DNA of 64,000 nucleotides from Kiritimatiellia bacterium (GTDB lineage: Bacteria > Verrucomicrobiota > Kiritimatiellia > RFP12 > UBA1067): NCBI GenBank assembly GCA_028686345.1, contig JAQUCE010000010.1, positions 1 to 64,000 on the forward strand, in the 5' to 3' direction. Both the position numbers and the translations under genes were made by a program. Shown in pieces: positions 1-64,000 of the stretch; within the stretch, counting starts at the first letter, position 1; each line of letters starts with the position of its first letter. The notes below the pieces were generated by a model that worked only from the letters and a program-made list of their open reading frames with translations, made no database searches and had not been told where the DNA came from.

Positions 1-72
1 GAATCGCAGCTGCTCCTTGAACAGGCCAAGCGTCGCGTTGAAGAGCTGATTGAGCAGGCGGTGCAAGGATGA
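1..72 (+). CDS. C-terminal end of an unidentified protein (partial)
   Basis: An open frame runs from the window edge to a TGA at 70-72 and ends in a charged helical tail (AKRRVEELIEQAVQG). The stop overlaps the ATG of the next gene in an ATGA arrangement, so the two are probably translationally coupled in one operon. Only 23 residues are visible. Given the downstream rhuM and dndD genes it is likely another restriction or DNA-modification component, but the family cannot be told from this tail. Confidence 0.6.
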   Translation, partial: ESQLLLEQAKRRVEELIEQAVQG

Positions 73-1130
73 AGAAAAAACCAACATCACCCAATAACCC
101 CCCGTCAGACGGTGAAATCATTCTCTACACAACCGCTGACGGAAGACAGCGCATTGAAGTGCGCCTTGAAAATGAAACGGTCTGGCTTACTCAAAGGCTC
201 ATGGCCGATCTCTTTCAGACAACCACCGCAAATATAAACATTCACCTGAAAAATATCTTTGCCGAGGGAGAGTTGCAGGAAGATTCAGTTATTAAGGAAT
301 CCTTAATAACTGCCGCTGACGGCAAGCCCTACAAGACAAAGCTGTACCGGCTTGAAGTTATTATTGCGATCGGATTTAGGGTAAAATCTCACCGGGGCAC
401 TCAGTTTAGGCAGTGGGCAACCAAACGCCTGGCCGAATACATGGTCAAAGGTTTTACCATGGATGATGAGCGTCTTGCTGAACCCGGCGGCATTGATTAC
501 TTTGACGAACTTCTTGAACGCATCCGGGCCATCCGTGCCTCTGAAAAACGTTTTTATCAAAAAATACGTGATATTTATCAGACAAGTGTCGATTACGATC
601 CGAAAAACTCTATGACCCAGGAGTTCTTTGCGATCGTGCAGAATAAAATGATCTACGCGGCTTCCGGCAAAACAGCAGCTGAACTGATTGAAAGCAGGGC
701 CCACGCCGCTTTACCGAACATGGGGCTCACAACTTGGAAAGGCGCGGGGCGAGGGCGTGTTTTAACCAAGGCCGATGTAGTAATATCAAAAAATTATTTA
801 AGCCAGGATGAAGTATCAACCCTTGAATTGTTAGTGGGCCAATATCTCGATTTTGCCGAACTCCAGGCAAAGCGCAGAAAATCCATGACAATGAAGGAGT
901 GGATTGAAAAACTCGACTCTTTTTTACAGGTGAACGAACAGGAGATCCTCAGAAATGCCGGGAAAATATCGGCTAAAGTTGCAAAACAACTCGCTGAGGA
1001 TGAGTATGATAAGTTTGATGACAATCGCCGAAGCATTGAAGCTGATCAGGCTGACGAGGAACTTAAAAATGCAGTGAAAAAACTTGTCGAAGGGAAAGAT
1101 AAAGGAGGCAGGCATGAATCTGACAAATGA
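69..1130 (+). CDS. rhuM: RhuM family protein (virulence RhuM / Fic-associated-type)
   Basis: This 353-residue protein has the hallmark N-terminal block of RhuM proteins: a short acidic start, then WLTQRLMADLF with a helix-turn-helix look, then the stretch ending in the GFRVKSHRGTQFRQWA motif near residues 100-120. The rest is helical and charged. RhuM proteins are common passengers in restriction-modification and phage-defence loci. Their biochemical role is not established, and a DNA-binding or toxin-like function is only inference. The ATG overlaps the preceding stop (ATGA) and the 3' end overlaps the next small gene by 17 bases, so this is one cistron of a tightly packed operon. Its A+T content is visibly higher than that of genes after 5.4 kb. 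Confidence 0.85.
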   Translation: MKKKPTSPNNPPSDGEIILYTTADGRQRIEVRLENETVWLTQRLMADLFQTTTANINIHLKNIFAEGELQEDSVIKESLITAADGKPYKTKLYRLEVIIAIGFRVKSHRGTQFRQWATKRLAEYMVKGFTMDDERLAEPGGIDYFDELLERIRAIRASEKRFYQKIRDIYQTSVDYDPKNSMTQEFFAIVQNKMIYAASGKTAAELIESRAHAALPNMGLTTWKGAGRGRVLTKADVVISKNYLSQDEVSTLELLVGQYLDFAELQAKRRKSMTMKEWIEKLDSFLQVNEQEILRNAGKISAKVAKQLAEDEYDKFDDNRRSIEADQADEELKNAVKKLVEGKDKGGRHESDK

Positions 1131-1305
1131 AGATAATCAACTCTTGCGCGAACTATGCAGTCAGCATGAAGTGAGTTTTGACAAAGTAGTTAAACTGCTC
1201 GCCGCTGTTCGAGAGTATGAATTCAAAGAGCGTCGCTTCGGCATATATGACACATTGCGTGAAATCCTCAAGACCAAAGAAACCGAAGAAGGAAAAGCGC
1301 AATGA
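1114..1305 (+). CDS. Small DNA-modification-associated protein
   Basis: This 63-residue acidic and basic helical protein has no obvious catalytic motif. The start at 1114 is preferred over the ORF-track start at 1084 because AAAGGAGG lies five bases upstream. It overlaps the end of rhuM, and its own stop overlaps the dndD ATG by four bases. Small proteins like this are often annotated directly upstream of dndD genes as DNA-modification-system-associated small proteins. That naming is from memory and not checked. A structural or regulatory accessory role for the DndD/DndE machinery is inferred from position only. Confidence 0.6.
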   Translation: MNLTNEDNQLLRELCSQHEVSFDKVVKLLAAVREYEFKERRFGIYDTLREILKTKETEEGKAQ

Positions 1306-3290
1306 AACTTCGAAAACTGATTATTGAGAATTATAAATCATTTCAATTCCCTACAGAGATACAATTTCCAGATAACGAAAATGGTAAAAGCATTTTCTTG
1401 ATTGGCGGTATGAATGGGGCTGGAAAATCATCACTTCTGGAAGCCATCAATTTTTGTTTGTACGGTGCTAAGAATGAAGAGATCTTCAGGAACATCAATC
1501 GTAAGGAAAAGGCCCTTAATAACACTGCCGTTTCCTTTGAAATTGCACTTGAAGAAGATGATGGAGGAGAGTTAGTAGTCAAGCGTTCATGGACAGCCGG
1601 AACGATTGATGACCCGAAGGCAAAGGACTTAACCGAAAGATTGGTTGTTGTCAAAGATGGGAAGCGGGTTACTGTTCAAAACAAAGAGATCTGGCAAGAG
1701 TACATTCGCGCGGCAATCCCGCAGAGCATTACACAGTTTTTCTTCTTTGACGGTGAAAAAATACAGGAAATCGCATCCGATGATCATTCAGAGGTTCGCT
1801 TGCAGTCTTCGCTCGAGGCAGCTCTTGGTATTCAAAGTATAAATCGCCTTGCATCAGATATTGCTTACCTCAAACAGGAGGAGCGCAAGGGGTTTGTCGA
1901 TATAACGGATGCAGACCTTGAATTTAAAGAAAGCGAGCTAAAACGCGAAAAAAGCAAACTTGCAATCAAGCGAACAGAAAAAGATGAGGTCAAAGCCGAA
2001 ATAGATGCATTCACTGAGCAACAGGAAGATGCCAAAGTCCGCTTTCAGGCTATTTTCAATCAATCTCCCGAGTCAAAAGAAAAAATTCGTCAAAATGAAA
2101 AAAAGCGAATACAGCTCTCTAATCGATTGAGTCAATTGGAATCTGAAATAAAGATACTATGCGAATCTGTTTTGCCATTTGCGCTTGCCGGGAAATTTTT
2201 TGATGATATTCGACTTCAAATAGAGAGTGAAAGAACGACTGCACAGAGCGAGGCTATTCGTGAGCATTCAGCCGAGCTTGCAAAGAAAATTGTCCGTGTT
2301 GTAGAAGAGCCTGAACCAATCTTCAAAGAAAAGCTTTCTGCTGACAAGATGGCAGAACTTGAGAAGCGGATCGAAATCTTATTAAAAGATGGCAAGTCTA
2401 CTGGCATAGAAAAAATTCTCGGTCTTTCTGAGCGTGATGCCGCACGCGTATTGAATCAAATTGAGACTTTGGAAAAAAGCGACATATTTTTAATTGCGCC
2501 GCTTATTGAGGAGAAAAAAGAGCTTTGTATTCAGCTAAAAGACTTGGAATCTTCAGTTCGGAGCAAAGGAGCTTCGGAATCTGAGCAGGAACTTTTCGCG
2601 CAACTTCAAGAAATCATCGAGAGTAGTGCAATTCAAATAGGAAGAAAAACAGAACAGCTTCGTATTATAGAAGATGATCTTTTAGCTATTGATAACAGAA
2701 TCAAAGAGATAGAGTTGGAAATCGAGAGGTTGTATGAGAAGCACCATCTGTCAAAAGATAAAGCTGATTTTATTTCAGAGTGTAACGCTATATCGAATTT
2801 ATTGAATCAATTTGTAGTGAGGCTCAGGAAAAATAAAATTTATTTATTGCAAGAAAAGACGTTTGAAATGTATCGCTTGCTATCCAGTAAAGCGGGTTTG
2901 ATCAAAGATATTTTGATCGATGACAAAACTTATGAAATAAAAATTATTGACCGCTCCGGACATGAAATCAAGAAGTCAGGGCTTTCAGCGGGAGAAAAGG
3001 AAGTGTTTGCAATTTCTTTGCTATGGGGTCTTGCGCAGACGAGTCAGCTGAAACTGCCAATAATCATAGACACCCCACTTTCCAGACTTGATAGTATGCA
3101 CCGTGACAATATTGTAAACAATTACTTCCCTAATGCTGGTGAACAGGTTATTGTTCTTTCAACCGATACTGAAATCGACACAAACTACTATCGAAGCCTA
3201 AAGAGTCATCTTGCTGGCGCTGCAAAGCTTGAGTTCGATCATAAACAAGAGCTTACAACGGTTAAGACTGGTTATTTCTGGGAGGGTTAA
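1302..3290 (+). CDS. dndD: DndD-like SMC/RecN-type ATPase of DNA sulfur modification
   Basis: This is a 662-residue ABC/SMC-type ATPase. The N-terminus (KLRKLIIENYKSF) leads into a Walker A (GMNGAGKSS) near residue 40. A long charged coiled-coil middle (about 200-500) follows, then an ABC signature (LSAGEKE) near 560 and a Walker B (IIIDTPLSRLD) near 590. This matches DndD, the ATPase that works with DndC and DndE to put phosphorothioate sulfur into the DNA backbone. Related SMC-like ATPases also occur in restriction modules, so modification versus restriction is not settled by this gene alone. The ATG overlaps the previous stop, and the next gene starts two bases after its stop. The A+T-rich codon use suggests a horizontally acquired island. 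Confidence 0.82.
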   Translation: MKLRKLIIENYKSFQFPTEIQFPDNENGKSIFLIGGMNGAGKSSLLEAINFCLYGAKNEEIFRNINRKEKALNNTAVSFEIALEEDDGGELVVKRSWTAGTIDDPKAKDLTERLVVVKDGKRVTVQNKEIWQEYIRAAIPQSITQFFFFDGEKIQEIASDDHSEVRLQSSLEAALGIQSINRLASDIAYLKQEERKGFVDITDADLEFKESELKREKSKLAIKRTEKDEVKAEIDAFTEQQEDAKVRFQAIFNQSPESKEKIRQNEKKRIQLSNRLSQLESEIKILCESVLPFALAGKFFDDIRLQIESERTTAQSEAIREHSAELAKKIVRVVEEPEPIFKEKLSADKMAELEKRIEILLKDGKSTGIEKILGLSERDAARVLNQIETLEKSDIFLIAPLIEEKKELCIQLKDLESSVRSKGASESEQELFAQLQEIIESSAIQIGRKTEQLRIIEDDLLAIDNRIKEIELEIERLYEKHHLSKDKADFISECNAISNLLNQFVVRLRKNKIYLLQEKTFEMYRLLSSKAGLIKDILIDDKTYEIKIIDRSGHEIKKSGLSAGEKEVFAISLLWGLAQTSQLKLPIIIDTPLSRLDSMHRDNIVNNYFPNAGEQVIVLSTDTEIDTNYYRSLKSHLAGAAKLEFDHKQELTTVKTGYFWEG

Positions 3291-3292
3291 CA

Positions 3293-4819
3293 ATGGCAGA
3301 CAGATTATATACAACAAGGGAGACCGATGAGATCCTAAGCGCGCTCCGGCTTGAAACTAAACTCGAAAAATACATTCTTGCTCGAATAGCCTTCTCTTTT
3401 TCATTAAGCGAGGATGGCAAAAGTGTTCCTATTTCATCTGACTTTAGCGGTGCAGAGATTAAAAGGCCAACCTTTGTTGGTCAGGATGAACTATTTATAA
3501 AAACGTTTATTCGGGATGTTTACAAAAAAAATGAAATAGAGGAAGATGAGTTTTATTCAAACAAATCAATTATAAAAAACCATATTGATAACGGGGCTCG
3601 CAAGCTAAAAAAGATGTTTGAAGAGTCAGGTAACAATGCTGACCTTCTAATTAAAAAACTTGTGGATAAGATCGAATTTAGAGGCAGAAGAGAGGTTCTA
3701 GGAAAGGGCTTTGAGATTCTCTTAGGTAAAGAATTATTGCAAAAAAATGATGTTTTCATGGATCTGAATAATACGGCAATTCATGCAAATTCACACTTAG
3801 CAATAATGGGAAAACCTGGTGTAGGTAAAACACAATTCCTTTTAAAGATTCTCACTGACATTCGGTTCCAGTCAAATTTCCAAACTAATTTTATCTATTT
3901 TGACTATAAGGGAGATGTCGCTGAGAATCAAAAGTTTTGTGAAATCGCAAAAGTTCAACCTTTTCGACTGCTGCAAGGAGCTCAAACGCTGCCGATCAAT
4001 CCATTCATTCTACCTTCTTATGATGAACAAACCATCAACATATCAGCTAGAGAAAAGGCCGAGAGTTTTGCCTCAATAAACTCAAAGCTTGGTGTTGTTC
4101 AGAAAGGCGCTATGACTGAAGCGATACGAGCTGCATATGCGATGCGGGCAAACTACGATAAACCATATCCGGATTTCAGAGATGTGTATCAAATTGCCAG
4201 TACCGCTTACGAAGAGGAAGGGAAGCGTGATGACAGCTTAATCGAAGTTCTTCGCGATCTATCTGATTTCAATCTTTTCTGGTCGCATGGCTCTGAATTG
4301 CCTCCTATCGAAAAATTAACCGACCGAACATTGCTAATTGATGTTCATGCAATGCCGGTTTTGAAAGAGCTTGTAGCCTATCTGGTAATTGAAAGACTAT
4401 ATAAAGAGATGTCGCTATTACCAGACAGCCCTATCAATGATAACAAGCGCACAATACGAACAATATTAGTCATTGATGAAGCTCATAATTATCTTGGACA
4501 AAAAAATATTTTCTTGCAAAGGATAATCCGAGAAGGGCGTTCAAAAGGCATTGTTGTTTTCTTTGCAAGTCAGTCCCCGAATGACTATCAGCAAAAGTTT
4601 TTTAATTTCCAAGAATTACTTGAATTTGCATATATGTTTCAATGTGAAGGGGTTTCCTCTTCCTCAATTCAAGATATTTTAGGCTGCAGTCCTAAAACGG
4701 CAAAGGATCTTCAAACTGAAGTGGCGCGGCTTGAACCGTGGCAAGTGATAAGTAGAAGTCAGGATAAAAAAGATGAGTTTGTTAAATTTACGGCAGAAGC
4801 ATTTTTTAAGAACTATTAG
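3293..4819 (+). CDS. dndE: DndE-like domain fused to a HerA/FtsK-type ATPase
   Basis: This is a 508-residue two-part protein. Residues about 5-130 resemble DndE: an NxLARIAFSFSL-like helix, then a helix-rich region with NHIDNGARKL. DndE normally stands alone at about 110-130 residues. From about 160 onward there is a HerA-type ATPase, with Walker A (GKPGVGKTQ) near 172 and Walker B (LVIDEAHNYL) near 393, followed by a REGRSKG arginine-finger-like segment. DndE binds nicked DNA in sulfur-modification complexes, and HerA-like ATPases occur in the matching restriction modules (DptH). The fusion would join the two roles in one chain, which is inference. It is the last gene of the operon; a repeat-rich gap follows. 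DndC and DndB homologues are not in the window. Confidence 0.75.
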   Translation: MADRLYTTRETDEILSALRLETKLEKYILARIAFSFSLSEDGKSVPISSDFSGAEIKRPTFVGQDELFIKTFIRDVYKKNEIEEDEFYSNKSIIKNHIDNGARKLKKMFEESGNNADLLIKKLVDKIEFRGRREVLGKGFEILLGKELLQKNDVFMDLNNTAIHANSHLAIMGKPGVGKTQFLLKILTDIRFQSNFQTNFIYFDYKGDVAENQKFCEIAKVQPFRLLQGAQTLPINPFILPSYDEQTINISAREKAESFASINSKLGVVQKGAMTEAIRAAYAMRANYDKPYPDFRDVYQIASTAYEEEGKRDDSLIEVLRDLSDFNLFWSHGSELPPIEKLTDRTLLIDVHAMPVLKELVAYLVIERLYKEMSLLPDSPINDNKRTIRTILVIDEAHNYLGQKNIFLQRIIREGRSKGIVVFFASQSPNDYQQKFFNFQELLEFAYMFQCEGVSSSSIQDILGCSPKTAKDLQTEVARLEPWQVISRSQDKKDEFVKFTAEAFFKNY

Positions 4820-4983
4820 ATAGAAGCTTGTGGGAGTTTAAATGAAATTTGTAGTACAGGCGTTAGCCTGATTCAAAGCGGGTTATTGAGACGTTACTGT
4901 AAAAGTGATAATGGAGTAGTGCAAGCATCTTGCGTGACACAGATAAAATTTCATTTATATTTGGAGTGAATAAAGCGTAAAAT

Positions 4984-5061
4984 CGTGCTGGGATTTTGAC
5001 GCTTCGCGTCTCTATGTTGTTGCGTGCTGGGATTTTGACGCTTCGCGTCTCTATGTTGTTG
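4984..5061. repeat. 39-bp tandem duplication
   Basis: Two perfect head-to-tail copies of a 39-bp unit beginning CGTGCTGGGATTTTGACGC. Each unit contains the small inverted repeat GACGCTTCGCGTC. Two copies without spacers do not make a CRISPR. The second copy runs straight into the dispersed module shared with 55036-55140. Confidence 0.9.
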
Positions 5062-5147
5062 CGCATCAAATCTTTATCCGAAAAAAGAGCCTGTTTTCGG
5101 CCTTTAGAAGGCGATTTAGAGTGTGTTTTTGAGGTTTTAAGGGAGCT
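5041..5147. repeat. Dispersed ~105-bp module, copy 1 (family R8)
   Basis: The reverse complement of this stretch aligns with 55036-55140. Shared blocks include AAAAACACACTC, AAATCGCCTTC and GCAACAACAT, in the same order and spacing but with scattered differences. One copy follows the dnd island and the other precedes the rrf2 gene. No coding function is apparent. Confidence 0.75.
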
Positions 5148-5497
5148 AGATCCACGCAGTAGCGCGGAGTGGAGAAATACGTGAGTGAAGGAGGCGTGTC
5201 TTTTGTGCGGTAGCAATGTAGGTCCGGCTTCCAGCCGGACATGGCCCGATGCAAGGGGATCCGTTGAAATCTGGCTTCGCCTTTGGTTGACGATGATGTG
5301 CTCATTCAAGCTGGAAGCGTGAAATGAAATTTCATCAACTTATGAAGATGGTTGTCTGAACTTCTTGTTTTTCATGACAAGAGTTGAAAGAATAGCAATG
5401 AAACGCCTATAAACGTTCGATAGGCAACTTTCAGTAAAGAACAACGATTTGTTTCTGCGGCCCGTAAGGGGCAAAACTTTAAAAAGGAAAGCAATTT

Positions 5498-6649
5498 ATG
5501 ATTTGCGGCATGGATATTCTTCTGGAACAGCACGGCGAGCTGCTGAAAGGGCGGCGGATCGGGCTGTTGAGTCATCAGGCAGCTTTGGTTGCAACAGGTG
5601 CAACCTCGGCCCAGGCACTGCGCAAGAGGGTGGGGCAATCGCTGGGGGCGCTCTTCGGTCCTGAACATGGCTTTATGGGGCAGGCGCTGGCCGGTGAGGA
5701 AACCTTCTCCACAATCCACCCGGAGTGGAAAATCCCGGTACACTCGCTCTACGGGGCGATGCGCGCGCCCTCGCCGGAGATGCTCCACGGCCTGGATCTA
5801 GTGATCTGCGACTTGCAGGATCTTGGGGTGCGTTGCTACACCTATCTCGCGACCATGGCCAATATGCTGCGAGCTTGCCGCGAAGCGGGGGTTGCGATGA
5901 TCGTGACTGACCGTCCCATTCCGCTGCCGTTGATTGTTGACGGAGCTATGCCCCACCCCGACTGCCTGAGTTTTGTGGCGCCCTGCAACCTGCCGATGGT
6001 TTACGGCATGACACCGGCTGAGACCGCGTTGTGGCTGAATCAGGATCACGGGGGAAGCGAGATGCTGCGGGTCATTCCCATGCAAGATTGGCAGCGTTCC
6101 TGCTCAGTGATGGGCGGGGAGCAGGGAGAGTTCATGCCGCCATCTCCGTCGATTCAAAGCCGCGAGAGTGCTCTGGCCTATCCTGTCGCGGTTTTCAGTG
6201 AGGCGCTGCCCGGTATTGATTGCGGGCGGGGCACCAATCTGGCCTTCCGTGTGATCGGGGCACCCTGGCTGGAGCCGGAGAAATTTTGTCAGCACCTAGC
6301 CAGTTTCAAGGTTAAGGGGGTGAGTTTCCACCCTTATCGTTATACTGCAGCGGTGCAACCCCTGGCCGGGCAAGAGCTGGGGGCGGTTCGCATCTCGGTC
6401 ACAGAGGCGGCGCTGTTCCATCCAATTGAGTGCTCTTTGCTGCTGCTGCGTGAACTGGCGGAGTGTTATGGGGAGCAAAGGGTATGGCAGCATCAAGGGG
6501 TCAGGAGCAAGTGGTTTGATCAGCTCTATGGCGATCCTCAGGTGCGTCTTCAGCTGCGGCAGGGGGTGGCGCTGAAAAAGATTTTCGCGGGGTGGCGGGA
6601 TGATCGGAGCGGGTTTATGGAGGAGCGTCAGCGGGCGTTGCTCTATTAG
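5498..6649 (+). CDS. DUF1343 / NamZ-type exo-beta-N-acetylmuramidase-like protein
   Basis: This 383-residue protein matches the DUF1343 family, named NamZ for the exo-lytic N-acetylmuramidase that takes MurNAc from peptidoglycan fragments. Conserved landmarks are GLLSHQAA near residue 25, FGPEHGF near 55, DLQDLGVRCYTY near 105 and the GMTPAE motif near 170. Length is normal for the family. The start has AAAAAGGAAAG upstream. Unusually, no signal peptide is visible, so it would act in the cytoplasm on imported muropeptides or on another substrate. It stands alone. Its TAG stop begins a TAGTCGCTTA piece of repeat family R1. Confidence 0.85.
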   Translation: MICGMDILLEQHGELLKGRRIGLLSHQAALVATGATSAQALRKRVGQSLGALFGPEHGFMGQALAGEETFSTIHPEWKIPVHSLYGAMRAPSPEMLHGLDLVICDLQDLGVRCYTYLATMANMLRACREAGVAMIVTDRPIPLPLIVDGAMPHPDCLSFVAPCNLPMVYGMTPAETALWLNQDHGGSEMLRVIPMQDWQRSCSVMGGEQGEFMPPSPSIQSRESALAYPVAVFSEALPGIDCGRGTNLAFRVIGAPWLEPEKFCQHLASFKVKGVSFHPYRYTAAVQPLAGQELGAVRISVTEAALFHPIECSLLLLRELAECYGEQRVWQHQGVRSKWFDQLYGDPQVRLQLRQGVALKKIFAGWRDDRSGFMEERQRALLY

Positions 6650-6710
6650 TCGCTTACCAAAGGGCAAGACAAACATATCCTTAAAAACATGTTGTCGGGG
6701 CTCTGCTCCC

Positions 6711-6798
6711 AATCCTAATCCCAATCTTAATCTCTTTTGACCAGTCACCGGCAGCCATTGTTTGATTAGGATTACGATTAGGATTGAGATTAGGATTT
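6711..6798. repeat. GATTAGGATT inverted/direct repeat cluster
   Basis: The left part reads AATCCTAATCCCAATCTTAATC (6711-6732). The right part has GATTAGGATT twice followed by GAGATTAGGATTT (6763-6798). The two sides can pair into an imperfect long stem just downstream of the DUF1343 gene. A weak transcription-terminating or RNA-stabilising role is possible but there is no U-tract. Confidence 0.6.
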
Positions 6799-6799
6799 C

Positions 6800-6818
6800 T
6801 TAGGGACAGGCACTGATT
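6800..6818 (+). repeat. 19-bp repeat TTAGGGACAGGCACTGATT, copy 1 (R7)
   Basis: Identical 19-bp copies occur at 22815-22833 and 50215-50233, all on the same strand and all in gene-free gaps. Such length and identity are not expected by chance in 64 kb. No function is evident. Confidence 0.85.
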
Positions 6819-7748
6819 TTTCCTATGAATGAAAGCTAACAGCTTAGTTAATTTTTCGGTACATTTTTTTTTAACCACGAAAATCACGAAAAGCACGAAA
6901 GGGGTGCATAGTTGATTTAAACGTGACCTTACGCGAATGGGGCGTAGCAGGGATGAAATACCCTTATCCTTTCGCGGAGATTCGCGGGCAAAAAATTGGT
7001 TGCCTGCCTGTGCGTTGCACGCAGACAGGCGGCTATGCTGCGCTAGGTTCCTTGTGGTTTCAAAAATTAAAGTGCAATCGTTTTGACCCCCTATGTCCAG
7101 TGATATGGTTGGCAACCGGCGATGTCCGATTGGAAATCGGACCTACGTTGCTCACGCACTTCCGCATGTCGCGCGACTTGCAAGCTTAACTCAAGTTGAA
7201 ACTGTAGGGTTGGCTCTCAGAGCCAATCAAAGATCATGAAATCCCATGACGCGCCTTTGACGAACAGCCACCTGGCACCCACAAATTGCTTCATCCTCCT
7301 TCGCCAAGGCTACGGCGGACACGATAGAAGCAACCCTACACCCCATGGCGCGCCTTTCACGAACTAAATCATAACACGACCGACCATGCTGCGCGACGAT
7401 GTTGGTGGACGATTGGGATCACGCGGGAAATCGTCCACCAGCATCGTCGCACAGCATCGTCAACCGATGCCGCTGGCAGAGCGACTGCTACACATGCGCT
7501 GCACTGCGGAGTGCAAGGGTTGTCGTTCGGTGTAGTAGCCGCTCTACGAGCGGCATTTTGCTACAGGCTCAGGACAAGCATGGTAGATTACGGCAATAAA
7601 ATTTAGCAGCGCGATATTTTTTGAGCGTGATTGGATGTCTGAAAATGAAGTACCTCAAGCTTCCAGCTTGAATGAAAATGTTCTCTGCAAGCAAGATGCT
7701 TGCACTACTCCATTATAAACTTTTAAGGTAACTACTCAACAACCTGCT

Positions 7749-10742
7749 TTAGAATGAATCCCAATACAACCGGTCAATTGCGTAAACATCCAGGGGCTCT
7801 GTATTCACATCAAACGCTTCATCCAGCACACCATAGCGCTTCAGCTCGCGAATATACTCAGGACGGGGCTTGAAGCCAGGCATATCAAAGCGTTTGACCT
7901 GATCCAGCCTCCCCTTGCCGCCCTTGATCATGGCCAGTAGAGTCTGGTAATCCGGGTCATCTTTGGCAGTAAAGACCGCTGCTTGGCTCGGCTCCTGGCG
8001 GCAGAGACCCAAACCGCCACTCTCTTTTGAAAGCGGGGCGCGCAGATAAAGCGATTTCTCCGGGGCGGTCAAATTGAACAGCACATGACGGTTGAAGCGT
8101 ATCCGCGGATCACTCATATCCGGCTGCCAGAAGCTGAGCCCATTCTCATCGCTCAGATACCGGGGTAGTTTCTTGAAATCTTTGTTGTGGCAGCTCCCGC
8201 AGCGTCTCTGATGCACTGGCTGGGCCGCCTGCGTGGCAGGCCAATCACGGTCATTGTTGAGTACCTGGTTGTTCTGCTGATAACCGCCAATGGAACCGCA
8301 TCCCAAAGCCGCGTAAGTGCCGGGATAGGGCGCGCTGGCATCCAGCCACAGAGCTACAGCTCTGAGATCCTCTGCCGAGACCTTCACGTCGTGATGCGAG
8401 CCATCCAGTTTATTCATCAAGGGGCTGCCCCCGCTCCCCAGCGCATACGGCGGATAATTACTACGCGCGTAATTACGACCGTCGGTAACCTGGCCCCAGG
8501 CAACCAAATGATAATAGCCCATGGAGAACATGGGCCCGTGATCCGGCGAAAGATCCACGCCCCCCTTGCGGTCATCCGGGTTGTGACAACGCACACAGGA
8601 TCGGTTCAGCACAGGCTGCACATGTTTCGGAAAGTCCGGCACATCAAAGCTGCGGTCGCCTGCATCTATCTCCGATGGCTGACGCAGCATGGCCTGTGCC
8701 AGGCCGCGTCCGCGTGAGTATGGTGTTGGCGCGCGGGTACGCTCCTCGTGGCAGCCGACACACCCCTGGTGCTCGCCAGGCATCACCTGGGTAAAGCTCT
8801 GCATCCGCTTGACAGCGCGACCCTGCTTGTCCAGCGCCACAAAGAAAACCGGACGCAGTGCCGGTACCTCAAAATTAGCTGATCCATCCTCCTCAACCGG
8901 CACAGTTCCCAGCACCCGCGGCAGAGTGAAGGTGCCGACATAGCTGAGCGGATCCATGCCCCCGGTGAAGTTGATGGGCTTGGGCAAGCTCTCCAGGATC
9001 ATCAGTTTTGTGATGGTGCCGCGCTGAACCTCCCGCATCTGCCGGCCCTCGTAAATGTCCTCCAGGAAAAGCACTCCGACTGCTTTAGAGGGATCTGTTT
9101 TATCAGCAATCACAGCCTCCCGTTCACGCGGCATTACAGGCCGCGGCTCATGCAGCTGACAATTTTTAAACTCCTCGGGCAGCTGATAAATTACACTCTC
9201 GGCCCCGGCATTGTTCATCACTACCAGCTCGCGCCCTTTAGCAACCATAAAAAGATCGTCGCTGAAGGCCCAGGGATCACGATAATCTCTGCCGCTGCTC
9301 ACACGTGTTAAGTTGCTCTTTTGGTCAGGGCCCTGTTTGGCGGAGACACGGGCCAGAAAGCCCCGATGCTCCTCCGCGCCATGGCCGGGCGAGTCAATCA
9401 TGATCACATCGGAGCTGCCTGGAATCGGCTTGGCATCAATGAAAAGACCGCCGGGGTGTTGGTTGCCAAAAAATACATTGTGCAGGGTTCCATCCGGGTT
9501 CATGGTCCAGAGGTGGTGATAATGGACCTGGCTGCGGTCAATATACTCCCAGCGCATGTAGAGCAGCCGCCCATCCGGTAATGGCCAGGGAGTGTTGTCC
9601 TGCTCAATGTTACTGGAGAGCATGCGGATGTTCTTCCCGCCAGCCCGCAACTCTTCAGCCGAAGGATCAAGATCACAGCGGTAAAGCGTGGCAACCTGCG
9701 TCAGCCAGCAGTTGACCCAGCGTTTGGCACGGCCGGAGCAGAAGGCGACTCCCCCGTCAGGCAGATAGCAGGGCTCAATATCATCATAGCCCCCTGCTGT
9801 TACCTGCCGCAACTGCGAGCCATCCAGATTAATCTCATAGAGGTGATAGTGCCCGTCGCCAGGCGGGCGCATGGAGAACAAAACACGTCCGCCATCATAG
9901 CTGACACAAGGATCACGCACCGTGCCACCCTCATCCTCAACCAGCAACCGCAATTTGCCTGTTTGAATGTTCCATACGCAGAGGCGCCCTTCGGTGCCAT
10001 AGGTCACCCGCTCCGGACCATCGCAATAATACCCGAAGTTGGCGTACCAATGCCCGTCATTGACATCATTGCGGGTGGCGAAAACAATCTCCTCCAAAGC
10101 TCCGTATTTACCGGCTCGCAGCTCCTGCGCGTATTCCCGGATATCGCGCACCACCAGCTCAGCGGGAAACACGGTGCAGAGCCGCACGCAGTCGTAGATC
10201 AACCAGCTCCCTTTGGTCAGTGCGATCTCAAGTTTATTCGCGCCTTTCAGAAACAGCGCTGGCTCAATCTCAAAGGTCGCGTGCGCTTTACGAATGCCGC
10301 GCTCCGCGCTGCCGGAAGCATCACCGGAGCCGTTCGGAGCACTTTGTTCACCAGCCGCATGGCCGTTAACACGGATCTGAATGACTGGATTTTTAAGGGA
10401 GTTGAGTTGCTCAATGATCAGGAAGAGCGGGGCGGACGGCTGCTCCGCCAGCTCAAAACAGAGCGTAAAGGGGTGACTTCGGCTGCCAGCCCAAACATCG
10501 TCAACGCTGGGGTGAATATAGGGCCAACTCTCGGCAACAGCCGATTGGCCGATCGTGAAAACAACCGGCTCTTTGATTTCAGCGGCGTATTGCTGCCACC
10601 CGGTTCCCTGTCCCAGCTTAAATTCTGCCGCAGACCCATCCGCTCGGCCGATTTTAAAAATCGTGTCCGGCAACGCCGCACAGGCCGACCAGGCGACGAT
10701 CAGCACAGCCGTCAAAATAATTTTGCGAGTTAAAAGCTTCAT
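7749..10742 (-). CDS. Exported PD40 beta-propeller / multi-CxxCH (hydrazine-synthase-alpha-like) protein
   Basis: The protein has 997 residues when started at 10742, where AGAGGT precedes the ATG and a clear signal peptide (MKLLTRKIILTAVLIVAWSACA) begins. The ORF-track start 63 bases upstream lacks these. Domains in order are a beta-sandwich resembling rhamnogalacturonan-lyase domain III (about 60-185), PD40/TolB-like propeller blades with PCVSYDGG and PCYLPDGG motifs (about 210-480), a middle region like the hydrazine synthase alpha family, and a C-terminal part with three CxxCH motifs (CVGCH, CVRCH, CGSCH). The CxxCH motifs imply covalent c-type haem in the periplasm. In glycan-degrading PVC bacteria such proteins are widespread and of unknown substrate; hydrazine synthesis is unlikely here. 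It is convergent with nothing; a repeat module abuts its stop. Confidence 0.75.
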   Translation of the reverse strand: MKLLTRKIILTAVLIVAWSACAALPDTIFKIGRADGSAAEFKLGQGTGWQQYAAEIKEPVVFTIGQSAVAESWPYIHPSVDDVWAGSRSHPFTLCFELAEQPSAPLFLIIEQLNSLKNPVIQIRVNGHAAGEQSAPNGSGDASGSAERGIRKAHATFEIEPALFLKGANKLEIALTKGSWLIYDCVRLCTVFPAELVVRDIREYAQELRAGKYGALEEIVFATRNDVNDGHWYANFGYYCDGPERVTYGTEGRLCVWNIQTGKLRLLVEDEGGTVRDPCVSYDGGRVLFSMRPPGDGHYHLYEINLDGSQLRQVTAGGYDDIEPCYLPDGGVAFCSGRAKRWVNCWLTQVATLYRCDLDPSAEELRAGGKNIRMLSSNIEQDNTPWPLPDGRLLYMRWEYIDRSQVHYHHLWTMNPDGTLHNVFFGNQHPGGLFIDAKPIPGSSDVIMIDSPGHGAEEHRGFLARVSAKQGPDQKSNLTRVSSGRDYRDPWAFSDDLFMVAKGRELVVMNNAGAESVIYQLPEEFKNCQLHEPRPVMPREREAVIADKTDPSKAVGVLFLEDIYEGRQMREVQRGTITKLMILESLPKPINFTGGMDPLSYVGTFTLPRVLGTVPVEEDGSANFEVPALRPVFFVALDKQGRAVKRMQSFTQVMPGEHQGCVGCHEERTRAPTPYSRGRGLAQAMLRQPSEIDAGDRSFDVPDFPKHVQPVLNRSCVRCHNPDDRKGGVDLSPDHGPMFSMGYYHLVAWGQVTDGRNYARSNYPPYALGSGGSPLMNKLDGSHHDVKVSAEDLRAVALWLDASAPYPGTYAALGCGSIGGYQQNNQVLNNDRDWPATQAAQPVHQRRCGSCHNKDFKKLPRYLSDENGLSFWQPDMSDPRIRFNRHVLFNLTAPEKSLYLRAPLSKESGGLGLCRQEPSQAAVFTAKDDPDYQTLLAMIKGGKGRLDQVKRFDMPGFKPRPEYIRELKRYGVLDEAFDVNTEPLDVYAIDRLYWDSF

Positions 10743-11370
10743 GCAAATACCTCTTGCGAACAAAGTAATCAAGATCCACCCCCTTTGAAAACTACTGCGC
10801 TGCATGCAGATTTAAGGTTTCGATTGTTCCAGATTGAAGCAATAAGATAACAGAAAATTTGGATTAATAACAGCATGTATATGCATTTTAAGCTGGCCGT
10901 CAACTTGCCGGCGAAGTGAAAGTGTAGTGCAATGCCAGCCCAGATCACTGGACATAGAGGGCACGCTAGGTTGTTTTTGGGGTAGAAAAATAGATGGGTA
11001 GAAAAACGGGGTAGCGTTTTTTAGGTAAAAAATGGGGAACCCCGGGAGGGTGGAGCTCTGGCGCAGCTCTTTGTGATTAAAACAAACGGCAAAAGCACTA
11101 AATTTTTCACTTCTATGTCCAGTGGTCTGCAGCCATAGCTGCAAGGAACGCGACAAAACCGCCTCGCAGAATGAAAATTGCTGGTGCAGAGGTGCGAAGA
11201 ATCGCCAAAGTTTGCGACCTTTCTGGCCGATTATTGAGAAGTTATCTTGGTTTTCCCAAACGCGTAGCGTTTGTTGCTAAAGCAGCGGGCTCTTAATCAC
11301 AAACTTCCGGATGAGCGCGACGGCCTTCCGCACACCACACAAACTCTTTTGCTTACGGCGACTAGCTGCT
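10743..11370. repeat. Gap with R6 and CTATGTCCAGTG-type repeats
   Basis: No gene is supported. A CACTGGACATAGAGGG element lies near 10945 and its counterpart TTCTATGTCCAGTGG near 11110; the same words occur near 7091 and 38965. From 11256 an R6 module (CCAAACGCGTAGCGTTTGTT, then CTAAAGCAGCGGGCTCTTAA) runs up to the sulfatase stop codon at 11371. The R6 module recurs at 58730-58850 and in part at 38520-38605. Confidence 0.7.
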
Positions 11371-12861
11371 TTAGTTCGGCACCGCATCACCACGGCGAAT
11401 AGTCAACGTCTTTTGATTGATCCAGGCCGCCTCGTCCCGCTCTCTATCGTAAGTCAGCACGCGGTGGGCACTGCCGGGTGCCGGGGGCACATCTTTCTTT
11501 GGCAGCCACAGACGGTGTTCGCGGATCAGCGCGGCACAGCGCTCATCACTCGCCAGATTTTTCCACTCATGCGGGTCTGCTTTCAGATCATAAAACTCCT
11601 CGCTGTCATCAGCATAGCGGATGTAGCGGTAGCGTTCGCTGCGCACCGCGTGGTTGCCTTGGTTATGCGATGTAACAGCCGGGCGGCGACCAGCCTCGGC
11701 ATCCTTGAGCTGCGGCACCAGCGAGAGCCCCTCTAAGGTGTGCTTCAGCGGCAATCCGCAAAGTTCAATCAAGGTGGGATACATATCGAGCAGCTCGGCT
11801 GGCTGCATACAGCGCTGGCCACCCTTAATTCCAGGGCCCGCAAAGATCAGAGGCACACGGGTGGATCGCTCCCAAAGGGTGTTCTTTCCGCTAATCCCCT
11901 TTTCACCCAGATGATAGCCATGGTCACCCCAGACAACCACAACGGTGTTATCCCAGCGTCCGCTCTGCTTTAGCGCTTCGATCAAGCGCCCGATCTGCGC
12001 ATCCACAAAGCTGGTGCAAGCCAGGTAGGAGCGCGCCAGATTGCGCCATTGGTTGTTTTCCTCCAGCCATTGCAGGCGCGGTTCAGGCAGCTCCCAGTGT
12101 AGATACCAGGCAAAACGCGGAACATCATCGCGATCGCTTTTCAGGGTCAATGGCAGCACTGAGTCATCATCCGGATAAAGATCAAACCATTTCTGGGTGG
12201 CATAGCAGGGCACATGCGGCAGGAAATAACCGACCGATAAAAACATAGACTCATCCGCCGGAGCCTGGGCCAGCTGCTCCACAGCCCAGGAGGTGATTTG
12301 ATAATCTCCCTTCTCCTCGTCCTTGTGGGGAAAGACACCCCAGTCCATCAGCGGATGGTCGCCCATCGGTGTCGGCGGAATCAGTTTTTTCGGCGGTTTG
12401 ACCCCAATCCCGCCTGCCGGTCCCCACACATCGAACTCTTTGAGGATCGGTGAATTTTTGCCGGGGCGCCCGCCATGAAAGATCTTACCCGTGCAATAGG
12501 TTTTATAGCCGCCCTGCTGAAAATACTGCGGCAGCGTGACTATCTCCTTCAACTCGGGAACATTGCGGAACCAAGGCGCCAACCCGTAAACGCCGGTGGT
12601 GGTTGAACGCAACCCGGTCATCAGCGAAGTGCGTGAGGGGTTGCAGAGCGGTGCCTGACAGTGCGCATTCAAAAAGAGCGTGCCTTGCTCCGCCAGCGCA
12701 TCCAAGTGCGGCGTTTTGGCCAGGGGGTGCCCTCCCATGCAGCCAATCCAGTCATTCTGATCGTCGATCGCGATAAAGAGGACGTTGGGTTTTGCCGGAG
12801 CGGCAGATGCTGGTAATGCGGCCAACATCGCCACAGCCAGGAACAAATATTTGTAATTCAT
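11371..12861 (-). CDS. Exported sulfatase (iduronate-2-sulfatase-like)
   Basis: This is a 496-residue family S1 sulfatase. A signal peptide (about residues 1-20, ending PASAA) is followed by KPNVLFIAIDDQNDWIG, which carries the metal-binding aspartates. The formylglycine motif CNPSR at Cys73 must be oxidised by an anaerobic or aerobic maturase that is not in this window. Further conserved parts are TGKIFHGG near 125 and VVVWGDHGYHLGEKG near 310. The C-terminal part is shorter than in arylsulfatases and resembles iduronate-2-sulfatases, which act on sulfated uronic-acid glycans. AAGGAAAG precedes the ATG. It lies next to the GH78 gene on the same strand, 88 bases apart, suggesting joint attack on a sulfated rhamnose-containing polysaccharide; the substrate is inferred. 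Confidence 0.88.
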   Translation of the reverse strand: MNYKYLFLAVAMLAALPASAAPAKPNVLFIAIDDQNDWIGCMGGHPLAKTPHLDALAEQGTLFLNAHCQAPLCNPSRTSLMTGLRSTTTGVYGLAPWFRNVPELKEIVTLPQYFQQGGYKTYCTGKIFHGGRPGKNSPILKEFDVWGPAGGIGVKPPKKLIPPTPMGDHPLMDWGVFPHKDEEKGDYQITSWAVEQLAQAPADESMFLSVGYFLPHVPCYATQKWFDLYPDDDSVLPLTLKSDRDDVPRFAWYLHWELPEPRLQWLEENNQWRNLARSYLACTSFVDAQIGRLIEALKQSGRWDNTVVVVWGDHGYHLGEKGISGKNTLWERSTRVPLIFAGPGIKGGQRCMQPAELLDMYPTLIELCGLPLKHTLEGLSLVPQLKDAEAGRRPAVTSHNQGNHAVRSERYRYIRYADDSEEFYDLKADPHEWKNLASDERCAALIREHRLWLPKKDVPPAPGSAHRVLTYDRERDEAAWINQKTLTIRRGDAVPN

Positions 12862-12949
12862 CTCATCTTTCCTTCACTTATTGTCGGTCGCATAGCGGCC
12901 GACTTCCTCGGCAGCACAGGAGGTCAGTCGCTATGCGGCTGACTATCTC
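12862..12949. repeat. Short repeat module between sulfatase and GH78 genes (R11)
   Basis: The 28 bases at 12919-12946 (GGAGGTCAGTCGCTATGCGG and on) are identical to 52863-52890. In both places the preceding sequence also carries CGCATAGCGG, so each copy forms an inverted repeat around GCATAGCG/CGCTATGC. It fills almost the whole gap within this probable transcription unit. Confidence 0.8.
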
Positions 12950-14674
12950 CTACTGCACAATCTCCACGCCATCAGGCGCCTCAACTGTGCTTTTGATCTT
13001 GCCGTCCGCCCCTTTCTCATGGCGCACCTTAATCACACCATGCGGGGTAGGATAGCTGCCCTCAGCCCAGCTTAGGTCGCCCAGCTCGGGTTTGACCGCC
13101 ACCTTGGTGCAACCCGCTGCCAGCGGCTGGATGCCCAACACATGCGCGGTCAGCCAGGGAGCGGGCCCGGAGGCCCAGCCATGGCAGAAGCTGTGACGAA
13201 AACCAACGTAGCAGTAAGCGCCGTAATCGCCATGGATATCCTTTTTGCCCTCCACCGGAAGTTGGTCAATGCGGAAGGCGTTGTTGGTCCAGCTGACATT
13301 AAAATCCTCCCAGAAACTGGTGGCGCCCATGTCCAACATCGCGCCCCAGTAGTCGCGCACGGTGTTGATGCCACGCTGCACATCGCCGGCCTGCGCCATA
13401 GCCTCCAGCATATAATAGCCATAGAAGGTGGAGACCCCCACCGTGTCATTCTGCGAGAGCACCTCACGGTTAATCTCCTGCGCTGCCCGCAACCCGGAGA
13501 GCGCCAGCAGCGCGGCGGCCTGCTTGCTGCCGTGCGGCTCAGGGATATATTTGCGTAACCGCTCGGCTCCGACGGCGCACTGCGCCTGCAAGTCAGCATC
13601 GCCCAGTACCTGCGCCATGGCAATGCCGTTCTGATAGGTCATCACCATCAAAGCGTGCATGCCCGCGTCCACAGCAGGCTTGTTGGCCTGGGTTGGCCAA
13701 TCAAGGAAGCCGCTCGGCAGCGCACAGGCGTTGTTAGCTCCAATATGTTTGTCCAGGTTGGCGAAGAGCGCTTTGATGTAAGTGTGCTGCCCCTTGAGGT
13801 ATGCCAGATCTCCGCTGTAAAAATACCAGTCGTGCTGGCAGCGCAGCCACCAGAGGGTATAGGAGGGCATGTTATTCATCCACGCATCAGCCGCGGTGGT
13901 CTTGCGCATGTAATCCAACGACTCCGGCACCACACTCTGTGGGCCAAACACCGCCATGGTTGTCATCACCTCCGGGTGCATATCCCCCATCCAGACCAGC
14001 CGGTCGCGCTTGATGCCATCCCAGAGAAATTCCTGACAGCAGAGGTGCAGCGTGTACGCGGCTGTCTGCCAGATGCTGTTCAGCCGCTGATCGCTGCATT
14101 TAAAGGAGCCGAGATACGGCATATCGCGCATCAACGTGACAGCGCGGATGGACTCCAGGCTGAGCACCCCGGTTGAGATCAGATCAACCCGCGCGAAACG
14201 AAAGCCGCTGTTACCGATCTCGCGGGTGCCAAGCCAAGGCAGGTCAATGACACCATCGCGGATCGCATGGTCGTTGCAGGCACCCCGATCACCCAACTCG
14301 GCCATGGCCTCCGCGACTGACTCCCCGAAACGCACCCGCACCTTGACATTTTTACCGCTTGGGCCGCCAGAGGCCAGATGCACGCCGCCGTGCAGCTCGC
14401 GCCCGAAATCAACCAGTACCGATGCGGGCGCGCCTTTGTTCTCCATGCGGCAGCCGGAACCGGCCAGAAACACACCCTCCGGCACCTGTCCGTATTTTTC
14501 CGCCAGCAGGATTTCGGCATTGCTGACTGAGGATTGCGCACTGTTTTCAGAGCACCAAACAACACGTGTCGGCATAACAAAGGCGCGCACACGCGGATCA
14601 CGGGTTTCACCGGCTGTTACCGCAATGGCCGCACAGCACAAAACCGCAGCGGCACCAATCTTGATTTGATTCAT
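12950..14674 (-). CDS. GH78 alpha-L-rhamnosidase-like six-hairpin glycosidase
   Basis: This 574-residue exported protein has a signal peptide ending at about residue 22. A beta-sandwich region (about 60-190) precedes an (alpha/alpha)6 catalytic domain. The stretch DGIKRDRLVWMGDMHPE near residues 213-230 corresponds to the GH78 motif that holds the general-acid region (usually DCPxRExxGWTGD). The substitutions there make strict alpha-L-rhamnosidase activity uncertain. The C-terminal jelly roll ends with GVIKVRHEKG. It is shorter than typical 700-1000 residue GH78 enzymes because N-terminal accessory domains are absent. ACAAAGGAACAAAG precedes the ATG. It is upstream of and codirectional with the sulfatase. 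Confidence 0.78.
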   Translation of the reverse strand: MNQIKIGAAAVLCCAAIAVTAGETRDPRVRAFVMPTRVVWCSENSAQSSVSNAEILLAEKYGQVPEGVFLAGSGCRMENKGAPASVLVDFGRELHGGVHLASGGPSGKNVKVRVRFGESVAEAMAELGDRGACNDHAIRDGVIDLPWLGTREIGNSGFRFARVDLISTGVLSLESIRAVTLMRDMPYLGSFKCSDQRLNSIWQTAAYTLHLCCQEFLWDGIKRDRLVWMGDMHPEVMTTMAVFGPQSVVPESLDYMRKTTAADAWMNNMPSYTLWWLRCQHDWYFYSGDLAYLKGQHTYIKALFANLDKHIGANNACALPSGFLDWPTQANKPAVDAGMHALMVMTYQNGIAMAQVLGDADLQAQCAVGAERLRKYIPEPHGSKQAAALLALSGLRAAQEINREVLSQNDTVGVSTFYGYYMLEAMAQAGDVQRGINTVRDYWGAMLDMGATSFWEDFNVSWTNNAFRIDQLPVEGKKDIHGDYGAYCYVGFRHSFCHGWASGPAPWLTAHVLGIQPLAAGCTKVAVKPELGDLSWAEGSYPTPHGVIKVRHEKGADGKIKSTVEAPDGVEIVQ

Positions 14675-15166
14675 CTTTGTTCCTTTGTACTACTATCATT
14701 CATTTTCGCGTTTTTATGCAGGTTTTTTTAGCTCTCACAGAGGCACAGAGTTCTCAGAGTGTATACTTTTTCTCTCTCTGTCCTCTGCAACTCTGTGAGA
14801 GATAATTTATCAAGTAAATCCTGTTATCCTGTCAAAAAAGTTGTCTATCGGGCCTTATTGCGGCTTGTTTCGCAATCATCCACCGCATAGCGGCGGATAT
14901 ACTGTGTTGCTTTCAGTATGTCCGCCGCTATCGTCAACCGGAGGCGAAGCCGTCCAAGTAGGTCCGGTTTCCAACCGGACATGTCCGATTGGAAATCGGA
15001 CCTACGTTGCCCCGCGCCCTTTTCACTTTAGAACTTTAGAACTTTAGAACTTCTCCACTCCGCGCCCAGTGCGCGGATCTAGGCCCTTAGCCTAGCCAAG
15101 GGCTATGGCTTCGAAAGTCGCGCCCGACCAAAAAGAGCCGGGATAACCTCCTGCGTCAGCACTCTG
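14675..15166. repeat. Gap with inverted repeats and R3/R13 modules
   Basis: No gene is supported. CTCTCACAGAGGCACAGAG pairs with CTCTGTGAGAG (about 14734-14803). An AAAAGTTGTCTATCGGGCC piece of family R1 is at about 14834-14854, a CCGCATAGCGG / CCGCCGCTAT inverted repeat at 14883-14935, and paired hairpins of family R3 (GGTCCGGTTTCCAACCGGAC and CGATTGGAAATCGG) at 14958-15010. A three-fold CTTTAGAA run (about 15028-15050) and the TTCTCCACTCCGCGC module (about 15051-15080) follow. Confidence 0.7.
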
Positions 15167-16246
15167 TTACTGACTGACAACCGCGCCGAGCTTAAAGATA
15201 GGCAGAAACATGGCGATCACAATGGTGCCAATGATAGCGCCGAGGATGACCATTAAAAAAGGCTCCATCAACGAGGTCAAAGTAGCGAGGGTTGTCTCAA
15301 CCTCATCGTCATAGGTGTCGGCCACTGAATCCAGCATCTCATCAATCCGTCCGCTCTTCTCGCCAGCCGCGATCATGCGTACCATCAGCAGCGGCAGAAC
15401 CGTGTTGCCCTCCAGCGCGGTGCTCAGAGAGTTGCCCTGCTCCACCTCGACGCGGGCGCTCAGGAGCACCCTTTCAATAACCTTGTTGTTGAGCGATGTA
15501 GCCACAATCTGCATTGAATCAAGGATCGGCACGCCGCTGGAGAGCATCTGAGAGAAGAGCCGGCAGAAGCGCGCAACAGCAACCTTCAGAATTAACTCTC
15601 CGAAGATAGGAAGTTTAAGGATCATGTTGTCAAACTGATATCTCCCGTTCGTGCTGGCCTTCCAATAGCGGAAAGAGAAAATAACCGCAATAAACGCCAG
15701 CAGCACCACATACCACCTGGAGCGAATGAAATCGCTCATATTGACCAGCCCCTGAGTCAGCGCCGGAAGATCTTCGCCAAAGCCTTCAAACATCTCTTTG
15801 AACACCGGCACAACAAAGGTGATCAAGCCAAAGGCCATGATCAAAGCCAAGCTCAGGATCACAGCCGGGTAGGTCATCGCTGATTTAACTTTGCGCACTA
15901 GACGGGCGGAGGCATCCAGCATGAACGCCAGCCGCTTAAGCACATCAGCAAACTGGCCGCTGCGCTCGCCGGCGGCGACCATGTTGACGTACATGTCATC
16001 AAAGACGCTCGGGAAGCAGGCCAGCCCCTCAGAAAAAGGCTGGCCACTCTCGATACTTTCGCGCAAGGCCTTTAAAACGATTTTAAAGCCAGGGTGCTTG
16101 CACTGGTCCTCGATCGTTGAAATGGCCGCCAGGATCGACATGCCGGCGTGCAGCATGCTGGCGGTCTGTCTGGTAAATGGAATCAGCTCCTTTTTCTTCA
16201 GTGTTCCAATCCCTGTCACCCGGGTTTTTCTCTTAATTTTACTCAT
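15167..16246 (-). CDS. pilC: Type II secretion / type IV pilus inner-membrane platform protein (GspF/PilC)
   Basis: The protein has 359 residues from the ATG at 16246, where AAAGGA precedes it; the ORF-track start overlaps pilB and lacks a ribosome site. It has the duplicated T2SSF fold. The first half contains FTRQTASMLHAGMSILAAI, and each half ends in paired membrane helices (about 170-190, 220-240 and 335-355). GspF/PilC anchors the assembly ATPase to the membrane and helps extract pilins. It starts 12 bases after the pilB stop, so the two form an operon. Whether the machine is a pilus or a secretion system cannot be told, because no pilin, PilT or secretin gene is nearby. Confidence 0.9.
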   Translation of the reverse strand: MSKIKRKTRVTGIGTLKKKELIPFTRQTASMLHAGMSILAAISTIEDQCKHPGFKIVLKALRESIESGQPFSEGLACFPSVFDDMYVNMVAAGERSGQFADVLKRLAFMLDASARLVRKVKSAMTYPAVILSLALIMAFGLITFVVPVFKEMFEGFGEDLPALTQGLVNMSDFIRSRWYVVLLAFIAVIFSFRYWKASTNGRYQFDNMILKLPIFGELILKVAVARFCRLFSQMLSSGVPILDSMQIVATSLNNKVIERVLLSARVEVEQGNSLSTALEGNTVLPLLMVRMIAAGEKSGRIDEMLDSVADTYDDEVETTLATLTSLMEPFLMVILGAIIGTIVIAMFLPIFKLGAVVSQ

Positions 16247-16257
16247 CCATTTTTCCT

Positions 16258-17979
16258 TTACTCCCCGCCGGTCACCTCTAGCGCGGCCTGCAGGGAGGTG
16301 ATACCGCTCACCACTTTCAGCAACCCGCACTGCTTCAGCGAAACCATGCCCTCCTGGACCGCGATTTCACGCAACTCCGCAGTTGGCGTGCCTTTGACAA
16401 TCGCCTCCCGAATCTGCTCCGAAACAGGTAGAACCTCCATAATTGCCGCGCGCCCTTTGTAGCCAATGTGGTTGCATTTAGGGCAGCCGAGCGCGTTATA
16501 GATCAAGTGTCCCTCAAACATCTCGGGGTTAATGCGGTTGGCCACCAGTACCTTAGGGTCAGGCTCTAAAGCTTGTTTGCACAGGGGGCAGAGCTTGCGG
16601 TATAGACGCTGCGCCTGGGCCAGTATCAGCGACGACGCCATCAGAAAAGGGGGTACCTTCATATCAATCAGCCGCGCCATCACGCCTGCCGCGTCGTTGG
16701 TGTGCAGGGTGCTCAGCACCAGATGGCCGGTCAGTGCGGCCTTGACCGCGATATCAGCGGTCTCCTCATCGCGAATCTCGCCGACCAGTACAATGTCCGG
16801 GTCCTGGCGCAGCACAGAGCGCAGCACAGAGGCAAATGAGAGTCCGGTCTGTTGATTAACATGCACCTGGTTGACACCCTGAAGCTGGTACTCCACCGGA
16901 TCCTCAGCTGTGACAATATTCACATCCGGTTTATTCAAATCCTGCAAACAGGAGTAGAGCGTTGTGGTTTTGCCTGATCCTGTCGGCCCGGTGACCAGAA
17001 TGATGCCGTGGGGCTGTTCAATCGCATAGCGCATGGCTTCATAGGCAAAGTCGTCCAGTCCCAGGGCGGAGAGGCTGGGAGCCAGATTGGTTTTGTCCAG
17101 CGTACGCATGACAACTTTTTCGCCGTGGATGGTTGGCAGCACACTGACGCGGATGTCCACCTCTTTTTTGAGAGCCTTGATCTTAAAGCGTCCATCCTGT
17201 GGAACACGGCGCTCGGCGATATCAAGCTCGGCCATGATTTTTATTCTGGAAACGATCGCATTGTGCAGCGAGCGCGGCGGGCTGGGACGTTCAATCAGAG
17301 CACCGTCAATTCTATACCGCAGGCGCGAGGTTTTCTCCATGGCTTCAAAGTGAATGTCACTGGCATTGGTGCGCAGCGCTTCAATCAGCATCATGTTCAC
17401 CATGCGGATCACAGGGGCCTCATCCGCTGTTTCAAGCCTTTGGTCCAGACTGTCGTCTTTGTCGCTATCGAGGTTGCTGATCTCCACCTCGTTCTCCGGC
17501 GAGCGCATGATCGACTCCATCTCAATGCCCATGTCCTTGTCGCTCTTCTTCTCTGAGCGGCTGAGCGCTGCCATTACCTCTGTTTCCCTTGCGACCAATG
17601 GTATGATTTTTAATTTGAGGCGCTGGGCCATATCCTCCTGCGCCAGCAGATCAAAGGGGTCGCCAAAGGCAACAGTGATGACCTCTCCCAGCTTCATTAA
17701 AGGCGCGGCTTTGAGTTTTTTCCAGAACTTCAAGGGCACAAGTTCCAGCAATGCAGGCGGCAGCACCAGAGTCTCCGGCAGCGTGATCGGCCGTGTCTGA
17801 AAGTATTCGGCCATCGCCAAAGTCAGCTTGGCTTGGTCAATAGCAGGATTCTGAGCAAGGTATTTCTCCAGCGAAACTCCGCTGGTGCTGCCCAGGGAGC
17901 TTTGGAGCTGCTCCGCTGTTAAAACACCGCGGGCCAGAAGTATATTTTCAAAGTTAACGCGTTTGCTGATGCGTGGCAT
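16258..17979 (-). CDS. pilB: Type IV pilus / T2SS assembly ATPase (PilB/GspE)
   Basis: This is a 573-residue hexameric assembly ATPase. The N-terminal MshEN-type domain (about 1-140) is followed by an acidic linker. The catalytic domain has Walker A GPTGSGKTTT near residue 335, the Asp-box EDPVEYQLQG, and Walker B VGEIRDEETADIA. A tetracysteine zinc site is formed by CPLC near 465 and CPKCN near 500. Full length and all motifs are intact, so it should be active. It hydrolyses ATP at the cytoplasmic face to drive pilus or pseudopilus growth through PilC, the next gene. The N-terminal fold resembles part of the protein at 21792-22649. Confidence 0.93.
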   Translation of the reverse strand: MPRISKRVNFENILLARGVLTAEQLQSSLGSTSGVSLEKYLAQNPAIDQAKLTLAMAEYFQTRPITLPETLVLPPALLELVPLKFWKKLKAAPLMKLGEVITVAFGDPFDLLAQEDMAQRLKLKIIPLVARETEVMAALSRSEKKSDKDMGIEMESIMRSPENEVEISNLDSDKDDSLDQRLETADEAPVIRMVNMMLIEALRTNASDIHFEAMEKTSRLRYRIDGALIERPSPPRSLHNAIVSRIKIMAELDIAERRVPQDGRFKIKALKKEVDIRVSVLPTIHGEKVVMRTLDKTNLAPSLSALGLDDFAYEAMRYAIEQPHGIILVTGPTGSGKTTTLYSCLQDLNKPDVNIVTAEDPVEYQLQGVNQVHVNQQTGLSFASVLRSVLRQDPDIVLVGEIRDEETADIAVKAALTGHLVLSTLHTNDAAGVMARLIDMKVPPFLMASSLILAQAQRLYRKLCPLCKQALEPDPKVLVANRINPEMFEGHLIYNALGCPKCNHIGYKGRAAIMEVLPVSEQIREAIVKGTPTAELREIAVQEGMVSLKQCGLLKVVSGITSLQAALEVTGGE

Positions 17980-18358
17980 AAGAGATCTCTCTAGGGATGT
18001 AACCTGTCACTCGGGTCGGGGCCGCGATCGGATTCGGTATCTAAAAAAGTATTCGGTTGCAATTTTAGCAAACTTCTTTATGAAAACCAATCACCTTAAC
18101 AAGGTAACCTCTCAATAACCGGCGAGATAACAAATGACACGCTTCCGGCTTCAGGCTTCGCTTTCACGCCGTAACAGGGAAGCGTGAACAACAAACAGCC
18201 GGCCTGTAAGGTTTGTTGTTCAGCCTTTCCGTGTCCGGCGTAGCTGCGAAGCGCGAAGACGGAAGGCTGCTCCAGGGCGGTTTGTTGAGATGTGACACTA
18301 AAGTGATAGCGGAGTAGTGCAAGCATCTTGCTTGCAGTTAAAAAACATGCTGCCGCTG
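17980..18358. repeat. Gap with the 58-bp R5 module
   Basis: No gene is supported. Bases 18213-18270 are the exact reverse complement, 58 of 58, of 58600-58657. Flanking parts (GGTTATTG / CAATAACCGGC and CGCTTC-type words) also recur. At 18300-18325 a GTGCAAGCATCTTGCTTGCA element (R10) matches 4920-4936 and 7688-7702. The AraC-type gene ends at 18359 right after it. Confidence 0.85.
18213..18270 (-). repeat. 58-bp dispersed repeat, copy 1 (R5)
   Basis: This is identical in reverse complement to 58600-58657. It starts GCAGCCTTCCGTCTTCGCGC on the minus strand and contains AGCCTTCCG / CGGAAAGGCT, which can form a hairpin. Perfect identity over 58 bases at a 40-kb distance implies recent copying or gene conversion. 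Confidence 0.92.
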
Positions 18359-19144
18359 CTAATATTGCATGGCCTGTGTTTTACCTCCATGTCTCCTGCG
18401 ATATGCGGATGGAGTAACCCCCGTTAACTTGGTGAATGTGCGTGAGAAGTGGCTGTGATCATAAAATCCGCACTCCTGGGCAATACGGGCAATGGTCCAA
18501 TTTGTCTGCTCAAGCTCACGGCAGGCGGACCGAACGCGCACGCGCAGGAGATATTCATGCGGACTGTAACCCAGTACCTTTCTGAAATTCCGCTCTAACT
18601 GACTCGCGGAAATATTGCAAAGGCGCGCGAGTTCCTTTGTTGTAAGATTTTCCCCGTAGTCCTGCTGCATCTTCTGGATGGCCTTATAGAGATTGCCGAG
18701 AGAGGAGGCACTTGATTCCTTGTCCGCAAGCAGCTTGTAAAAGCCACCAATGCCGATCACGGCCCCGTTTTTATCCTTTATAGGAAACTTGCTGTAGAGA
18801 ATCATGTTGCTTGAGCCAGCATCCTCCGGCGCCGGGGCAATTTCATTGACGATGGGCATGCCGGTTTGCATTACCTGCCGATCACCCTCAAGATACATGC
18901 GCACTCTCTCTTTTGACCAGAAATCATCATCAGTCAACCCGGATGGATCTTTTTCCCGGGTAATGCGGCAGTTCTCCTCAAGACGACGATTCTGCATCAT
19001 GAAGCGCCCTTGCCGGTCTTTGATAAAAAAAGCTTGATCTGGCAGGAGCTCACCGAGCTGCCGGGTAACCTCCATCCAGTCAACACTATCAAGAAATGAT
19101 TGTTTGCCTTGATTATCCTTCATGCGGCTTATATACACCAACAT
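18359..19144 (-). CDS. AraC-family regulator with N-terminal PAS domain
   Basis: The protein has 261 residues (254 if started at the ATG at 19123; neither start has a strong ribosome site). A PAS-like sensor covers about residues 20-140, with DQAFFIKDRQGRFMMQN and a VIGIGGFYKLL strand. A two-helix-turn-helix AraC domain covers about 160-255 (LARLCNISASQLERNFRKVLG, then IAQECGFYDHSHFSRTFTK). The PAS part probably senses a small ligand or redox state. It is divergent from the DUF1080/Gfo-Idh pair across a 100-base gap, which suggests it controls those sugar genes and itself. Confidence 0.85.
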   Translation of the reverse strand: MLVYISRMKDNQGKQSFLDSVDWMEVTRQLGELLPDQAFFIKDRQGRFMMQNRRLEENCRITREKDPSGLTDDDFWSKERVRMYLEGDRQVMQTGMPIVNEIAPAPEDAGSSNMILYSKFPIKDKNGAVIGIGGFYKLLADKESSASSLGNLYKAIQKMQQDYGENLTTKELARLCNISASQLERNFRKVLGYSPHEYLLRVRVRSACRELEQTNWTIARIAQECGFYDHSHFSRTFTKLTGVTPSAYRRRHGGKTQAMQY

Positions 19145-19244
19145 GAATGTGTTTTACAAGATATATCTTTCATAAGAGACTATAATACTCTTAATTCAAT
19201 TGTTAATTTTTTTGAAGTTGGAATTGTTGAAGAGGAGGTTTTAA
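19145..19244. promoter_or_regulatory. Divergent promoter region between AraC/PAS gene and DUF1080 gene
   Basis: This short, A+T-rich gap must hold the starts of both transcripts. A TTGAAG-like hexamer near 19212 and ATAATACTC near 19179 are visible, but no clear operator repeat. GAGGAGG lies seven bases before the DUF1080 ATG. A role as the AraC binding region is inferred from position. Confidence 0.4.
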
Positions 19245-19940
19245 ATGAATTATCGATTAAAGCGAGGCGGGCTCTGTTGTTTCGTGGCCATAGCCGGCTG
19301 CGTGTTGCTGGGGCTAACAACGGTCGCCGCGGAAAAGAGTATTTTTAACGGCAGGGATCTGACTGGCTGGGATGGCGCGCCTGGGTGGTGGTATGTTGAG
19401 GATGGAGCACTCACAGCGGAGAGCACACCCGACAAACCGTGCAAAGCCGCTAACTATCTGATCTGGAGCGGAGGGCAGCCAGAGAATTTTGAGCTGAAGA
19501 CCGAGTTCAAATTGAGCGCAGAGGCGAACTCCGGGGTGCAGATCCGCTCGCAGGCGCTACCAAAGTGGGATACCAGCGGCTATCAGGCGGATATGACCGG
19601 TGACGGCAATCTGGTCGGGTTTGTCTATGAGCATAAGCGTGGATTGATCGCGGGACGCGGTGAGAAGGTCACGATCGCGGCGGATGGCAAAAAAGAGGTC
19701 TCAAGCATCGGCAAGCCGGAGGAGCTGATCAAGCATTTCAAAAAAAACGCGTGGAACACCTACCATATCATCTGCCGCGGCCCTGAGATCACACTGTACG
19801 TCAACGACGTGCTGATGTGCCAGTTCACGGATCATGACGCACGCCACGCTGCTGCCAAAGGGGTGATCGGCCTGCAGATGCACCCCGGCCCGCCCATGAA
19901 GGTCCAATTCCGTAATATGACCTTAAAGACGCTGCCGTAG
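19245..19940 (+). CDS. DUF1080 (3-keto-disaccharide hydrolase-type) exported protein
   Basis: This 231-residue protein has a signal peptide (about 1-28) followed by FNGRDLTGWDG, the signature opening of DUF1080 concanavalin-like domains. GWWYVEDGALTAE, NFELKTEFKLS and GVQIRSQ follow. The family includes hydrolases of 3-keto-glucosides, in a pathway where Gfo/Idh/MocA enzymes first oxidise the sugar. A Tat-exported Gfo/Idh/MocA gene is next on the same strand, 125 bases on, which fits that pathway. The start has a strong GAGGAGG site. Confidence 0.88.
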   Translation: MNYRLKRGGLCCFVAIAGCVLLGLTTVAAEKSIFNGRDLTGWDGAPGWWYVEDGALTAESTPDKPCKAANYLIWSGGQPENFELKTEFKLSAEANSGVQIRSQALPKWDTSGYQADMTGDGNLVGFVYEHKRGLIAGRGEKVTIAADGKKEVSSIGKPEELIKHFKKNAWNTYHIICRGPEITLYVNDVLMCQFTDHDARHAAAKGVIGLQMHPGPPMKVQFRNMTLKTLP

Positions 19941-20065
19941 TCGGCGGTCGTAAGCAAAGTCACCGAGTCACCATGTCAAAGTTTCCCTCAAAGAAAAACG
20001 CATATGGAAAACCAGGAAGAACTGTTTTTTAACAACACCAGGCAAGGATAAAAAAGGAGCATAAG

Positions 20066-21400
20066 ATGAAGAAGGCAATCGAACAGGTAACCGGCTTCGG
20101 CACGTCAAGCCGGCGAACTTTTCTTAAGCGGAGTGTTGGAGCTGGCAGTGCGCTGGCGCTGCCCTATTTTATTCCGGCATCCGCGCTCGGGAAGGACGGC
20201 GCGGTTGCGCCGAGCGAGCGGATCGTGATGGGCGTGATCGGCGTCGGCGGGCGCGGCATCACTGATACGCGCTGGATGCTGAGCCAGAAAGATCTGCACT
20301 TTGTCGCGATTTGCGATGTTCAGAAGCGCTGGCGCGATCAGGCCAAGTCAGAGGTGGATGCCCGCTATGGCAACACGGATTGCGCAGCCTACCGCGATTT
20401 CCGCCAGCTGCTGGAGCGCAAAGAGATCGATGCGGTTGTGATTGCCACTGGCGACCGCTGGCATGCGCTGGCTTCGATTCTGTCCATGCAGGCGGGCAAG
20501 GATGTTTACTGCGAGAAGCCCGGCTGCCGGACAATTGACGAGGGACAGGCGCTGGTTAAGTGTTACAAAAGCACGGGGCGTATCTTCCAAACCGGCGCCC
20601 AGCGGGTCAGCGAGAAAAACTTTGTCTTTGCCGGAGAGCTGCTGCGTCAAGGTCGTTTGGGCAAGGTTGAAACAGTGCGCGCCCACCTCGGGTTCCTGCC
20701 TGCCTGGCCGCGGGTCAATGCGGTGCTGCCGGCCGTGCCTCAGCCGCCGGTTGATGAGCTGGACTGGGACATGTGGCTGGGCCCTGCCCCCTGGCGCGAC
20801 TACAACCCTGAGTTCTTAAAGCCATGGCCAGTGCCGGGATGGTACACGCAGTATGATTTCGCGGCAGGTATCGCGCAATGGGGCTCGCACACGATTCTGC
20901 AGTGTCAGATGGATCTTGGACTTGCGGACACCTCCGCGGTTGAGTATGAGTATCCGACAGCTGGACTCAAGGAGGGCATGACCATTCATTTTGCGAACAA
21001 GGTGAAGCTGATCGCCCAGATCGATGGCTGGCGCGGCTCCTGCGGTGTCCGCTACGAAGGCAGCGAGGGCTGGGTGGCTGCGGCGGACGGCTACGAGCGC
21101 CCGGATCTCTCGGACCCCGCGCTGTTCAGTGACTACCGGAAACTGGTCGATGGGTATGCGGAGCGCACAGGCCGTCCGTTTAACCATATTCGTGATTTTG
21201 TGGATTGTGTGAAATCGCGGCGCCCGGCTGTGACCGATGCCGTGGTGGCGCACCGCACCATGACCACCAATCTGATCATGGACATCTGCCTGGATTTAAA
21301 GCGCAGCTTGAAATGGGATCCAGTCAAAGAGGAGTTCATCGGAGATGACGAGGCCAACGCCCTGCGCACACGCGTGATGCGGGAACCGTTTCGCATTTGA
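20066..21400 (+). CDS. Tat-exported Gfo/Idh/MocA family oxidoreductase
   Basis: This 444-residue protein starts with a twin-arginine signal (SSRRTFLKRS) and an AxA-like cleavage region near residue 41. The Rossmann fold begins at VMGVIGVGGRGITDTR. The EKP motif (VYCEKPGC) near residue 155 carries the conserved lysine, and a C-terminal dimerisation sheet follows. It uses NAD(P), loaded before export, to oxidise or reduce a sugar or cyclitol in the periplasm. The neighbour DUF1080 protein suggests a 3-keto-sugar route. AAAAAGGAGC precedes the ATG. It is paralogous to the gene at 27899-29203, including the C-terminal DDEAN motif. Confidence 0.9.
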   Translation: MKKAIEQVTGFGTSSRRTFLKRSVGAGSALALPYFIPASALGKDGAVAPSERIVMGVIGVGGRGITDTRWMLSQKDLHFVAICDVQKRWRDQAKSEVDARYGNTDCAAYRDFRQLLERKEIDAVVIATGDRWHALASILSMQAGKDVYCEKPGCRTIDEGQALVKCYKSTGRIFQTGAQRVSEKNFVFAGELLRQGRLGKVETVRAHLGFLPAWPRVNAVLPAVPQPPVDELDWDMWLGPAPWRDYNPEFLKPWPVPGWYTQYDFAAGIAQWGSHTILQCQMDLGLADTSAVEYEYPTAGLKEGMTIHFANKVKLIAQIDGWRGSCGVRYEGSEGWVAAADGYERPDLSDPALFSDYRKLVDGYAERTGRPFNHIRDFVDCVKSRRPAVTDAVVAHRTMTTNLIMDICLDLKRSLKWDPVKEEFIGDDEANALRTRVMREPFRI

Positions 21401-21791
21401 GGTTCGCCAATCATCCACCAACATCGTCGCACAGCATCGTCCACCGAAGCTGTAGGGCGCGGGCCGCTTTTAGGGGATAGGGGTTAGGGAGCTGGAGGGG
21501 ATAGGGGTACGTGATTTTCTGGTCGCAGCTGTAGGGCGCGGGCCGTGACCGCGCCGGTAAAGCGACAGTGTGGCGCAATTCTGGCCGCAGGCTTTGTCGC
21601 AAACTTTGTCGAAGCTGTCAGGCGGGCGGCAAGAGTGCACAAAGCTGTTTTTTTGGGGTAGAAAAATAGAGTGATCGGGAAGTATGCAGCAGCATGGTAG
21701 CTTTTCACTTTATAATTATCCTCCCGCCGTACGCCTATTTTTCTTGTTTTTTACACCGGAAATTGAGATGTTAATCACACAAGGAGCTTTT
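21401..21791. repeat. Gap with R2, GCGCGGGCCG and R12 repeats
   Basis: No gene is supported. ACATCGTCGCACAGCATCGT (R2) is at about 21420-21440. CTGTAGGGCGCGGGCCG occurs twice (about 21450 and 21530) and again near 31944. CAGGCTTTGTCGCAAACTTTGTCG (R12, 21588-21612) matches the end of the arsR gene at 24368-24391. AAGGAGCTTTT before 21792 is the ribosome site of the next gene. Confidence 0.7.
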
Positions 21792-22649
21792 ATGAAAGAG
21801 AACGACCCCAAAATCGTCGAGGCAATTGAATTTTTTGAGGCTATACTCGAGAGTATGCCCGACGATAGAACCAGCCTGGAGTTTCTGGCAGTGGCTTACG
21901 ATCAGGTAGGAGCAATGGATAAGCGCCGTCGCTGCCTGATCGCGCTGATAGGTGCTCTCCTGAACGACCGGGATTTCGAGAAGGTGAAAACAATTGCCAG
22001 GTACTTAAAAGCTTTTCCTGATGACAGCGGGGCGTGCGCGGCTGTGGCACGGGCAGAGCAGGCCCTTGCGCAAGAGAGCTTCGACAAGCTCCAAAGGGTG
22101 CAGCCGCAATATGAAGAGATGCCATTTGAGGCAGAGGACGATGGATCGCTGAGTATTCCAGATCCGGTGATCAAGGTCCACGCCTACTCCAGAGCGGCAC
22201 TGGCTGCCGAGATGGATCTGGTGTGGATGTTAAAAGACAAAGGGATTGTATCCAAGGAGGTCAGTGAAGAGCTGATTCACGAGCTGAGTGAATTCCCGGT
22301 TGTTGACAAGCCGCAACTGATCTCTGCCATGGCTTTTCTGGATGACAAATATCCGGAGTGCACCGAGAGCGTGATGTGTGAGTTGCAGCGTCTCAGCAAC
22401 ATGCCCGCCATACCACTCGAATTATTTGATTATGAGGGTTTGGTGCTCACAGGCATTGCCACCGCTTATCTGCATGTCCGCGGAGTGGTGCCGTTCGCGA
22501 GATTGGCCGAGGATTTCCTGATTGGCGTGATGAATCCATTGGACACAGAACTGCAGGCGGATGTTGCATCCCGGCTGGGTGCGACCTGCCATTTTTTCCT
22601 CGCCCATCCGCGGGCGTGCCAGCAGATTCTGGCCAGCAAGTTTACCTGA
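21792..22649 (+). CDS. Conserved protein with helical-repeat N-terminus and MshEN-like C-terminus
   Basis: The protein has 285 residues from the ATG at 21792, chosen because AAGGAG lies upstream; the ORF-track start adds 36 unlikely residues. Residues about 1-95 are TPR-like helices (EAIEFFEAILESMPDD, SLEFLAVAYDQVG). After an acidic linker, residues about 205-280 (GVVPFARLAEDFLIGVMNPLD, then DVASRLGATCHFFLAHP) resemble the MshEN domain at the N-terminus of PilB/GspE. The pilB gene here has the same fold, and MshEN domains bind c-di-GMP. No catalytic motif is present. A role as a soluble c-di-GMP or pilus-machine partner is inference. Confidence 0.55.
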   Translation: MKENDPKIVEAIEFFEAILESMPDDRTSLEFLAVAYDQVGAMDKRRRCLIALIGALLNDRDFEKVKTIARYLKAFPDDSGACAAVARAEQALAQESFDKLQRVQPQYEEMPFEAEDDGSLSIPDPVIKVHAYSRAALAAEMDLVWMLKDKGIVSKEVSEELIHELSEFPVVDKPQLISAMAFLDDKYPECTESVMCELQRLSNMPAIPLELFDYEGLVLTGIATAYLHVRGVVPFARLAEDFLIGVMNPLDTELQADVASRLGATCHFFLAHPRACQQILASKFT

Positions 22650-22892
22650 TGCCGCAAACAGTCGCTTAGGCGACTGGAAAAAACAATTAATTGTTCTTTC
22701 CAGAAAATTGTCGATCGTAGCCTGTAGAGCACTTGCGCCTGTTGCAGCATGCCGCTCGCAGAGCGGCATCGGTTGACGATGCTGTGCGGCGATGTTGGCT
22801 GACGATTGGTGGGCTTAGGGACAGGCACTGATTGGGAGGGAAACTAATTGTGCCAGTTGCGTCTTGGGACAAAGCACACTCTTTGCGTGTGT
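22650..22892. repeat. Gap filled by R1, R2 and R7 repeats
   Basis: R1 (GTCGCTTAGGCGAC hairpin plus the AACAATTAATTGTT palindrome) is at 22661-22715. GCCGCTCGCAGAGCGGC with GGTTGACGATGCTGTGCGGCG (R2) is at about 22748-22800. R7 (TTAGGGACAGGCACTGATT) is at 22815-22833. Nothing coding is seen. Confidence 0.85.
22661..22715 (+). repeat. R1 double-hairpin element, copy 1
   Basis: The element has two palindromes: GTCGC-TTAG-GCGAC, then a nearly perfect 26-base palindrome GGAAAAAACAATTAATTGTT continuing to CTTTCC. Copies lie at 38897-38950 (inverted) and 58315-58370. All are gene-free and follow genes closely. Confidence 0.88.
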
Positions 22893-23945
22893 TTATTTGA
22901 GCTCTTCGGCGAGAAGTTCGCTGTAGGAAGGGGCCGGGGTGTCGGCGGGCAGTGCTAGGCGCAATTGTTCGTAGAGTTGCTGTGCCTCTTTTTTTTGGTT
23001 TGCTTTGTCCAGCTCCCGCACGGCCACAGCGAGAAAACGAAGATAGACAGTGCGCATATTCCGGCTGGGAAAAAGCTGCAGCGTTTCGCGCATGTAAGCG
23101 GCGGTGGGGATGGCAAGGGCATGATTGGGAGCCGTTTTCCAGATTTTTGCTTCAAGATCACCGATGAACCGCCCGTTGAAGGTCATCAACATCAAGGGTT
23201 GGTAGAGGGCGCGGCGGCCCAGCATGTTCTCATTGCCAGTGGCGTAGAAGCTGCCTTGCTTAGCCCAGTAAAGCGCGTGGGTCTCCGCCATGCGCCAGTC
23301 CAGAACACAAAACTCGCGCTCCAGCTTTAACATCAGTTCTGCATCCAGCTTGAGCTCTTTGAGTTTAAGCCGGTTTTCCGGGGTATCATGTAAGGCACCG
23401 CTCTCATCCAGCAACGGAGTCATGGTGGTTGCAAGATCTAATTTGTAGCTCAAATTGGCGCTGTCCAGATCAGAGCCAATCTTGTTTTGATAGAGCCAAG
23501 CCAGCTCCCGGAAAATTTTTGGCTCGCGGGGGTTGAAGCGCAGGGCATCGTCACGCAGAATGGAGATGCCGTTTTTGACCCAGCGCAGGCGATCCTCCGG
23601 CCGCTCCATCATAACACAGATATTATAAGCCAGGTTCCAGGCGTTGTATGTCCAGGCCTCGGTGGCATGCGGATCAAGCAGTGTGATCCACTCCGCCAGT
23701 TGCACCACCTCTGTAAAGCGCCCTTCGTCCTGTAAACGGTTGATGCGGAACCAAAGCGCCTCGGAGACAATTCCGCGGAAACCTCCCAGCCCTACCATAA
23801 TGAAATTCAGGGCTGGCGGGGCGTCAGCGTTGTAGCCCTGGTGCGCCTGCTCCAGCCGGGTGCGCCGTGTCTCGCTCAGCCGCCCGCTCTGCCAGGCGGC
23901 CAGCAGTACAAGCAAAGCTATAATGATGGTCATTTTTATCCGCAT
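22893..23945 (-). CDS. Membrane-anchored TPR-like protein of unknown function
   Basis: This 350-residue protein has an N-terminal hydrophobic anchor (about 5-22) and then an all-helical region with TPR-like spacing (RFTEVVQLAEWITLLDPHATEAW; EPKIFRELAWLYQNKIG). No catalytic motif is visible. The start at 23945 and an ATG four codons later are both possible; GGATAAAA before the second makes it attractive. It is divergent from arsR. A scaffold role at the outer face of the membrane is a guess from topology. Confidence 0.6.
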   Translation of the reverse strand: MRIKMTIIIALLVLLAAWQSGRLSETRRTRLEQAHQGYNADAPPALNFIMVGLGGFRGIVSEALWFRINRLQDEGRFTEVVQLAEWITLLDPHATEAWTYNAWNLAYNICVMMERPEDRLRWVKNGISILRDDALRFNPREPKIFRELAWLYQNKIGSDLDSANLSYKLDLATTMTPLLDESGALHDTPENRLKLKELKLDAELMLKLEREFCVLDWRMAETHALYWAKQGSFYATGNENMLGRRALYQPLMLMTFNGRFIGDLEAKIWKTAPNHALAIPTAAYMRETLQLFPSRNMRTVYLRFLAVAVRELDKANQKKEAQQLYEQLRLALPADTPAPSYSELLAEELK

Positions 23946-23988
23946 GTGGGTATTATGACAAAAAAATCTAAAAAAATCAAAACCACTG

Positions 23989-24018
23989 TTGACAAAAATA
24001 CCAACATTTGGTTATATT
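23989..24018 (+). promoter_or_regulatory. Sigma70-type promoter of arsR
   Basis: TTGACA at 23989-23994 is a perfect -35 box and TATATT at 24013-24018 a good -10 box, with an 18-base spacer. The predicted transcript starts around 24025 and leads into arsR at 24065. Confidence 0.7.
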
Positions 24019-24026
24019 GCCAAATG
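24005..24026. promoter_or_regulatory. ArsR-type operator palindrome
   Basis: This is a perfect inverted repeat, CATTTGG-N8-CCAAATG, whose centre contains the -10 box. ArsR/SmtB repressors bind such A+T-rich palindromes over their own promoters, so autorepression relieved by metalloid or metal is expected. Binding by this ArsR is inferred. Confidence 0.7.
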
Positions 24027-24064
24027 AACAACAGACAGAAAGAGTGCGCACCGCGGAGGATACG

Positions 24065-24394
24065 ATGAAACAGAGCGAGAAAGCACTGTTACGGGCCAAA
24101 GCCAAGGTACTGAAGGCGCTGGCCCATCCCACGCGTTTGTGGATGGTTGAGAAGCTCACGGACGGCGAGAGGTGCGTGTGCGAGTTTGTTGATCGAGTGG
24201 ATGTTGATTTCTCGACGATCTCCAGGCATCTTACCATTCTCAGGCAGGCTGGCATTGTAAGCTCTGACAAGCGCGGCAAGCAGGTCTTTTACACGCTGAA
24301 GGTTCCTTGCGTGAATAATTTCATGCACTGTATCGAGGCGGTGATCGAATCGCAGGCTAGGGATCAGCAGGCTTTGTCGCGAACTTTGTCGTAA
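24065..24394 (+). CDS. arsR: ArsR/SmtB-family metalloid-responsive repressor
   Basis: The protein has 109 residues from the ATG at 24065, where GGAGGATACG provides the ribosome site; the ORF-track start 57 bases upstream lies next to the operator. It is a winged-helix protein with VLKALAHPTRLWMVEKL, then GERCVCEFV (Cys37 and Cys39, as in the As(III) site of classical ArsR, where a third Cys often follows but is Val here), and the recognition helix STISRHLTILRQAGIV. It would release the operator on binding trivalent arsenic or a similar thiophile. Its last codons and stop lie inside an inverted repeat (R12), so the C-terminal tail ALSRTLS may be repeat-derived. Confidence 0.88.
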   Translation: MKQSEKALLRAKAKVLKALAHPTRLWMVEKLTDGERCVCEFVDRVDVDFSTISRHLTILRQAGIVSSDKRGKQVFYTLKVPCVNNFMHCIEAVIESQARDQQALSRTLS

Positions 24395-24438
24395 GCTTTG
24401 TTATTTGTTTCGACAAGGTTTGCGACAAAGTTCGCGAC
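24376..24438. repeat. 16-bp inverted repeat overlapping the arsR 3' end (R12)
   Basis: GTCGCGAACTTTGTCG at 24376-24391 is repeated as its exact reverse complement at 24423-24438 with a 31-base loop. The left arm codes for the end of ArsR. The same words (CTTTGTCGCAAACTTTGTCG) occur at 21591-21610. It could fold in RNA and act as an attenuator or stabiliser. Confidence 0.85.
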
Positions 24439-24668
24439 TGGGAGAAAAAGCACATGGGAAATACCTTAAATCATGCGAGTTATAGGCAAGCCCGCCGCGG
24501 GGCGCGCCCCGAAAAAGCGAGCAGGCAGCTCGAAGGTCCGTTGAATCGGAGTCAGAGTCGGTAGCGGAACCGGGGTCGACCTCGTACGCCTTTCGACACC
24601 GATACCGACCCCGAGTTACAGACACGAAACTGCGATAAAATGGCCGGGTTACAGGCAAGGAGAGTGAT
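24395..24668. repeat. Spacer between arsR and permease
   Basis: Besides the R12 arm, the gap has an R9 module (24452-24490, ...ACCTTAAATCATGCGAGTTATAGGCAAG) also seen at 32029-32067 and, inverted, near 50067-50083. A GGAGTCAGAGTCGG / CCGATACCGACCCC block is similar to 50025-50053. AAGGAGAGTGAT precedes the permease ATG. No separate promoter is obvious. Confidence 0.65.
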
Positions 24669-25970
24669 ATGAACTGGAGAGCTGAGTGGAAAAAACTGGC
24701 AGCCATCACCGGAGTATTTCTAGCGTTCTTTTATCTGCCGGTTGGGCGAGCACGTTTTGATAATGCCGTGATGGAGGCGCTCCATCTGGCTAAGTGGTAC
24801 GCGCAGGAGCATGTATTGCTGTGCCTGATTCCCGCATTTTTTATTGCAGGAGCGATTGCAGTCTTTGTCAGCCAAGCGTCGGTTATGAAGTACCTTGGGG
24901 CCAAGGCCAATAAAGTTCTGGCCTATGGGGTTGCCGCAATTTCCGGGACTATCTTGGCGGTCTGCTCCTGCACGGTGCTGCCGCTTTTTGCCGGAATTTA
25001 CCGCATGGGGGCGGGGCTCGGGCCTGCCACGGCTTTTCTCTACTCCGGTCCGGCCATCAATGTGTTAGCCATCGTGCTGACAGCCCGGGTGCTTGGGATA
25101 GAGCTTGGGATTGCGCGTGCCGTTGGCGCTATAGTATTCAGCGTAGTTATTGGTTTGCTGATGCACCTGATTTTCCGTAAGGAGGAGCAGGAAAAAGCCG
25201 CGGCGCAGATGTTGCTGCCTGATGAGGAGGTATCCCGCCCCCTCTGGCAGAACGGGCTTTATTTCTTTTCAATGGTCGGCATTCTAGTTTTTGCCAACTG
25301 GGGCAAGCCAGATGTTACGACCGGGTTGTGGGCGGCCATCTACGCTGCTAAGTGGATTGTTACTGCCGGGTTTGCCGCTGCGCTGGGCGTGATGTTGGTG
25401 TTGTGGTTTAAGATCACATGGTGGAAGGTCGCGCTAACGGCTGCTCCGGTAGTTGCGCTGGCGATGATCTTTCCTGAACAACCGCTAGTGGCCTTTACCG
25501 CCGGTGTGATCGGGTTGTCAGCTTTCACCAGCACTGATCCAGGCGAGGCAGGCGAATGGTTTTCCTCCTCGTGGGGTTTTGCACTGCAGATCCTGCCGTT
25601 GCTGCTGTTCGGCGTGTTGGTTGCCGGGGCGCTGCTCGGTCGCGTCGGACACGAAGGGCTGATTCCCTCCGAGTGGGTTGCAAGCGCGGTGGGCGGCAAT
25701 TCTCTGCGGGCTAATTTTTTCTCCTCGTTTGCCGGTGCTTTTATGTACTTCGCAACACTGACTGAGGTGCCGATTCTTCAAGGGCTGATTGGAAACGGTA
25801 TGGGTAAAGGGCCGGCGCTGGCGCTGTTGTTGTCCGGCCCGGCCTTGAGCCTGCCAAACATGCTGGTGATCCGCAGCGTGCTAGGAACCAAAAAAACTAT
25901 CGTATTTGTCTCTCTCGTGATTGTGATGGCAACTATCAGCGGCATAATTTTCGGGGCGTTTTTTGGATAA
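24669..25970 (+). CDS. Multi-TM permease of the DUF318/ArsP-like family
   Basis: This 433-residue inner-membrane protein has about ten hydrophobic segments. The family signature CSCTVLPLFAGIYRMGAGLG with FLYSGPAINV lies near residues 98-125, and a second copy-like motif with LSGPALSLPN lies near 380. Such permeases (YraQ, ArsP and SO_0444 relatives) export metals or trivalent organoarsenicals. The position between arsR and thioredoxin-like, ArsF-like and ArsG-like genes supports efflux of a reduced arsenical or another thiophilic ion. The exact substrate cannot be told. An AAGGAG ribosome site is present. Confidence 0.82.
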   Translation: MNWRAEWKKLAAITGVFLAFFYLPVGRARFDNAVMEALHLAKWYAQEHVLLCLIPAFFIAGAIAVFVSQASVMKYLGAKANKVLAYGVAAISGTILAVCSCTVLPLFAGIYRMGAGLGPATAFLYSGPAINVLAIVLTARVLGIELGIARAVGAIVFSVVIGLLMHLIFRKEEQEKAAAQMLLPDEEVSRPLWQNGLYFFSMVGILVFANWGKPDVTTGLWAAIYAAKWIVTAGFAAALGVMLVLWFKITWWKVALTAAPVVALAMIFPEQPLVAFTAGVIGLSAFTSTDPGEAGEWFSSSWGFALQILPLLLFGVLVAGALLGRVGHEGLIPSEWVASAVGGNSLRANFFSSFAGAFMYFATLTEVPILQGLIGNGMGKGPALALLLSGPALSLPNMLVIRSVLGTKKTIVFVSLVIVMATISGIIFGAFFG

Positions 25971-25990
25971 ATAAGTATCGGAGGATAAAA

Positions 25991-26221
25991 ATGAAGATTC
26001 AAGTTTTGGGCACTGGGTGCCCCAAATGCAAGAAACTGGCGGATGCCGTGGATGCGGCTGCCAAAGAACTCCAGTTAGATTACGAGCTGGAAAAAGTGAC
26101 TGATATCAATCAGATCATGGCGTATGGCGTGATGATGACTCCCGCTCTGGCGGTTGACGGGAGCGTCAAGATGGTCGGCAAGGTGCCTTCAATTGAGGAG
26201 ATCAAGAGGTTGCTTGTGTAA
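25991..26221 (+). CDS. Small thioredoxin-fold protein (redox-active disulfide protein 2 type)
   Basis: This 76-residue minimal thioredoxin fold has the motif GTGCPKCKKL (C-P-K-C) at residues 8-16 and a cis-proline turn MMTPALAV. Such proteins usually accompany DUF318 permeases and are thought to reduce or pass metal or metalloid to them. It starts 20 bases after the permease stop behind CGGAGGATAAAA, so it is cotranscribed. It has no signal peptide and is cytoplasmic. Confidence 0.88.
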   Translation: MKIQVLGTGCPKCKKLADAVDAAAKELQLDYELEKVTDINQIMAYGVMMTPALAVDGSVKMVGKVPSIEEIKRLLV

Positions 26222-26283
26222 TTCGAGGGTTGGATGGGTTGGATGGGAGGGATGGGAAGGATGTTTCAGAGAGGAAGAGATGT

Positions 26284-26739
26284 ATGAAAAAAAATGTTAA
26301 ATTGTTCACGTTGTTAATATTGGCACTCGGCCTCAGTGTTTTTAGCGGCTGCAGCAAGGAGAGCGGCGCAAATGAGGGAGGAAAGGCAACCGCGCTTCCG
26401 CGATTGTTGGACCTTGGAGCGCATAAGTGCAGTGCCTGTCAAAAAATGACACCCATTCTCGATGAGCTGACAAGAGAATACAAGGGTGTGCTTGAGGTTG
26501 AATTTATTGATGTCTGGCAGAGTGAGAACAAAGAGCGCGCCATGACATACAAGATCGAAACGATTCCCACTCAGATATTCTTTGCGGCAGACGGCAAAGA
26601 GCTTTGGCGGCACGTGGGCTTTATCTCCAAAGAGGAGATATTGGCGAAGTGGAAGGAGCTGGGCTACGATTTCAAGGAGCCTGCCGGCGGCGGGAGTCCT
26701 GCCAGCAGCAGTGCCGGGTCAATGGCGAACGAAAGGTGA
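26284..26739 (+). CDS. Thioredoxin-fold lipoprotein (ArsE-like position)
   Basis: The protein has 151 residues from the ATG at 26284, which gives a lipoprotein signal (MKKNVKLFTLLILALGLSVFSGCS; Cys near 22). A thioredoxin domain follows with the active site CSACQK near residue 48, cis-Pro in TIPTQIFF, and the C-terminal GFISKEEILAKW. The AGAGGAAGAG upstream fits. It is probably tethered in the periplasm, where it would exchange electrons with the CcdA/DsbD-like ArsG. The order thioredoxin, ArsF, ArsG resembles the arsEFG operon described for trivalent nitroaromatic arsenical resistance in Shewanella. The ArsE equivalence is inferred. Confidence 0.75.
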   Translation: MKKNVKLFTLLILALGLSVFSGCSKESGANEGGKATALPRLLDLGAHKCSACQKMTPILDELTREYKGVLEVEFIDVWQSENKERAMTYKIETIPTQIFFAADGKELWRHVGFISKEEILAKWKELGYDFKEPAGGGSPASSSAGSMANER

Positions 26740-26745
26740 GACACT

Positions 26746-27216
26746 ATGGAGCGCGCTAAAAAAACTCTGACACATGCGCTGATTGCTTTTGTTCTGATCA
26801 GCATCGGCTTTGCAATCGGCAAGCACTCAGCCCGAAGTGACCGCTCCCTTGCAGATCCCTTGATCGAGCAGGGTGATTATCTGGCTGTTTATTATATGCA
26901 CTCCACCTTTCGTTGTGTCACCTGCAGCACCATTGAAAAGATGACCCTGGCTTTGCTTAACAAATCTTACGTTCAGGAGTTGGCGGATGGAAGGGTCAGG
27001 TGGCGGGATGTTGATTTTCAGGAGCACGAGGCGCTGGCGCAGCAGTTTAAGATTATATCCAGTTGTGTTGTGGTGGCTCAGATTAAAAACGGGGCGGTGG
27101 CCGACTACAAGCGTCTGGACGAGGTTTGGACACTGCTGAACAAGCCTGCGGAGTTTGATAAATACATCGGGGGTGCCATCAACGCATATCTTGACCGCAC
27201 TGGAGATCGATCATGA
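26746..27216 (+). CDS. arsF: ArsF-like thioredoxin-fold protein (nitrophenyl compound nitroreductase subunit ArsF family)
   Basis: This 156-residue protein has an N-terminal membrane anchor (about 8-25) and then a periplasmic domain. That domain contains YYMHSTFRCVTCSTIE, giving a CVTC pair near residues 61-64, and DFQEHEALAQQF. This pattern is that of the ArsF family, recalled as part of the arsEFG system for trivalent nitrophenyl arsenicals. It begins seven bases after the lipoprotein gene, and its stop overlaps the arsG start by four bases, so the three are coupled. Redox relay from ArsG to the periplasm is the likely job. Confidence 0.75.
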   Translation: MERAKKTLTHALIAFVLISIGFAIGKHSARSDRSLADPLIEQGDYLAVYYMHSTFRCVTCSTIEKMTLALLNKSYVQELADGRVRWRDVDFQEHEALAQQFKIISSCVVVAQIKNGAVADYKRLDEVWTLLNKPAEFDKYIGGAINAYLDRTGDRS

Positions 27217-27902
27217 GCGGCGTATCAATCCTTTCGGCACTCTGGCTGGGTATTCTGACAGCGGTCAGCCCCTGCCCGCTGGCTACAAACATAGCCGCAA
27301 TCTCCTTTATCGGGCGGAAGGCGGGGAGAAAAAACGAGGTGGTCGGCTCGGGCCTGCTCTACGCGCTGGGCCGGACCATGGCGTATGTTACTCTGGGAGC
27401 CGTGATCACTGCGGGTGTGTTGAGCAGTGCGGGGAGTTCGCGTTTTTTTCAGAGATATTTGAATGAGGCGCTTGGCCCAATCCTGATTATTCTGGGGCTT
27501 GTGTTGCTGGGCTGGATCGGCTCTGGAGCGTCGCTGAGTTTGGGTGCGGCAGGGTTGCAGGACAAGGCCCGGGCAGGTGGGATCATATGGGCTGTTCCGC
27601 TGGGCGCGCTTTTCGCACTATCGTTCTGCCCTGTCTCAGCGGGTCTGTTTTTCGGCGGCTTATTGCCAATGGCTTTGAAGCAGCACTCTGTTTTTATTCT
27701 GCCGATTGCCTATGGCATCGGAACTTCGCTGCCTGTGGTTCTCTTTGCTTTGATCATGGCGTTCGCGTCGAATTATGTGGGCCGGGTTTTCAACAAGCTG
27801 ACGCAGATTGAGTTCTGGGTGCGTTACCTGGCGGGCGCGGCTTTTATTGTGGCAGGCATTTACTATTGCCTGACACAGATTTATGGAATGTCGTTTGTTT
27901 AA
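27213..27902 (+). CDS. arsG: CcdA/DsbD-like membrane protein (ArsG family)
   Basis: This 229-residue protein has six predicted transmembrane segments in a duplicated half-repeat. The first carries the signature TAVSPCPLATNIAAI and the second SFCPVSAGLFFGGLLP, each with one conserved Cys-Pro. These two cysteines form the redox pair that passes electrons from cytoplasmic thioredoxin to periplasmic partners. This family was named ArsG for arsenical efflux, but the DsbD-like build suggests electron transfer at least as strongly. Its end overlaps the convergent oxidoreductase gene by four bases. Confidence 0.8.
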   Translation: MSGVSILSALWLGILTAVSPCPLATNIAAISFIGRKAGRKNEVVGSGLLYALGRTMAYVTLGAVITAGVLSSAGSSRFFQRYLNEALGPILIILGLVLLGWIGSGASLSLGAAGLQDKARAGGIIWAVPLGALFALSFCPVSAGLFFGGLLPMALKQHSVFILPIAYGIGTSLPVVLFALIMAFASNYVGRVFNKLTQIEFWVRYLAGAAFIVAGIYYCLTQIYGMSFV

Positions 27903-29203
27903 GCAAGCGACCATGGGGCGCGCATCGGAGGCGTCAGCATCTGATTGGCCTCATCGTCATTGACAAACTGTTCTTTCAGCGGATCCCACTCCAGCCGTCG
28001 CTGCAATTGCATGGAGATCATGTTGACCAGGCAGGCGCAGCAACTGCGGTGACCGACCTCGATTGGGGCGAACAGTTCAGCTTTGCCCTTGATGCCATCA
28101 ATAAAATTCTGGCTGTGCGCCCAACTGCGTCCAACCTTGATTTTAAACTCTTTCGCATCCATCTTCAGCAGTTTCTCATGTGAGGCTTCAAGTGTGCCCT
28201 CATGGATGCGCAGGAAGAGCCAGCCCTCGTCTCCGACAAATTTTACACCGCGCGGGTTAGCGGTGGTGCCGCCGTATAATTTCACACCATTGGCATAGGT
28301 GTTGGTAAAACCGAACTGCATCGGCGCGTTATAAACACCATTCTTATTGTCCCATCCGCGGGCCTCCACCTCAATCGGGCCTGAGGTGTCGCTGTTGTTG
28401 CCGAACTGGGCAAGGTCAATTACATGGGCGCCGCGATCAGACATTTCACCGCAGCCGAAGCTGAGGTTAAAGCGCCATCCAAAAGAGTCCAGCCCCTCAT
28501 AGTAGGGAATCCGCGGTGTGTGGCCCAACCAGAAATTCCAGTCAAGGCCTTTAGGAACCGCCAGCTCGGCAGGCACGCTGCCGCGACGCTTACGTATCTG
28601 CTGGTGGTGACCCTCGGTGGTGGGCAGGTTGATCTGCATCTCCCGCAGATTGCCGATATACCCGTTGCGGATCAGCTCAACGCAGTAGCGGGCCTGGTCG
28701 CGTGAGCGCTCATGGCTGCCGGTCTGGAGTTTGACACCAGATGCCGCGACTGCATCGCGCAAGGCCTTGCTCTCGCCAATGGAGTTGCAGAGCGGTTTTT
28801 CGCAGTAGATATGCTTGCCCGCCTTGGCTGCGGCGATGCCGACCAAGCTATGCCAGTGATCCGGGGTGGCCACAATCACCGCGTCGAGCTCCTTGTTCTG
28901 CAGCAACTCCCGGAAGTCGGCGTAGCTCCTGCACTCCTTGTTCTCATGGATATTGTTGATCAGCTCGACACCCTTATCCCGGCGCAGGGTATCCACATCA
29001 CAGACCGCCGTGACCGTGGCCTCTTCAAGATTGCTGAAATGCTGTGCCAGCCAGCGTCCGCGTCCGCCGCTGCCGATCAGCCCCATCCGGATGCGTTCAT
29101 TAGCGCCAAAGGCATGCTGTGGAATAATCGTCGGGAATGCGATAGCGGCGGCCGTGGCGGTTACAGTTGATTTCAGAAAAATGCGACGCGTGGTTTTTGA
29201 CAT
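27899..29203 (-). CDS. Tat-exported Gfo/Idh/MocA family oxidoreductase
   Basis: This 434-residue protein has a twin-arginine signal (TTRRIFLKS) and cleavage region near residue 33. The Rossmann start is RMGLIGSGGRGRWLAQH, and the EKP motif is IYCEKPLCNS near residue 145. GCGEMSDRGAHVIDLAQF and a C-terminal DDEANQM follow. NAD(P)-dependent oxidation of a sugar or related polyol in the periplasm is expected. GGAGGCCTTA precedes the ATG. It stands alone, convergent with and overlapping arsG by four bases, and has no functional link to the arsenic genes. Confidence 0.9.
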   Translation of the reverse strand: MSKTTRRIFLKSTVTATAAAIAFPTIIPQHAFGANERIRMGLIGSGGRGRWLAQHFSNLEEATVTAVCDVDTLRRDKGVELINNIHENKECRSYADFRELLQNKELDAVIVATPDHWHSLVGIAAAKAGKHIYCEKPLCNSIGESKALRDAVAASGVKLQTGSHERSRDQARYCVELIRNGYIGNLREMQINLPTTEGHHQQIRKRRGSVPAELAVPKGLDWNFWLGHTPRIPYYEGLDSFGWRFNLSFGCGEMSDRGAHVIDLAQFGNNSDTSGPIEVEARGWDNKNGVYNAPMQFGFTNTYANGVKLYGGTTANPRGVKFVGDEGWLFLRIHEGTLEASHEKLLKMDAKEFKIKVGRSWAHSQNFIDGIKGKAELFAPIEVGHRSCCACLVNMISMQLQRRLEWDPLKEQFVNDDEANQMLTPPMRAPWSLA

Positions 29204-29440
29204 TAAGGCCTCCAGTTAAACTCAATAAAAACAATGTAAAAGCATAGGAGTTTTACGGCGGTAAGTCAAGGCCCGCAAACCGTAATTTTTACGGCCAGGC
29301 TGTAAAGCCGCACGCTAAAGTTTGCTGTTCAGGCTTTAGCCTGATTTAATTTAAATCCGGCCATTGCAAGTCATTAGTGGTAATTCAAGGCAAAATATTC
29401 TATTATTAAATCTCAATCAAATTTTCAGGAAATTTTTCAA
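29204..29440. promoter_or_regulatory. Divergent gap before rny
   Basis: It must contain promoters for the oxidoreductase and rny. A TTCAGGCTTTAGCCTGATTTAA inverted motif at about 29325-29348 resembles CAGGCGTTAGCCTGATTCAA at 4856-4876. CAGGAAATTTTTCAA before 29441 is the rny ribosome site. No strong promoter pair could be fixed. Confidence 0.4.
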
Positions 29441-31018
29441 ATGACATCTTTAGACTGGTATGATTTTAGTGATGCCACTGTTGGGCTTTTGTTCGGCATG
29501 GCAGGTGTGCTGGGCGGTTACGCCCTGCGCGGCCTGGTGGGTCGGTGGCAGGCGGATGCGATTGAGAAACGGGCGAAGCTGGTGCTGGATGAGGCGGATA
29601 TTGAGGTTAAGAACAAACTCAAAGAGGCTGACATTCTGGCGCGCGCAGAGGTGGTGAAGGCGCGTGAGGAGTTTGAGAAAAGCACCAAGGCGCGCCGCGG
29701 TGAGTTGCTGGAAATCGCCAACCGGCTGACCGCACGTGAGGAAAAGCTGGATAAACGCAGCGTTGCCTTGGATGAAAAAGAGCAGCAGCTTGAGACCAAT
29801 ACGGAGAAGTACCGTGTGGAGTCGGAGCGGTTGCACCAGGAGCAGAAGAGCGTTCAACGGAAGCGCACCGAAGCGGATGACCAGTTGCAGAATCTGGCAG
29901 GCATGACCCATGATCAGGCCCGCCGGGAGCTGTATGTGAAGGCTGAGAACGAGGTGCGCGGTGAATCCGGCAATCTGATCCGCCGAGTGCAGGAGGAGAC
30001 CAAAGAGAGCGCCGACCGCGAGGCCGCCCGGATTGTCGCCATGGCGGTGCAGCGCTACTCCACCGCGCACGCCAGCGAGATCATGACCAGCTCGGTGGCA
30101 CTGGAGAGCGATGAGATCAAGGGGCGCATCATCGGGCGCGAAGGACGCAATATCCGAGCTTTGGAAGCGCTGACAGGTGTCTCGCTGCTGGTGGACGACA
30201 CCCCGGAGATGGTCGTGATCTCCGGTTTTGACCCCATCCGGCGGGCGATTGCCAAAAGGTCGCTGGAGCTGCTGGTGGCGGATGGGCGCATCCATCCGCA
30301 GAGGATCGAAGATGTGGTGGCGAGTGTCACTGAGGATATCAATCAAAGTATTTTCGCGGCTGGTGAGACCGCTGCCTTTGAAGCCAATGTGCAGGGCGTG
30401 CCAGTGGAGGTTTTGCGCTGCATGGGGCGGTTGAAGTTCCGGAGCAGTTACACGCAGAATGTGCTGCAGCACTCGGTTGAGGTTGCCCATTTGATGGGGC
30501 TGATGGCCTCTGAGTTGGGACAGGACCCTGTGCTGGCACGGCGGATAGGGTTCTTTCATGACATCGGCAAGGCGCTGGACCATACAGTGGAGGGGCCGCA
30601 CGCCCTGATCGGCGCTGAGTTCCTGCGCAAGAACGGCGAGCAGGAGGAGGTTGTAAACGGTGTGGCCGCGCATCACAATGAGGTGCCTGCCGAAGGGATA
30701 CTGGCGGTGCTGTGCTCAGCGGCGGATGCGATTTCCAGCTCACGCCCCGGCGCGCGTTCGGAGACCCTCGGTACTTACGTGCAGCGGCTGGAGAAGCTGG
30801 AGTCCATTGCCAACGCCTTTGACGGTGTTAAGAGTTCTTTCGCAATCCAGGCGGGTCGTGAGATCCGCGTGATAGTTGACCCGGCAGAGGTGACGGACAG
30901 TGAGGCAATGGTGATGGCGCGTGAGATCTGCTCGCAGATCTCATCCGGGGTGAAGTTCCCCGGCCAGATACGGGTAGTGGTGGTACGCGAAACCCGCAGC
31001 GTGGACTACGCGAGATGA
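29441..31018 (+). CDS. rny: Ribonuclease Y
   Basis: This 525-residue membrane-bound endoribonuclease starts RNA decay in bacteria lacking RNase E control. The N-terminal helix (about 12-32) anchors it. A long charged coiled coil covers about 35-200, the KH domain (IKGRIIGREGRNIRALE) is near 228-245, and the HD hydrolase (FFHDIGKALDH) lies near 370 with a second His in AHHNE. Full length and intact. The YmdB-like gene starts eight bases after its stop, an arrangement conserved in many bacteria. The 408-residue minus-strand ORF over it is a codon shadow. Confidence 0.96.
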   Translation: MTSLDWYDFSDATVGLLFGMAGVLGGYALRGLVGRWQADAIEKRAKLVLDEADIEVKNKLKEADILARAEVVKAREEFEKSTKARRGELLEIANRLTAREEKLDKRSVALDEKEQQLETNTEKYRVESERLHQEQKSVQRKRTEADDQLQNLAGMTHDQARRELYVKAENEVRGESGNLIRRVQEETKESADREAARIVAMAVQRYSTAHASEIMTSSVALESDEIKGRIIGREGRNIRALEALTGVSLLVDDTPEMVVISGFDPIRRAIAKRSLELLVADGRIHPQRIEDVVASVTEDINQSIFAAGETAAFEANVQGVPVEVLRCMGRLKFRSSYTQNVLQHSVEVAHLMGLMASELGQDPVLARRIGFFHDIGKALDHTVEGPHALIGAEFLRKNGEQEEVVNGVAAHHNEVPAEGILAVLCSAADAISSSRPGARSETLGTYVQRLEKLESIANAFDGVKSSFAIQAGREIRVIVDPAEVTDSEAMVMAREICSQISSGVKFPGQIRVVVVRETRSVDYAR

Positions 31019-31025
31019 GGATTTT

Positions 31026-31814
31026 ATGAAGATACTGATGGTAGGTGATATTGTGGGCAGCCCGGGGCGGCGGGTTTTTAATGCGGTTGTGAAAAAGCTG
31101 CGCCGCGCCGGTGAGGCGCACCTGGTGGTCGCCAATGCGGAGAATGCCGCGGCTGGTAATGGTATCACCCCGGCACTGGCTAAAGAGCTGTTCGACAGCG
31201 GCGCTGATGTTCTGACCATGGGCGATCATATCTGGGGCCAGCGGGAGCTTGAGGGTTCAATCCAGCAGATCAAAAATCTGATTCGGCCCTTGAATGTGGC
31301 CGATGGGGTTCCAGGGCAGGGGTGCGTCATCTTGCAGAGCGCATTTGGTCCGATTGCGGTGGTGAATTTACAGGGTCGCGTTTTCATGAATCCGATTGAT
31401 TGCCCTTTTAAAGCCATGGATGCATTGCTTAACACCCTCCCCAGAAATCTCCCGATCCTGGTGGACTTTCACGCTGAAGCAACCTCTGAAAAGATTGCCA
31501 TGGGATATTATCTTGATGGCCGGGTGGCAGCGGTGGTCGGAACTCACACACATGTGCAGACCAGCGACGCGACCATCCTGCCAAAAGGCACAGCTTATAT
31601 GACCGATCTGGGCATGACCGGCCCGGTGCACTCGGTTTTGGGCCGCGATGTGACACCCGTGCTAAAAAGATTTACCACCGGCATGCCCGCCCGTTTTGAT
31701 GTGGCCAAGGGGCCGGCCCTGCTCGAAGGGGCGATCATTGATATTGACCGGGAAACATCAAGGCCAATTTCGATTAAAGCCTGCCGATTCTTTGAGGAGG
31801 AGACCGGGGTATAG
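31026..31814 (+). CDS. ymdB: YmdB-like metallophosphodiesterase (TIGR00282 family)
   Basis: This 262-residue calcineurin-type phosphodiesterase has MKILMVGDIVGSPGRR at the start, VANAENAAAGNGI (metal-binding Asn/Glu), TMGDHIWGQRE, VDFHAEATSEK and VGTHTHVQTSDA, the expected metal ligands in order. In Bacillus, YmdB hydrolyses cyclic nucleotides and RNA-type bonds, affects biofilm genes and binds partners that include RNase Y. The adjacency to rny supports a linked role. GAGGATTTT is the ribosome site. Length is normal. Confidence 0.93.
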   Translation: MKILMVGDIVGSPGRRVFNAVVKKLRRAGEAHLVVANAENAAAGNGITPALAKELFDSGADVLTMGDHIWGQRELEGSIQQIKNLIRPLNVADGVPGQGCVILQSAFGPIAVVNLQGRVFMNPIDCPFKAMDALLNTLPRNLPILVDFHAEATSEKIAMGYYLDGRVAAVVGTHTHVQTSDATILPKGTAYMTDLGMTGPVHSVLGRDVTPVLKRFTTGMPARFDVAKGPALLEGAIIDIDRETSRPISIKACRFFEEETGV

Positions 31815-32071
31815 GGTATAAGGCGGGGTAACTCGAAGGTCAACTGCACCGGAGTTGGGGCCAGGACGCAATGTCACCAGGCCGCCAGGTCATTGGGTCG
31901 CAGCGTAAGGAGCGTGCCGGCCGGGCGACTAGCGCATCGAAGCTGCAGGGCGCGGGCCGTGAACGCGCCGCCCGAACGACAATAATGAGCGAAAAGGATC
32001 GACAAAGTTCACGGCAACGATAAAAAACAGATGGAAAACACCTTAAACCATAAGAAGTTATAGACAAGACG
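31815..32071. repeat. Gap with GCGCGGGCCG and R9 repeats
   Basis: AGCTGCAGGGCGCGGGCCGTG near 31939-31959 matches two copies around 21450 and 21530. The R9 module (32029-32067) matches 24452-24490 and ends directly before the xseA ATG, so the xseA leader is repeat-derived. No gene is seen. Confidence 0.65.
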
Positions 32072-33448
32072 ATGGACGAAACAGTACAGATATTCTCAAT
32101 TTCAGCGCTAACCCGCAAAATCAAAGGTGTTCTGACCACTGAGATCGGACAGGTTTGGGTGGAGGGCGAGATCTCCAACCTCAAGCAGTACTCCTCCGGG
32201 CACACCTACTTTGTTTTGAAGGATCAAACCGCGCAGCTCAACGCAGTCCTCTTTGCCAATGCTCGGTCAGCGCTTGTGCACACCGACTTTTTGAAAGATG
32301 GCCAGCGGGTGCGGGCAGCAGGGATGATATCGGTTTTTGAAACTCGCGGTCAGTACCAGTTGGTGGTGCGCACGATCGAGTCGGCTGGCATTGGGGCCTT
32401 AATGGAGCTTTATGAGGCACTTAAGAAAAAGCTGCGCGATGAGGGGCTGTTTGAAAATATCCATAAAAAACCGCTGCCACTGCTCCCGCAACGCATCGGG
32501 GTGGTGACATCGCCGACCGGCGCGGTGATCCATGATATGCTGAATGTCCTTGAGCGCCGCTTTCCAAATATGCAGGTGCTGCTGCTTCCTGTCAAAGTCC
32601 AGGGCGAGGGGGCGGCAGAGTCAATTGCCCGAGCCATTGAGTGGCTCAATCTCAACTGCGCGCCAGGCTCTCCCCGGGCGGTGGATGTGATGATTGTGGG
32701 ACGAGGCGGCGGCAGCCTCGAGGATTTGTGGGCCTTTAACGAGGAGATTGTGGCGCGCGCGGTCTTTGCCTCCAGGATTCCTGTGATCTCTGCGGTAGGA
32801 CATGAGGTTGATTTCACCCTGACCGATTTTGTGGCTGACCTGCGCGCTCCGACTCCCTCCGCTGCCGCGGAGTTGGTGGTTTTGCCGAAATCTGAATTTG
32901 AAGGGCGAATCGCGCAGCGGAGCGCTGATCTGCGCCGCCTGCTCCTGCAGCAGCACAAACTGCTGGCCCAGCGGCTGGCGCAGCTGACCAGCGCCGCGGT
33001 GCTCAAGCGCCCGGAGCAGGTGGTGGAGAAATATGCGCAGAAGGTTGACTATCTGGAGATGCGTTTACAGCATGCAGTGGTCCAGCGGACAGCGGCTGCC
33101 CGGCTTCGAGCAGAGCAGCTCTTCAGCCGGATGGGGCTCGTGCGGGAGCGTAGAGTCGCGGAGCTGAGAGCGCGGCTGGCAGGCGGCCGGCAGCGCATGG
33201 GCATGGGCGCAGCGACTCTGCTGGCGCACAGTAAGGGCCGGGTTGAGACACTGCGCCGTCAATTGATGCTGCTGGGTCCTCTGAAGGTTTTAGAGCGGGG
33301 ATACTCCCTGACACGGGGGGCTGACGGCGCTTTAATCAGGTCAGTGGACGATGTGGCTCCAGGCGCTGCGGTTTTGACGCAGGTTGTTGATGGAGTGATC
33401 CATTCAAAGGTTGATAAAAATTGTGAGAGGAGTGCGGGCGATGAGTGA
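32072..33448 (+). CDS. xseA: Exodeoxyribonuclease VII large subunit
   Basis: This 458-residue catalytic subunit has an N-terminal OB fold (QVWVEGEISNLKQYSSGHTYF, about 25-110), a nuclease core with GVVTSPTGAVIHD near 143, and the signature VGRGGGSLEDLWAFNEE near 210. A long coiled-coil C-terminal part follows for small-subunit binding. It degrades single-stranded DNA with XseB. Its 3' end overlaps the xseB start by eight bases. The ribosome site is weak and the leader is formed by repeat R9. Confidence 0.96.
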   Translation: MDETVQIFSISALTRKIKGVLTTEIGQVWVEGEISNLKQYSSGHTYFVLKDQTAQLNAVLFANARSALVHTDFLKDGQRVRAAGMISVFETRGQYQLVVRTIESAGIGALMELYEALKKKLRDEGLFENIHKKPLPLLPQRIGVVTSPTGAVIHDMLNVLERRFPNMQVLLLPVKVQGEGAAESIARAIEWLNLNCAPGSPRAVDVMIVGRGGGSLEDLWAFNEEIVARAVFASRIPVISAVGHEVDFTLTDFVADLRAPTPSAAAELVVLPKSEFEGRIAQRSADLRRLLLQQHKLLAQRLAQLTSAAVLKRPEQVVEKYAQKVDYLEMRLQHAVVQRTAAARLRAEQLFSRMGLVRERRVAELRARLAGGRQRMGMGAATLLAHSKGRVETLRRQLMLLGPLKVLERGYSLTRGADGALIRSVDDVAPGAAVLTQVVDGVIHSKVDKNCERSAGDE

Positions 33449-33677
33449 TAAAAAGATGAGTTTTGAGGAGTCGTTGAAACGTCTGGATAAGATTGTGCAG
33501 GAGATGGAGTCCGGTGAGATGGAGCTGGATGCCATGATCAGCGCCTTTGAGGAGGGGCAGCTTCTGTTAAAAGCCTGTACAGCCAAGCTGAACGAGGTGG
33601 AGAAGAAGATTGAAAAGGTGGTAAAGGGCGCGGATGGAGAGTTGACGACCGCGCCTTTTGAGAGTGCCGAGCAGTAG
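33441..33677 (+). CDS. xseB: Exodeoxyribonuclease VII small subunit
   Basis: The protein has 78 residues from the ATG at 33441, preceded by GAGAGGAG; the ORF-track start at 33411 is upstream of this. MSFEESLKRLDKIVQEMESGEMELD is the family signature, followed by FEEGQLLLKAC. It forms the helical partner that coats XseA. It overlaps xseA by eight bases in another frame, so translation is coupled. Confidence 0.96.
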   Translation: MSDKKMSFEESLKRLDKIVQEMESGEMELDAMISAFEEGQLLLKACTAKLNEVEKKIEKVVKGADGELTTAPFESAEQ

Positions 33678-33696
33678 GGGCGAATAATATTCGCCC
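33678..33696 (+). terminator. Hairpin after xseB
   Basis: GGGCGAATAATATTCGCCC is a perfect palindrome immediately after the xseB stop, followed by CTCTTT, a poor U-tract. It may weakly terminate or protect the transcript; the rotamase gene follows 34 bases later. Confidence 0.5.
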
Positions 33697-33730
33697 TCTT
33701 TGCTGTGAACAAGAAACCAAAGAGGATCGA

Positions 33731-34570
33731 ATGGCAATAAAAGTTAATGGAATAGAGATCTCTGCTGACGCAGTGGAGCAGGAAACAGCGCGTTTGAAGC
33801 CGGATTATGAGCGCTATATCACTGCGAATGGCGGTGAGCCGGATGATGTTCAGCTGCGGGAGTGGGCTACGGAGAATCTGGTGGAAAAGGAGCTCTTGCG
33901 ACAGGAGGCGGTGCGTTCGCAGGACGAGCCCGACGAAAAAAAGGTGGCTGCCTGGCTGGAGGAAAACCGCGCTGTTTTCGGGGATGAGCTCTCCGGGGAG
34001 GAGCAACGGGTGCGCTGTGCTGAGGATATCAAAATCCGATCGCTGGTGAAATCGGTGCGCAAGTCGGTGCCGCGGCCCACTGATGCTGAGCTGCAGCATG
34101 AGTATGATAAGAACCCTGAGCGTTTCACAGTGCCGGAATCACTGAGGGTTGCGCATATCTGCCGGGTGCTGTACCCAGGGGTTGACAAAGCGAGGAGCTA
34201 CATCGATCTGCTGGATTTGAAAAAACGGGTGGAAAACCTTGAGATCGAGTGGACAGAGGCTGTCCAGCTTTCAGAGACCTTTCACCGCGATTTCGGGATC
34301 TTCGACACTGTGATGCGCGGGATGCTTCCGATGGAGATTGAAGAAAAGCTTTTCTCGCTGGAGCGCGGGCAGATCACTGATGTGATTGAGCTGGAATCCG
34401 GGACATTGCACCTCTTTAAAGTCTTGGTCAAACGGGAGCCTGAGCTGATCCCCTTTGCGGATGTGCGCGAGGAACTCTCATCGCTGATGTTCGCTGAGGC
34501 GGCTGAAAATGCGCTGAATGAGATGCTTGACGCTCTCAAAGCTAAGGCAGCTATCAGTACAACCAAATGA
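33731..34570 (+). CDS. Parvulin-type peptidyl-prolyl isomerase (SurA/PpiC-like)
   Basis: This 279-residue protein has a SurA-N-like helical region with WATENLVEKELLRQEA (about 40-60), then a linker with DAELQHEYDKNPERF. A degraded rotamase domain follows (SLRVAHICRVLY near 138; FDTVMRGMLPMEIEEKLFSLERGQITDVIE near 196-225). No signal peptide is visible, so it would be cytoplasmic, unlike SurA. AGAGGATCGA precedes the ATG. Folding help for proteins is assumed; catalytic residues cannot be confirmed. Confidence 0.75.
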   Translation: MAIKVNGIEISADAVEQETARLKPDYERYITANGGEPDDVQLREWATENLVEKELLRQEAVRSQDEPDEKKVAAWLEENRAVFGDELSGEEQRVRCAEDIKIRSLVKSVRKSVPRPTDAELQHEYDKNPERFTVPESLRVAHICRVLYPGVDKARSYIDLLDLKKRVENLEIEWTEAVQLSETFHRDFGIFDTVMRGMLPMEIEEKLFSLERGQITDVIELESGTLHLFKVLVKREPELIPFADVREELSSLMFAEAAENALNEMLDALKAKAAISTTK

Positions 34571-34579
34571 GGTTGTAGC

Positions 34580-35026
34580 GTGAAGATTTGTCAATCAACT
34601 GTACCAAAGGCGGTTTTGCTCGCTCTTGCCGGCGGCCTCTGGATGTGCGTCAGTGCCATGCTCCTGTCACTGGCCGGAGGGTGGTTGCGCGAGTGCTCCG
34701 TCAGTGAGCGATTTGTTTTCTGTGGCGCGGGCGTGACCGTGGCGCTGTTGATCTATCACCTTGCCTTTGTCAGGATTGTTGAAAAAAATTTGAAAAGAAT
34801 CCTTGTTGGTGAAAATCAGCGCTGCCTCTTTTCCTTCATGCCATGGAGCAGCTATCTGGTGATACCCGTCATGATCACACTGGGGGTTGTTTTGCGGCAT
34901 TCATCCCTGCCCAAACGATATTTGGCCTCGCTGTATATCGGTGTTGGCTTGGCACTGCTGTGGTCGAGTATGCGGTACCTGAGAGTCTTTATCAGAGAAC
35001 ACCGCGGAACAGCGCGGAGGGGTTAA
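34580..35026 (+). CDS. Small multi-pass membrane protein, function unknown
   Basis: The protein has 148 residues from a GTG at 34580 with GAGG seven bases upstream. It has four hydrophobic helices (about 9-32, 45-68, 92-110, 117-135) with few charged residues. No family is recognised. It lies nine bases after the rotamase stop and is probably cotranscribed with it. Confidence 0.6.
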   Translation: MKICQSTVPKAVLLALAGGLWMCVSAMLLSLAGGWLRECSVSERFVFCGAGVTVALLIYHLAFVRIVEKNLKRILVGENQRCLFSFMPWSSYLVIPVMITLGVVLRHSSLPKRYLASLYIGVGLALLWSSMRYLRVFIREHRGTARRG

Positions 35027-35131
35027 GCGCATTGAAAGTGATAATAAGTGGTCTCTGCTTGCAGATGAAATTTTTAGTCAAGTTGGAGCTGTTTTAAACA
35101 CAGCTGCCAGCGCCAAGAAAGGTTTGACGAG

Positions 35132-35461
35132 ATGAATTTTCATTTATATCAGGGAAATTCTTTGGAAGCCCTTGCAATCCAATTGGCAACGCTCCTGAAA
35201 ACCAATCCAGCGGCTGCAGGTGCGCCCGACCCTTTTGCAGCCGAGACAATTGTTATCCCCAACCAAGGTCTGGCCCGCTGGCTCAGCTTGAAGATTGCCG
35301 AAACCAATGACCTCTGTCCAGCCATTGATTTTCCCTGCCCCGGCGCGTTCCTTTACCGCTATGTCTTCAACCCCATGGTGGATGGCACCGAGCCTGTAAC
35401 CGCTGAGGAGGCTGACCTCCCTTTCGCGCCAGCCACAGTGCAATGGCACCTGTTGAAATAG
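35132..35461 (+). pseudogene. recC: recC N-terminal fragment
   Basis: These 109 residues match the start of RecC: FHLYQGNSLEALA, then IVIPNQGLARWLSLKIAE and a FPCPGAFLYRYVF block. RecC is normally about 1,050-1,150 residues, so about 90% is gone. The frame closes at TAG soon after the last RecC-like residues (FAPATVQWHLL). With neither RecC nor RecB intact the locus cannot make RecBCD. It is the first of three adjacent remnants in recC-recB-recD order. Confidence 0.85.
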
Positions 35462-35737
35462 TCACCAAGCACAATGAAGCCAAGTTGCTGCAGCAACAGC
35501 TGCGGCCTCACCTGCCGCACTGGCTATCTCAAAACAGCATGACAAAGAGGCGCTCTCCCCCTCCGAATTCATTACCGTAAAAATGGAGGCTGGCTCTGAG
35601 TCACCCTTTGGCGCAGCTGAAACGATCACCACAACTAAACTTTCACAGGAGGAACTCGGCGCCCAAAAACCGAAATTCAACTACAGCGCAGGCGGCGAAA
35701 AACCGACCCTTGACGAGCCTTTGGAGCCACTGAACTT
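35462..35737 (+). pseudogene. recB: Short debris, probably recB remnant
   Basis: Between the recC and recD remnants only about 275 bases remain where a recB gene of over 3 kb would be expected. One short frame reads VEIVTKHNEAKLLQQQL, which is like the helicase segment that follows the ATPase core in RecB. A second frame reads FNYSAGGEKPTLDEP. Several frames are closed. The recB identity is tentative and rests mostly on position. Confidence 0.4.
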
Positions 35738-36997
35738 CCCTCTGACCTGCTAACTCAGCTTGGCAGCGATGCCTGTGCTGTTTCCAGAGTAGGCGATGGA
35801 GCTTTCAAGCCGCTGATATTGGAGCGAGACCGGATCTACCTGCAACGATACTGGGTCTATGAAAACCAGTGCGCCGAGCAACTGCGTATGCGAGCCGGGA
35901 TTGCGCCGGGAGCCACGCTGGACAGGGCCGCGATCCGCAGCTGCACCAAGCTTGATCTGGACCATGATCAGATCACGGCAATCCAGAGGGCGTTCGCCAA
36001 CCGCCTCTGCATCATCACCGACAGCCCAGGCACAGGCAAGACTACCGTTGTCAGCGTGGTGCTGACCGCCCTGCTGAAGCAGAACCCAAACATGGCCATC
36101 CACCTTTGCGCCCCGACTGGCAAGGCGCAGGCACGGCTCAAAGAGGCCATGCAGGAGCAGATTAAAGGCTCTCTCAAGCTTGCGGATGATGACGATCTGC
36201 GCACTAAATTGGAAAAACTGGAAACCTCAACAATCCACCGCTTACTCAAATTCAACCCCGGCTCGCGTCAATTCACCTATCATGCGGGCAACCCTATCAT
36301 AGCCGACCTTCTGATTGTAGATGAAGTCTCGATGGTTGCGCTGCCGCTCATGGTCAAGCTGCTGTCAGCTTTGCCCGACACCTACGCGGCCTGCGAACAG
36401 AAACTGACAAGTTATCTGGAGGGGCACTCCTTCCGCAATTATCTGGCCGCCACGCATGCAGAGGCGGCCCACACACATTTCGACACCTTCCGCATCCTTT
36501 GCGCAACACGGCAAGGGCCTTGCGGCGTTGAGCATATCAATCAATGTGTGCATAATTTACTCAACATTAAAACCTATGGGCATGGACATCCAATTATGGT
36601 GACTGTCAATGATTACACCCATCGGCTCTTCAACGGAGATAGTGGCATCTGCCTGCGCGATCAGGAGACAGACTCTGTCAAGGTCTGGTTCTCCGACTAT
36701 GAGAGCCCCGATGAATACCGCTCCTTCAGCATTGGTGAGCTGCCTGCGCACACCCCGGTCTTTGCTATGACCGTGCACAAGGCTCAGGGTTCGGGGTTCG
36801 ACGAAGTACTGTTACTACTGCCGCCGCAGGAGAATCGAGTTCTCACCCGCGAACTGATCTACACCGGCGTGACCCGTGCCAAGAAAAAATGCACCCTCTG
36901 GGCAAACAAATCTATCTTTGCCGGTGCCATAGCCCGCCCCACTATCCGCATGTCGGCGCTCCCGGGGACGTGCGCGTTAGCGAATCTAGTCGCCTAA
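35738..36997 (+). pseudogene. recD: recD with internal deletion
   Basis: The open frame reads PSDLLTQLGSDACAVSRVGDGAFKPLIL, then RYWVYENQ and the Walker A block SPGTGKTTVVSVVLTALL. APTGKAQARLKEAM, TIHRLLKF and DLLIVDEVSMVALPLMVKLLSALP follow, all RecD motifs. Straight after that RecD should continue with the GDxxQL motif III and about 80-100 more residues. Instead it jumps to the later region DTYAACEQKL. The final helicase motifs FAMTVHKAQGS and LIYTGVTRAKKK are present. The loss of motif III should abolish helicase activity. The stop is formed inside a repeat fragment (GTCGCCTAA, R1). The ORF track start at 35819 is a TTG within the frame. Confidence 0.8.
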
Positions 36998-37172
36998 GCA
37001 ACTAAGAATAATTCGGCTACGCCGAATTATATGATTCCGCCACGCGGAATAGCGCTGTAGGAGTTTAAGTTTTCAGCCTGGACGAAGACCTACCGCACAT
37101 CACACAAACCCTTTTGGCGTGCCTTTAACGAATTTTTTTGACAGGGGCGCGTTTTTTTGCGATAAGGATTCC
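36998..37172. repeat. Short gap before gntP-like gene
   Basis: It contains an AATTCGGC..GCCGAATT inverted repeat (about 37010-37028), then words of family R6/R4 (ACATCACACAAACCCTTTTGG and GCGTGCCTTTAACGAA). AAGGATTCC before 37173 is the ribosome site of the permease. Confidence 0.55.
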
Positions 37173-38519
37173 ATGACCTCATCGCCTTTGTATCTCGGTT
37201 CTGTGGTGGTTGCCGCAGTATTTGTTCTGCTCGCTCTGATTATCAAGTGGAAGATGCAGCCTTTCATCGCCCTGCTGCTGGTGAGCATGGTGACTGCGCT
37301 GGCAGCAGGCATGCCGCCGGCAACGGTGATGCAGTGTATGGAAAGGGGGATGGGCGGCACACTGGGATTCATCGCGGTTGTGGTTGGATTGGGGGCCATG
37401 TTCGGTCAACTGCTGGAGATCTCCGGCGGCGCGGAGCGGCTGACCCTCTCTCTGCTGCGGGTCTTTGGTCAGAGGCGGGCCACCTGGGCCATGACACTGG
37501 CGGGCTTTCTGGTGGCAATACCGGTCTTCTTTGATGTGGGCTTTATTATTCTGGTGCCGCTGGTCTACTCGCTCTCACGCGAGACCAAAAAATCGCTGCT
37601 CCACTACGGCATTCCTCTGCTGGCGGGCCTGGCTGTGACCCATGCCTTTGTGCCTCCGACACCCGGGCCGATTGCAGTCGCGCAACTGGTGGGAGCTGAT
37701 CTGGGGCGGGTGATCCTGTTTGGTATCATTATCGGGTTGCCCTGCGCCATTCTCGCCGGTCCGGTTTTTGCGCCCTGGATTGCGCGGCGCATCCATGCCA
37801 CGATCCCGGATTATATGGAGAGCGATGATTCCCGCGCAAGCTGGCAGGAGCAAGAGCTGCCAGGTTTCGGCTTGGTCTTCGGCCTGGTGCTGCTACCGCT
37901 CTTTTTGATTGTGCTCAACACTGTTTCAACTGCACTGCTGCCTGCGGAAAGCCAAGCCCGCCTGGTTTTTGCCTTTATCGGCCACCCATTCTTTGCGTTG
38001 ACGGCTGCCACGCTGCTGGCATTCAGACTGCTGGGCACCTGTCGCGGCCTGACCCGCGAAAAGGTGAATGAGGTGGCCACATCAGCGCTGGCGCCGGCTG
38101 GCATCATCATCCTGGTGACAGGAGCGGGCGGTGTTTTCAAACAAGTGCTGATCGACAGCGGTGCGGGCGAGGCATTGGCGCAGGGGCTTGCGGGAACCGG
38201 GCTCCATCCAGTGTGGGCTGCCTTCCTGATTGCTCTGGTGGTACGCACAGTTGCGGGCTCCGCCACCGTGGCAATGCTGACAGCCGGCGGGATCATTGCC
38301 CCTCTGCTGGCACAGACAGAGGTTGAGCCCGCCCTGCTGGTCATTGCTATCGCCTCAGGGGCCACGGCTGTTTCGCATGTGAACGACAGCGGCTTCTGGC
38401 TGGTCAACCGCTACTTTGGGCTGACCACCAAGCAGACACTCCAATCCTGGACTGTCATGGAATCAATTATCGGAGTCACCGGCGCCACGCTGGCATGGCT
38501 AATCAGCATGGTGATGTGA
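37173..38519 (+). CDS. gntP: GntP-family gluconate/organic-acid permease
   Basis: The protein has 448 residues from the ATG at 37173 (AAGGATTCC upstream; the ORF-track start adds 18 unlikely residues). About 12-13 transmembrane helices are visible. The family blocks GGTLGFIAVVVGLGAMFGQLLE, FDVGFIILVPLVYSL, THAFVPPTPGPIAVA and HVNDSGFWLVNRYFG are all intact. GntP proteins import gluconate, hydroxyacids or similar sugar acids with protons. It stands alone, so the substrate is unknown; a link to uronic-acid breakdown would fit the rest of the window. The sequence right after its TGA is repeat module R6. Confidence 0.92.
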   Translation: MTSSPLYLGSVVVAAVFVLLALIIKWKMQPFIALLLVSMVTALAAGMPPATVMQCMERGMGGTLGFIAVVVGLGAMFGQLLEISGGAERLTLSLLRVFGQRRATWAMTLAGFLVAIPVFFDVGFIILVPLVYSLSRETKKSLLHYGIPLLAGLAVTHAFVPPTPGPIAVAQLVGADLGRVILFGIIIGLPCAILAGPVFAPWIARRIHATIPDYMESDDSRASWQEQELPGFGLVFGLVLLPLFLIVLNTVSTALLPAESQARLVFAFIGHPFFALTAATLLAFRLLGTCRGLTREKVNEVATSALAPAGIIILVTGAGGVFKQVLIDSGAGEALAQGLAGTGLHPVWAAFLIALVVRTVAGSATVAMLTAGGIIAPLLAQTEVEPALLVIAIASGATAVSHVNDSGFWLVNRYFGLTTKQTLQSWTVMESIIGVTGATLAWLISMVM

Positions 38520-38997
38520 GGCAGCAGGCTCTTAATCACAAACTTCTGCATGATAGCGACGACCTCCCTCACATACATAAACTCTTTCGGTTGCGGCGAC
38601 GATGCTGGTTGACGATTTTCAAGGGCGGGGTTTTCAATCGTCGGCCAACATCGTCGCACAACATCGTCAACCGATGCCGCTCTGCGAGCGGCATACTGCA
38701 ACAGGCTCTTGAAAGGCGCTCCCCGGGGTGTAGGGTTGCTTCTCAGAAGCAATTGGCTGCCGCCGGGCGATTGTTCGTCAAAGGCGCGCCTCGGGGTTTC
38801 ATAATCTTTGTTTGGCTCTGAGAGCCAACACTACAGTTTCAACTTGGATGAAGCTTGCATGTCACACGGCAGGCGCAAGTGCGCGAATGCGCTCGAGAGA
38901 CAACTTTTTGGAAAGAACAATTAATTGTTTTTTCCAGTCGCCTAAGCGACTAAGTTTTTCACGTCTATGTTCAGTGGTTTGCTATGGGGTGCTGGTG
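38520..38997. repeat. Repeat mosaic between gntP and the giant surface-protein gene
   Basis: It starts with GGCAGCAGGCTCTTAATCAC (R6) immediately after the gntP stop. R2 follows (about 38596-38700: GATGCTGGTTGACGATT ... CATCGTCGCACAACATCGT ... CTGCGAGCGGCAT). R4 is next (38725-38850, with TTGCTTCTCAGAAGCAA and AAAGGCGCGCC), then R1 inverted (38897-38950) and CTATGTTCAGTGG (38965). No gene is supported. Confidence 0.8.
38897..38950 (-). repeat. R1 double-hairpin element, copy 2 (inverted)
   Basis: It reads, on the plus strand, ACAACTTTTTGGAAAGAACAATTAATTG and onward to GTCGCCTAAGCGAC. It is the inverted equivalent of 22661-22715 and 58315-58370 with few differences. Confidence 0.88.
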
Positions 38998-41900
38998 CTA
39001 GCGCACAATGAAAAGCATACCGATTGCGCCTACGCTGAGATCACCCTCGCCGGTTATCCATTCAGAGTTGAAGGCATTATAGTAGCCGGATTTCATCTTT
39101 TGCCCATCGACATAGAGACTCCCCGCTGCCTGCCTGGCGGCCCCAGCGTCGTTAACTTTGAGCATTGCGCCATTATTGATGCGGATGATCGTCGACTTAT
39201 CCGTTGCAAGGCCTGAGATATCTGTGAGCCCGTTGTTCGCCGTCAGCCGGGAGAATGCTTCACCTTGCATGATCAACACGCCAGGGCCATCTTTGGTCAT
39301 GGAATAGGTTCCGGTGATGGAAGCGAGATAATTGGTTGTCGAAGCACCGACATCCACCGCATTGGCACCGGCAAGCATGGTTTCTGCAAACTTCAATTGT
39401 CCGCCATTAGATGAGCTCAGCTGGAGTTTGGCATCAATCCCGAAGGTACCGGTTGTAATGAGAAAAGGCGCGCCAGCCGAATCGGGCGTATCAAGCATGA
39501 CCGTTTGTGCGGTTGCAGCAGGGAGCTGCAGCTCCTGCAAGACCAGGCGCTCATCCATGACCGGCTCTGACCGGTCATAGGAGATACTCCAGTTGCTGAC
39601 CCAGAGATCAGCAGTTTCTCCGCCAGTCGCGCTCGTCATGGAGGGGTGCGCGTAGTTGCTCTGCGCCTGTGCAGGGATATCAACATCTGTGAAGGTGTAG
39701 GTTCCGGTGATGGTTGAATCAGCGAGATCAGTCATTATCACAGTGACGGTTTTGGTGGCGTAGTTATATCTCACAATGGTGTCAATCGAGCGGTTCCGCA
39801 GTTCAATACAGCTCTGAGCAGAGCCCGCTGTGCTGCCGTTGATTCCGAGACTCAGCCGGCATTCATTATAGATGGAAAACATTATCGCCACGCTCTTGCT
39901 GATGCCATAGGTTGTACCCCGATACCCCAGTGATCCTCCCAAGTCACCGATTGCAAGCGGACCACGCGGATCATTGTGGAATACGAGTGCCCACCCATCA
40001 GCGACGGCGTTAGCAGAGGTGACGCGAAATCCCACAGTAAAATCTTTCGCGACATTGACGCGGCGTTTGCAGGCGATAGCTCCCTTGTAGCTCGCCGTTG
40101 TTCTGCAGATTTTAACACGGCTGTAGGGATCAAAGGTGTTATCTTCCGCGTATCCGATCCACTCTGTACGATTGGCCAGGAAACTGAGCGGTTCGTCGTT
40201 GATCCGCCGCAGCATCAACCCGCCATCGCTCAGACGGATCGTCGAGTTGGTGGGATAATAGTCCAGATCGCCCAGCAGCGCCAAAGGCGCATTGCCCTGC
40301 TTTGTGAGAATTCCGCTGCCATCGTAGCGGTCAAATGCCAGATACGGCGCGCTGTCAATTGGCGGGTGCGCATCAGCTCCTTCTTCAAAAGTAAAGGAGG
40401 TGATTAAGTTTTCAGCCCACGACCCGCCCACACGTCCGCTAAAACCAACGTAAGCCTTTCCATCGGCGGCTGTTGTCAGGTGTTGAGGCTCCACCCCGGT
40501 TACATACCGTTCCAAGACATTCTCGCCCTGCACGGTGCGGACAGTCACCGTCTTTGCGGCAGGGTTATACGAGAGCGTCATGAGCGCGGTTTTGGATGTC
40601 GTGTTGTTGAAAACAAGCGGTGTAAACGGGTTAGCAAGCGCTGTTACCAGATTTGCAGGCTGGCGTTCGATCTCGAGTTTTCTGTTGTTCTTATAGTAGT
40701 TCCAGCGTGTTGACCAGATGCCGCCGTCGGTGACACTCCACGCCGAATTGTAAGTCTTTGCGCCTTGATTTTTAACAGAGAAGCTTAAGTCAAGGCCGAC
40801 ATTCTGCAAGGTGAAGGTCACCCAGTCTGCGGGATCGGTCGATGTTATGCCAATGTCAAAACTGAAGGTTGCCTTCCAGGCATTTGTCACACTCAGGCGT
40901 TCCTTCAGAAAGGCGGCGCCATTACGGTCGCCAGCGGGATAAGAGAGGCGTAGCGCTCCGTTGGGACGCCACTCCGCGTTCCCGTTCAGTTGCCATGCCG
41001 ATTGAGTCGGCACCAGATCAGGGGCGACATCCTCGTAGGCAGGCAGCTCGCTGGAGGAGCTGACTGTAATCGAAGAATCGGTTTCATACGAGAGGGTTGC
41101 CAGACCGAAGCCCTTCTGCGTGGTCGTGCCATTGACCTGTACACGGATATTCCCGTTGGCGGCAGCAACCAAAGTTCCGCTGTATTGACCATAGAACTGA
41201 TGCGAAGCTTTGGTGGAGCCATTATCGAAGACAAAATCATTAATCAGCAGGTGTGCGGTGCTTCCGCCAGTGCCCGCTGTTATACCAACATACGCCCTGG
41301 ATGTTTTGGTGATGTCAGCCAAGTTGACCCCGCTCTTGGTGAAGCTCTCCTTGCGTCCGTCGGCGCGCTTGAGTGTGATTGTAATGGCATTGCTGCCATC
41401 GTAACTCAACGTAATATAGGTTTTCATCGGCATCCCGTCACGCAGCGACATGCTATAAAGGGTTCCGAGCTCTGTAAACTCACCGCCAACACCATCCCCT
41501 CTGCCAAACTTAACTTTGGTAGGCCGGCTGTAGAAATCAAATCCGATTGCGATGGAGTTTGTCAGACCAGTTGCCCCTGCATACCCCAGCTGATGACCGG
41601 ATGCTCCGAGGGCCGTTATGCCGCGTGCATCATTGTGTATGACAAAGGCGAAGCCATCGGCGACAATGGCGCTTCCCATCAAGGTGAAGGAGGCTGTCCA
41701 GGCATTCGTAATCGACTGCTTCTCTTTTAGCATCACACCGCCGGTTTGACTGCCAGCCGTCGTGACGATTTGCATCCAGCCGTCACTCCGAGCAAGCGAT
41801 GCGCCGGCGCCTATACTTTGAAAGCTAGTTTTAGGCCACGAAAGTCCGAAGGGAAAGAGGGCAAGAGAGCCGGCAACCGTGGGTTGTTCGATCCGCTTAT

Positions 41901-44900
41901 TGTGAAAGACACTGCCATAGGCTGTTTCAAGCAAACCGCCGTTCATCGTAATGCTTGAGAGCGGCGTGGCGCTGGGTGCATATGCGTTATAGACCGGCCC
42001 GTAGAGATAAAGCGAGCCAGCGTTTATATTCACATCAATTGCAGCTGGACGGATGCCGAGCAGACCTGGCCCCTTTTTTGTGAAGATCGTGTCAGTTGCA
42101 GTCACTGGAACAAGGACGGCATCTAAACTCGCCCAATAGTCATTACTCGCACACATGCCATCCGGCCCAACATTGATCTGCGGCATTTTATGGAACCACT
42201 GCTGGATGCTGTTGATCCTGCGCGTGGTCAGGGTCGCGCCGTCAAACTCTACGTAGCCCTGGTTGAAATCATTCAGGTTGGCTGTGTCGTTGATGGTGTT
42301 ATTGCCTGTACTCTCGGTTTCCAGGGAGGAGTTGCCGCTCAAAATCAGCTTGCCCGCACGGTGAACAGAGAGGTTGTTCGCGCGTAGAATGCTGTTTGTC
42401 ACGGTAAACAGTGCCTGGCCCCCAGGTGTCTTGGCAATCAAAATGCCATCGCCACCCAAAGCCTGATTGTTTTCCATAACACTGTTGTTTGACATGTTCA
42501 CGATGGAGTAGCCGCCCTTATCTTCGTTGATCAGCGCGGAGTAATTCATGCTCATATACCCATTGTCGATCGTCAGCTTAGGCGTTCCATAGTAGTTGAG
42601 CTGCCCGTCAGCATAAGATAATACAACTCCGTGATCTGTCGTAAACCTGCCACCGTTGATAATAACGAGCTCCGGACTCTGAGGCGCTGTTGTCGTGCCG
42701 GTGCCGCGCCCGACGGTAGTCCAGTTTCCTCCGACAACATTGACTGTGCTGCCATCGACAATCATCTTCGGCGAGCCAGGGTACTTTGTTCCAATGTAAA
42801 CATTCGCCCCCGAGCGAATCGTACTAACCTGGCCGGCTCCGCCATTGAACAGGAGTATGCCGTCTTCTACAACAAAGCTTCCATAGGATACTCCTTGATC
42901 CACTGTTCCGTCAGCTGTATAGCCAGGGGTTGTGCCGCCTGCCACCCCTCTTCCATTGAGAGTCTGAGCTTGATCATAGATCAGCTCAACCCTCCCTGAC
43001 CCGCGCTTAATAACAGGCCTGTATTCGGGAATATCGATCTTTCCCGAGATGGTCAAGGTTGCTGCGGCATCCGTCACATCGATAATTCCATAACGGCTGT
43101 GTTCTGCGGATGAGGTGATGCCCTTTGAAATCTCAGCATCCTCTGAACCGGTATAGCGCAGGGAGCCTTCGCCAAGCAGCACAGTGCTGCTGGCGCCCAG
43201 CGCCGCAACCCGGTCAAACTCGATTGTCCCATAGCTGTTGGTCAACGGCCCGGTAAAGGTGTTGTTGCCCGTCAACCGAGTTGTACCGCCAACATGGGTT
43301 ATGCCGCCACTGCCCGAGATATCCCCTGCAAGCACCAGTGAGTGTCCACTCTTTGATCGCGTAGTTGTCCGCCCTTCAAGCGCTAAAGGCGCACTCACGG
43401 TGTTAGTGTATGCCAACGAGCGAAGCACGCCCCCGGAGGCTAACGTGACCTCGTTTCCTGAAATCCGGGTAACAGCATCACCGAGCAGTATTGACTGCAC
43501 CACCAAACCTGTCAGATCATTGGTGACAGCCTCGCCGCCGTCGCTGAAATCAGCCGTCTTATCCGCGCCATCAGGAATGGTGCCACTCCAGTTCCCGGCT
43601 TCACTCCAGTTACCGCCGCCAGGACCATGCCACACGCTGGATGTTCCCGGCAGATAATCGCTCACCTCTGATTTAAAGATATCGTAAATATCAGCCGCGC
43701 TTTTAGCGCCTGTGGTTACACGCAACTGGCCCACATAGCCCTTAAACGGAGATAGGAACCCGGTGTTCTCCCCGGCTAATTTGGTCGCGCCGAGCACAGC
43801 AAGTGTATCTGAACTGATATTGAGATACGAGAGATACTGCTCGTTCACCTTTACGCCATTGACATAGACGCGCTCAACGCGGCTTGCGTCGCGGGTAAAC
43901 ACAAGATGCTGCCACTGCTCTGGTGGCGGTACAAAAGGCCCCCATCTTAAATTGCCTGTATGATGCTCCAGGGCATTGCCAAGCGTTGCGTCATAACGAA
44001 ATTCCATCAGCGAATTCTGAATGCCTGTCCTGCGGGTCCAGCTGAAATAATCAGCGGTATTCGTAAGGCTTGTCCGCAACACCCAGCTCTCAACCGTCCA
44101 CGTTGTGTTCGGACCAGTCAGTGAATCAGGAATCGTCATGTCGCCCGCCATTACGGTGTTCGATGTGCCATCAAAGTAAAACGCCGGCGCACCCTGATAA
44201 TTTTCAACATATTTCGTGCCCGCACCACTTGCCCAGTTGGTGAAAACACCACCCAGCGTGCCTTGGTTGGCGAGGGAGGTCATCGCGAAACCATCCGCAA
44301 CGCCGGTCACGTCAGCGGCTCTGACCTCCACCAGCTTTGTGCCAGCTGTCGCGACGCTATGATACTGAGCGTGCTCCTCTTGATAATTCGAGATCACCTG
44401 CTCCGCTGTTAATGTTCCGGAGTGAACACGCACCGCGCCAAGATAACCGTTAAACGCAATGTTGTCAAAATCGCTCCCTGCCGTGTTCAGCGTGGAACCA
44501 AGAACCATGCTGCCGCCGCCGTCAATATTCAGATTGCTGCAATCCATGGTGTTCACCAGATAACCATCGCAATAGACGCGCTGGAGCTTATCGGTGCCAC
44601 GCGTGATCGCAACATGATGCCACATGGCGCCGGACGGCTTGGTTCCCCAGGGAAAATTAAATCCACTCCCATAATGCTCCACGCAGTTTCCATCGCTCCC
44701 GTATCGAAACTCAATCAGCACACCCGACGCGCTGCGGCGCTTGGTCCAAGCCATATATTCGTAGCTGCCGGAGCTGAGGTTCGGCTGCATGATCCACACC
44801 TCCATGGACCACACCCCGTTTTGACCTGCAAAACCCGCGGGTGTGCTCGGGCCCACCAGCGCACTGTTGACTGTGCCGTCAAAATAGATTGCCTGCGCTC

Positions 44901-45126
44901 CTTCGACATTGGCCTGGTAAATGGCATTTGTCAGTGTTTTGCCGGCCATGGTGGAAAAATGGCCGAACGATTCATTTCGGTTCGTCCACCTCCCCACTTG
45001 CCCGCCATCACCAAGTGCTGCCATGTCCCGGGCCTGCAAATCCACATAAAGAGTTCCAGCGGATTCAATAGCATGACCTGCACTTACCAACCACGCGCTA
45101 ACCAACACAGCACATAACTTTTTCAT
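38998..45126 (-). CDS. Giant exported LamG / beta-helix / lectin-like surface protein
   Basis: The protein has 2042 residues from the ATG at 45126, where AAGGG precedes it and a signal peptide (about 1-20) starts. Two LamG/concanavalin domains lie at about 20-260 and 265-510, both ending in a short EQVISNYQEE / ADIYDIFKSE helix. A beta-helix with an autotransporter-type repeat motif begins near 515 (WSEAGNWSG, later RLTGNNTFTGPLTN). From about 1120 to 1850 there are three L-type-lectin-like units (GFAFVIHNDARG; DWVTFTLQNVG; GWALVFHNDPRG). The last about 180 residues hold another short beta-helix. No autotransporter barrel, LPXTG or PEP-CTERM end is seen, so anchoring is unknown. Glycan or matrix binding is inferred from the lectin-like folds. 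It stands alone. Confidence 0.72.
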   Translation of the reverse strand: MKKLCAVLVSAWLVSAGHAIESAGTLYVDLQARDMAALGDGGQVGRWTNRNESFGHFSTMAGKTLTNAIYQANVEGAQAIYFDGTVNSALVGPSTPAGFAGQNGVWSMEVWIMQPNLSSGSYEYMAWTKRRSASGVLIEFRYGSDGNCVEHYGSGFNFPWGTKPSGAMWHHVAITRGTDKLQRVYCDGYLVNTMDCSNLNIDGGGSMVLGSTLNTAGSDFDNIAFNGYLGAVRVHSGTLTAEQVISNYQEEHAQYHSVATAGTKLVEVRAADVTGVADGFAMTSLANQGTLGGVFTNWASGAGTKYVENYQGAPAFYFDGTSNTVMAGDMTIPDSLTGPNTTWTVESWVLRTSLTNTADYFSWTRRTGIQNSLMEFRYDATLGNALEHHTGNLRWGPFVPPPEQWQHLVFTRDASRVERVYVNGVKVNEQYLSYLNISSDTLAVLGATKLAGENTGFLSPFKGYVGQLRVTTGAKSAADIYDIFKSEVSDYLPGTSSVWHGPGGGNWSEAGNWSGTIPDGADKTADFSDGGEAVTNDLTGLVVQSILLGDAVTRISGNEVTLASGGVLRSLAYTNTVSAPLALEGRTTTRSKSGHSLVLAGDISGSGGITHVGGTTRLTGNNTFTGPLTNSYGTIEFDRVAALGASSTVLLGEGSLRYTGSEDAEISKGITSSAEHSRYGIIDVTDAAATLTISGKIDIPEYRPVIKRGSGRVELIYDQAQTLNGRGVAGGTTPGYTADGTVDQGVSYGSFVVEDGILLFNGGAGQVSTIRSGANVYIGTKYPGSPKMIVDGSTVNVVGGNWTTVGRGTGTTTAPQSPELVIINGGRFTTDHGVVLSYADGQLNYYGTPKLTIDNGYMSMNYSALINEDKGGYSIVNMSNNSVMENNQALGGDGILIAKTPGGQALFTVTNSILRANNLSVHRAGKLILSGNSSLETESTGNNTINDTANLNDFNQGYVEFDGATLTTRRINSIQQWFHKMPQINVGPDGMCASNDYWASLDAVLVPVTATDTIFTKKGPGLLGIRPAAIDVNINAGSLYLYGPVYNAYAPSATPLSSITMNGGLLETAYGSVFHNKRIEQPTVAGSLALFPFGLSWPKTSFQSIGAGASLARSDGWMQIVTTAGSQTGGVMLKEKQSITNAWTASFTLMGSAIVADGFAFVIHNDARGITALGASGHQLGYAGATGLTNSIAIGFDFYSRPTKVKFGRGDGVGGEFTELGTLYSMSLRDGMPMKTYITLSYDGSNAITITLKRADGRKESFTKSGVNLADITKTSRAYVGITAGTGGSTAHLLINDFVFDNGSTKASHQFYGQYSGTLVAAANGNIRVQVNGTTTQKGFGLATLSYETDSSITVSSSSELPAYEDVAPDLVPTQSAWQLNGNAEWRPNGALRLSYPAGDRNGAAFLKERLSVTNAWKATFSFDIGITSTDPADWVTFTLQNVGLDLSFSVKNQGAKTYNSAWSVTDGGIWSTRWNYYKNNRKLEIERQPANLVTALANPFTPLVFNNTTSKTALMTLSYNPAAKTVTVRTVQGENVLERYVTGVEPQHLTTAADGKAYVGFSGRVGGSWAENLITSFTFEEGADAHPPIDSAPYLAFDRYDGSGILTKQGNAPLALLGDLDYYPTNSTIRLSDGGLMLRRINDEPLSFLANRTEWIGYAEDNTFDPYSRVKICRTTASYKGAIACKRRVNVAKDFTVGFRVTSANAVADGWALVFHNDPRGPLAIGDLGGSLGYRGTTYGISKSVAIMFSIYNECRLSLGINGSTAGSAQSCIELRNRSIDTIVRYNYATKTVTVIMTDLADSTITGTYTFTDVDIPAQAQSNYAHPSMTSATGGETADLWVSNWSISYDRSEPVMDERLVLQELQLPAATAQTVMLDTPDSAGAPFLITTGTFGIDAKLQLSSSNGGQLKFAETMLAGANAVDVGASTTNYLASITGTYSMTKDGPGVLIMQGEAFSRLTANNGLTDISGLATDKSTIIRINNGAMLKVNDAGAARQAAGSLYVDGQKMKSGYYNAFNSEWITGEGDLSVGAIGMLFIVR

Positions 45127-45486
45127 AGCATCTACCCTTGTTTGTCTGTAACTGTTCACGTTTTACGAGCAGGAGCCCTGGAACCCGCCTGTTGTGCACG
45201 AATTCGTAAAGGAGCTGCCGTACTCCAAAAGTATACATAACACCATTCAAGGGTAACCTCGCTTCGCTCGGTGACTTTTTGAAGGATGATTCGCGAAGTT
45301 ACAGCCCTGTATATTTCAAGGGTAACCTCGCTTCGCTCGGTGACTTTTTGAAGGATGATTCGCGAAGTTACAGCCCTGTATATTTACTCAGTAAACCGAG
45401 CGCAGCTACCATCCTACGAACTGCGGACAACTTTACAGCAAAGCATAATCATATGTCAAGACTATTTTTTAAATAATTGTTAAACA
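45127..45486. repeat. Gap with 69-bp tandem duplication
   Basis: Between the giant gene and the transposase lie two perfect 69-bp direct copies (45246-45314 and 45315-45383). Each begins TTCAAGGGTAACCTCGC and holds CGCTTCGCTCGGTGACTTTT. The ORFs in the track here are by-products of the repeat. Confidence 0.85.
45246..45383. repeat. 69-bp tandem duplication
   Basis: There are two exact copies. Each contains CAAGGGTAACCTCG, which also occurs as its reverse complement at 46988-47001 on the other side of the IS91-type transposase. This may mark the edge of the mobile element, or be a host repeat into which it went. Confidence 0.88.
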
Positions 45487-46767
45487 TTAAATTGGCAGGA
45501 GCATCTGCACAAACCTAGGTTGTGAGTCTGTTTTTGCTGGCGAGGAGCAGGGTGGTAGAGACGGCCCCGCCCGGATGTGGTAGATAAACCCCTTGTTCTT
45601 ATCCCAGATGCAAATGAGTTCAAGATCTGTTGATCCGCAACGTTTACAGCGCAAAGGCACCTTCCCGACAGTATTGTCAATTGCTTGTTTACTGGGCATC
45701 CCATAGCGTTTTGAGAAATATTTGGCGGTGGATTCCGCCCTGCGAACAAGCTTTGCTAGAACATTACGCAGACGATCATAGATTTTCCGACGCACCGGTC
45801 GTGCGTAGATCCCATAATAACGCACCATACGAAAGCCTTTAGGTGGTAGATTTTGGATCATCCGTTCGATAAATTGCACCGCCGAAACCTTCTCGCAAAC
45901 TTGGCCGCGCCGATGGTCTTCATAACGATAACTCACATTCTTACCATCGTAATTAACAATCCTGCGCAGAGAAATAGGAGGGCTGCTTACATATTTACAG
46001 AGATAACCAATCAAACGTTCGACTGCACCTTTTTCCGGCATGCAGTTGCAATCAAAGCCTGATGGGTATTTTTTGAACATGGAGCCCAGCGTTGTATTCC
46101 AATATTTTTGATTCTTTGATCCACGGATAGCTTTCTTTAGCCCCATAATTACATGATATTGCCAAATCTTTCGTAGTTTTCGTGTATCAAAGTAAGTGAC
46201 ATTCCTCCACTTCTCATCCTTATCGACTCCACCCTCACTGACAATAAAATGCAGATGCGGATTTTGATTTCCTGACCGACCATGCAGTTGCATCACGGCT
46301 ATCAGGCCAACACGAATCTTCAACTTGGGGCGCCAACCCTCGATTAAGGACTTGATTGCCGCAGCTCCGGCATCAACGAATGCTTTCATGAATTTAGCAT
46401 CAGACAACACCAATGGACGCAACACCTGTGGAATCGTCAAAACGACCTGCCGATGTACGACCCCCTCAAACAGAACTGATCGAACTTGTTCAAGCCAATC
46501 GTCAACCGCGGATTTAACACACCTCAAACACAAGCGACTTTTACATGTGAAGCCAACTTTCCGTGTCGCACCGCAGGAAAGGCATTGATACTCGTAATAT
46601 CCTTCGCGAATATTACCGCAGGAGAGCATTCGCTCTACATTCTCGTACCAATAATTCGGTGGATGGCGACCCTGCTTATCTATGTAATAGTCAGTGAAAG
46701 CATTCCAATGCTCAGCAAATATCCTTTGCCAAACATTAAGCTCTGCAAATGAACGTTCAGTAACCAT
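45487..46767 (-). CDS. IS91-type HUH transposase
   Basis: This 426-residue transposase has an N-terminal zinc ribbon (CLSCGATRKVGFTCKSRLCLRC, about 60-83) and the HUH metal motif in QNPHLHFIV near residue 175. The Y2-type region includes YLCKYVSSPPISLRR near 255, and a C-terminal CKRCGS ribbon lies near 375. These are IS91 features, which move by rolling-circle transposition without terminal inverted repeats. It appears full length. The A+T-rich flank at 46887-46940 has a 27-bp tandem repeat. The element ends are not fixed. Confidence 0.88.
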   Translation of the reverse strand: MVTERSFAELNVWQRIFAEHWNAFTDYYIDKQGRHPPNYWYENVERMLSCGNIREGYYEYQCLSCGATRKVGFTCKSRLCLRCVKSAVDDWLEQVRSVLFEGVVHRQVVLTIPQVLRPLVLSDAKFMKAFVDAGAAAIKSLIEGWRPKLKIRVGLIAVMQLHGRSGNQNPHLHFIVSEGGVDKDEKWRNVTYFDTRKLRKIWQYHVIMGLKKAIRGSKNQKYWNTTLGSMFKKYPSGFDCNCMPEKGAVERLIGYLCKYVSSPPISLRRIVNYDGKNVSYRYEDHRRGQVCEKVSAVQFIERMIQNLPPKGFRMVRYYGIYARPVRRKIYDRLRNVLAKLVRRAESTAKYFSKRYGMPSKQAIDNTVGKVPLRCKRCGSTDLELICIWDKNKGFIYHIRAGPSLPPCSSPAKTDSQPRFVQMLLPI

Positions 46768-47063
46768 GAAAAACTATGAAATACTCGATTTTTTTCGTAA
46801 AAATGGCGAATAGGTTCTAAAAATGGCGAATAGGTTCCAAGCATGTAAAAAACATGCACCAAAACGCAACTATCTTACATAAAAACTTAAAAAGAAAAAG
46901 CAAATAAACAAAATTAAAAAGAAAAAGCAAATAAACAAAATTAAAGCTTGACTCAGTATTTTAGCTGGCGTGTTACAGGTTCTCTTCCGAGGTTACCCTT
47001 GGCCTCGGTTTTTTCAAAAGGCAAGCAGATTGTGCAACTCCATTATCAATTTTACGGTTTCCC
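46768..47063. repeat. A+T-rich flank of the IS91-type transposase
   Basis: It contains AAAAATGGCGAATAGGTTC twice in direct order (about 46797-46838), then a GCATGTAAAAAACATGC hairpin (46841-46857). Two 27-bp copies TTAAAAAGAAAAAGCAAATA plus AACAAAA follow (46887-46940), then CGAGGTTACCCTTG (46988-47001). The hairpin with adjacent repeats may be the origin or terminus end of the element; this is inferred. Confidence 0.6.
46887..46940. repeat. 27-bp A+T-rich tandem duplication
   Basis: Two perfect copies of a 27-bp purine-rich unit, with the start of a third (TTAAA). It lies upstream of the IS91-type transposase. Confidence 0.88.
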
Positions 47064-48602
47064 TTAATTTCGGCTCCAGGGCAGAGCATTCCACCATACT
47101 TCATTCGCATGGTTCTGTTGCACAGCACCGGGGGTTGAGCGCCCTTTTTCAACATAAGAGCGCAGAATTTTTGTCAGCTCTGCTATCATTTCGGGATGCC
47201 CTTCAATCTGGTTGTCGCTCTCTTTGGGATCAGCGGCAAGGTTATAGAGTTGCCATTTCGGCAGACCCTGCTTTAAAGCCTCGCCATCCTTGGGCAGACT
47301 CCAGCCGCCGGAGCCGGCGCAGTACAGGAGTTTCCAATCACCTCGGCGCACAACAAAAGCTCCGGATATAGAGTGGCAGATCACTGCTTCATGCAACGGT
47401 GTCTCAAGCGTTGCATCTTTGAACACCGGCATCAGGCTCACACTGTCTTCCGCCGCTGTTTCAGGGAGTTTGACCCCAACGGCATCGGCGCAGGTGGCCA
47501 TAATATCCACCAGCGAGATGATCTGAGCTGATTTTGTGCCGGCTTTAATCTGCCCTGGCCAGCGCGCGACAAACGGCACGCGGTGTCCACCTTCAAATGC
47601 ATCCGCCTTGTTGCCTCGCCAATGATTTTGCAGCTCCGCATTGTTGGCTCTGAGTTTAGCAAAGTTAGCTTCCCCAGGAGCCGTCCCATTATCGGCAGTG
47701 AAAATAACCAGTGTGTTAGCTGCAATGCCGCTGATTTCAATCGCCTTCAGTACCTGACCGACGCACCAGTCGGTCTCCATAATAAAGTCCGCATAGTCGC
47801 TGATACCGCTTTTACCTGCAAACTCCTTAGAGGGTGCGATAGGAGAGTGCGGCGATGTCAGAGGAAAGTAGAGAAAAAAAGGCTCTTTGTCTTTCGCGGA
47901 GTTAGTAATATATTCAACTGATTTCTCGGTGATCTTCGGCAGCACCGCTTCCAGGCTCCACCCCTCAACGCCAATGCCATTATTGGAGTAGTAGTGCTTT
48001 TCAAAGGTGAGATCCGTAGCGGGCACACCGAGCATCCTGCCATTTTCAATCCAGACAAAGGGAGGCCAGTTGGGAACATCATCGCCAAAATAGTAATCAA
48101 AGCCGCACCCGGCAGGGCCGCCCTCCACCTTTCCCGTAAAATCAATCTCCTGCTGTTTGCTGGTGAATCCGCCGCCCTTTTTCGGCCAATTCCAGCCCAG
48201 ATGCCATTTTCCAATACAGGCGGTCTGATAGCCGGCCCCCTTCAGCATACCAGGCAGGGTCAGGCGCCCCTCTTCAATCAGCGGACGCTCCCACTTGCCC
48301 ACGATTCCACGTTTTAGACGGCTTCGCCAGGAGTATCTGCCTGTTAGAACACCGTAACGGGTGGGAGTGCAGACTGCGGAGCCGGAGTGCGCATCGCTGA
48401 AGGTTATCCCCTCCTTGATCAGCGAATCAATATACGGGGTGGGAATTCCGCTTTTATCATTCAGTGCCGCAACTGAATCAATGCCCATGTCATCAGCTAA
48501 AATCAAAACAATATTTGGCTTCGCTGCATGCATGGTTCCGCAAAAAATCAGAGCTGCCATGAAGAGCATCTTATTAAGCATATATTTCACTTGTAATTCC
48601 AT
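47064..48602 (-). CDS. Exported arylsulfatase-type sulfatase
   Basis: The protein has 512 residues from the ATG at 48602, which has GAGG upstream (the track start is a TTG six codons earlier). A signal peptide is followed by KPNIVLILADDMG with the metal-binding aspartates. The formylglycine motif is CTPTR, Cys78, which replaces the more usual C-x-P-S-R. GKWHLGWNWPKKGGG, LYFPLTSPHSPIAPSK and VIFTADNGTAP complete the S1 family core. It acts on sulfate esters in the periplasm or outside the cell. It needs a maturase that is not in the window. It is separated from the other sulfatase by over 34 kb and has no glycosidase neighbour. Confidence 0.9.
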   Translation of the reverse strand: MELQVKYMLNKMLFMAALIFCGTMHAAKPNIVLILADDMGIDSVAALNDKSGIPTPYIDSLIKEGITFSDAHSGSAVCTPTRYGVLTGRYSWRSRLKRGIVGKWERPLIEEGRLTLPGMLKGAGYQTACIGKWHLGWNWPKKGGGFTSKQQEIDFTGKVEGGPAGCGFDYYFGDDVPNWPPFVWIENGRMLGVPATDLTFEKHYYSNNGIGVEGWSLEAVLPKITEKSVEYITNSAKDKEPFFLYFPLTSPHSPIAPSKEFAGKSGISDYADFIMETDWCVGQVLKAIEISGIAANTLVIFTADNGTAPGEANFAKLRANNAELQNHWRGNKADAFEGGHRVPFVARWPGQIKAGTKSAQIISLVDIMATCADAVGVKLPETAAEDSVSLMPVFKDATLETPLHEAVICHSISGAFVVRRGDWKLLYCAGSGGWSLPKDGEALKQGLPKWQLYNLAADPKESDNQIEGHPEMIAELTKILRSYVEKGRSTPGAVQQNHANEVWWNALPWSRN

Positions 48603-48678
48603 AAAAGCAAATCCTCGCAAAAAAACTTAAATCATATCATGCCATATAGCCTTAGGTAGTGCAAGCACATTAACGGGA

Positions 48679-48793
48679 GCAATTCTAATTAGACCGCGCC
48701 ACTGTTCAGAGGACACGCTAAAGCGTGAACAACATACGGTTTTCGGGGTATGTAGTTCACGCTTTGCGTGTCTTCGGCTATAATTAGAATTGC
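48679..48793. repeat. 115-bp MITE-like inverted repeat
   Basis: The ends GCAATTCTAATTA (48679-48691) and TAATTAGAATTGC (48781-48793) are perfect 13-bp inverted repeats. Inside, GACACGCTAAAGCGTGAAC pairs with GTTCACGCTTTGCGTGTC. The whole element is nearly self-complementary. It lies 61 bases upstream of the Rpn-type gene. No flanking direct repeat could be confirmed. Confidence 0.8.
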
Positions 48794-48854
48794 TGGCGGT
48801 TGCATAAATGACGGTTAGGTGATAGAATATTGTTGTCTTAAATGGAGATCAACT

Positions 48855-49778
48855 ATGAGGGCTAAAATCAGACAATTTGTCAGTTTTGACTGGGCCATGA
48901 AGAAGTTATTGCGCAGTAAGGCGAACTTTGGCGTACTGAACGGCTTTTTATCGGAGTTGTTGGAGGATGATATAACAATTACGGAGCTGCTGGAGAGCGA
49001 GGGTGGCCGCGAATATGCCCTTGATAAGGCCAACAGAGTTGATTTTCTGGTGAAGGATTCAACCGGCAAACGGATCATCATCGAGATTCAGTATAAAGAT
49101 GAGGCCGATTACTTTCATCGGATGGCCTTTGGTGTCAGTAAATTGATTGCCTCGTCAATTAATAAGGGTCAGATCTACGCCGACATTGACCAGGTCATCT
49201 CCGTTAACCTTGTCTATTTCGAGCTGGGCCAAGGCACTGATTATGTTTACTGCGGCCAGACAACCTTCCGTGGGCGGCATGACAAAGATCTGCTGGATTT
49301 GAATGATAAGCAGAAAAAGGTACTCGGACTTGAATCCATCAATGAAATCTTTCCCACCTTTTATATTCTGCGCATCAACGAATTTAATGATTTGGCTAAG
49401 ACAGGGTTGGATCAGTGGATCTACTTTCTGAAAAACGAGGCGTTACCGAAAGAAATCACAGCCAAAGGTTTGCGCGAAGCCAAGGAAAAGCTGGATATAA
49501 TGAAGCTCAGTGCAACGGAGAGAGCTGCCTATGATGAGTACCAGGAGCAGCTGCGAATCGAAGCCAGCGAGATCGAGTTCAGTATCAAGCGGGCTGAAGT
49601 AGCGGAGGAGGCCTTAAAGGAGGAGCGTCATCAGAAGGAAGAGGCTCTAAAAAGAGAGAGAGAGGAGCGTCATCAGAAGGAAGAGGCTCTAAAAAGAGAG
49701 AGAGAGGAGCGTCGTCAGAAGGACGACGCTTTTAAGCTGATTAAGGAACTTGAAGCGCAGTTGAAAAACAAGTCTTGA
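48855..49778 (+). CDS. Rpn-type PD-(D/E)XK nuclease/transposase-like protein
   Basis: The protein has 307 residues from the ATG at 48855 (GGAGATC upstream). SFDWAMKKLLRSKANFGVLNGFLSELL and then VDFLVKDSTGKRIIIEIQ near residues 65-85 give the PD-(D/E)xK core, with D, E-x-Q. The family (TIGR01784) is known for recombination-promoting nucleases and is often called transposase. The C-terminal end from about 255 is a coiled coil made of a 14-residue repeat, EERHQKEEALKRER, coded by 42-bp tandem copies (49620-49733). It is full length and intact. Some family members also have defence roles, which is not proved here. Confidence 0.85.
   Translation: MRAKIRQFVSFDWAMKKLLRSKANFGVLNGFLSELLEDDITITELLESEGGREYALDKANRVDFLVKDSTGKRIIIEIQYKDEADYFHRMAFGVSKLIASSINKGQIYADIDQVISVNLVYFELGQGTDYVYCGQTTFRGRHDKDLLDLNDKQKKVLGLESINEIFPTFYILRINEFNDLAKTGLDQWIYFLKNEALPKEITAKGLREAKEKLDIMKLSATERAAYDEYQEQLRIEASEIEFSIKRAEVAEEALKEERHQKEEALKREREERHQKEEALKREREERRQKDDAFKLIKELEAQLKNKS
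49620..49733 (+). repeat. 42-bp coding minisatellite in the Rpn-type gene
   Basis: Two near-perfect in-frame 42-bp units (49620-49661 and 49662-49703) and a partial third encode the repeated EERHQKEEALKRER peptide. Copy number changes would keep the frame, so length variation between strains is expected. Confidence 0.9.
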
Positions 49779-50369
49779 AAAATACTGTCATTGAACGAGT
49801 ATGACAGTGCCTACTAATAACGGCTTTACCGACTCGAAAAAGACGATATTGTCTAAAGCCAGATCCGAACATAGATAAGCATCTAGATCCACGCCGCCTG
49901 TAATCCGCAGTAAAACAGGGCCATAATGCGGCGTGAACATTCCGGTTGACATCAATTTATTTTCACCGTCTAATTATCAGATTGCCGGACTGTTAAGTCC
50001 GATAGCCTGCTAGTCATTCGAGACCAATACCGATGCCGACCCCGACTCCGATGTTGCCACGCACCTCTTGCCTATAACTCGATTATCGGTTTTAAATTTA
50101 TCGCCGCAAAAAGGCGCAAAAATAGTTGCTGTATAAAGTTCTGCGTATTTTGCGCCTTTTTGCGGCCAAAGATAGCAACGCAACAACGTTTAGTAGGAGC
50201 AGACAATATGCCGATTAGGGACAGGCACTGATTTCCTCATCGTTTTTTCGCAGCGAGGCTGCGCGGCGGGCTTGCCGCTAACCACTTGCCGCTTGCCACT
50301 AACCACTTGCCAATAGCCACTTGCCACTCGCCACTCGCCATGCGTCTGCGCGGGCAACCCTTGCCCGCC
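49779..50369. repeat. 590-bp gap with long perfect hairpin and R7/R9
   Basis: No gene is supported. A CCGATGCCGACCCC block (about 50030) resembles 24590-24615, and R9 lies inverted near 50067-50083. An 18-bp perfect inverted repeat is at 50104-50121/50148-50165, and R7 (TTAGGGACAGGCACTGATT) at 50215-50233. A short CCACTTGCC/ACTCGCC run (50281-50340) precedes the DUF4838 gene end. Confidence 0.7.
50104..50165. repeat. 18-bp perfect inverted repeat
   Basis: CCGCAAAAAGGCGCAAAA (50104-50121) faces its exact reverse complement (50148-50165) across 26 bases. It could be a bidirectional terminator-like stem between the convergent Rpn and DUF4838 genes. No U-tract follows on either side except the stem's own T-runs. 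Confidence 0.85.
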
Positions 50370-52670
50370 TTACTCCACGCGCAGCAGCTCAAGCTTATCA
50401 ATGTAAAGTGCCTGGATGTTTGATTTTGCGCCGCCTTGTAGGTCAAACCGGCCAGGGCCGATCCAGAAGTAGTGCGCTGTTTCCGGCACCCATTCCGCCA
50501 CATCGTACCATTGGTAGCCCTCACCGACCTCCGATGTTTTGGCTTCAATGCCGCCGCAAGAGCGTTTGTTGGCCCCATCGTAGATGCCAGCCCAGAAGGC
50601 CTCGCCCTCCTGCCCAGGTGTCTTCTCAACCCGTACACGCATACGTATACGGTATTTTTGGCCTTCATCAAAAGCGACTCCTCTGAAAGGCAATGTTGTG
50701 CACCACTCGTAATGGGTGTTGTAAAGCTTCATGGCCGAGCCATCCTCGGCCAGCGGGTCAGCGACTGTGTCGCCCCATTTACCGCGATTACCCAGCGACA
50801 ACACGGTGTCCTCAATTATGGCGTGATCCGAGGGTGGCGGCAGGGGCTGCGGGTTCGACAGCACTCGCCAGCCAGCGAGTATTTTATCGTGTGTGGGCAT
50901 GCCCTCTGAGAGGCGGATATCCTTGGCCTCTTCGAAGCGTGACACCAGCGCGGACGCAATCGTCTGCTGCGCGGCTGGCGGCACAAAACGTTCCACATTA
51001 CGGGCGGCCCACACCACAATCGCGTCGTGCTTGGCATTGCGGGTTAGCCAGGCATGCAGCACTGGAATAGCGCTCATGCGCACATTGTAGGAGTGTGCGG
51101 GCGAATCCTTGACCGCGTCCTCTGCCTTTTGCCACAGCGCAACTGCCTGCTCTAAAAACTCATCCGACAAGGCGCTGCTGGAAATATTATCAAAAATACG
51201 CAACGGCTGCTGGGCGGGATTCGGATAGAAGGTATGCACCTCGTTAAAGTACGAGCGTACAACGGGCGCGGCTTTGCCATAGTATCCGTTAAGGAAATCG
51301 GTCAGCAAATCTTCAAACGCCAACTCCGGATTCCACAGCCAGCGCGCCAGCAGCCAGGCCTTCAGCTCAGCGAAGTCGCCATGCCGCCCCTGATAGGCAC
51401 CCTGTTCAAAGAGTCCTACCACATGGTTGTCGCGGAAAAAACGCACGTTGCCCTGCAAGGCCCGCACATTCGGGAACGGGCTGGTGTAGTTCCTGAAGTT
51501 CGTGGTGTAGTCCCAGATGTAAAGCTTATCGGTAATTGCGCTCCATCCTTGTATCTCCTCAACGAATTTAAGATTTTCCCTGAAAGGGCTTTGATCCAGC
51601 GACTGCGAGAAATCACACTCAATGGTACACAGCCGAGGCACAACATTGTGGCGCGGGCGCACGGTCTTGGGTGGTTTGCGCGTGTACTGGTAGGCCAGCG
51701 TCTCAATCCAAATATCAGGGTACTCTTGTTCCACAGCGGCGGCTACCCGGTTGACGAACTCGATCATCGTGCCGGCGTGTGACTCCTCACGGTCGTCAAT
51801 TGCCTTGCAGGCCGGACAGGTGCAGAAATTGTACCAATCGTTCTGGCTGACGCTGAAGAGCTTGGCGGTCGGGTCTTTGCGGATGCCGGCCAGCAGGCTT
51901 TCAATCGCGATTTTCAACACATCAGGGTTGGTCAGGCATAACTGCGTGTGCTCTTTGACTCGTTGGCCCTTGATTTCGCTGAAATACTCGGGGTGTGTAT
52001 CAAAATACTTATCCGGTGAGCAAAGCGTATTAAAGGTGTGCACAAAGAACCCATTGCCAAAGCGGATCTTGCCGCCGTGTTTTTCCGACAGGCGCATGGC
52101 GTTGCCATTGGATTTATTGCGCGCGGCAAAGTCGCCGTCAAACATATCGAACCAAAACGGTTCGCGCAGGGCAAAGGCCGGCCTCTGAGTCTCATCGAGC
52201 AGCAGCATCTCAAAGCTGTCGCGTTGCGGAATAAAGCTGTGCCAAGAGGAGTACCAGCGGCACCCTCCAAAGCGCTCTAAGCTCTCGTATACACCGTAGA
52301 GCGTGCCGCGCTGCGGGCCGCCGATGATCAGCAGGTGCGGCGGCTTTACAACAATGCGGAATCCGTCCGGGCCCAGGCCCTGAATATCAACCTGTGTGCC
52401 GAGGGCTGCGGCAGTGTGGCGCGTTGCTCCCAGCAAGACGGCTTGCGCCGGCAAAGGGCCTTCGTCTGTGGCAATCGGCAGCATAACCCCGGTCATTTCC
52501 GCAGTAAAGCGCTGAAACTCCTCGGCCGCGTAGATCTGCGATGGCGAGGCATCTGCAGCCCGGATAATCGTGTAATTGGCGGGTTGTCCGCGCACGGCAA
52601 GCAGTATCGCTTGCGCACAGGCGAGGTGAGCCGCCAGCAGAGATATGATCAGTAACGCAGGTGTTTTCAT
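50370..52670 (-). CDS. DUF4838 exported protein (glycan-active, GH20-like N-domain)
   Basis: The protein has 766 residues from the ATG at 52670, which opens a signal peptide (KTPALLIISLLAAHLACA); the track start 13 codons earlier is a GTG. Residues about 20-130 form an alpha-beta domain like the GH20 N-terminal domain (AAEEFQRFTAEMTG, GGPQRGTLYGVYESLERFGG). Next comes the DUF4838 TIM-barrel-like part with FSVSQNDWYNFCTCPACKAIDDREESHAGTM near 285-315. A jelly-roll domain ends the protein. DUF4838 proteins sit in polysaccharide loci of Bacteroidetes and PVC bacteria with unknown exact action. The neighbourhood here gives no substrate. Confidence 0.8.
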   Translation of the reverse strand: MKTPALLIISLLAAHLACAQAILLAVRGQPANYTIIRAADASPSQIYAAEEFQRFTAEMTGVMLPIATDEGPLPAQAVLLGATRHTAAALGTQVDIQGLGPDGFRIVVKPPHLLIIGGPQRGTLYGVYESLERFGGCRWYSSWHSFIPQRDSFEMLLLDETQRPAFALREPFWFDMFDGDFAARNKSNGNAMRLSEKHGGKIRFGNGFFVHTFNTLCSPDKYFDTHPEYFSEIKGQRVKEHTQLCLTNPDVLKIAIESLLAGIRKDPTAKLFSVSQNDWYNFCTCPACKAIDDREESHAGTMIEFVNRVAAAVEQEYPDIWIETLAYQYTRKPPKTVRPRHNVVPRLCTIECDFSQSLDQSPFRENLKFVEEIQGWSAITDKLYIWDYTTNFRNYTSPFPNVRALQGNVRFFRDNHVVGLFEQGAYQGRHGDFAELKAWLLARWLWNPELAFEDLLTDFLNGYYGKAAPVVRSYFNEVHTFYPNPAQQPLRIFDNISSSALSDEFLEQAVALWQKAEDAVKDSPAHSYNVRMSAIPVLHAWLTRNAKHDAIVVWAARNVERFVPPAAQQTIASALVSRFEEAKDIRLSEGMPTHDKILAGWRVLSNPQPLPPPSDHAIIEDTVLSLGNRGKWGDTVADPLAEDGSAMKLYNTHYEWCTTLPFRGVAFDEGQKYRIRMRVRVEKTPGQEGEAFWAGIYDGANKRSCGGIEAKTSEVGEGYQWYDVAEWVPETAHYFWIGPGRFDLQGGAKSNIQALYIDKLELLRVE

Positions 52671-53318
52671 TTTAATGCTTTCTTGTTTTTCACCTCTAAG
52701 ATTTTTCACCTCAAAAACAACGCAACGCGTTCATTGCACTCCAACAAAGTTAGCGACAAAGTCTACGCTTGCGCTGCAAGGTCGTTCGCGGGGCGACGGC
52801 AGTCGCCCGCATAGCGGACGACTTCCTTGCTTCGCGCCTTGCCAAATAGAGTAAGCGCGGGAGGAGGTCAGTCGCTATGCGGCTGACTATACCACGCACC
52901 CTGATGGCTCGAATGCCGTCCGCAGTTACCCACGCCTTCCTTGCTTCGCGCATGTCGCGCGACTTGCAGGTTTCATCACAGTGGCAACGTGTAGGGTTGG
53001 CGGCCCTTGTCCGGCATAGTTCCGCAATGCCACGGCGTAGCCCCGCTTGCGGGCGAAGCCGGGGTGCGGGACGACGACGGATGAGCCAAACAAAGATCAT
53101 GAAACCCTTTGGTGCGCCTTTGGCGAACAAACACCTGGCAACCGCTAATTGCTTCTGAGAAGCAACCCTACATCCCATGGCGCGCCCTTCACGAGCCTGT
53201 GGCGAAGCCGACCGTCTGTTGTTCCGATTGGAAATCGGAGCTACGTTGCTCGCGCACAGAAAGTGTGACTTCTTTACTCGCGCACTTCTCCACTCCGCGC
53301 CCGGCGCGGAGCTAACCC
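52671..53318. repeat. Repeat mosaic between DUF4838 and M48 genes
   Basis: R11 (52863-52890) is identical over 28 bases to 12919-12946. ATGTCGCGCGACTTGCAGG (about 52950-52968) matches 7166 and 58395. R4 (about 52990-53190) includes TTGCTTCTGAGAAGCAA and GGCGCGCC-like words. R3 (53222-53250) and the TTCTCCACTCCGCGCCC module (about 53285-53303) follow. No gene is supported. Confidence 0.8.
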
Positions 53319-54119
53319 CTACCGTTGTTTTTTATAGACCTCCATGGCGGCTGGGAGCTGCTCGCGCAGTGCCTGCATGCGGTTGGCATCGTTGGGATGC
53401 GTTGAGAGCATATCAAGCGGTGATCCGCTGCTGCCGCCGCCGGCCGCGGCGCGCTCCCAGATCCGCACCGCAGCCTGCGGGTCATAGCCGGCTTTGGCCA
53501 TGTACATCATACCAACGCGGTCAGCCTCATACTCATCGCGTCGCGAGTAATGCGTGACTACCAAGCCCTCATAGGCGATAAACGCGCCTCCCAGCGCCAG
53601 TGCCGCTGTGTTGCTCTCTCTGCTCTTGGCAACTGCGGCGGCCACAGCCAGCGACCCGCCGAGCAGCATATTGCTGGTCATGGCTTTAGCTGAGTGACGG
53701 CAGTTCACATGCGCAATCTCATGCGCAATCACTGCGGCAATCTCATCGTCGCTCTTGGCCAACCCGTTTTTAGGATGCCACAGCCCTTCAAACACAATGA
53801 TCTTGCCGCCCGGGGCCGCCATGGCATTCACCACAGGCGTTGAGTATATATCGACCTCATAGGGCAGGTTCGGGTTATCCGAAACAGCCGCAATCCGATT
53901 GACCATGTTCTGAATCTTGCGCACCTGAGCCGGGTTGGCATTGCGCGGCACCCCTTGCTGACTCATACTGGCGCGGGTCTCGCTTAAAACCTGGTTGCCG
54001 AGCCGCACCTCTTCATCCTCAGAAAAAAGATATCTTGAGGTCTGCTCGACAAACGAGCTATAGGTTGCGCACCCAGTCAGGGTCAACAAAAAAATCAGAT
54101 TTAGCAGGGTGTTTTTCAT
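53319..54119 (-). CDS. M48-family metalloprotease lipoprotein (LoiP/YcaL-like)
   Basis: The protein has 266 residues from the ATG at 54119, which opens a lipoprotein signal with LTGC at Cys17. The track start precedes an unlikely Arg-rich leader. HEIAH at residues 133-137 is the zinc site, and YEADRVG near 200 supplies the third ligand. LSTHPNDANRMQALRE near 245 is the usual M48 C-terminal block. It should be a periplasmic membrane-bound quality-control protease. It follows the GDSL gene by 41 bases and may be cotranscribed, though its ribosome site is weak. Confidence 0.9.
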   Translation of the reverse strand: MKNTLLNLIFLLTLTGCATYSSFVEQTSRYLFSEDEEVRLGNQVLSETRASMSQQGVPRNANPAQVRKIQNMVNRIAAVSDNPNLPYEVDIYSTPVVNAMAAPGGKIIVFEGLWHPKNGLAKSDDEIAAVIAHEIAHVNCRHSAKAMTSNMLLGGSLAVAAAVAKSRESNTAALALGGAFIAYEGLVVTHYSRRDEYEADRVGMMYMAKAGYDPQAAVRIWERAAAGGGSSGSPLDMLSTHPNDANRMQALREQLPAAMEVYKKQR

Positions 54120-54160
54120 TATGGACGTTTTCAAATTAAGTGAACACTTAGGATACAGAA

Positions 54161-54865
54161 CTACCTGGCCAGCTCTTCGAGCTTGGCCTTCACCGCCTCT
54201 GCCCAAATAGCATAGCCCTTCTCATTCGGATGCAGCAGGTCAGGCATGACCTCCTTAGAGAGCGTCTTGCCATCCTCTTCAAGAAGTTTCTGATTGATAT
54301 CCAGGAAGAAGACGCGCTGATTATCCGCCAGCTTCGCGATCATCGCATTCACCTTGTCATTACGAACACGCGGTTGATCTGTATCATTGGCACTGCGCGG
54401 AAAGATCGCAAGCAGGAGAATTTTGGTGTCAGGGGCCTGCTCCTTCATCTTCTCCAGGATGACCTTGATGCCCTCAAAGGTGTCCTCCGGGCTCTCTTTC
54501 TCCACAGGCCGATGTCCTGTGTTGTTAGTGCCGATCATCAGCATTGCAACCTTTGCACCCACCTTCTTCCAGTTGACGTTGTCAATGACCCAGATCGTAT
54601 GCTCGGTGCGGTCGCCGCTGGTGGCGACATTTAGAATCTTTTTATCGGCAAAATGTTGAGCATAAACACTCTTACCCTTACCTTCCCAACCATGCGTAAT
54701 CGAGTCGCCCATAAAAACGTAATCATACTCATTGCTTTGCGACGCTGCAAAGCGCTGCTGGATGCGGCTGTTGATCTTCGGCAACGGGCTGGTTGAAACC
54801 TCACTGGCTACCACTGCGTTCGCCATTAAAAAAATTGTTATCAAAACGAAACTGTAACTTTTCAC
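54161..54865 (-). CDS. SGNH/GDSL-type exported hydrolase
   Basis: The protein has 234 residues from a GTG with AAGAAGG upstream. A signal peptide ends near residue 20. FMGDSITHGWEGKG (nucleophile Ser in GDS, near 52-58), GDRTEHTIW, MIGTNNTG (block III Asn) and DLLHPNEKGY (Asp/His of block V) make a complete SGNH esterase active site. Substrates in this group are often acetylated glycans, which would fit the sulfatase and glycosidase content. It lies just upstream of the M48 gene. Confidence 0.88.
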   Translation of the reverse strand: MKSYSFVLITIFLMANAVVASEVSTSPLPKINSRIQQRFAASQSNEYDYVFMGDSITHGWEGKGKSVYAQHFADKKILNVATSGDRTEHTIWVIDNVNWKKVGAKVAMLMIGTNNTGHRPVEKESPEDTFEGIKVILEKMKEQAPDTKILLLAIFPRSANDTDQPRVRNDKVNAMIAKLADNQRVFFLDINQKLLEEDGKTLSKEVMPDLLHPNEKGYAIWAEAVKAKLEELAR

Positions 54866-55234
54866 ATGAACCTTCTTGTCTTTGAGTTAATTTAAAACGG
54901 TTCAGGTAATCGCCGGCAGCGGGTACCTGAATGAATTGGCATCTGCCAATCTCATTTAGCAACACTTAGTTTACCCGTCCCCGCCATGAAACGCAACTGC
55001 AAAAACCTGTACACAAATTCCGTTCCTTTGTGGATTACGATTAAAAACACACTCGAAATCGCCTTCATAGGGCTAAAACGGGCTCTTTTAGCAGCTAACA
55101 ACTTGATGCACAACAACATCCAGAGACGAAGCGTCAACGAAATCCATTTTTTCGCTTTTTCCTGTTGCAACCCAACGCTGATTGAGGTATTGTTACTCCT
55201 GTTTACCACAATAAGCGCAAACGGAGATTTGGAT
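54866..55234. promoter_or_regulatory. Gap upstream of rrf2 with R8 repeat
   Basis: It divides the divergent GDSL and rrf2 genes. R8 copy 2 (55036-55140) fills the centre and is the inverted match of 5041-5147. ACGGAGATTTGGAT before 55235 is the rrf2 ribosome site. The ORF-track extension of rrf2 to 54986 is repeat sequence and not credible coding. Confidence 0.6.
55036..55140. repeat. Dispersed ~105-bp module, copy 2 (R8)
   Basis: It carries AAAAACACACTC, AAATCGCCTTC, GGCTCTTTT and CAACAACAT in the same order as the reverse complement of 5041-5147. Some 80% or so of bases agree by eye. It lies about 95 bases upstream of rrf2. Confidence 0.75.
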
Positions 55235-55669
55235 ATGTCAGGAATAGTCAGTGTCAGCGAAGCGGCATCAATTGCCTTTCACACCGCTTTTTATCTTGCG
55301 AGCAGCGGTAAGCAGTTGGTTCGCAATCAGGAGCTGGCTGACGAACTGCATGTGTCGCAGGAGCATCTTGCTAAGATCATACAGCGTATGGCGCGTGCCG
55401 GCGTGGTTAAAACTGTGCGTGGCCCCAAAGGCGGGTGTTGTCTCACGGAGCAAGGCAAAGCATCCTCGTTGCTGCAGATTTATGAGGCTGTTGAAGGTCC
55501 CTACAACAAACTGGGATGTTTGCTGCAGCAGAAGATCTGCAGTGACGAATGCTGTCTGCTAGGCGGTTTGCTACAGAAAATGAGCAATGAAATTTACCGG
55601 CAACTAAAAACAACAACGCTGGCGGATATGACCACCGCCTCAAAAAAACTCTTAAAGGAAGCGAAATGA
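55235..55669 (+). CDS. Rrf2-family regulator (Fe-S type)
   Basis: The protein has 144 residues from the ATG at 55235 (GGAG upstream). A winged helix has NQELADELHVSQEHLAKIIQRMARAG and the wing VRGPKGGCCL. A cysteine-bearing segment (GCLLQQKICSDECCLLGG, near 90-108) fits an Fe-S cluster as in NsrR or IscR. NO or oxidant sensing is expected, since its 3' end overlaps a ferredoxin gene by four bases and hcp follows. It likely represses this operon. Confidence 0.88.
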   Translation: MSGIVSVSEAASIAFHTAFYLASSGKQLVRNQELADELHVSQEHLAKIIQRMARAGVVKTVRGPKGGCCLTEQGKASSLLQIYEAVEGPYNKLGCLLQQKICSDECCLLGGLLQKMSNEIYRQLKTTTLADMTTASKKLLKEAK

Positions 55670-56379
55670 TAAAACGTAAAATAATCGAGATCGACCAAGA
55701 AAAATGCAATGGCTGCGGGCAGTGCGTGACCGCCTGCCACGAAGGGGCCATTGAGTTGGTGAACGGCAAAGCGCAGTTGGTGAACGATATATACTGTGAT
55801 GGCCTGGGAGATTGCATTGGTGAGTGCCCGGTCGACGCCATCAAGATTATCGAGAGGGTGGCAGGAGCTTTTGACGAGGCAGCGGTTGCCGCCCGCGTCC
55901 AGGCCAATGCCGCCGCTACTCCACCTGCGGGCGGTTGCCCAGGCATGCAAAGCTTCGCATTCAACGCAAAGGCGTCATCGCCCGCTGCTGAACCTCAATC
56001 AGGTGGTGCCTCCGCGCTTACGCAGTGGCCAATCCAGTTGCATCTGGTGCCAGTTCAGGCCCCTTTCTGGCATAATGCCGATATTTTAATCGCAGCCGAC
56101 TGCGTGGCAGTGGCCTACCCTGATCTACACGCCGGGCTGCTCAAAGGCCGCAGCATTGCCCTAGCCTGCCCTAAGCTGGATGATACCTCCGCCTATGTGG
56201 GGAAACTGACCGCTATTTTCAAGGAGAACGCGGTGAAAAGCGTGGTCGTGGCGCGCATGGTTGTGCCATGCTGCTCACGTCTGGCTGGTATGGCGGAGGC
56301 CGCCTTGCAGGCCAGCGGTAAGAAGATCCCCTGTAAGACAATTACTATCAACCTTGACGGAACCATCAAGGAGGCGTAG
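55666..56379 (+). CDS. 4Fe-4S ferredoxin-type protein linked to hcp
   Basis: This 237-residue cytoplasmic protein has an N-terminal bicluster domain. CNGCGQCVTACHEGA is a full cluster, and CDGLGDCIGECPVDA is the reduced-cysteine second motif common in this family. A linker about 75-125 with CPGM precedes a C-terminal domain with ADILIAADCVAVAY and VVPCCSRLAGMAEAAL. Proteins of this build accompany hybrid-cluster proteins and are thought to deliver electrons to them. The start overlaps the rrf2 stop (ATGA). Confidence 0.85.
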   Translation: MIKRKIIEIDQEKCNGCGQCVTACHEGAIELVNGKAQLVNDIYCDGLGDCIGECPVDAIKIIERVAGAFDEAAVAARVQANAAATPPAGGCPGMQSFAFNAKASSPAAEPQSGGASALTQWPIQLHLVPVQAPFWHNADILIAADCVAVAYPDLHAGLLKGRSIALACPKLDDTSAYVGKLTAIFKENAVKSVVVARMVVPCCSRLAGMAEAALQASGKKIPCKTITINLDGTIKEA

Positions 56380-56539
56380 AGGATGGGGAATGAGGTATAG
56401 GGGTCTGATTGAATTTTTGAAGAGATAACAACTACAACTAACAAAAAGCATTCGCCGTGGGAAAGGTGCAGCAGGGGATCTCTTCCCTGTGCGCCATGCC
56501 CTCTGCGCTATGCTACACAACAGAAAAAGGAAAAACATC
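56380..56539. other. Short gap before hcp
   Basis: 160 bases, no clear repeat or promoter. AAAAAGGAAAAACATC before 56540 is the ribosome site. The gap may hold an RNA processing or secondary promoter site, but nothing can be pinned down. Confidence 0.3.
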
Positions 56540-58171
56540 ATGTTTTGCTACCAATGTGAACAAACCAGCGCCGGAACCGGCTGCACTGTCGTCGGAGTAT
56601 GTGGAAAAAACAAGGAGACCTCAGATCTTCAGGATCTGACCCTCTATCTTGCGGAGGGCATCAGCTCAATTGCACATGCCTTGCGCGCCAAGGGGGTAAA
56701 AGACAATGCGCTGGACAGAAGCGTAGTCGAAGCGCTCTTTACAACTGTCACGAACGTCAACTTTGATCCTGTGCGGCTGCGTGCCATAATTGCAAAGCAA
56801 GGCGCGCTGAAAAAAGAGGCACTAGTCAAGCTTCAGGCAACCGGGGCGGATATCACCAAGCTCCCGGCAGCGGCCAATTTCAACCCCGCGAGCGATCCTG
56901 AGGAGCTGCTGGTACAGGCCAGAACAGTTTCGATCCTCAAGCGCAAGCAGGAGCTGGGCGCTGATGTGACCGGCCTGCAGGAACTGCTGATGTATGGTCT
57001 TAAAGGCGCGGCAGCTTACGCCGATCACGCCGCGATTCTGGGTCATGAGGATGATGCGGTTTACGCCTATTTTCATGAGGCCCTCGCTTATCTTGCGACC
57101 AACCCGACCGATGTCGGCGAGCTGACAGCCGCCTGTCTGAAGTGCGGTGAGGTCAACCTGCGTGTGATGGAGCTGCTGGATGCGGCCAACACCGGGGCCT
57201 ATGGGCATCCTGAACCGACTCAGGTCAAAATCACAGCCACGGTCGGCAAGGCTATCCTGGTCAGCGGCCATGATCTCAAGGATCTGGAAGAGCTGCTCAA
57301 ACAGACCGCAGGCAAGGGAATCAACATCTACACCCACGGTGAGATGCTGCCGGCTCTGGCCTATCCTGGTTTGAAGAAGTACCCTCATCTGGTTGGCAAC
57401 TACGGCGGCGCGTGGCAGGATCAGGGCAAGGAGTTTGCCGCTTTCCCGGGCGCGATCCTGATGACGACCAACTGCATCCAGAAGCCCCGCGAGAGCTACA
57501 ACGCCCGCATCTTTACCTGCGGGCTGGTGGCCTGGCCGGGAGTCACGCATATCGCTGACCGCAACTTTGCCCCAGTGATTGACGCTGCTCTGGCGGCCGA
57601 GGGTTTTGCCGCGACCGAAGAGGAGAAAACCATCACAATCGGCTTTGGCCGCAATGCGGTTCTGAGCGTGGCAGGCACTGTGATTGACGCAGTTAAGGCT
57701 GGCGCAATCAAACACTTCTTCCTGGTAGGAGGTTGCGATGGCGCTAAGTCCGGGCGTAACTACTACACCGACCTGGCACAGCAGATTCCGCAGGACTGCG
57801 TGATCCTGACCCTGGCGTGCGGCAAGTACCGCTTCAACAAGCTGGAGTTCGGCGACATTGGCGGCATTCCGCGTTTGCTGGATATTGGACAGTGCAACGA
57901 TGCCTACAGCGCGATCAAGATCGCCTTGGCGCTGGCCGACGCATTTGAGGTGGGGGTCAATGACCTGCCGCTCAGCCTGATCCTCTCCTGGTACGAGCAG
58001 AAAGCAGTTGTCATTCTGTTGACCCTCCTGCATCTGGGAATCAAAGGCATCCGCCTGGGACCAACGCTGCCGGCCTTTATTACGCCTGCAGTGTTGAACG
58101 TTCTGGTCGAGAACTTCGCCATTGCGCCGGTCACAACCGCGGAGCAGGATCTTAAAGCGATCCTCGGCTAA
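56540..58171 (+). CDS. hcp: Hybrid-cluster protein (hydroxylamine reductase)
   Basis: The protein has 543 residues from the ATG at 56540. MFCYQCEQTSAGTGCTVVGVCGK gives the cubane cysteines C3, C6, C15 and C21 in anaerobe-type spacing. Later HGEMLPALAYP, NCIQKPRESY and the hybrid-cluster ligand region with FLVGGCDGAKSGRNYYT and LACGKYRFN are intact. It reduces NO or hydroxylamine and can protect against nitrosative stress. Full length. The upstream ferredoxin-type protein and Rrf2 regulator form a probable operon. A hairpin with T-tract follows at 58201. Confidence 0.95.
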   Translation: MFCYQCEQTSAGTGCTVVGVCGKNKETSDLQDLTLYLAEGISSIAHALRAKGVKDNALDRSVVEALFTTVTNVNFDPVRLRAIIAKQGALKKEALVKLQATGADITKLPAAANFNPASDPEELLVQARTVSILKRKQELGADVTGLQELLMYGLKGAAAYADHAAILGHEDDAVYAYFHEALAYLATNPTDVGELTAACLKCGEVNLRVMELLDAANTGAYGHPEPTQVKITATVGKAILVSGHDLKDLEELLKQTAGKGINIYTHGEMLPALAYPGLKKYPHLVGNYGGAWQDQGKEFAAFPGAILMTTNCIQKPRESYNARIFTCGLVAWPGVTHIADRNFAPVIDAALAAEGFAATEEEKTITIGFGRNAVLSVAGTVIDAVKAGAIKHFFLVGGCDGAKSGRNYYTDLAQQIPQDCVILTLACGKYRFNKLEFGDIGGIPRLLDIGQCNDAYSAIKIALALADAFEVGVNDLPLSLILSWYEQKAVVILLTLLHLGIKGIRLGPTLPAFITPAVLNVLVENFAIAPVTTAEQDLKAILG

Positions 58172-58200
58172 AACAGCACTTACCAACAACAAAAACAAAA

Positions 58201-58234
58201 ACCGTAGCGTCCGACGGGACGCTGCGGTTTTTTT
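58201..58234 (+). terminator. Rho-independent terminator of hcp operon
   Basis: ACCGTAGCGTCC pairs with GGACGCTGCGGT (one G-U) around a GACG-type loop and is followed by TTTTTTT. It lies 29 bases after the hcp stop. Confidence 0.92.
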
Positions 58235-58314
58235 AGTGAAAAACACAGGGGCAGGAAAACAGGGCAGCAGCACCCGGCCATCACCGGGAGGGGCGCCGTC
58301 GGCCTGTCAGCATA

Positions 58315-58370
58315 GTCGCTTAGGCGACTAGAAAAAACTATTAATTGTTCTTTCCAAAAAGTTGTCTATC
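58315..58370 (+). repeat. R1 double-hairpin element, copy 3
   Basis: GTCGCTTAGGCGAC and then the palindrome around ATTAATTGTTC, ending TTGTCTATC. It matches 22661-22715 base by base with few changes. Confidence 0.88.
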
Positions 58371-58599
58371 GGGCCTGTAGCGTACTTGCGCCTGTCGCGC
58401 GACTTGCAGATTTCATTAAAGTTGAAATGTACCGAACGACAACCCTTGCACTCCGCAGTGCAGCGCATGTGTGTAGTCGCTCTGCGAGCGACATTGGTTG
58501 CCGATGCGTTGCTCCCGCACAAAAGGCTCCATCTCTTTAACTCGCGCACTCGCGCACTTTAACACTCGTTACAATAACGTCTCAACAACCTGCTTTAGA

Positions 58600-58657
58600 G
58601 CAGCCTTCCGTCTTCGCGCTTCGCAGCTACGCCGGACACGGAAAGGCTGAACAACAA
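58600..58657 (+). repeat. 58-bp dispersed repeat, copy 2 (R5)
   Basis: Exact reverse complement of 18213-18270, with no mismatch by manual comparison. Confidence 0.92.
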
Positions 58658-58906
58658 GCCTTACATGGCAGCCGTTTGTTGTTCACGCTTCAGCGTTTGG
58701 CCGGTTATTGTACTGTTCCCTTGCTTGCCCCAAACGCGCAGCGTTTGTTTCTAAAGCAGCGGGCTCTTAACCATTAACATTTCAATGAGGGCGAAAACTT
58801 TTAGCACATCACACAAGCTCTTTTGGTTGCGGCGACTCGATGCTTTAGAATATGAGCGTTTGCTACCATGTCCATCAATGCCATCTGCTCAATTACTTAG
58901 CTGATA

Positions 58907-59851
58907 CTAGAATCGGCAGTTCAGCTGCAGGGGGTCGGGATTGAGATAGTACTGACCCAGCAGATATGAGTTCTCGTAGATAACCGCATAATGCCGCAGC
59001 AGCACCAGAGGCGCTAGCAATGGATAGAGCTCATCATAATAACCTGCGATGATGCGGTGCAGCTCCTCTTTCTCGATCGCGGTCAGATCCTTTTTGAAAT
59101 ATCCGCTGATATGCTGGAGAGCGTTAGTATGTTTTTTTCGGGTTGCAGGGGTGCTGAGCGCCTGCATTAACTCCGAACAATAAGTCGCGGCAACTGCTTT
59201 GACGTTGGTTGATGGGGCTGCGAGGAGCCGACCGAGCCTGGAGACCGCCGCGGGGTTGTGCGCCATGATGTTATATTTAAACGCGGCGTGGAAATCCGTC
59301 AGAGCTTTCATTTTCAAACGCGGTTGTGCACAAAGCTCCTGCAAGCGGGCAAAGGCGCAGACCTTATCGATAAAGCACTCACGCAGGGCCGGGTCATTCA
59401 AGCGCCCCTCCTCTTCCACCGGAGTGTCGGGAAAGCGCTTGACATAGGCCGCCGCAAAAATACCGGTTCCCTGTTTAATCGGCGCCACGCCCGGCCCTTG
59501 ATAGACCTTCACCCGGTAGAGCCCGGAGCTGGGAGACTTACTCTTGAAGATAAAACCGCACAGCTCCTCCCGGGCCAGGGCTTTCAGCCTGGGTGCAATC
59601 CAGCGCTTCATCTGCGGCGTAATATCCTGGCCGGTTTTAACTGTTATCAGCTGCGGGTTCGTGACATCTCCCACCAGCCGCATCGCTTCACGCGGGGTGG
59701 AAAGACCGCACTCCGACTCCGGACAAACCGGTGTGTACTCCACAAACTTTCCCAGCTTGTCCATCAGAAAGGAGTCGCGCTGAGCCTGCCCGTCGTAACG
59801 CACCTTCTCGCCGGTTAAACATGTACTGATACCAATCTTAATCTTCTTCAC
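58907..59851 (-). CDS. DUF523-DUF1722 fusion protein (YbgA-like)
   Basis: The protein has 314 residues from a GTG at 59851, chosen because AGGAGG lies five bases upstream; the track start is a TTG. The N-terminal DUF523 half carries ISTCLTGEKVRYDG and YTPVCPESECGLSTPREAMRL with conserved cysteines. The C-terminal DUF1722 half has DFHAAFKYNIMAHNP near 190 and a helical tail (EKEELHRIIAGYYDEL). Such proteins occur widely with no settled function; DUF523 has been linked to tRNA thiolation or desulfidase-like roles, from memory. It stands alone. Confidence 0.85.
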   Translation of the reverse strand: MKKIKIGISTCLTGEKVRYDGQAQRDSFLMDKLGKFVEYTPVCPESECGLSTPREAMRLVGDVTNPQLITVKTGQDITPQMKRWIAPRLKALAREELCGFIFKSKSPSSGLYRVKVYQGPGVAPIKQGTGIFAAAYVKRFPDTPVEEEGRLNDPALRECFIDKVCAFARLQELCAQPRLKMKALTDFHAAFKYNIMAHNPAAVSRLGRLLAAPSTNVKAVAATYCSELMQALSTPATRKKHTNALQHISGYFKKDLTAIEKEELHRIIAGYYDELYPLLAPLVLLRHYAVIYENSYLLGQYYLNPDPLQLNCRF

Positions 59852-60059
59852 TCTGCCTCCTGAATATCTGAGTTGCAACTGATCATCATTTTACTACAGA
59901 GTGGATATAGTTCATAGCATACACTTTACTCATGCTAAATTGTAATTAGAATGCATCATGTTCCTTTTGTTTTCACTGAATGTGCCTCATAAAACAAGAG
60001 GCACTGCCATTTGTACCGGGATCACACGCGATGCAAAAAGGCGGGCACGGACATCTTAG
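59852..60059. other. Gap with no recognised features
   Basis: A short A+T-rich stretch, without clear repeat or promoter. The frame for the hsdM remnant opens after a TAG at 60057-60059. The minus-strand ORF 59973-60248 is not supported. Confidence 0.3.
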
Positions 60060-60530
60060 TTCCATGGGCCAGTTGGGGAGCGCGAAGCCACAACCAATCT
60101 CGGGTTGGCCATTGAAAGCGCGCTGCAAGGGATCGAACAGGCCAACCAGCAATTTCTCTACGGTATCTTCGGTGATGCGCAGTGGAGCAATAAAAACAAG
60201 CCCGATCATAAAAAAGGCAGGGTGCATTTTGTCGATACCTCTGACCAAATCCGGGTCGGTCGTGCCCAGAACTTTTTAGAGCCCAGCCATGTGCAGCAGA
60301 TTTATGAGTGTCTCACACGCTACGAAGATGTGGCAAATTATGTGAAAGTTGTCGAGCTTGGCGAGCTGAAAGAGAACGATTATAATCTCAACACTCCGCT
60401 CTATGTCGAAAAAATCATCGAAGACAACTTGCCGTCAGTGGAAGAGGCGCTGGCTGACTTGAAAACAGCTTGGGATGAAAGCCTGAAGGCTGAGGAGAGG
60501 TTTAAGGCAATTCTGGCTAGGTTTGTGTAA
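60060..60530 (+). pseudogene. hsdM: hsdM remnant lacking the catalytic core
   Basis: The frame begins with GEREATTNLGLAIESALQGIE and YGIFGDAQWSNKN, which resembles an upstream part of N6-adenine methylases of type I systems. It jumps without frameshift to KKGRVHFVDTSDQIRVGRAQNFLEP and ENDYNLNTPLYVEKI, which is the C-terminal HsdM part. The central SAM-binding and NPPF catalytic blocks, some 250-300 residues, are absent. There is no ATG in frame before 60060-60104; the ORF-track start at 60105 is a TTG. It is inferred to be inactive as a methylase. No intact hsdR or hsdS lies in the window. Confidence 0.75.
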
Positions 60531-60622
60531 TGAAGGTGTTCTATCTCGCTTCGCTCGCCTACGACCATTTTCAGGTTGAGATTCAGCATCAATGAACGGA
60601 GCGAAAAGCTTGTGAGGGAAAA

Positions 60623-61201
60623 ATGAAGAGTAACATGGATTTAAAACAGCATTCGCAAGCTCAGCAATATGCGTTAAAAGCACTCAAAACCTACGGCGCA
60701 TTTGCCGAGACATGGCTTGGCCAACTCGATGACTTAGCCGCGCGCCCCAACCGCAAAGAGTATAGCCCAGTCGCCGCCGCAGCAGCGGCTCGAACCATTC
60801 GCGAAGCTGTGCAGCATCGTGAACAGCAAAAAGAACGCTGTTGCCAAAAGTGCGGTAAGCAGGTAGCCTTCCACGAGTTTGAGCGATCCATGCGCCTTTT
60901 TCAGCGCATCTATTGCGGCAAGTGCTTTGATGAAACCTGCGTCAAACGTCGCAACAGGGAAACCGGCGTGGAGGAGAAGAAAGACATCAAAACAGTCGAT
61001 GGCACCCTTGTTCAGTCAACCGGTGAAAAAATGATTGCCAATTGGCTCGCCAATGCGCGGCTCGAATATCGTTACGACGGGTGCCTGCGTATTATGGATG
61101 GCTTTCAAATTCGCCCCGATTTTTATCTGCCCCAATTCGATGTGTTTATCGAATACTGGGGGATGGATACGCTGCGCGTTTGGGGAAATACCGTAAGGTA
61201 A
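60623..61201 (+). CDS. PD-(D/E)XK-like nuclease domain protein, end possibly frameshifted
   Basis: The protein has 192 residues from the ATG at 60623 with GAGGGAAAA upstream. A Cys4 zinc site (CCQKCGKQ ... YCGKCFD, about 74-105) precedes a nuclease core: STGEKMIANWLANARLEYRYD, then FQIRPDFYLPQFDVFIEYWG, with D and E-x-Y in the usual positions. Such a domain is common in helicase-linked nucleases. The C-terminal residues after WGMD (TLRVWGNTVR) do not look like the family. In another frame GKYRKVNNFY runs on to the IS1595 site. Frameshift and insertion probably damaged the gene. It follows the hsdM remnant by 92 bases. Confidence 0.55.
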   Translation: MKSNMDLKQHSQAQQYALKALKTYGAFAETWLGQLDDLAARPNRKEYSPVAAAAAARTIREAVQHREQQKERCCQKCGKQVAFHEFERSMRLFQRIYCGKCFDETCVKRRNRETGVEEKKDIKTVDGTLVQSTGEKMIANWLANARLEYRYDGCLRIMDGFQIRPDFYLPQFDVFIEYWGMDTLRVWGNTVR

Positions 61202-61210
61202 ATAATTTTT

Positions 61211-62251
61211 ACTGGGTATGCAGTTGACTCAACCAACCACAACATGTAGTATGATTGACCATGAGCAAGTATCCCATCAGCATGGCTGAACTGGACAAGC
61301 GGTTCGACACGCGGGAAGCCTGCCTAAGCTATCTCGCGGAACTTAGGTGGCCTGCGGGGTTTATCTGCCCACATTGTGCGTCACGCAAAGCGTGGCATAT
61401 GAGCAACGGACTAATGCTTTGCAGCAATTGTCGTTATCAGCAGTCCATTCTCGCCGGTACAATATTCCAAAACACACACATTCCTTTGCAGACGTGGTTT
61501 CGAGCGATGTGGCTCCTCTGTGCTAATAAAAACGGAATGAGCGCTCAGAATCTCCAACGCTTGCTCGGGTTGCGAAGCTACAACACAGCATGGCTTTGTC
61601 TCCACAAGCTGCGGCGGGCCATGGTTAGACCTGGCAGGGAGCGTCTTTCCGGTATCGTGGAGGTGGACGAGGCTTATCTCGGCGGCCCACAGGAAGGGAA
61701 ACGAGGACGCGGGGAGTTTGGCAAGGAACTTGTCTTTGTTGCCGCAGAGATTCGAGGGAAAAAGATAGGTAGAATCAGACTTCGTTGTATTCCAGATGTG
61801 TCAGGCAACACACTGGAACTATCCGTAACTGAAGAAATCCAAAAAGGAGCAGTCATTAAGTCGGACGGCTGGTCCGGTTACAGCGGGATCAAGAGCCTTG
61901 GGTATGGCCACGAGGTTGCAATCAAGGGAGATGGCGAACTTGCGGCGATTGTCTTGCCCCGATGCCATCTGGTTGTCAGCCTGCTGAAACGGTGGATTCT
62001 AGGAACATTGCAGGGCAACGTTGGCAAAGGACATCTTCAAGACTACTTGAATGAGTTTACGTTTAGGTTCAACCGGAGAAGTTCAAAGTCTCGCGGTTTG
62101 CTTTTTTACAGATTGGCGGAGCTGGCGGTTGCCACAGCCCCCAACCCTAGGTCTACGATCATACCGCAACACGGCCCGGAGGATGATTGAGCCATCTGCA
62201 CATCTTCAACACCTAGATGTAGTATGAGGTTGAGTCAACTGCATACCCAGT
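61211..62251 (+). mobile_element. IS1595-family insertion sequence
   Basis: The ends ACTGGGTATGCAGTTGACTC(AACC) at 61211-61234 and its exact reverse complement at 62228-62251 are 24-bp perfect terminal inverted repeats. ATAATTTTT (61202-61210) repeats at 62252-62260 as target-site duplication; the family usually makes 8 bp, so one base may be chance. The element carries one transposase gene. It is intact and could be active. It inserted just beyond the PD-(D/E)XK-like gene. Confidence 0.92.
61261..62190 (+). CDS. IS1595-family transposase
   Basis: The protein has 309 residues from the ATG at 61261. An N-terminal zinc ribbon (CPHCASRKAW ... LCSNCRYQQS) is followed by the DDE domain of the ISXO2-like family. 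GIVEVDEAYLGGPQEGKRG holds the first Asp, KSDGWSGYSG the second Asp, and GNVGKGHLQDYLNEFTFRFNRR the N-terminal end of the third catalytic block. It moves the element by cut and paste. Complete in length. Confidence 0.93.
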   Translation: MSKYPISMAELDKRFDTREACLSYLAELRWPAGFICPHCASRKAWHMSNGLMLCSNCRYQQSILAGTIFQNTHIPLQTWFRAMWLLCANKNGMSAQNLQRLLGLRSYNTAWLCLHKLRRAMVRPGRERLSGIVEVDEAYLGGPQEGKRGRGEFGKELVFVAAEIRGKKIGRIRLRCIPDVSGNTLELSVTEEIQKGAVIKSDGWSGYSGIKSLGYGHEVAIKGDGELAAIVLPRCHLVVSLLKRWILGTLQGNVGKGHLQDYLNEFTFRFNRRSSKSRGLLFYRLAELAVATAPNPRSTIIPQHGPEDD

Positions 62252-62260
62252 ATAATTTTT

Positions 62261-62479
62261 ATGTTTGAATGATAGATGATTTACGGTTGGCGCGATTGGT
62301 AACGTGCGGATTTCATCTCCTGCTTCAGGTGATAGCGTTTCGGTGTTTCGGCAATGTTTCGGTAATTGTATCGCCGAAACACATAGTTCACATACTGCAC
62401 CGGGTACACCGAAAACTGCTTCTGGGCACAAAAAAGCCTGTATTCATTGGGTTAAACCAACAGATACAGGCTTAAAAAA
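62261..62479. other. Gap between IS1595 and tRNA-Pro
   Basis: No gene supported. GCGTTTCGGTGTTTCGGCAATGTTTCGG is a short imperfect direct repeat (about 62325-62350). AAGCCTGTATTCATTGGGTT pairs partly with AACCAACAGATACAGGCTT (about 62430-62472), a stem just beyond the tRNA 3' end on the minus strand, plausibly its terminator. Confidence 0.45.
62428..62473 (-). terminator. Possible terminator after tRNA-Pro
   Basis: On the minus strand AAGCCTGTATCTGTTGG faces CAATGAATACAGGCTTTTTT, a stem followed by six Ts. It lies seven bases past the tRNA CCA end. Confidence 0.75.
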
Positions 62480-62556
62480 TGGTCGGAGCGGAGAGATTTG
62501 AACTCTCGACCTTTTGCACCCCAAGCAAACGCGCTACCAGGCTGCGCCACGCCCCG
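62480..62556 (-). tRNA. tRNA-Pro (anticodon TGG)
   Basis: On the minus strand the sequence begins CGGGGCGTGGCGCAGCCTGG. The anticodon stem-loop has TTGGGGT with anticodon TGG. The T arm is AGAGTTCAAATCTCT. The acceptor stem CGGGGCG/CGCTCCG closes with one G-U, the discriminator is A, and CCA is encoded. 77 nucleotides, standard cloverleaf. Confidence 0.96.
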
Positions 62557-62660
62557 ACAAAAATTCTTTTAAGTTAAGGTTCTGCAAAGTATATCAATTT
62601 GAGCATAGTGCCGTCAACTGCTTTTGTCGGCACATTTTGCGCTCTCTCATTTGGCATCAC

Positions 62661-63224
62661 TTACGAGCGGACGCGGTCGGCGTATTCGCCGGTGCGCGTG
62701 TCAATGCGGATGATATCGCCGGCGTTGACAAAGAGCGGCACCTGGAGGCTGTATCCACTCTCAATTTGCGCGGGCTTCATAACTTTACCCGCCGCGGTGT
62801 TGCCCTTGGCTCCCACATCGCAGTTGTCGACCTTGCGCTCGATCAGATTGGGCAGTTCAAGTTCAATGACCTTGTCGTTGTAGAAGAGAGCCTCCACTGC
62901 CATATCATCCTGTAAGAAAAATTTATTCTGGCCCAAGACATCATCATCAACTATGACCTCTTCAAAATCTTCATTCATAAAGATGTAATGGCCGCTGTTT
63001 TCGTAGGAAAAGCGGATAGTTTTTTGTTCCAGCACGGGCTTCTCAAACTTATCGTTGGAGCGGTAGCTGCGGTTCATGGTGGTGCCGGTCAGCATGTTTT
63101 TGAGTTTACAGTTATAGATTGCCTGGCCCTTGCCAGGCTTACTGAAATCAAATTCAGTGATGATGTAAGGCGAGCCCTCGACCTCAATCTTGAGCCCTTT
63201 TTTTAAATCTGAAGCAGTGTACAT
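62661..63224 (-). CDS. efp: Elongation factor P
   Basis: This 187-residue protein has three beta-barrel domains. The modification loop is SKPGKGQA, with the Lys at position 32, the site for lysylation or rhamnosyl/other changes depending on species. The C-terminal signature is RIDTRTGEYADRV. EF-P rescues ribosomes stalled at polyproline, so neighbouring tRNA-Pro is an apt though probably chance partner. Full length and well conserved. Confidence 0.96.
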   Translation of the reverse strand: MYTASDLKKGLKIEVEGSPYIITEFDFSKPGKGQAIYNCKLKNMLTGTTMNRSYRSNDKFEKPVLEQKTIRFSYENSGHYIFMNEDFEEVIVDDDVLGQNKFFLQDDMAVEALFYNDKVIELELPNLIERKVDNCDVGAKGNTAAGKVMKPAQIESGYSLQVPLFVNAGDIIRIDTRTGEYADRVRS

Positions 63225-63294
63225 TCTCTTTCTCCTATTTACTGATAGCGCGTAAAAGATACAAATTTGCGGGGTGCTTTGTCAAGTGGATAGA

Positions 63295-64000
63295 TTATTT
63301 GAATGGATCATAAAGGCGGCCTTTGTTGCGCTGACGCATCCAGAAACCGGTGAAATCCTCTTGCAGCTTTTTTGTGTCAATGTTGTAGAAGGCCTCTGTG
63401 GTGGCATTGGTGCCGTTTTTGGAGGCTTTGAGGGCGGCCAGATATTTGTCAAGGATCTGCGCATAGGGGTTGGAGCGCTCAAGTGGCGCCCCTTTACGCA
63501 GATAGTAGATCAGCGCCCATGCAGTGGTGTAGTTCAGCGAGCGCTGCTCTTCAGCTTTACTGTAAAAAACATCGTAGTCCATGGTCAGCAGGGCGGGAAT
63601 GTGCTTGGCTGCTGCGTCCAGGTTGGACAGCAGGTGCTGCACACGGCTGTTTTCCGGGATTTTAACTGCCCCCTGACGGTCAATTTGCGCGGCCTCAAAG
63701 AAGCAGGCGTGGCCCTCGTTGTACCAGGGCGGGCTGGTGATCATAGAGGTGGCGAAAAAGAGGTACTGATGAAAACCCTCATGCTGAATGATCTCGATAG
63801 TCTTGGCGTGATCGCGGCCCTGCGAGAGAATCACCAGTTCGCGCTGCATGGGGGACCAGAGTCCGCTCGACCACTCGAGGCTCTCGCCCACATACTGTTT
63901 ATAACCCTCCTGGGTTTCGAAGATGCGTACCACATTGGCATCAGTCAGCGGCTCAAAGGGCGGAATCAACTTCGCGTAAGCGCCCCGCAGGTGCGGCATA
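63295..64000 (-). CDS. Putative zinc peptidase (DUF1570-like, HExxH), 5' end beyond window
   Basis: The visible 234 residues lack a start; the frame is open to the window edge. EIIQHEGFHQYLF gives a HExxH zinc site, and PPWYNEGHACFFEAA supplies the downstream Glu helix, typical of DUF1570-like gluzincins. The C-terminal part (TTAWALIYYLRKG; FYNIDTKKLQEDFTGFW) is helical. The substrate and location are unknown because the N-terminus is missing. It is codirectional with efp, 70 bases upstream. Confidence 0.7.
   Translation of the reverse strand, partial: MPHLRGAYAKLIPPFEPLTDANVVRIFETQEGYKQYVGESLEWSSGLWSPMQRELVILSQGRDHAKTIEIIQHEGFHQYLFFATSMITSPPWYNEGHACFFEAAQIDRQGAVKIPENSRVQHLLSNLDAAAKHIPALLTMDYDVFYSKAEEQRSLNYTTAWALIYYLRKGAPLERSNPYAQILDKYLAALKASKNGTNATTEAFYNIDTKKLQEDFTGFWMRQRNKGRLYDPFK

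Follow-up and report, generated by a model that had tools for sequence, protein, structure and literature searches.

We analyzed a stretch of 64,000 nucleotides (referred to here as the window) from a Kiritimatiellia bacterium (GenBank assembly GCA_028686345.1, contig JAQUCE010000010.1, positions 1 to 64,000, forward strand), in which remnants of recC, recB, and recD lie between positions 35132 and 36997. The three remnants follow each other in the normal order and together occupy 1.87 kb, compared with 9.2 kb for an intact operon of the same genome. The locus combines the features that define a recBCD pseudogene (i.e. fragments in their original order and disabling deletions) and, judged by homology, is the remains of a second recBCD copy. 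The first-pass annotation of the window had described a recBCD locus eroded chiefly by deletions, and this description is borne out. The assembly (G000) is a draft of 5.30 Mb in 218 contigs and is 90% complete; statements made below about the whole genome rest on family searches. We also note that, elsewhere in the window, positions 38998-45159 of the minus strand encode a 2053-aa autotransporter-like protein with LamG-like repeats (recognized by eye), which adjoins a gntP-like gene.

The recC relic (35132..35461, plus strand) retains codons 1-109 of about 1080 and ends in a stop created at the joint, so that 90% of a full-length RecC has been lost. The 109-aa fragment, the length of which had been estimated correctly before, matches positions 1-94 of 314 in PF04257 (E 9.7e-18) and positions 1-95 of 1063 in TIGR01450, and is 58.6% identical to RecC of a relative from another genus of the same family (G011) and 46.8% identical to the RecC encoded on contig C124 of its own genome. 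Downstream, on the same strand, two stretches resemble RecB of G041, a second relative from that genus. The first, at 35458..35505, encodes 16 residues (IVTKHNEAKLLQQQLR) that correspond to RecB 560-575 in a local alignment with a score of 38; three of 500 shuffles did as well, so that a scrap of the RecB helicase is only suggested here, although the stretch stands where the gene order predicts. The second, at 35526..35729, aligns with RecB 844-910, the linker between the helicase and nuclease parts, with 37% identity over 68 aa and a score of 100 (best of 500 shuffles, 47). Only linker scraps thus stand in place of the SF1A helicase and the PD-(D/E)XK nuclease; the earlier view that almost nothing of recB is left is right with respect to both catalytic parts but missed the linker remnant of ∼68 residues. 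The sequence TTGAAA at the recC/recB joint could be assigned to either side, and the short direct repeats that the first-pass annotation had proposed to look for were not seen, in that no direct repeat of at least 12 nt bridges the two sides of a joint at this locus. The nearest relatives, at only about 60% identity, are too distant to define the ancestral joints.

The recD relic consists of two blocks on the plus strand, which are fused in frame. The N-terminal block (35732..36373; TIGR01447 profile positions 89-289) contains Walker A through the Walker B sequence DEVSM and lacks the N-terminal domain, and the C-terminal block (36374..36997) covers profile positions 410-593. Together they score 343 bits against TIGR01447, for which the cut-off is 310 bits. 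No stop interrupts the frame for 427 codons, and none of 2000 composition shuffles of a 416-codon stretch of it stayed open. We place the start of the relic near 35732, and not at the TTG at 35819 given in the list of open reading frames, because the frame upstream of that codon aligns with RecD (ELPSDLL versus ELPADLT of G041); the TTG is therefore internal to the homology. About 85-114 residues, counted before the first aligned column, are missing from the N terminus. At the joint, 83-87 residues are gone between LLSAL and PDTYAAC, including GDKDQLAAVE (motif III) and SHRF. Further, Walker A reads DSPGTGKT, as opposed to G(S/G)PGTGKT in intact RecD, and all of the 11 other aligned RecD proteins have the first glycine, which is replaced by aspartate here; altogether, three of 46 otherwise invariant residues are altered. 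The relic thus no longer has the full set of SF1B helicase motifs I-VI. With regard to the first-pass annotation, the loss of motif III and the open frame through the joint stand, but the statement that both end thirds of recD are kept does not, as the N-terminal end is missing.

An open frame of 427 codons with so few of the invariant residues changed could mean that a product has been kept, and a short RecD (392-427 codons) might, on this reasoning, be expressed and modulate the intact enzyme encoded on C124, for example as an accessory or decoy subunit. In-frame starts (TTG at 35819 and ATG at 35888) are present before Walker A, most conserved residues are retained, and the protein has evolved at a near-normal rate: divergence from G011 RecD at codon positions 1, 2, and 3 is 0.30, 0.26, and 0.54, respectively, and the branch leading to the relic in the tree is not longer than those of its sister genes. 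However, neither start is preceded by a clear Shine-Dalgarno sequence (by eye), the Walker A glycine, motif III, and the N-terminal domain are lost, and the remnants of recC and recB beside it are dead. In addition, Walker B and the FRILC block are separated by 51 residues in the window RecD and by 130-198 residues in the 35 homologues whose two RecD blocks could be scored. The short form is unique among the 35 homologues, none of which has the short spacing, and conservation of a 393-residue form in related genomes, which would have spoken for a functional variant, was not found. We therefore consider a kept RecD highly improbable. Third-position divergence well above that at second positions, together with the lack of branch elongation, instead indicates that selection acted on the recD gene throughout most of its past and that the gene probably died only recently.

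The same assembly contains a complete recBCD operon at G000:C124:4377-13601, which encodes RecC, RecB, and RecD of 1078, 1112, and 591 aa, respectively. In profile searches, recC and recD of this operon score 223 and 434 bits; under the NCBIfam models, RecC and RecD exceed their cut-offs and RecB reaches 653 of 696 bits. The tetranucleotide signature of C124 correlates with that of the window at r 0.951 (0.44-0.88 for the loci of relatives), and repeat sequences are common to both, which indicates that C124 very likely derives from the same organism. A tandem repeat array lies upstream of recC on C124 (locus L017, 2752-3564), and an 877-base repeat-bearing gap separates recB from recD (L017, 10949-11825); pieces of this gap recur downstream of the relic, at about 37024-37117 of the window. 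Downstream of the intact operon, at a distance of about 7 kb, we note a type III restriction-modification-like pair (locus L018, 6558-11327) consisting of a 954-aa helicase-like and a 630-aa DNA methyltransferase-like protein, both named by eye.

The relationship of the relic to this operon bears on where the second copy came from. Depending on the block, protein identity of the relic is 44-52% with the C124 copy and 52-64% with G011 and G041; for RecD, the values are 45% and 56-59%, respectively. In a maximum-likelihood tree, the relic, G011, and G041 split from C124 and the rest with a support of 99, and this grouping, with the higher identity, indicates that the relic and C124 copies are separate lineages. 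A recent duplication of the C124 operon followed by decay, as might be supposed from the presence of both copies in one genome and their proximity in the family-level tree, is thus an exceedingly improbable origin of the locus. One of the two operons would have been either acquired via transfer or retained after an older duplication. We note that recC is patchy among the relatives: it occurs in 10 of 41 genomes, and only G000 has two matches. The same-genus genomes G001 and G002 lack recC and share the rny-ymdB-xseA-xseB-ppiC genes; they carry other genes downstream and, therefore, do not show the ancestral state. No closer copy of the relic was found in a scan of genome contigs. In G011 (contig C152, locus L087, 8769-10812), the gene ahead of recD is not recB; a 104-aa frame stands there instead, which resembles (by eye) the beginning of a large restriction enzyme, so that this operon, too, has either been rearranged or lies on a misjoined contig.

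A 218-contig draft of a genome with two recBCD operons and many repeats also raises the concern that the assembler collapsed a true intact recBCD at the window site. We consider this very unlikely for the following reasons. First, at 44-52% protein identity, the assembler could not have confused the relic with the C124 copy. Second, several independent joints, one pair of them in frame, are clustered in 1.9 kb of sequence away from the ends of a 69-kb contig. Third, recC, recD, and PDDEXK_1 searches of the other contigs revealed no further pieces of the relic version: besides RecD2-type helicases, only C124 and the relic itself were found.

The first-pass annotation had argued that a cell lacking a further recBCD copy would have to repair double-strand breaks through AddAB or RecFOR, and had proposed a genome search for addAB or another recBCD. 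Such a search yields the full recBCD on C124; the premise is thus false, and there is no basis for a forced switch to either pathway. An AddAB-type nuclease did not turn up in the family search of the genome, in which the only PDDEXK_1 match is RecB of C124. A UvrD_C match in a 1738-aa protein on contig C40 (locus L019, 1367-6583) was rejected as AddA, as it belongs to a RecQ-UvrD type fusion, i.e. a single chain of an N-terminal region, a RecQ-type helicase, and a UvrD-type helicase. Both recO and recR were found; no RecF above the cut-off was found in the genome, and the best RecF match, on contig C160, was rejected because its score is under the cut-off, its frame resembling another AAA-type ATPase (by eye). 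The suggested tie between a loss of RecBCD and the repeat-rich gaps and IS elements likewise has no ground, since the C124 operon is intact.

Compared with the RecBCD enzyme (exonuclease V; RecC, TIGR01450; RecB, TIGR00609; RecD, TIGR01447), the relic has the same recC-recB-recD order and domain matches, and its surviving parts keep conserved RecD helicase motifs; it differs in that deletions have removed the greater part of RecC and RecB as well as essential parts of RecD. The losses in RecC, the RecB helicase and nuclease, the RecD N terminus, and motif III are incompatible with a RecBCD enzyme, which cannot form from what is left. We found no literature on this locus; the papers found cover the distribution of RecBCD and AddAB and the decay of redundant genes in general. 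One example is Wolbachia ruvA, which was neutralised as a pseudogene of a redundant recombination gene (PMC4224334). In both cases, of two recombination functions that overlap, one is kept and the other decays; unlike ruvA, the relic has a diverged version of its own complex as the redundant partner and has decayed via deletion, not point change. By its sequence, the window locus is a redundant operon reduced to an ordinary pseudogene relic.

Overall, we conclude that the locus is, with high probability, the dead remnant of a second recBCD operon, one diverged from the C124 copy, which is being lost by stepwise deletion as redundant. The genome would formerly have held two RecBCD operons of one family-level clade, of which the C124 copy stayed intact and is predicted to supply exonuclease V-type end processing, presumably thereby making the window copy redundant. 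Several deletions would have removed about 7 kb from the latter, namely in the recC-recB span, within recB, at the recB-recD junction, and, in frame, across 83-87 codons of recD; the order of these events and the lack of function in the relic are what we infer from the remnants. Thus, this genome appears to have had two diverged recBCD operons and to be losing one of them, which is of little importance beyond annotation. It does, however, serve as a warning that a broken local copy is no basis for inferring a missing repair pathway without a search of the remaining genome.
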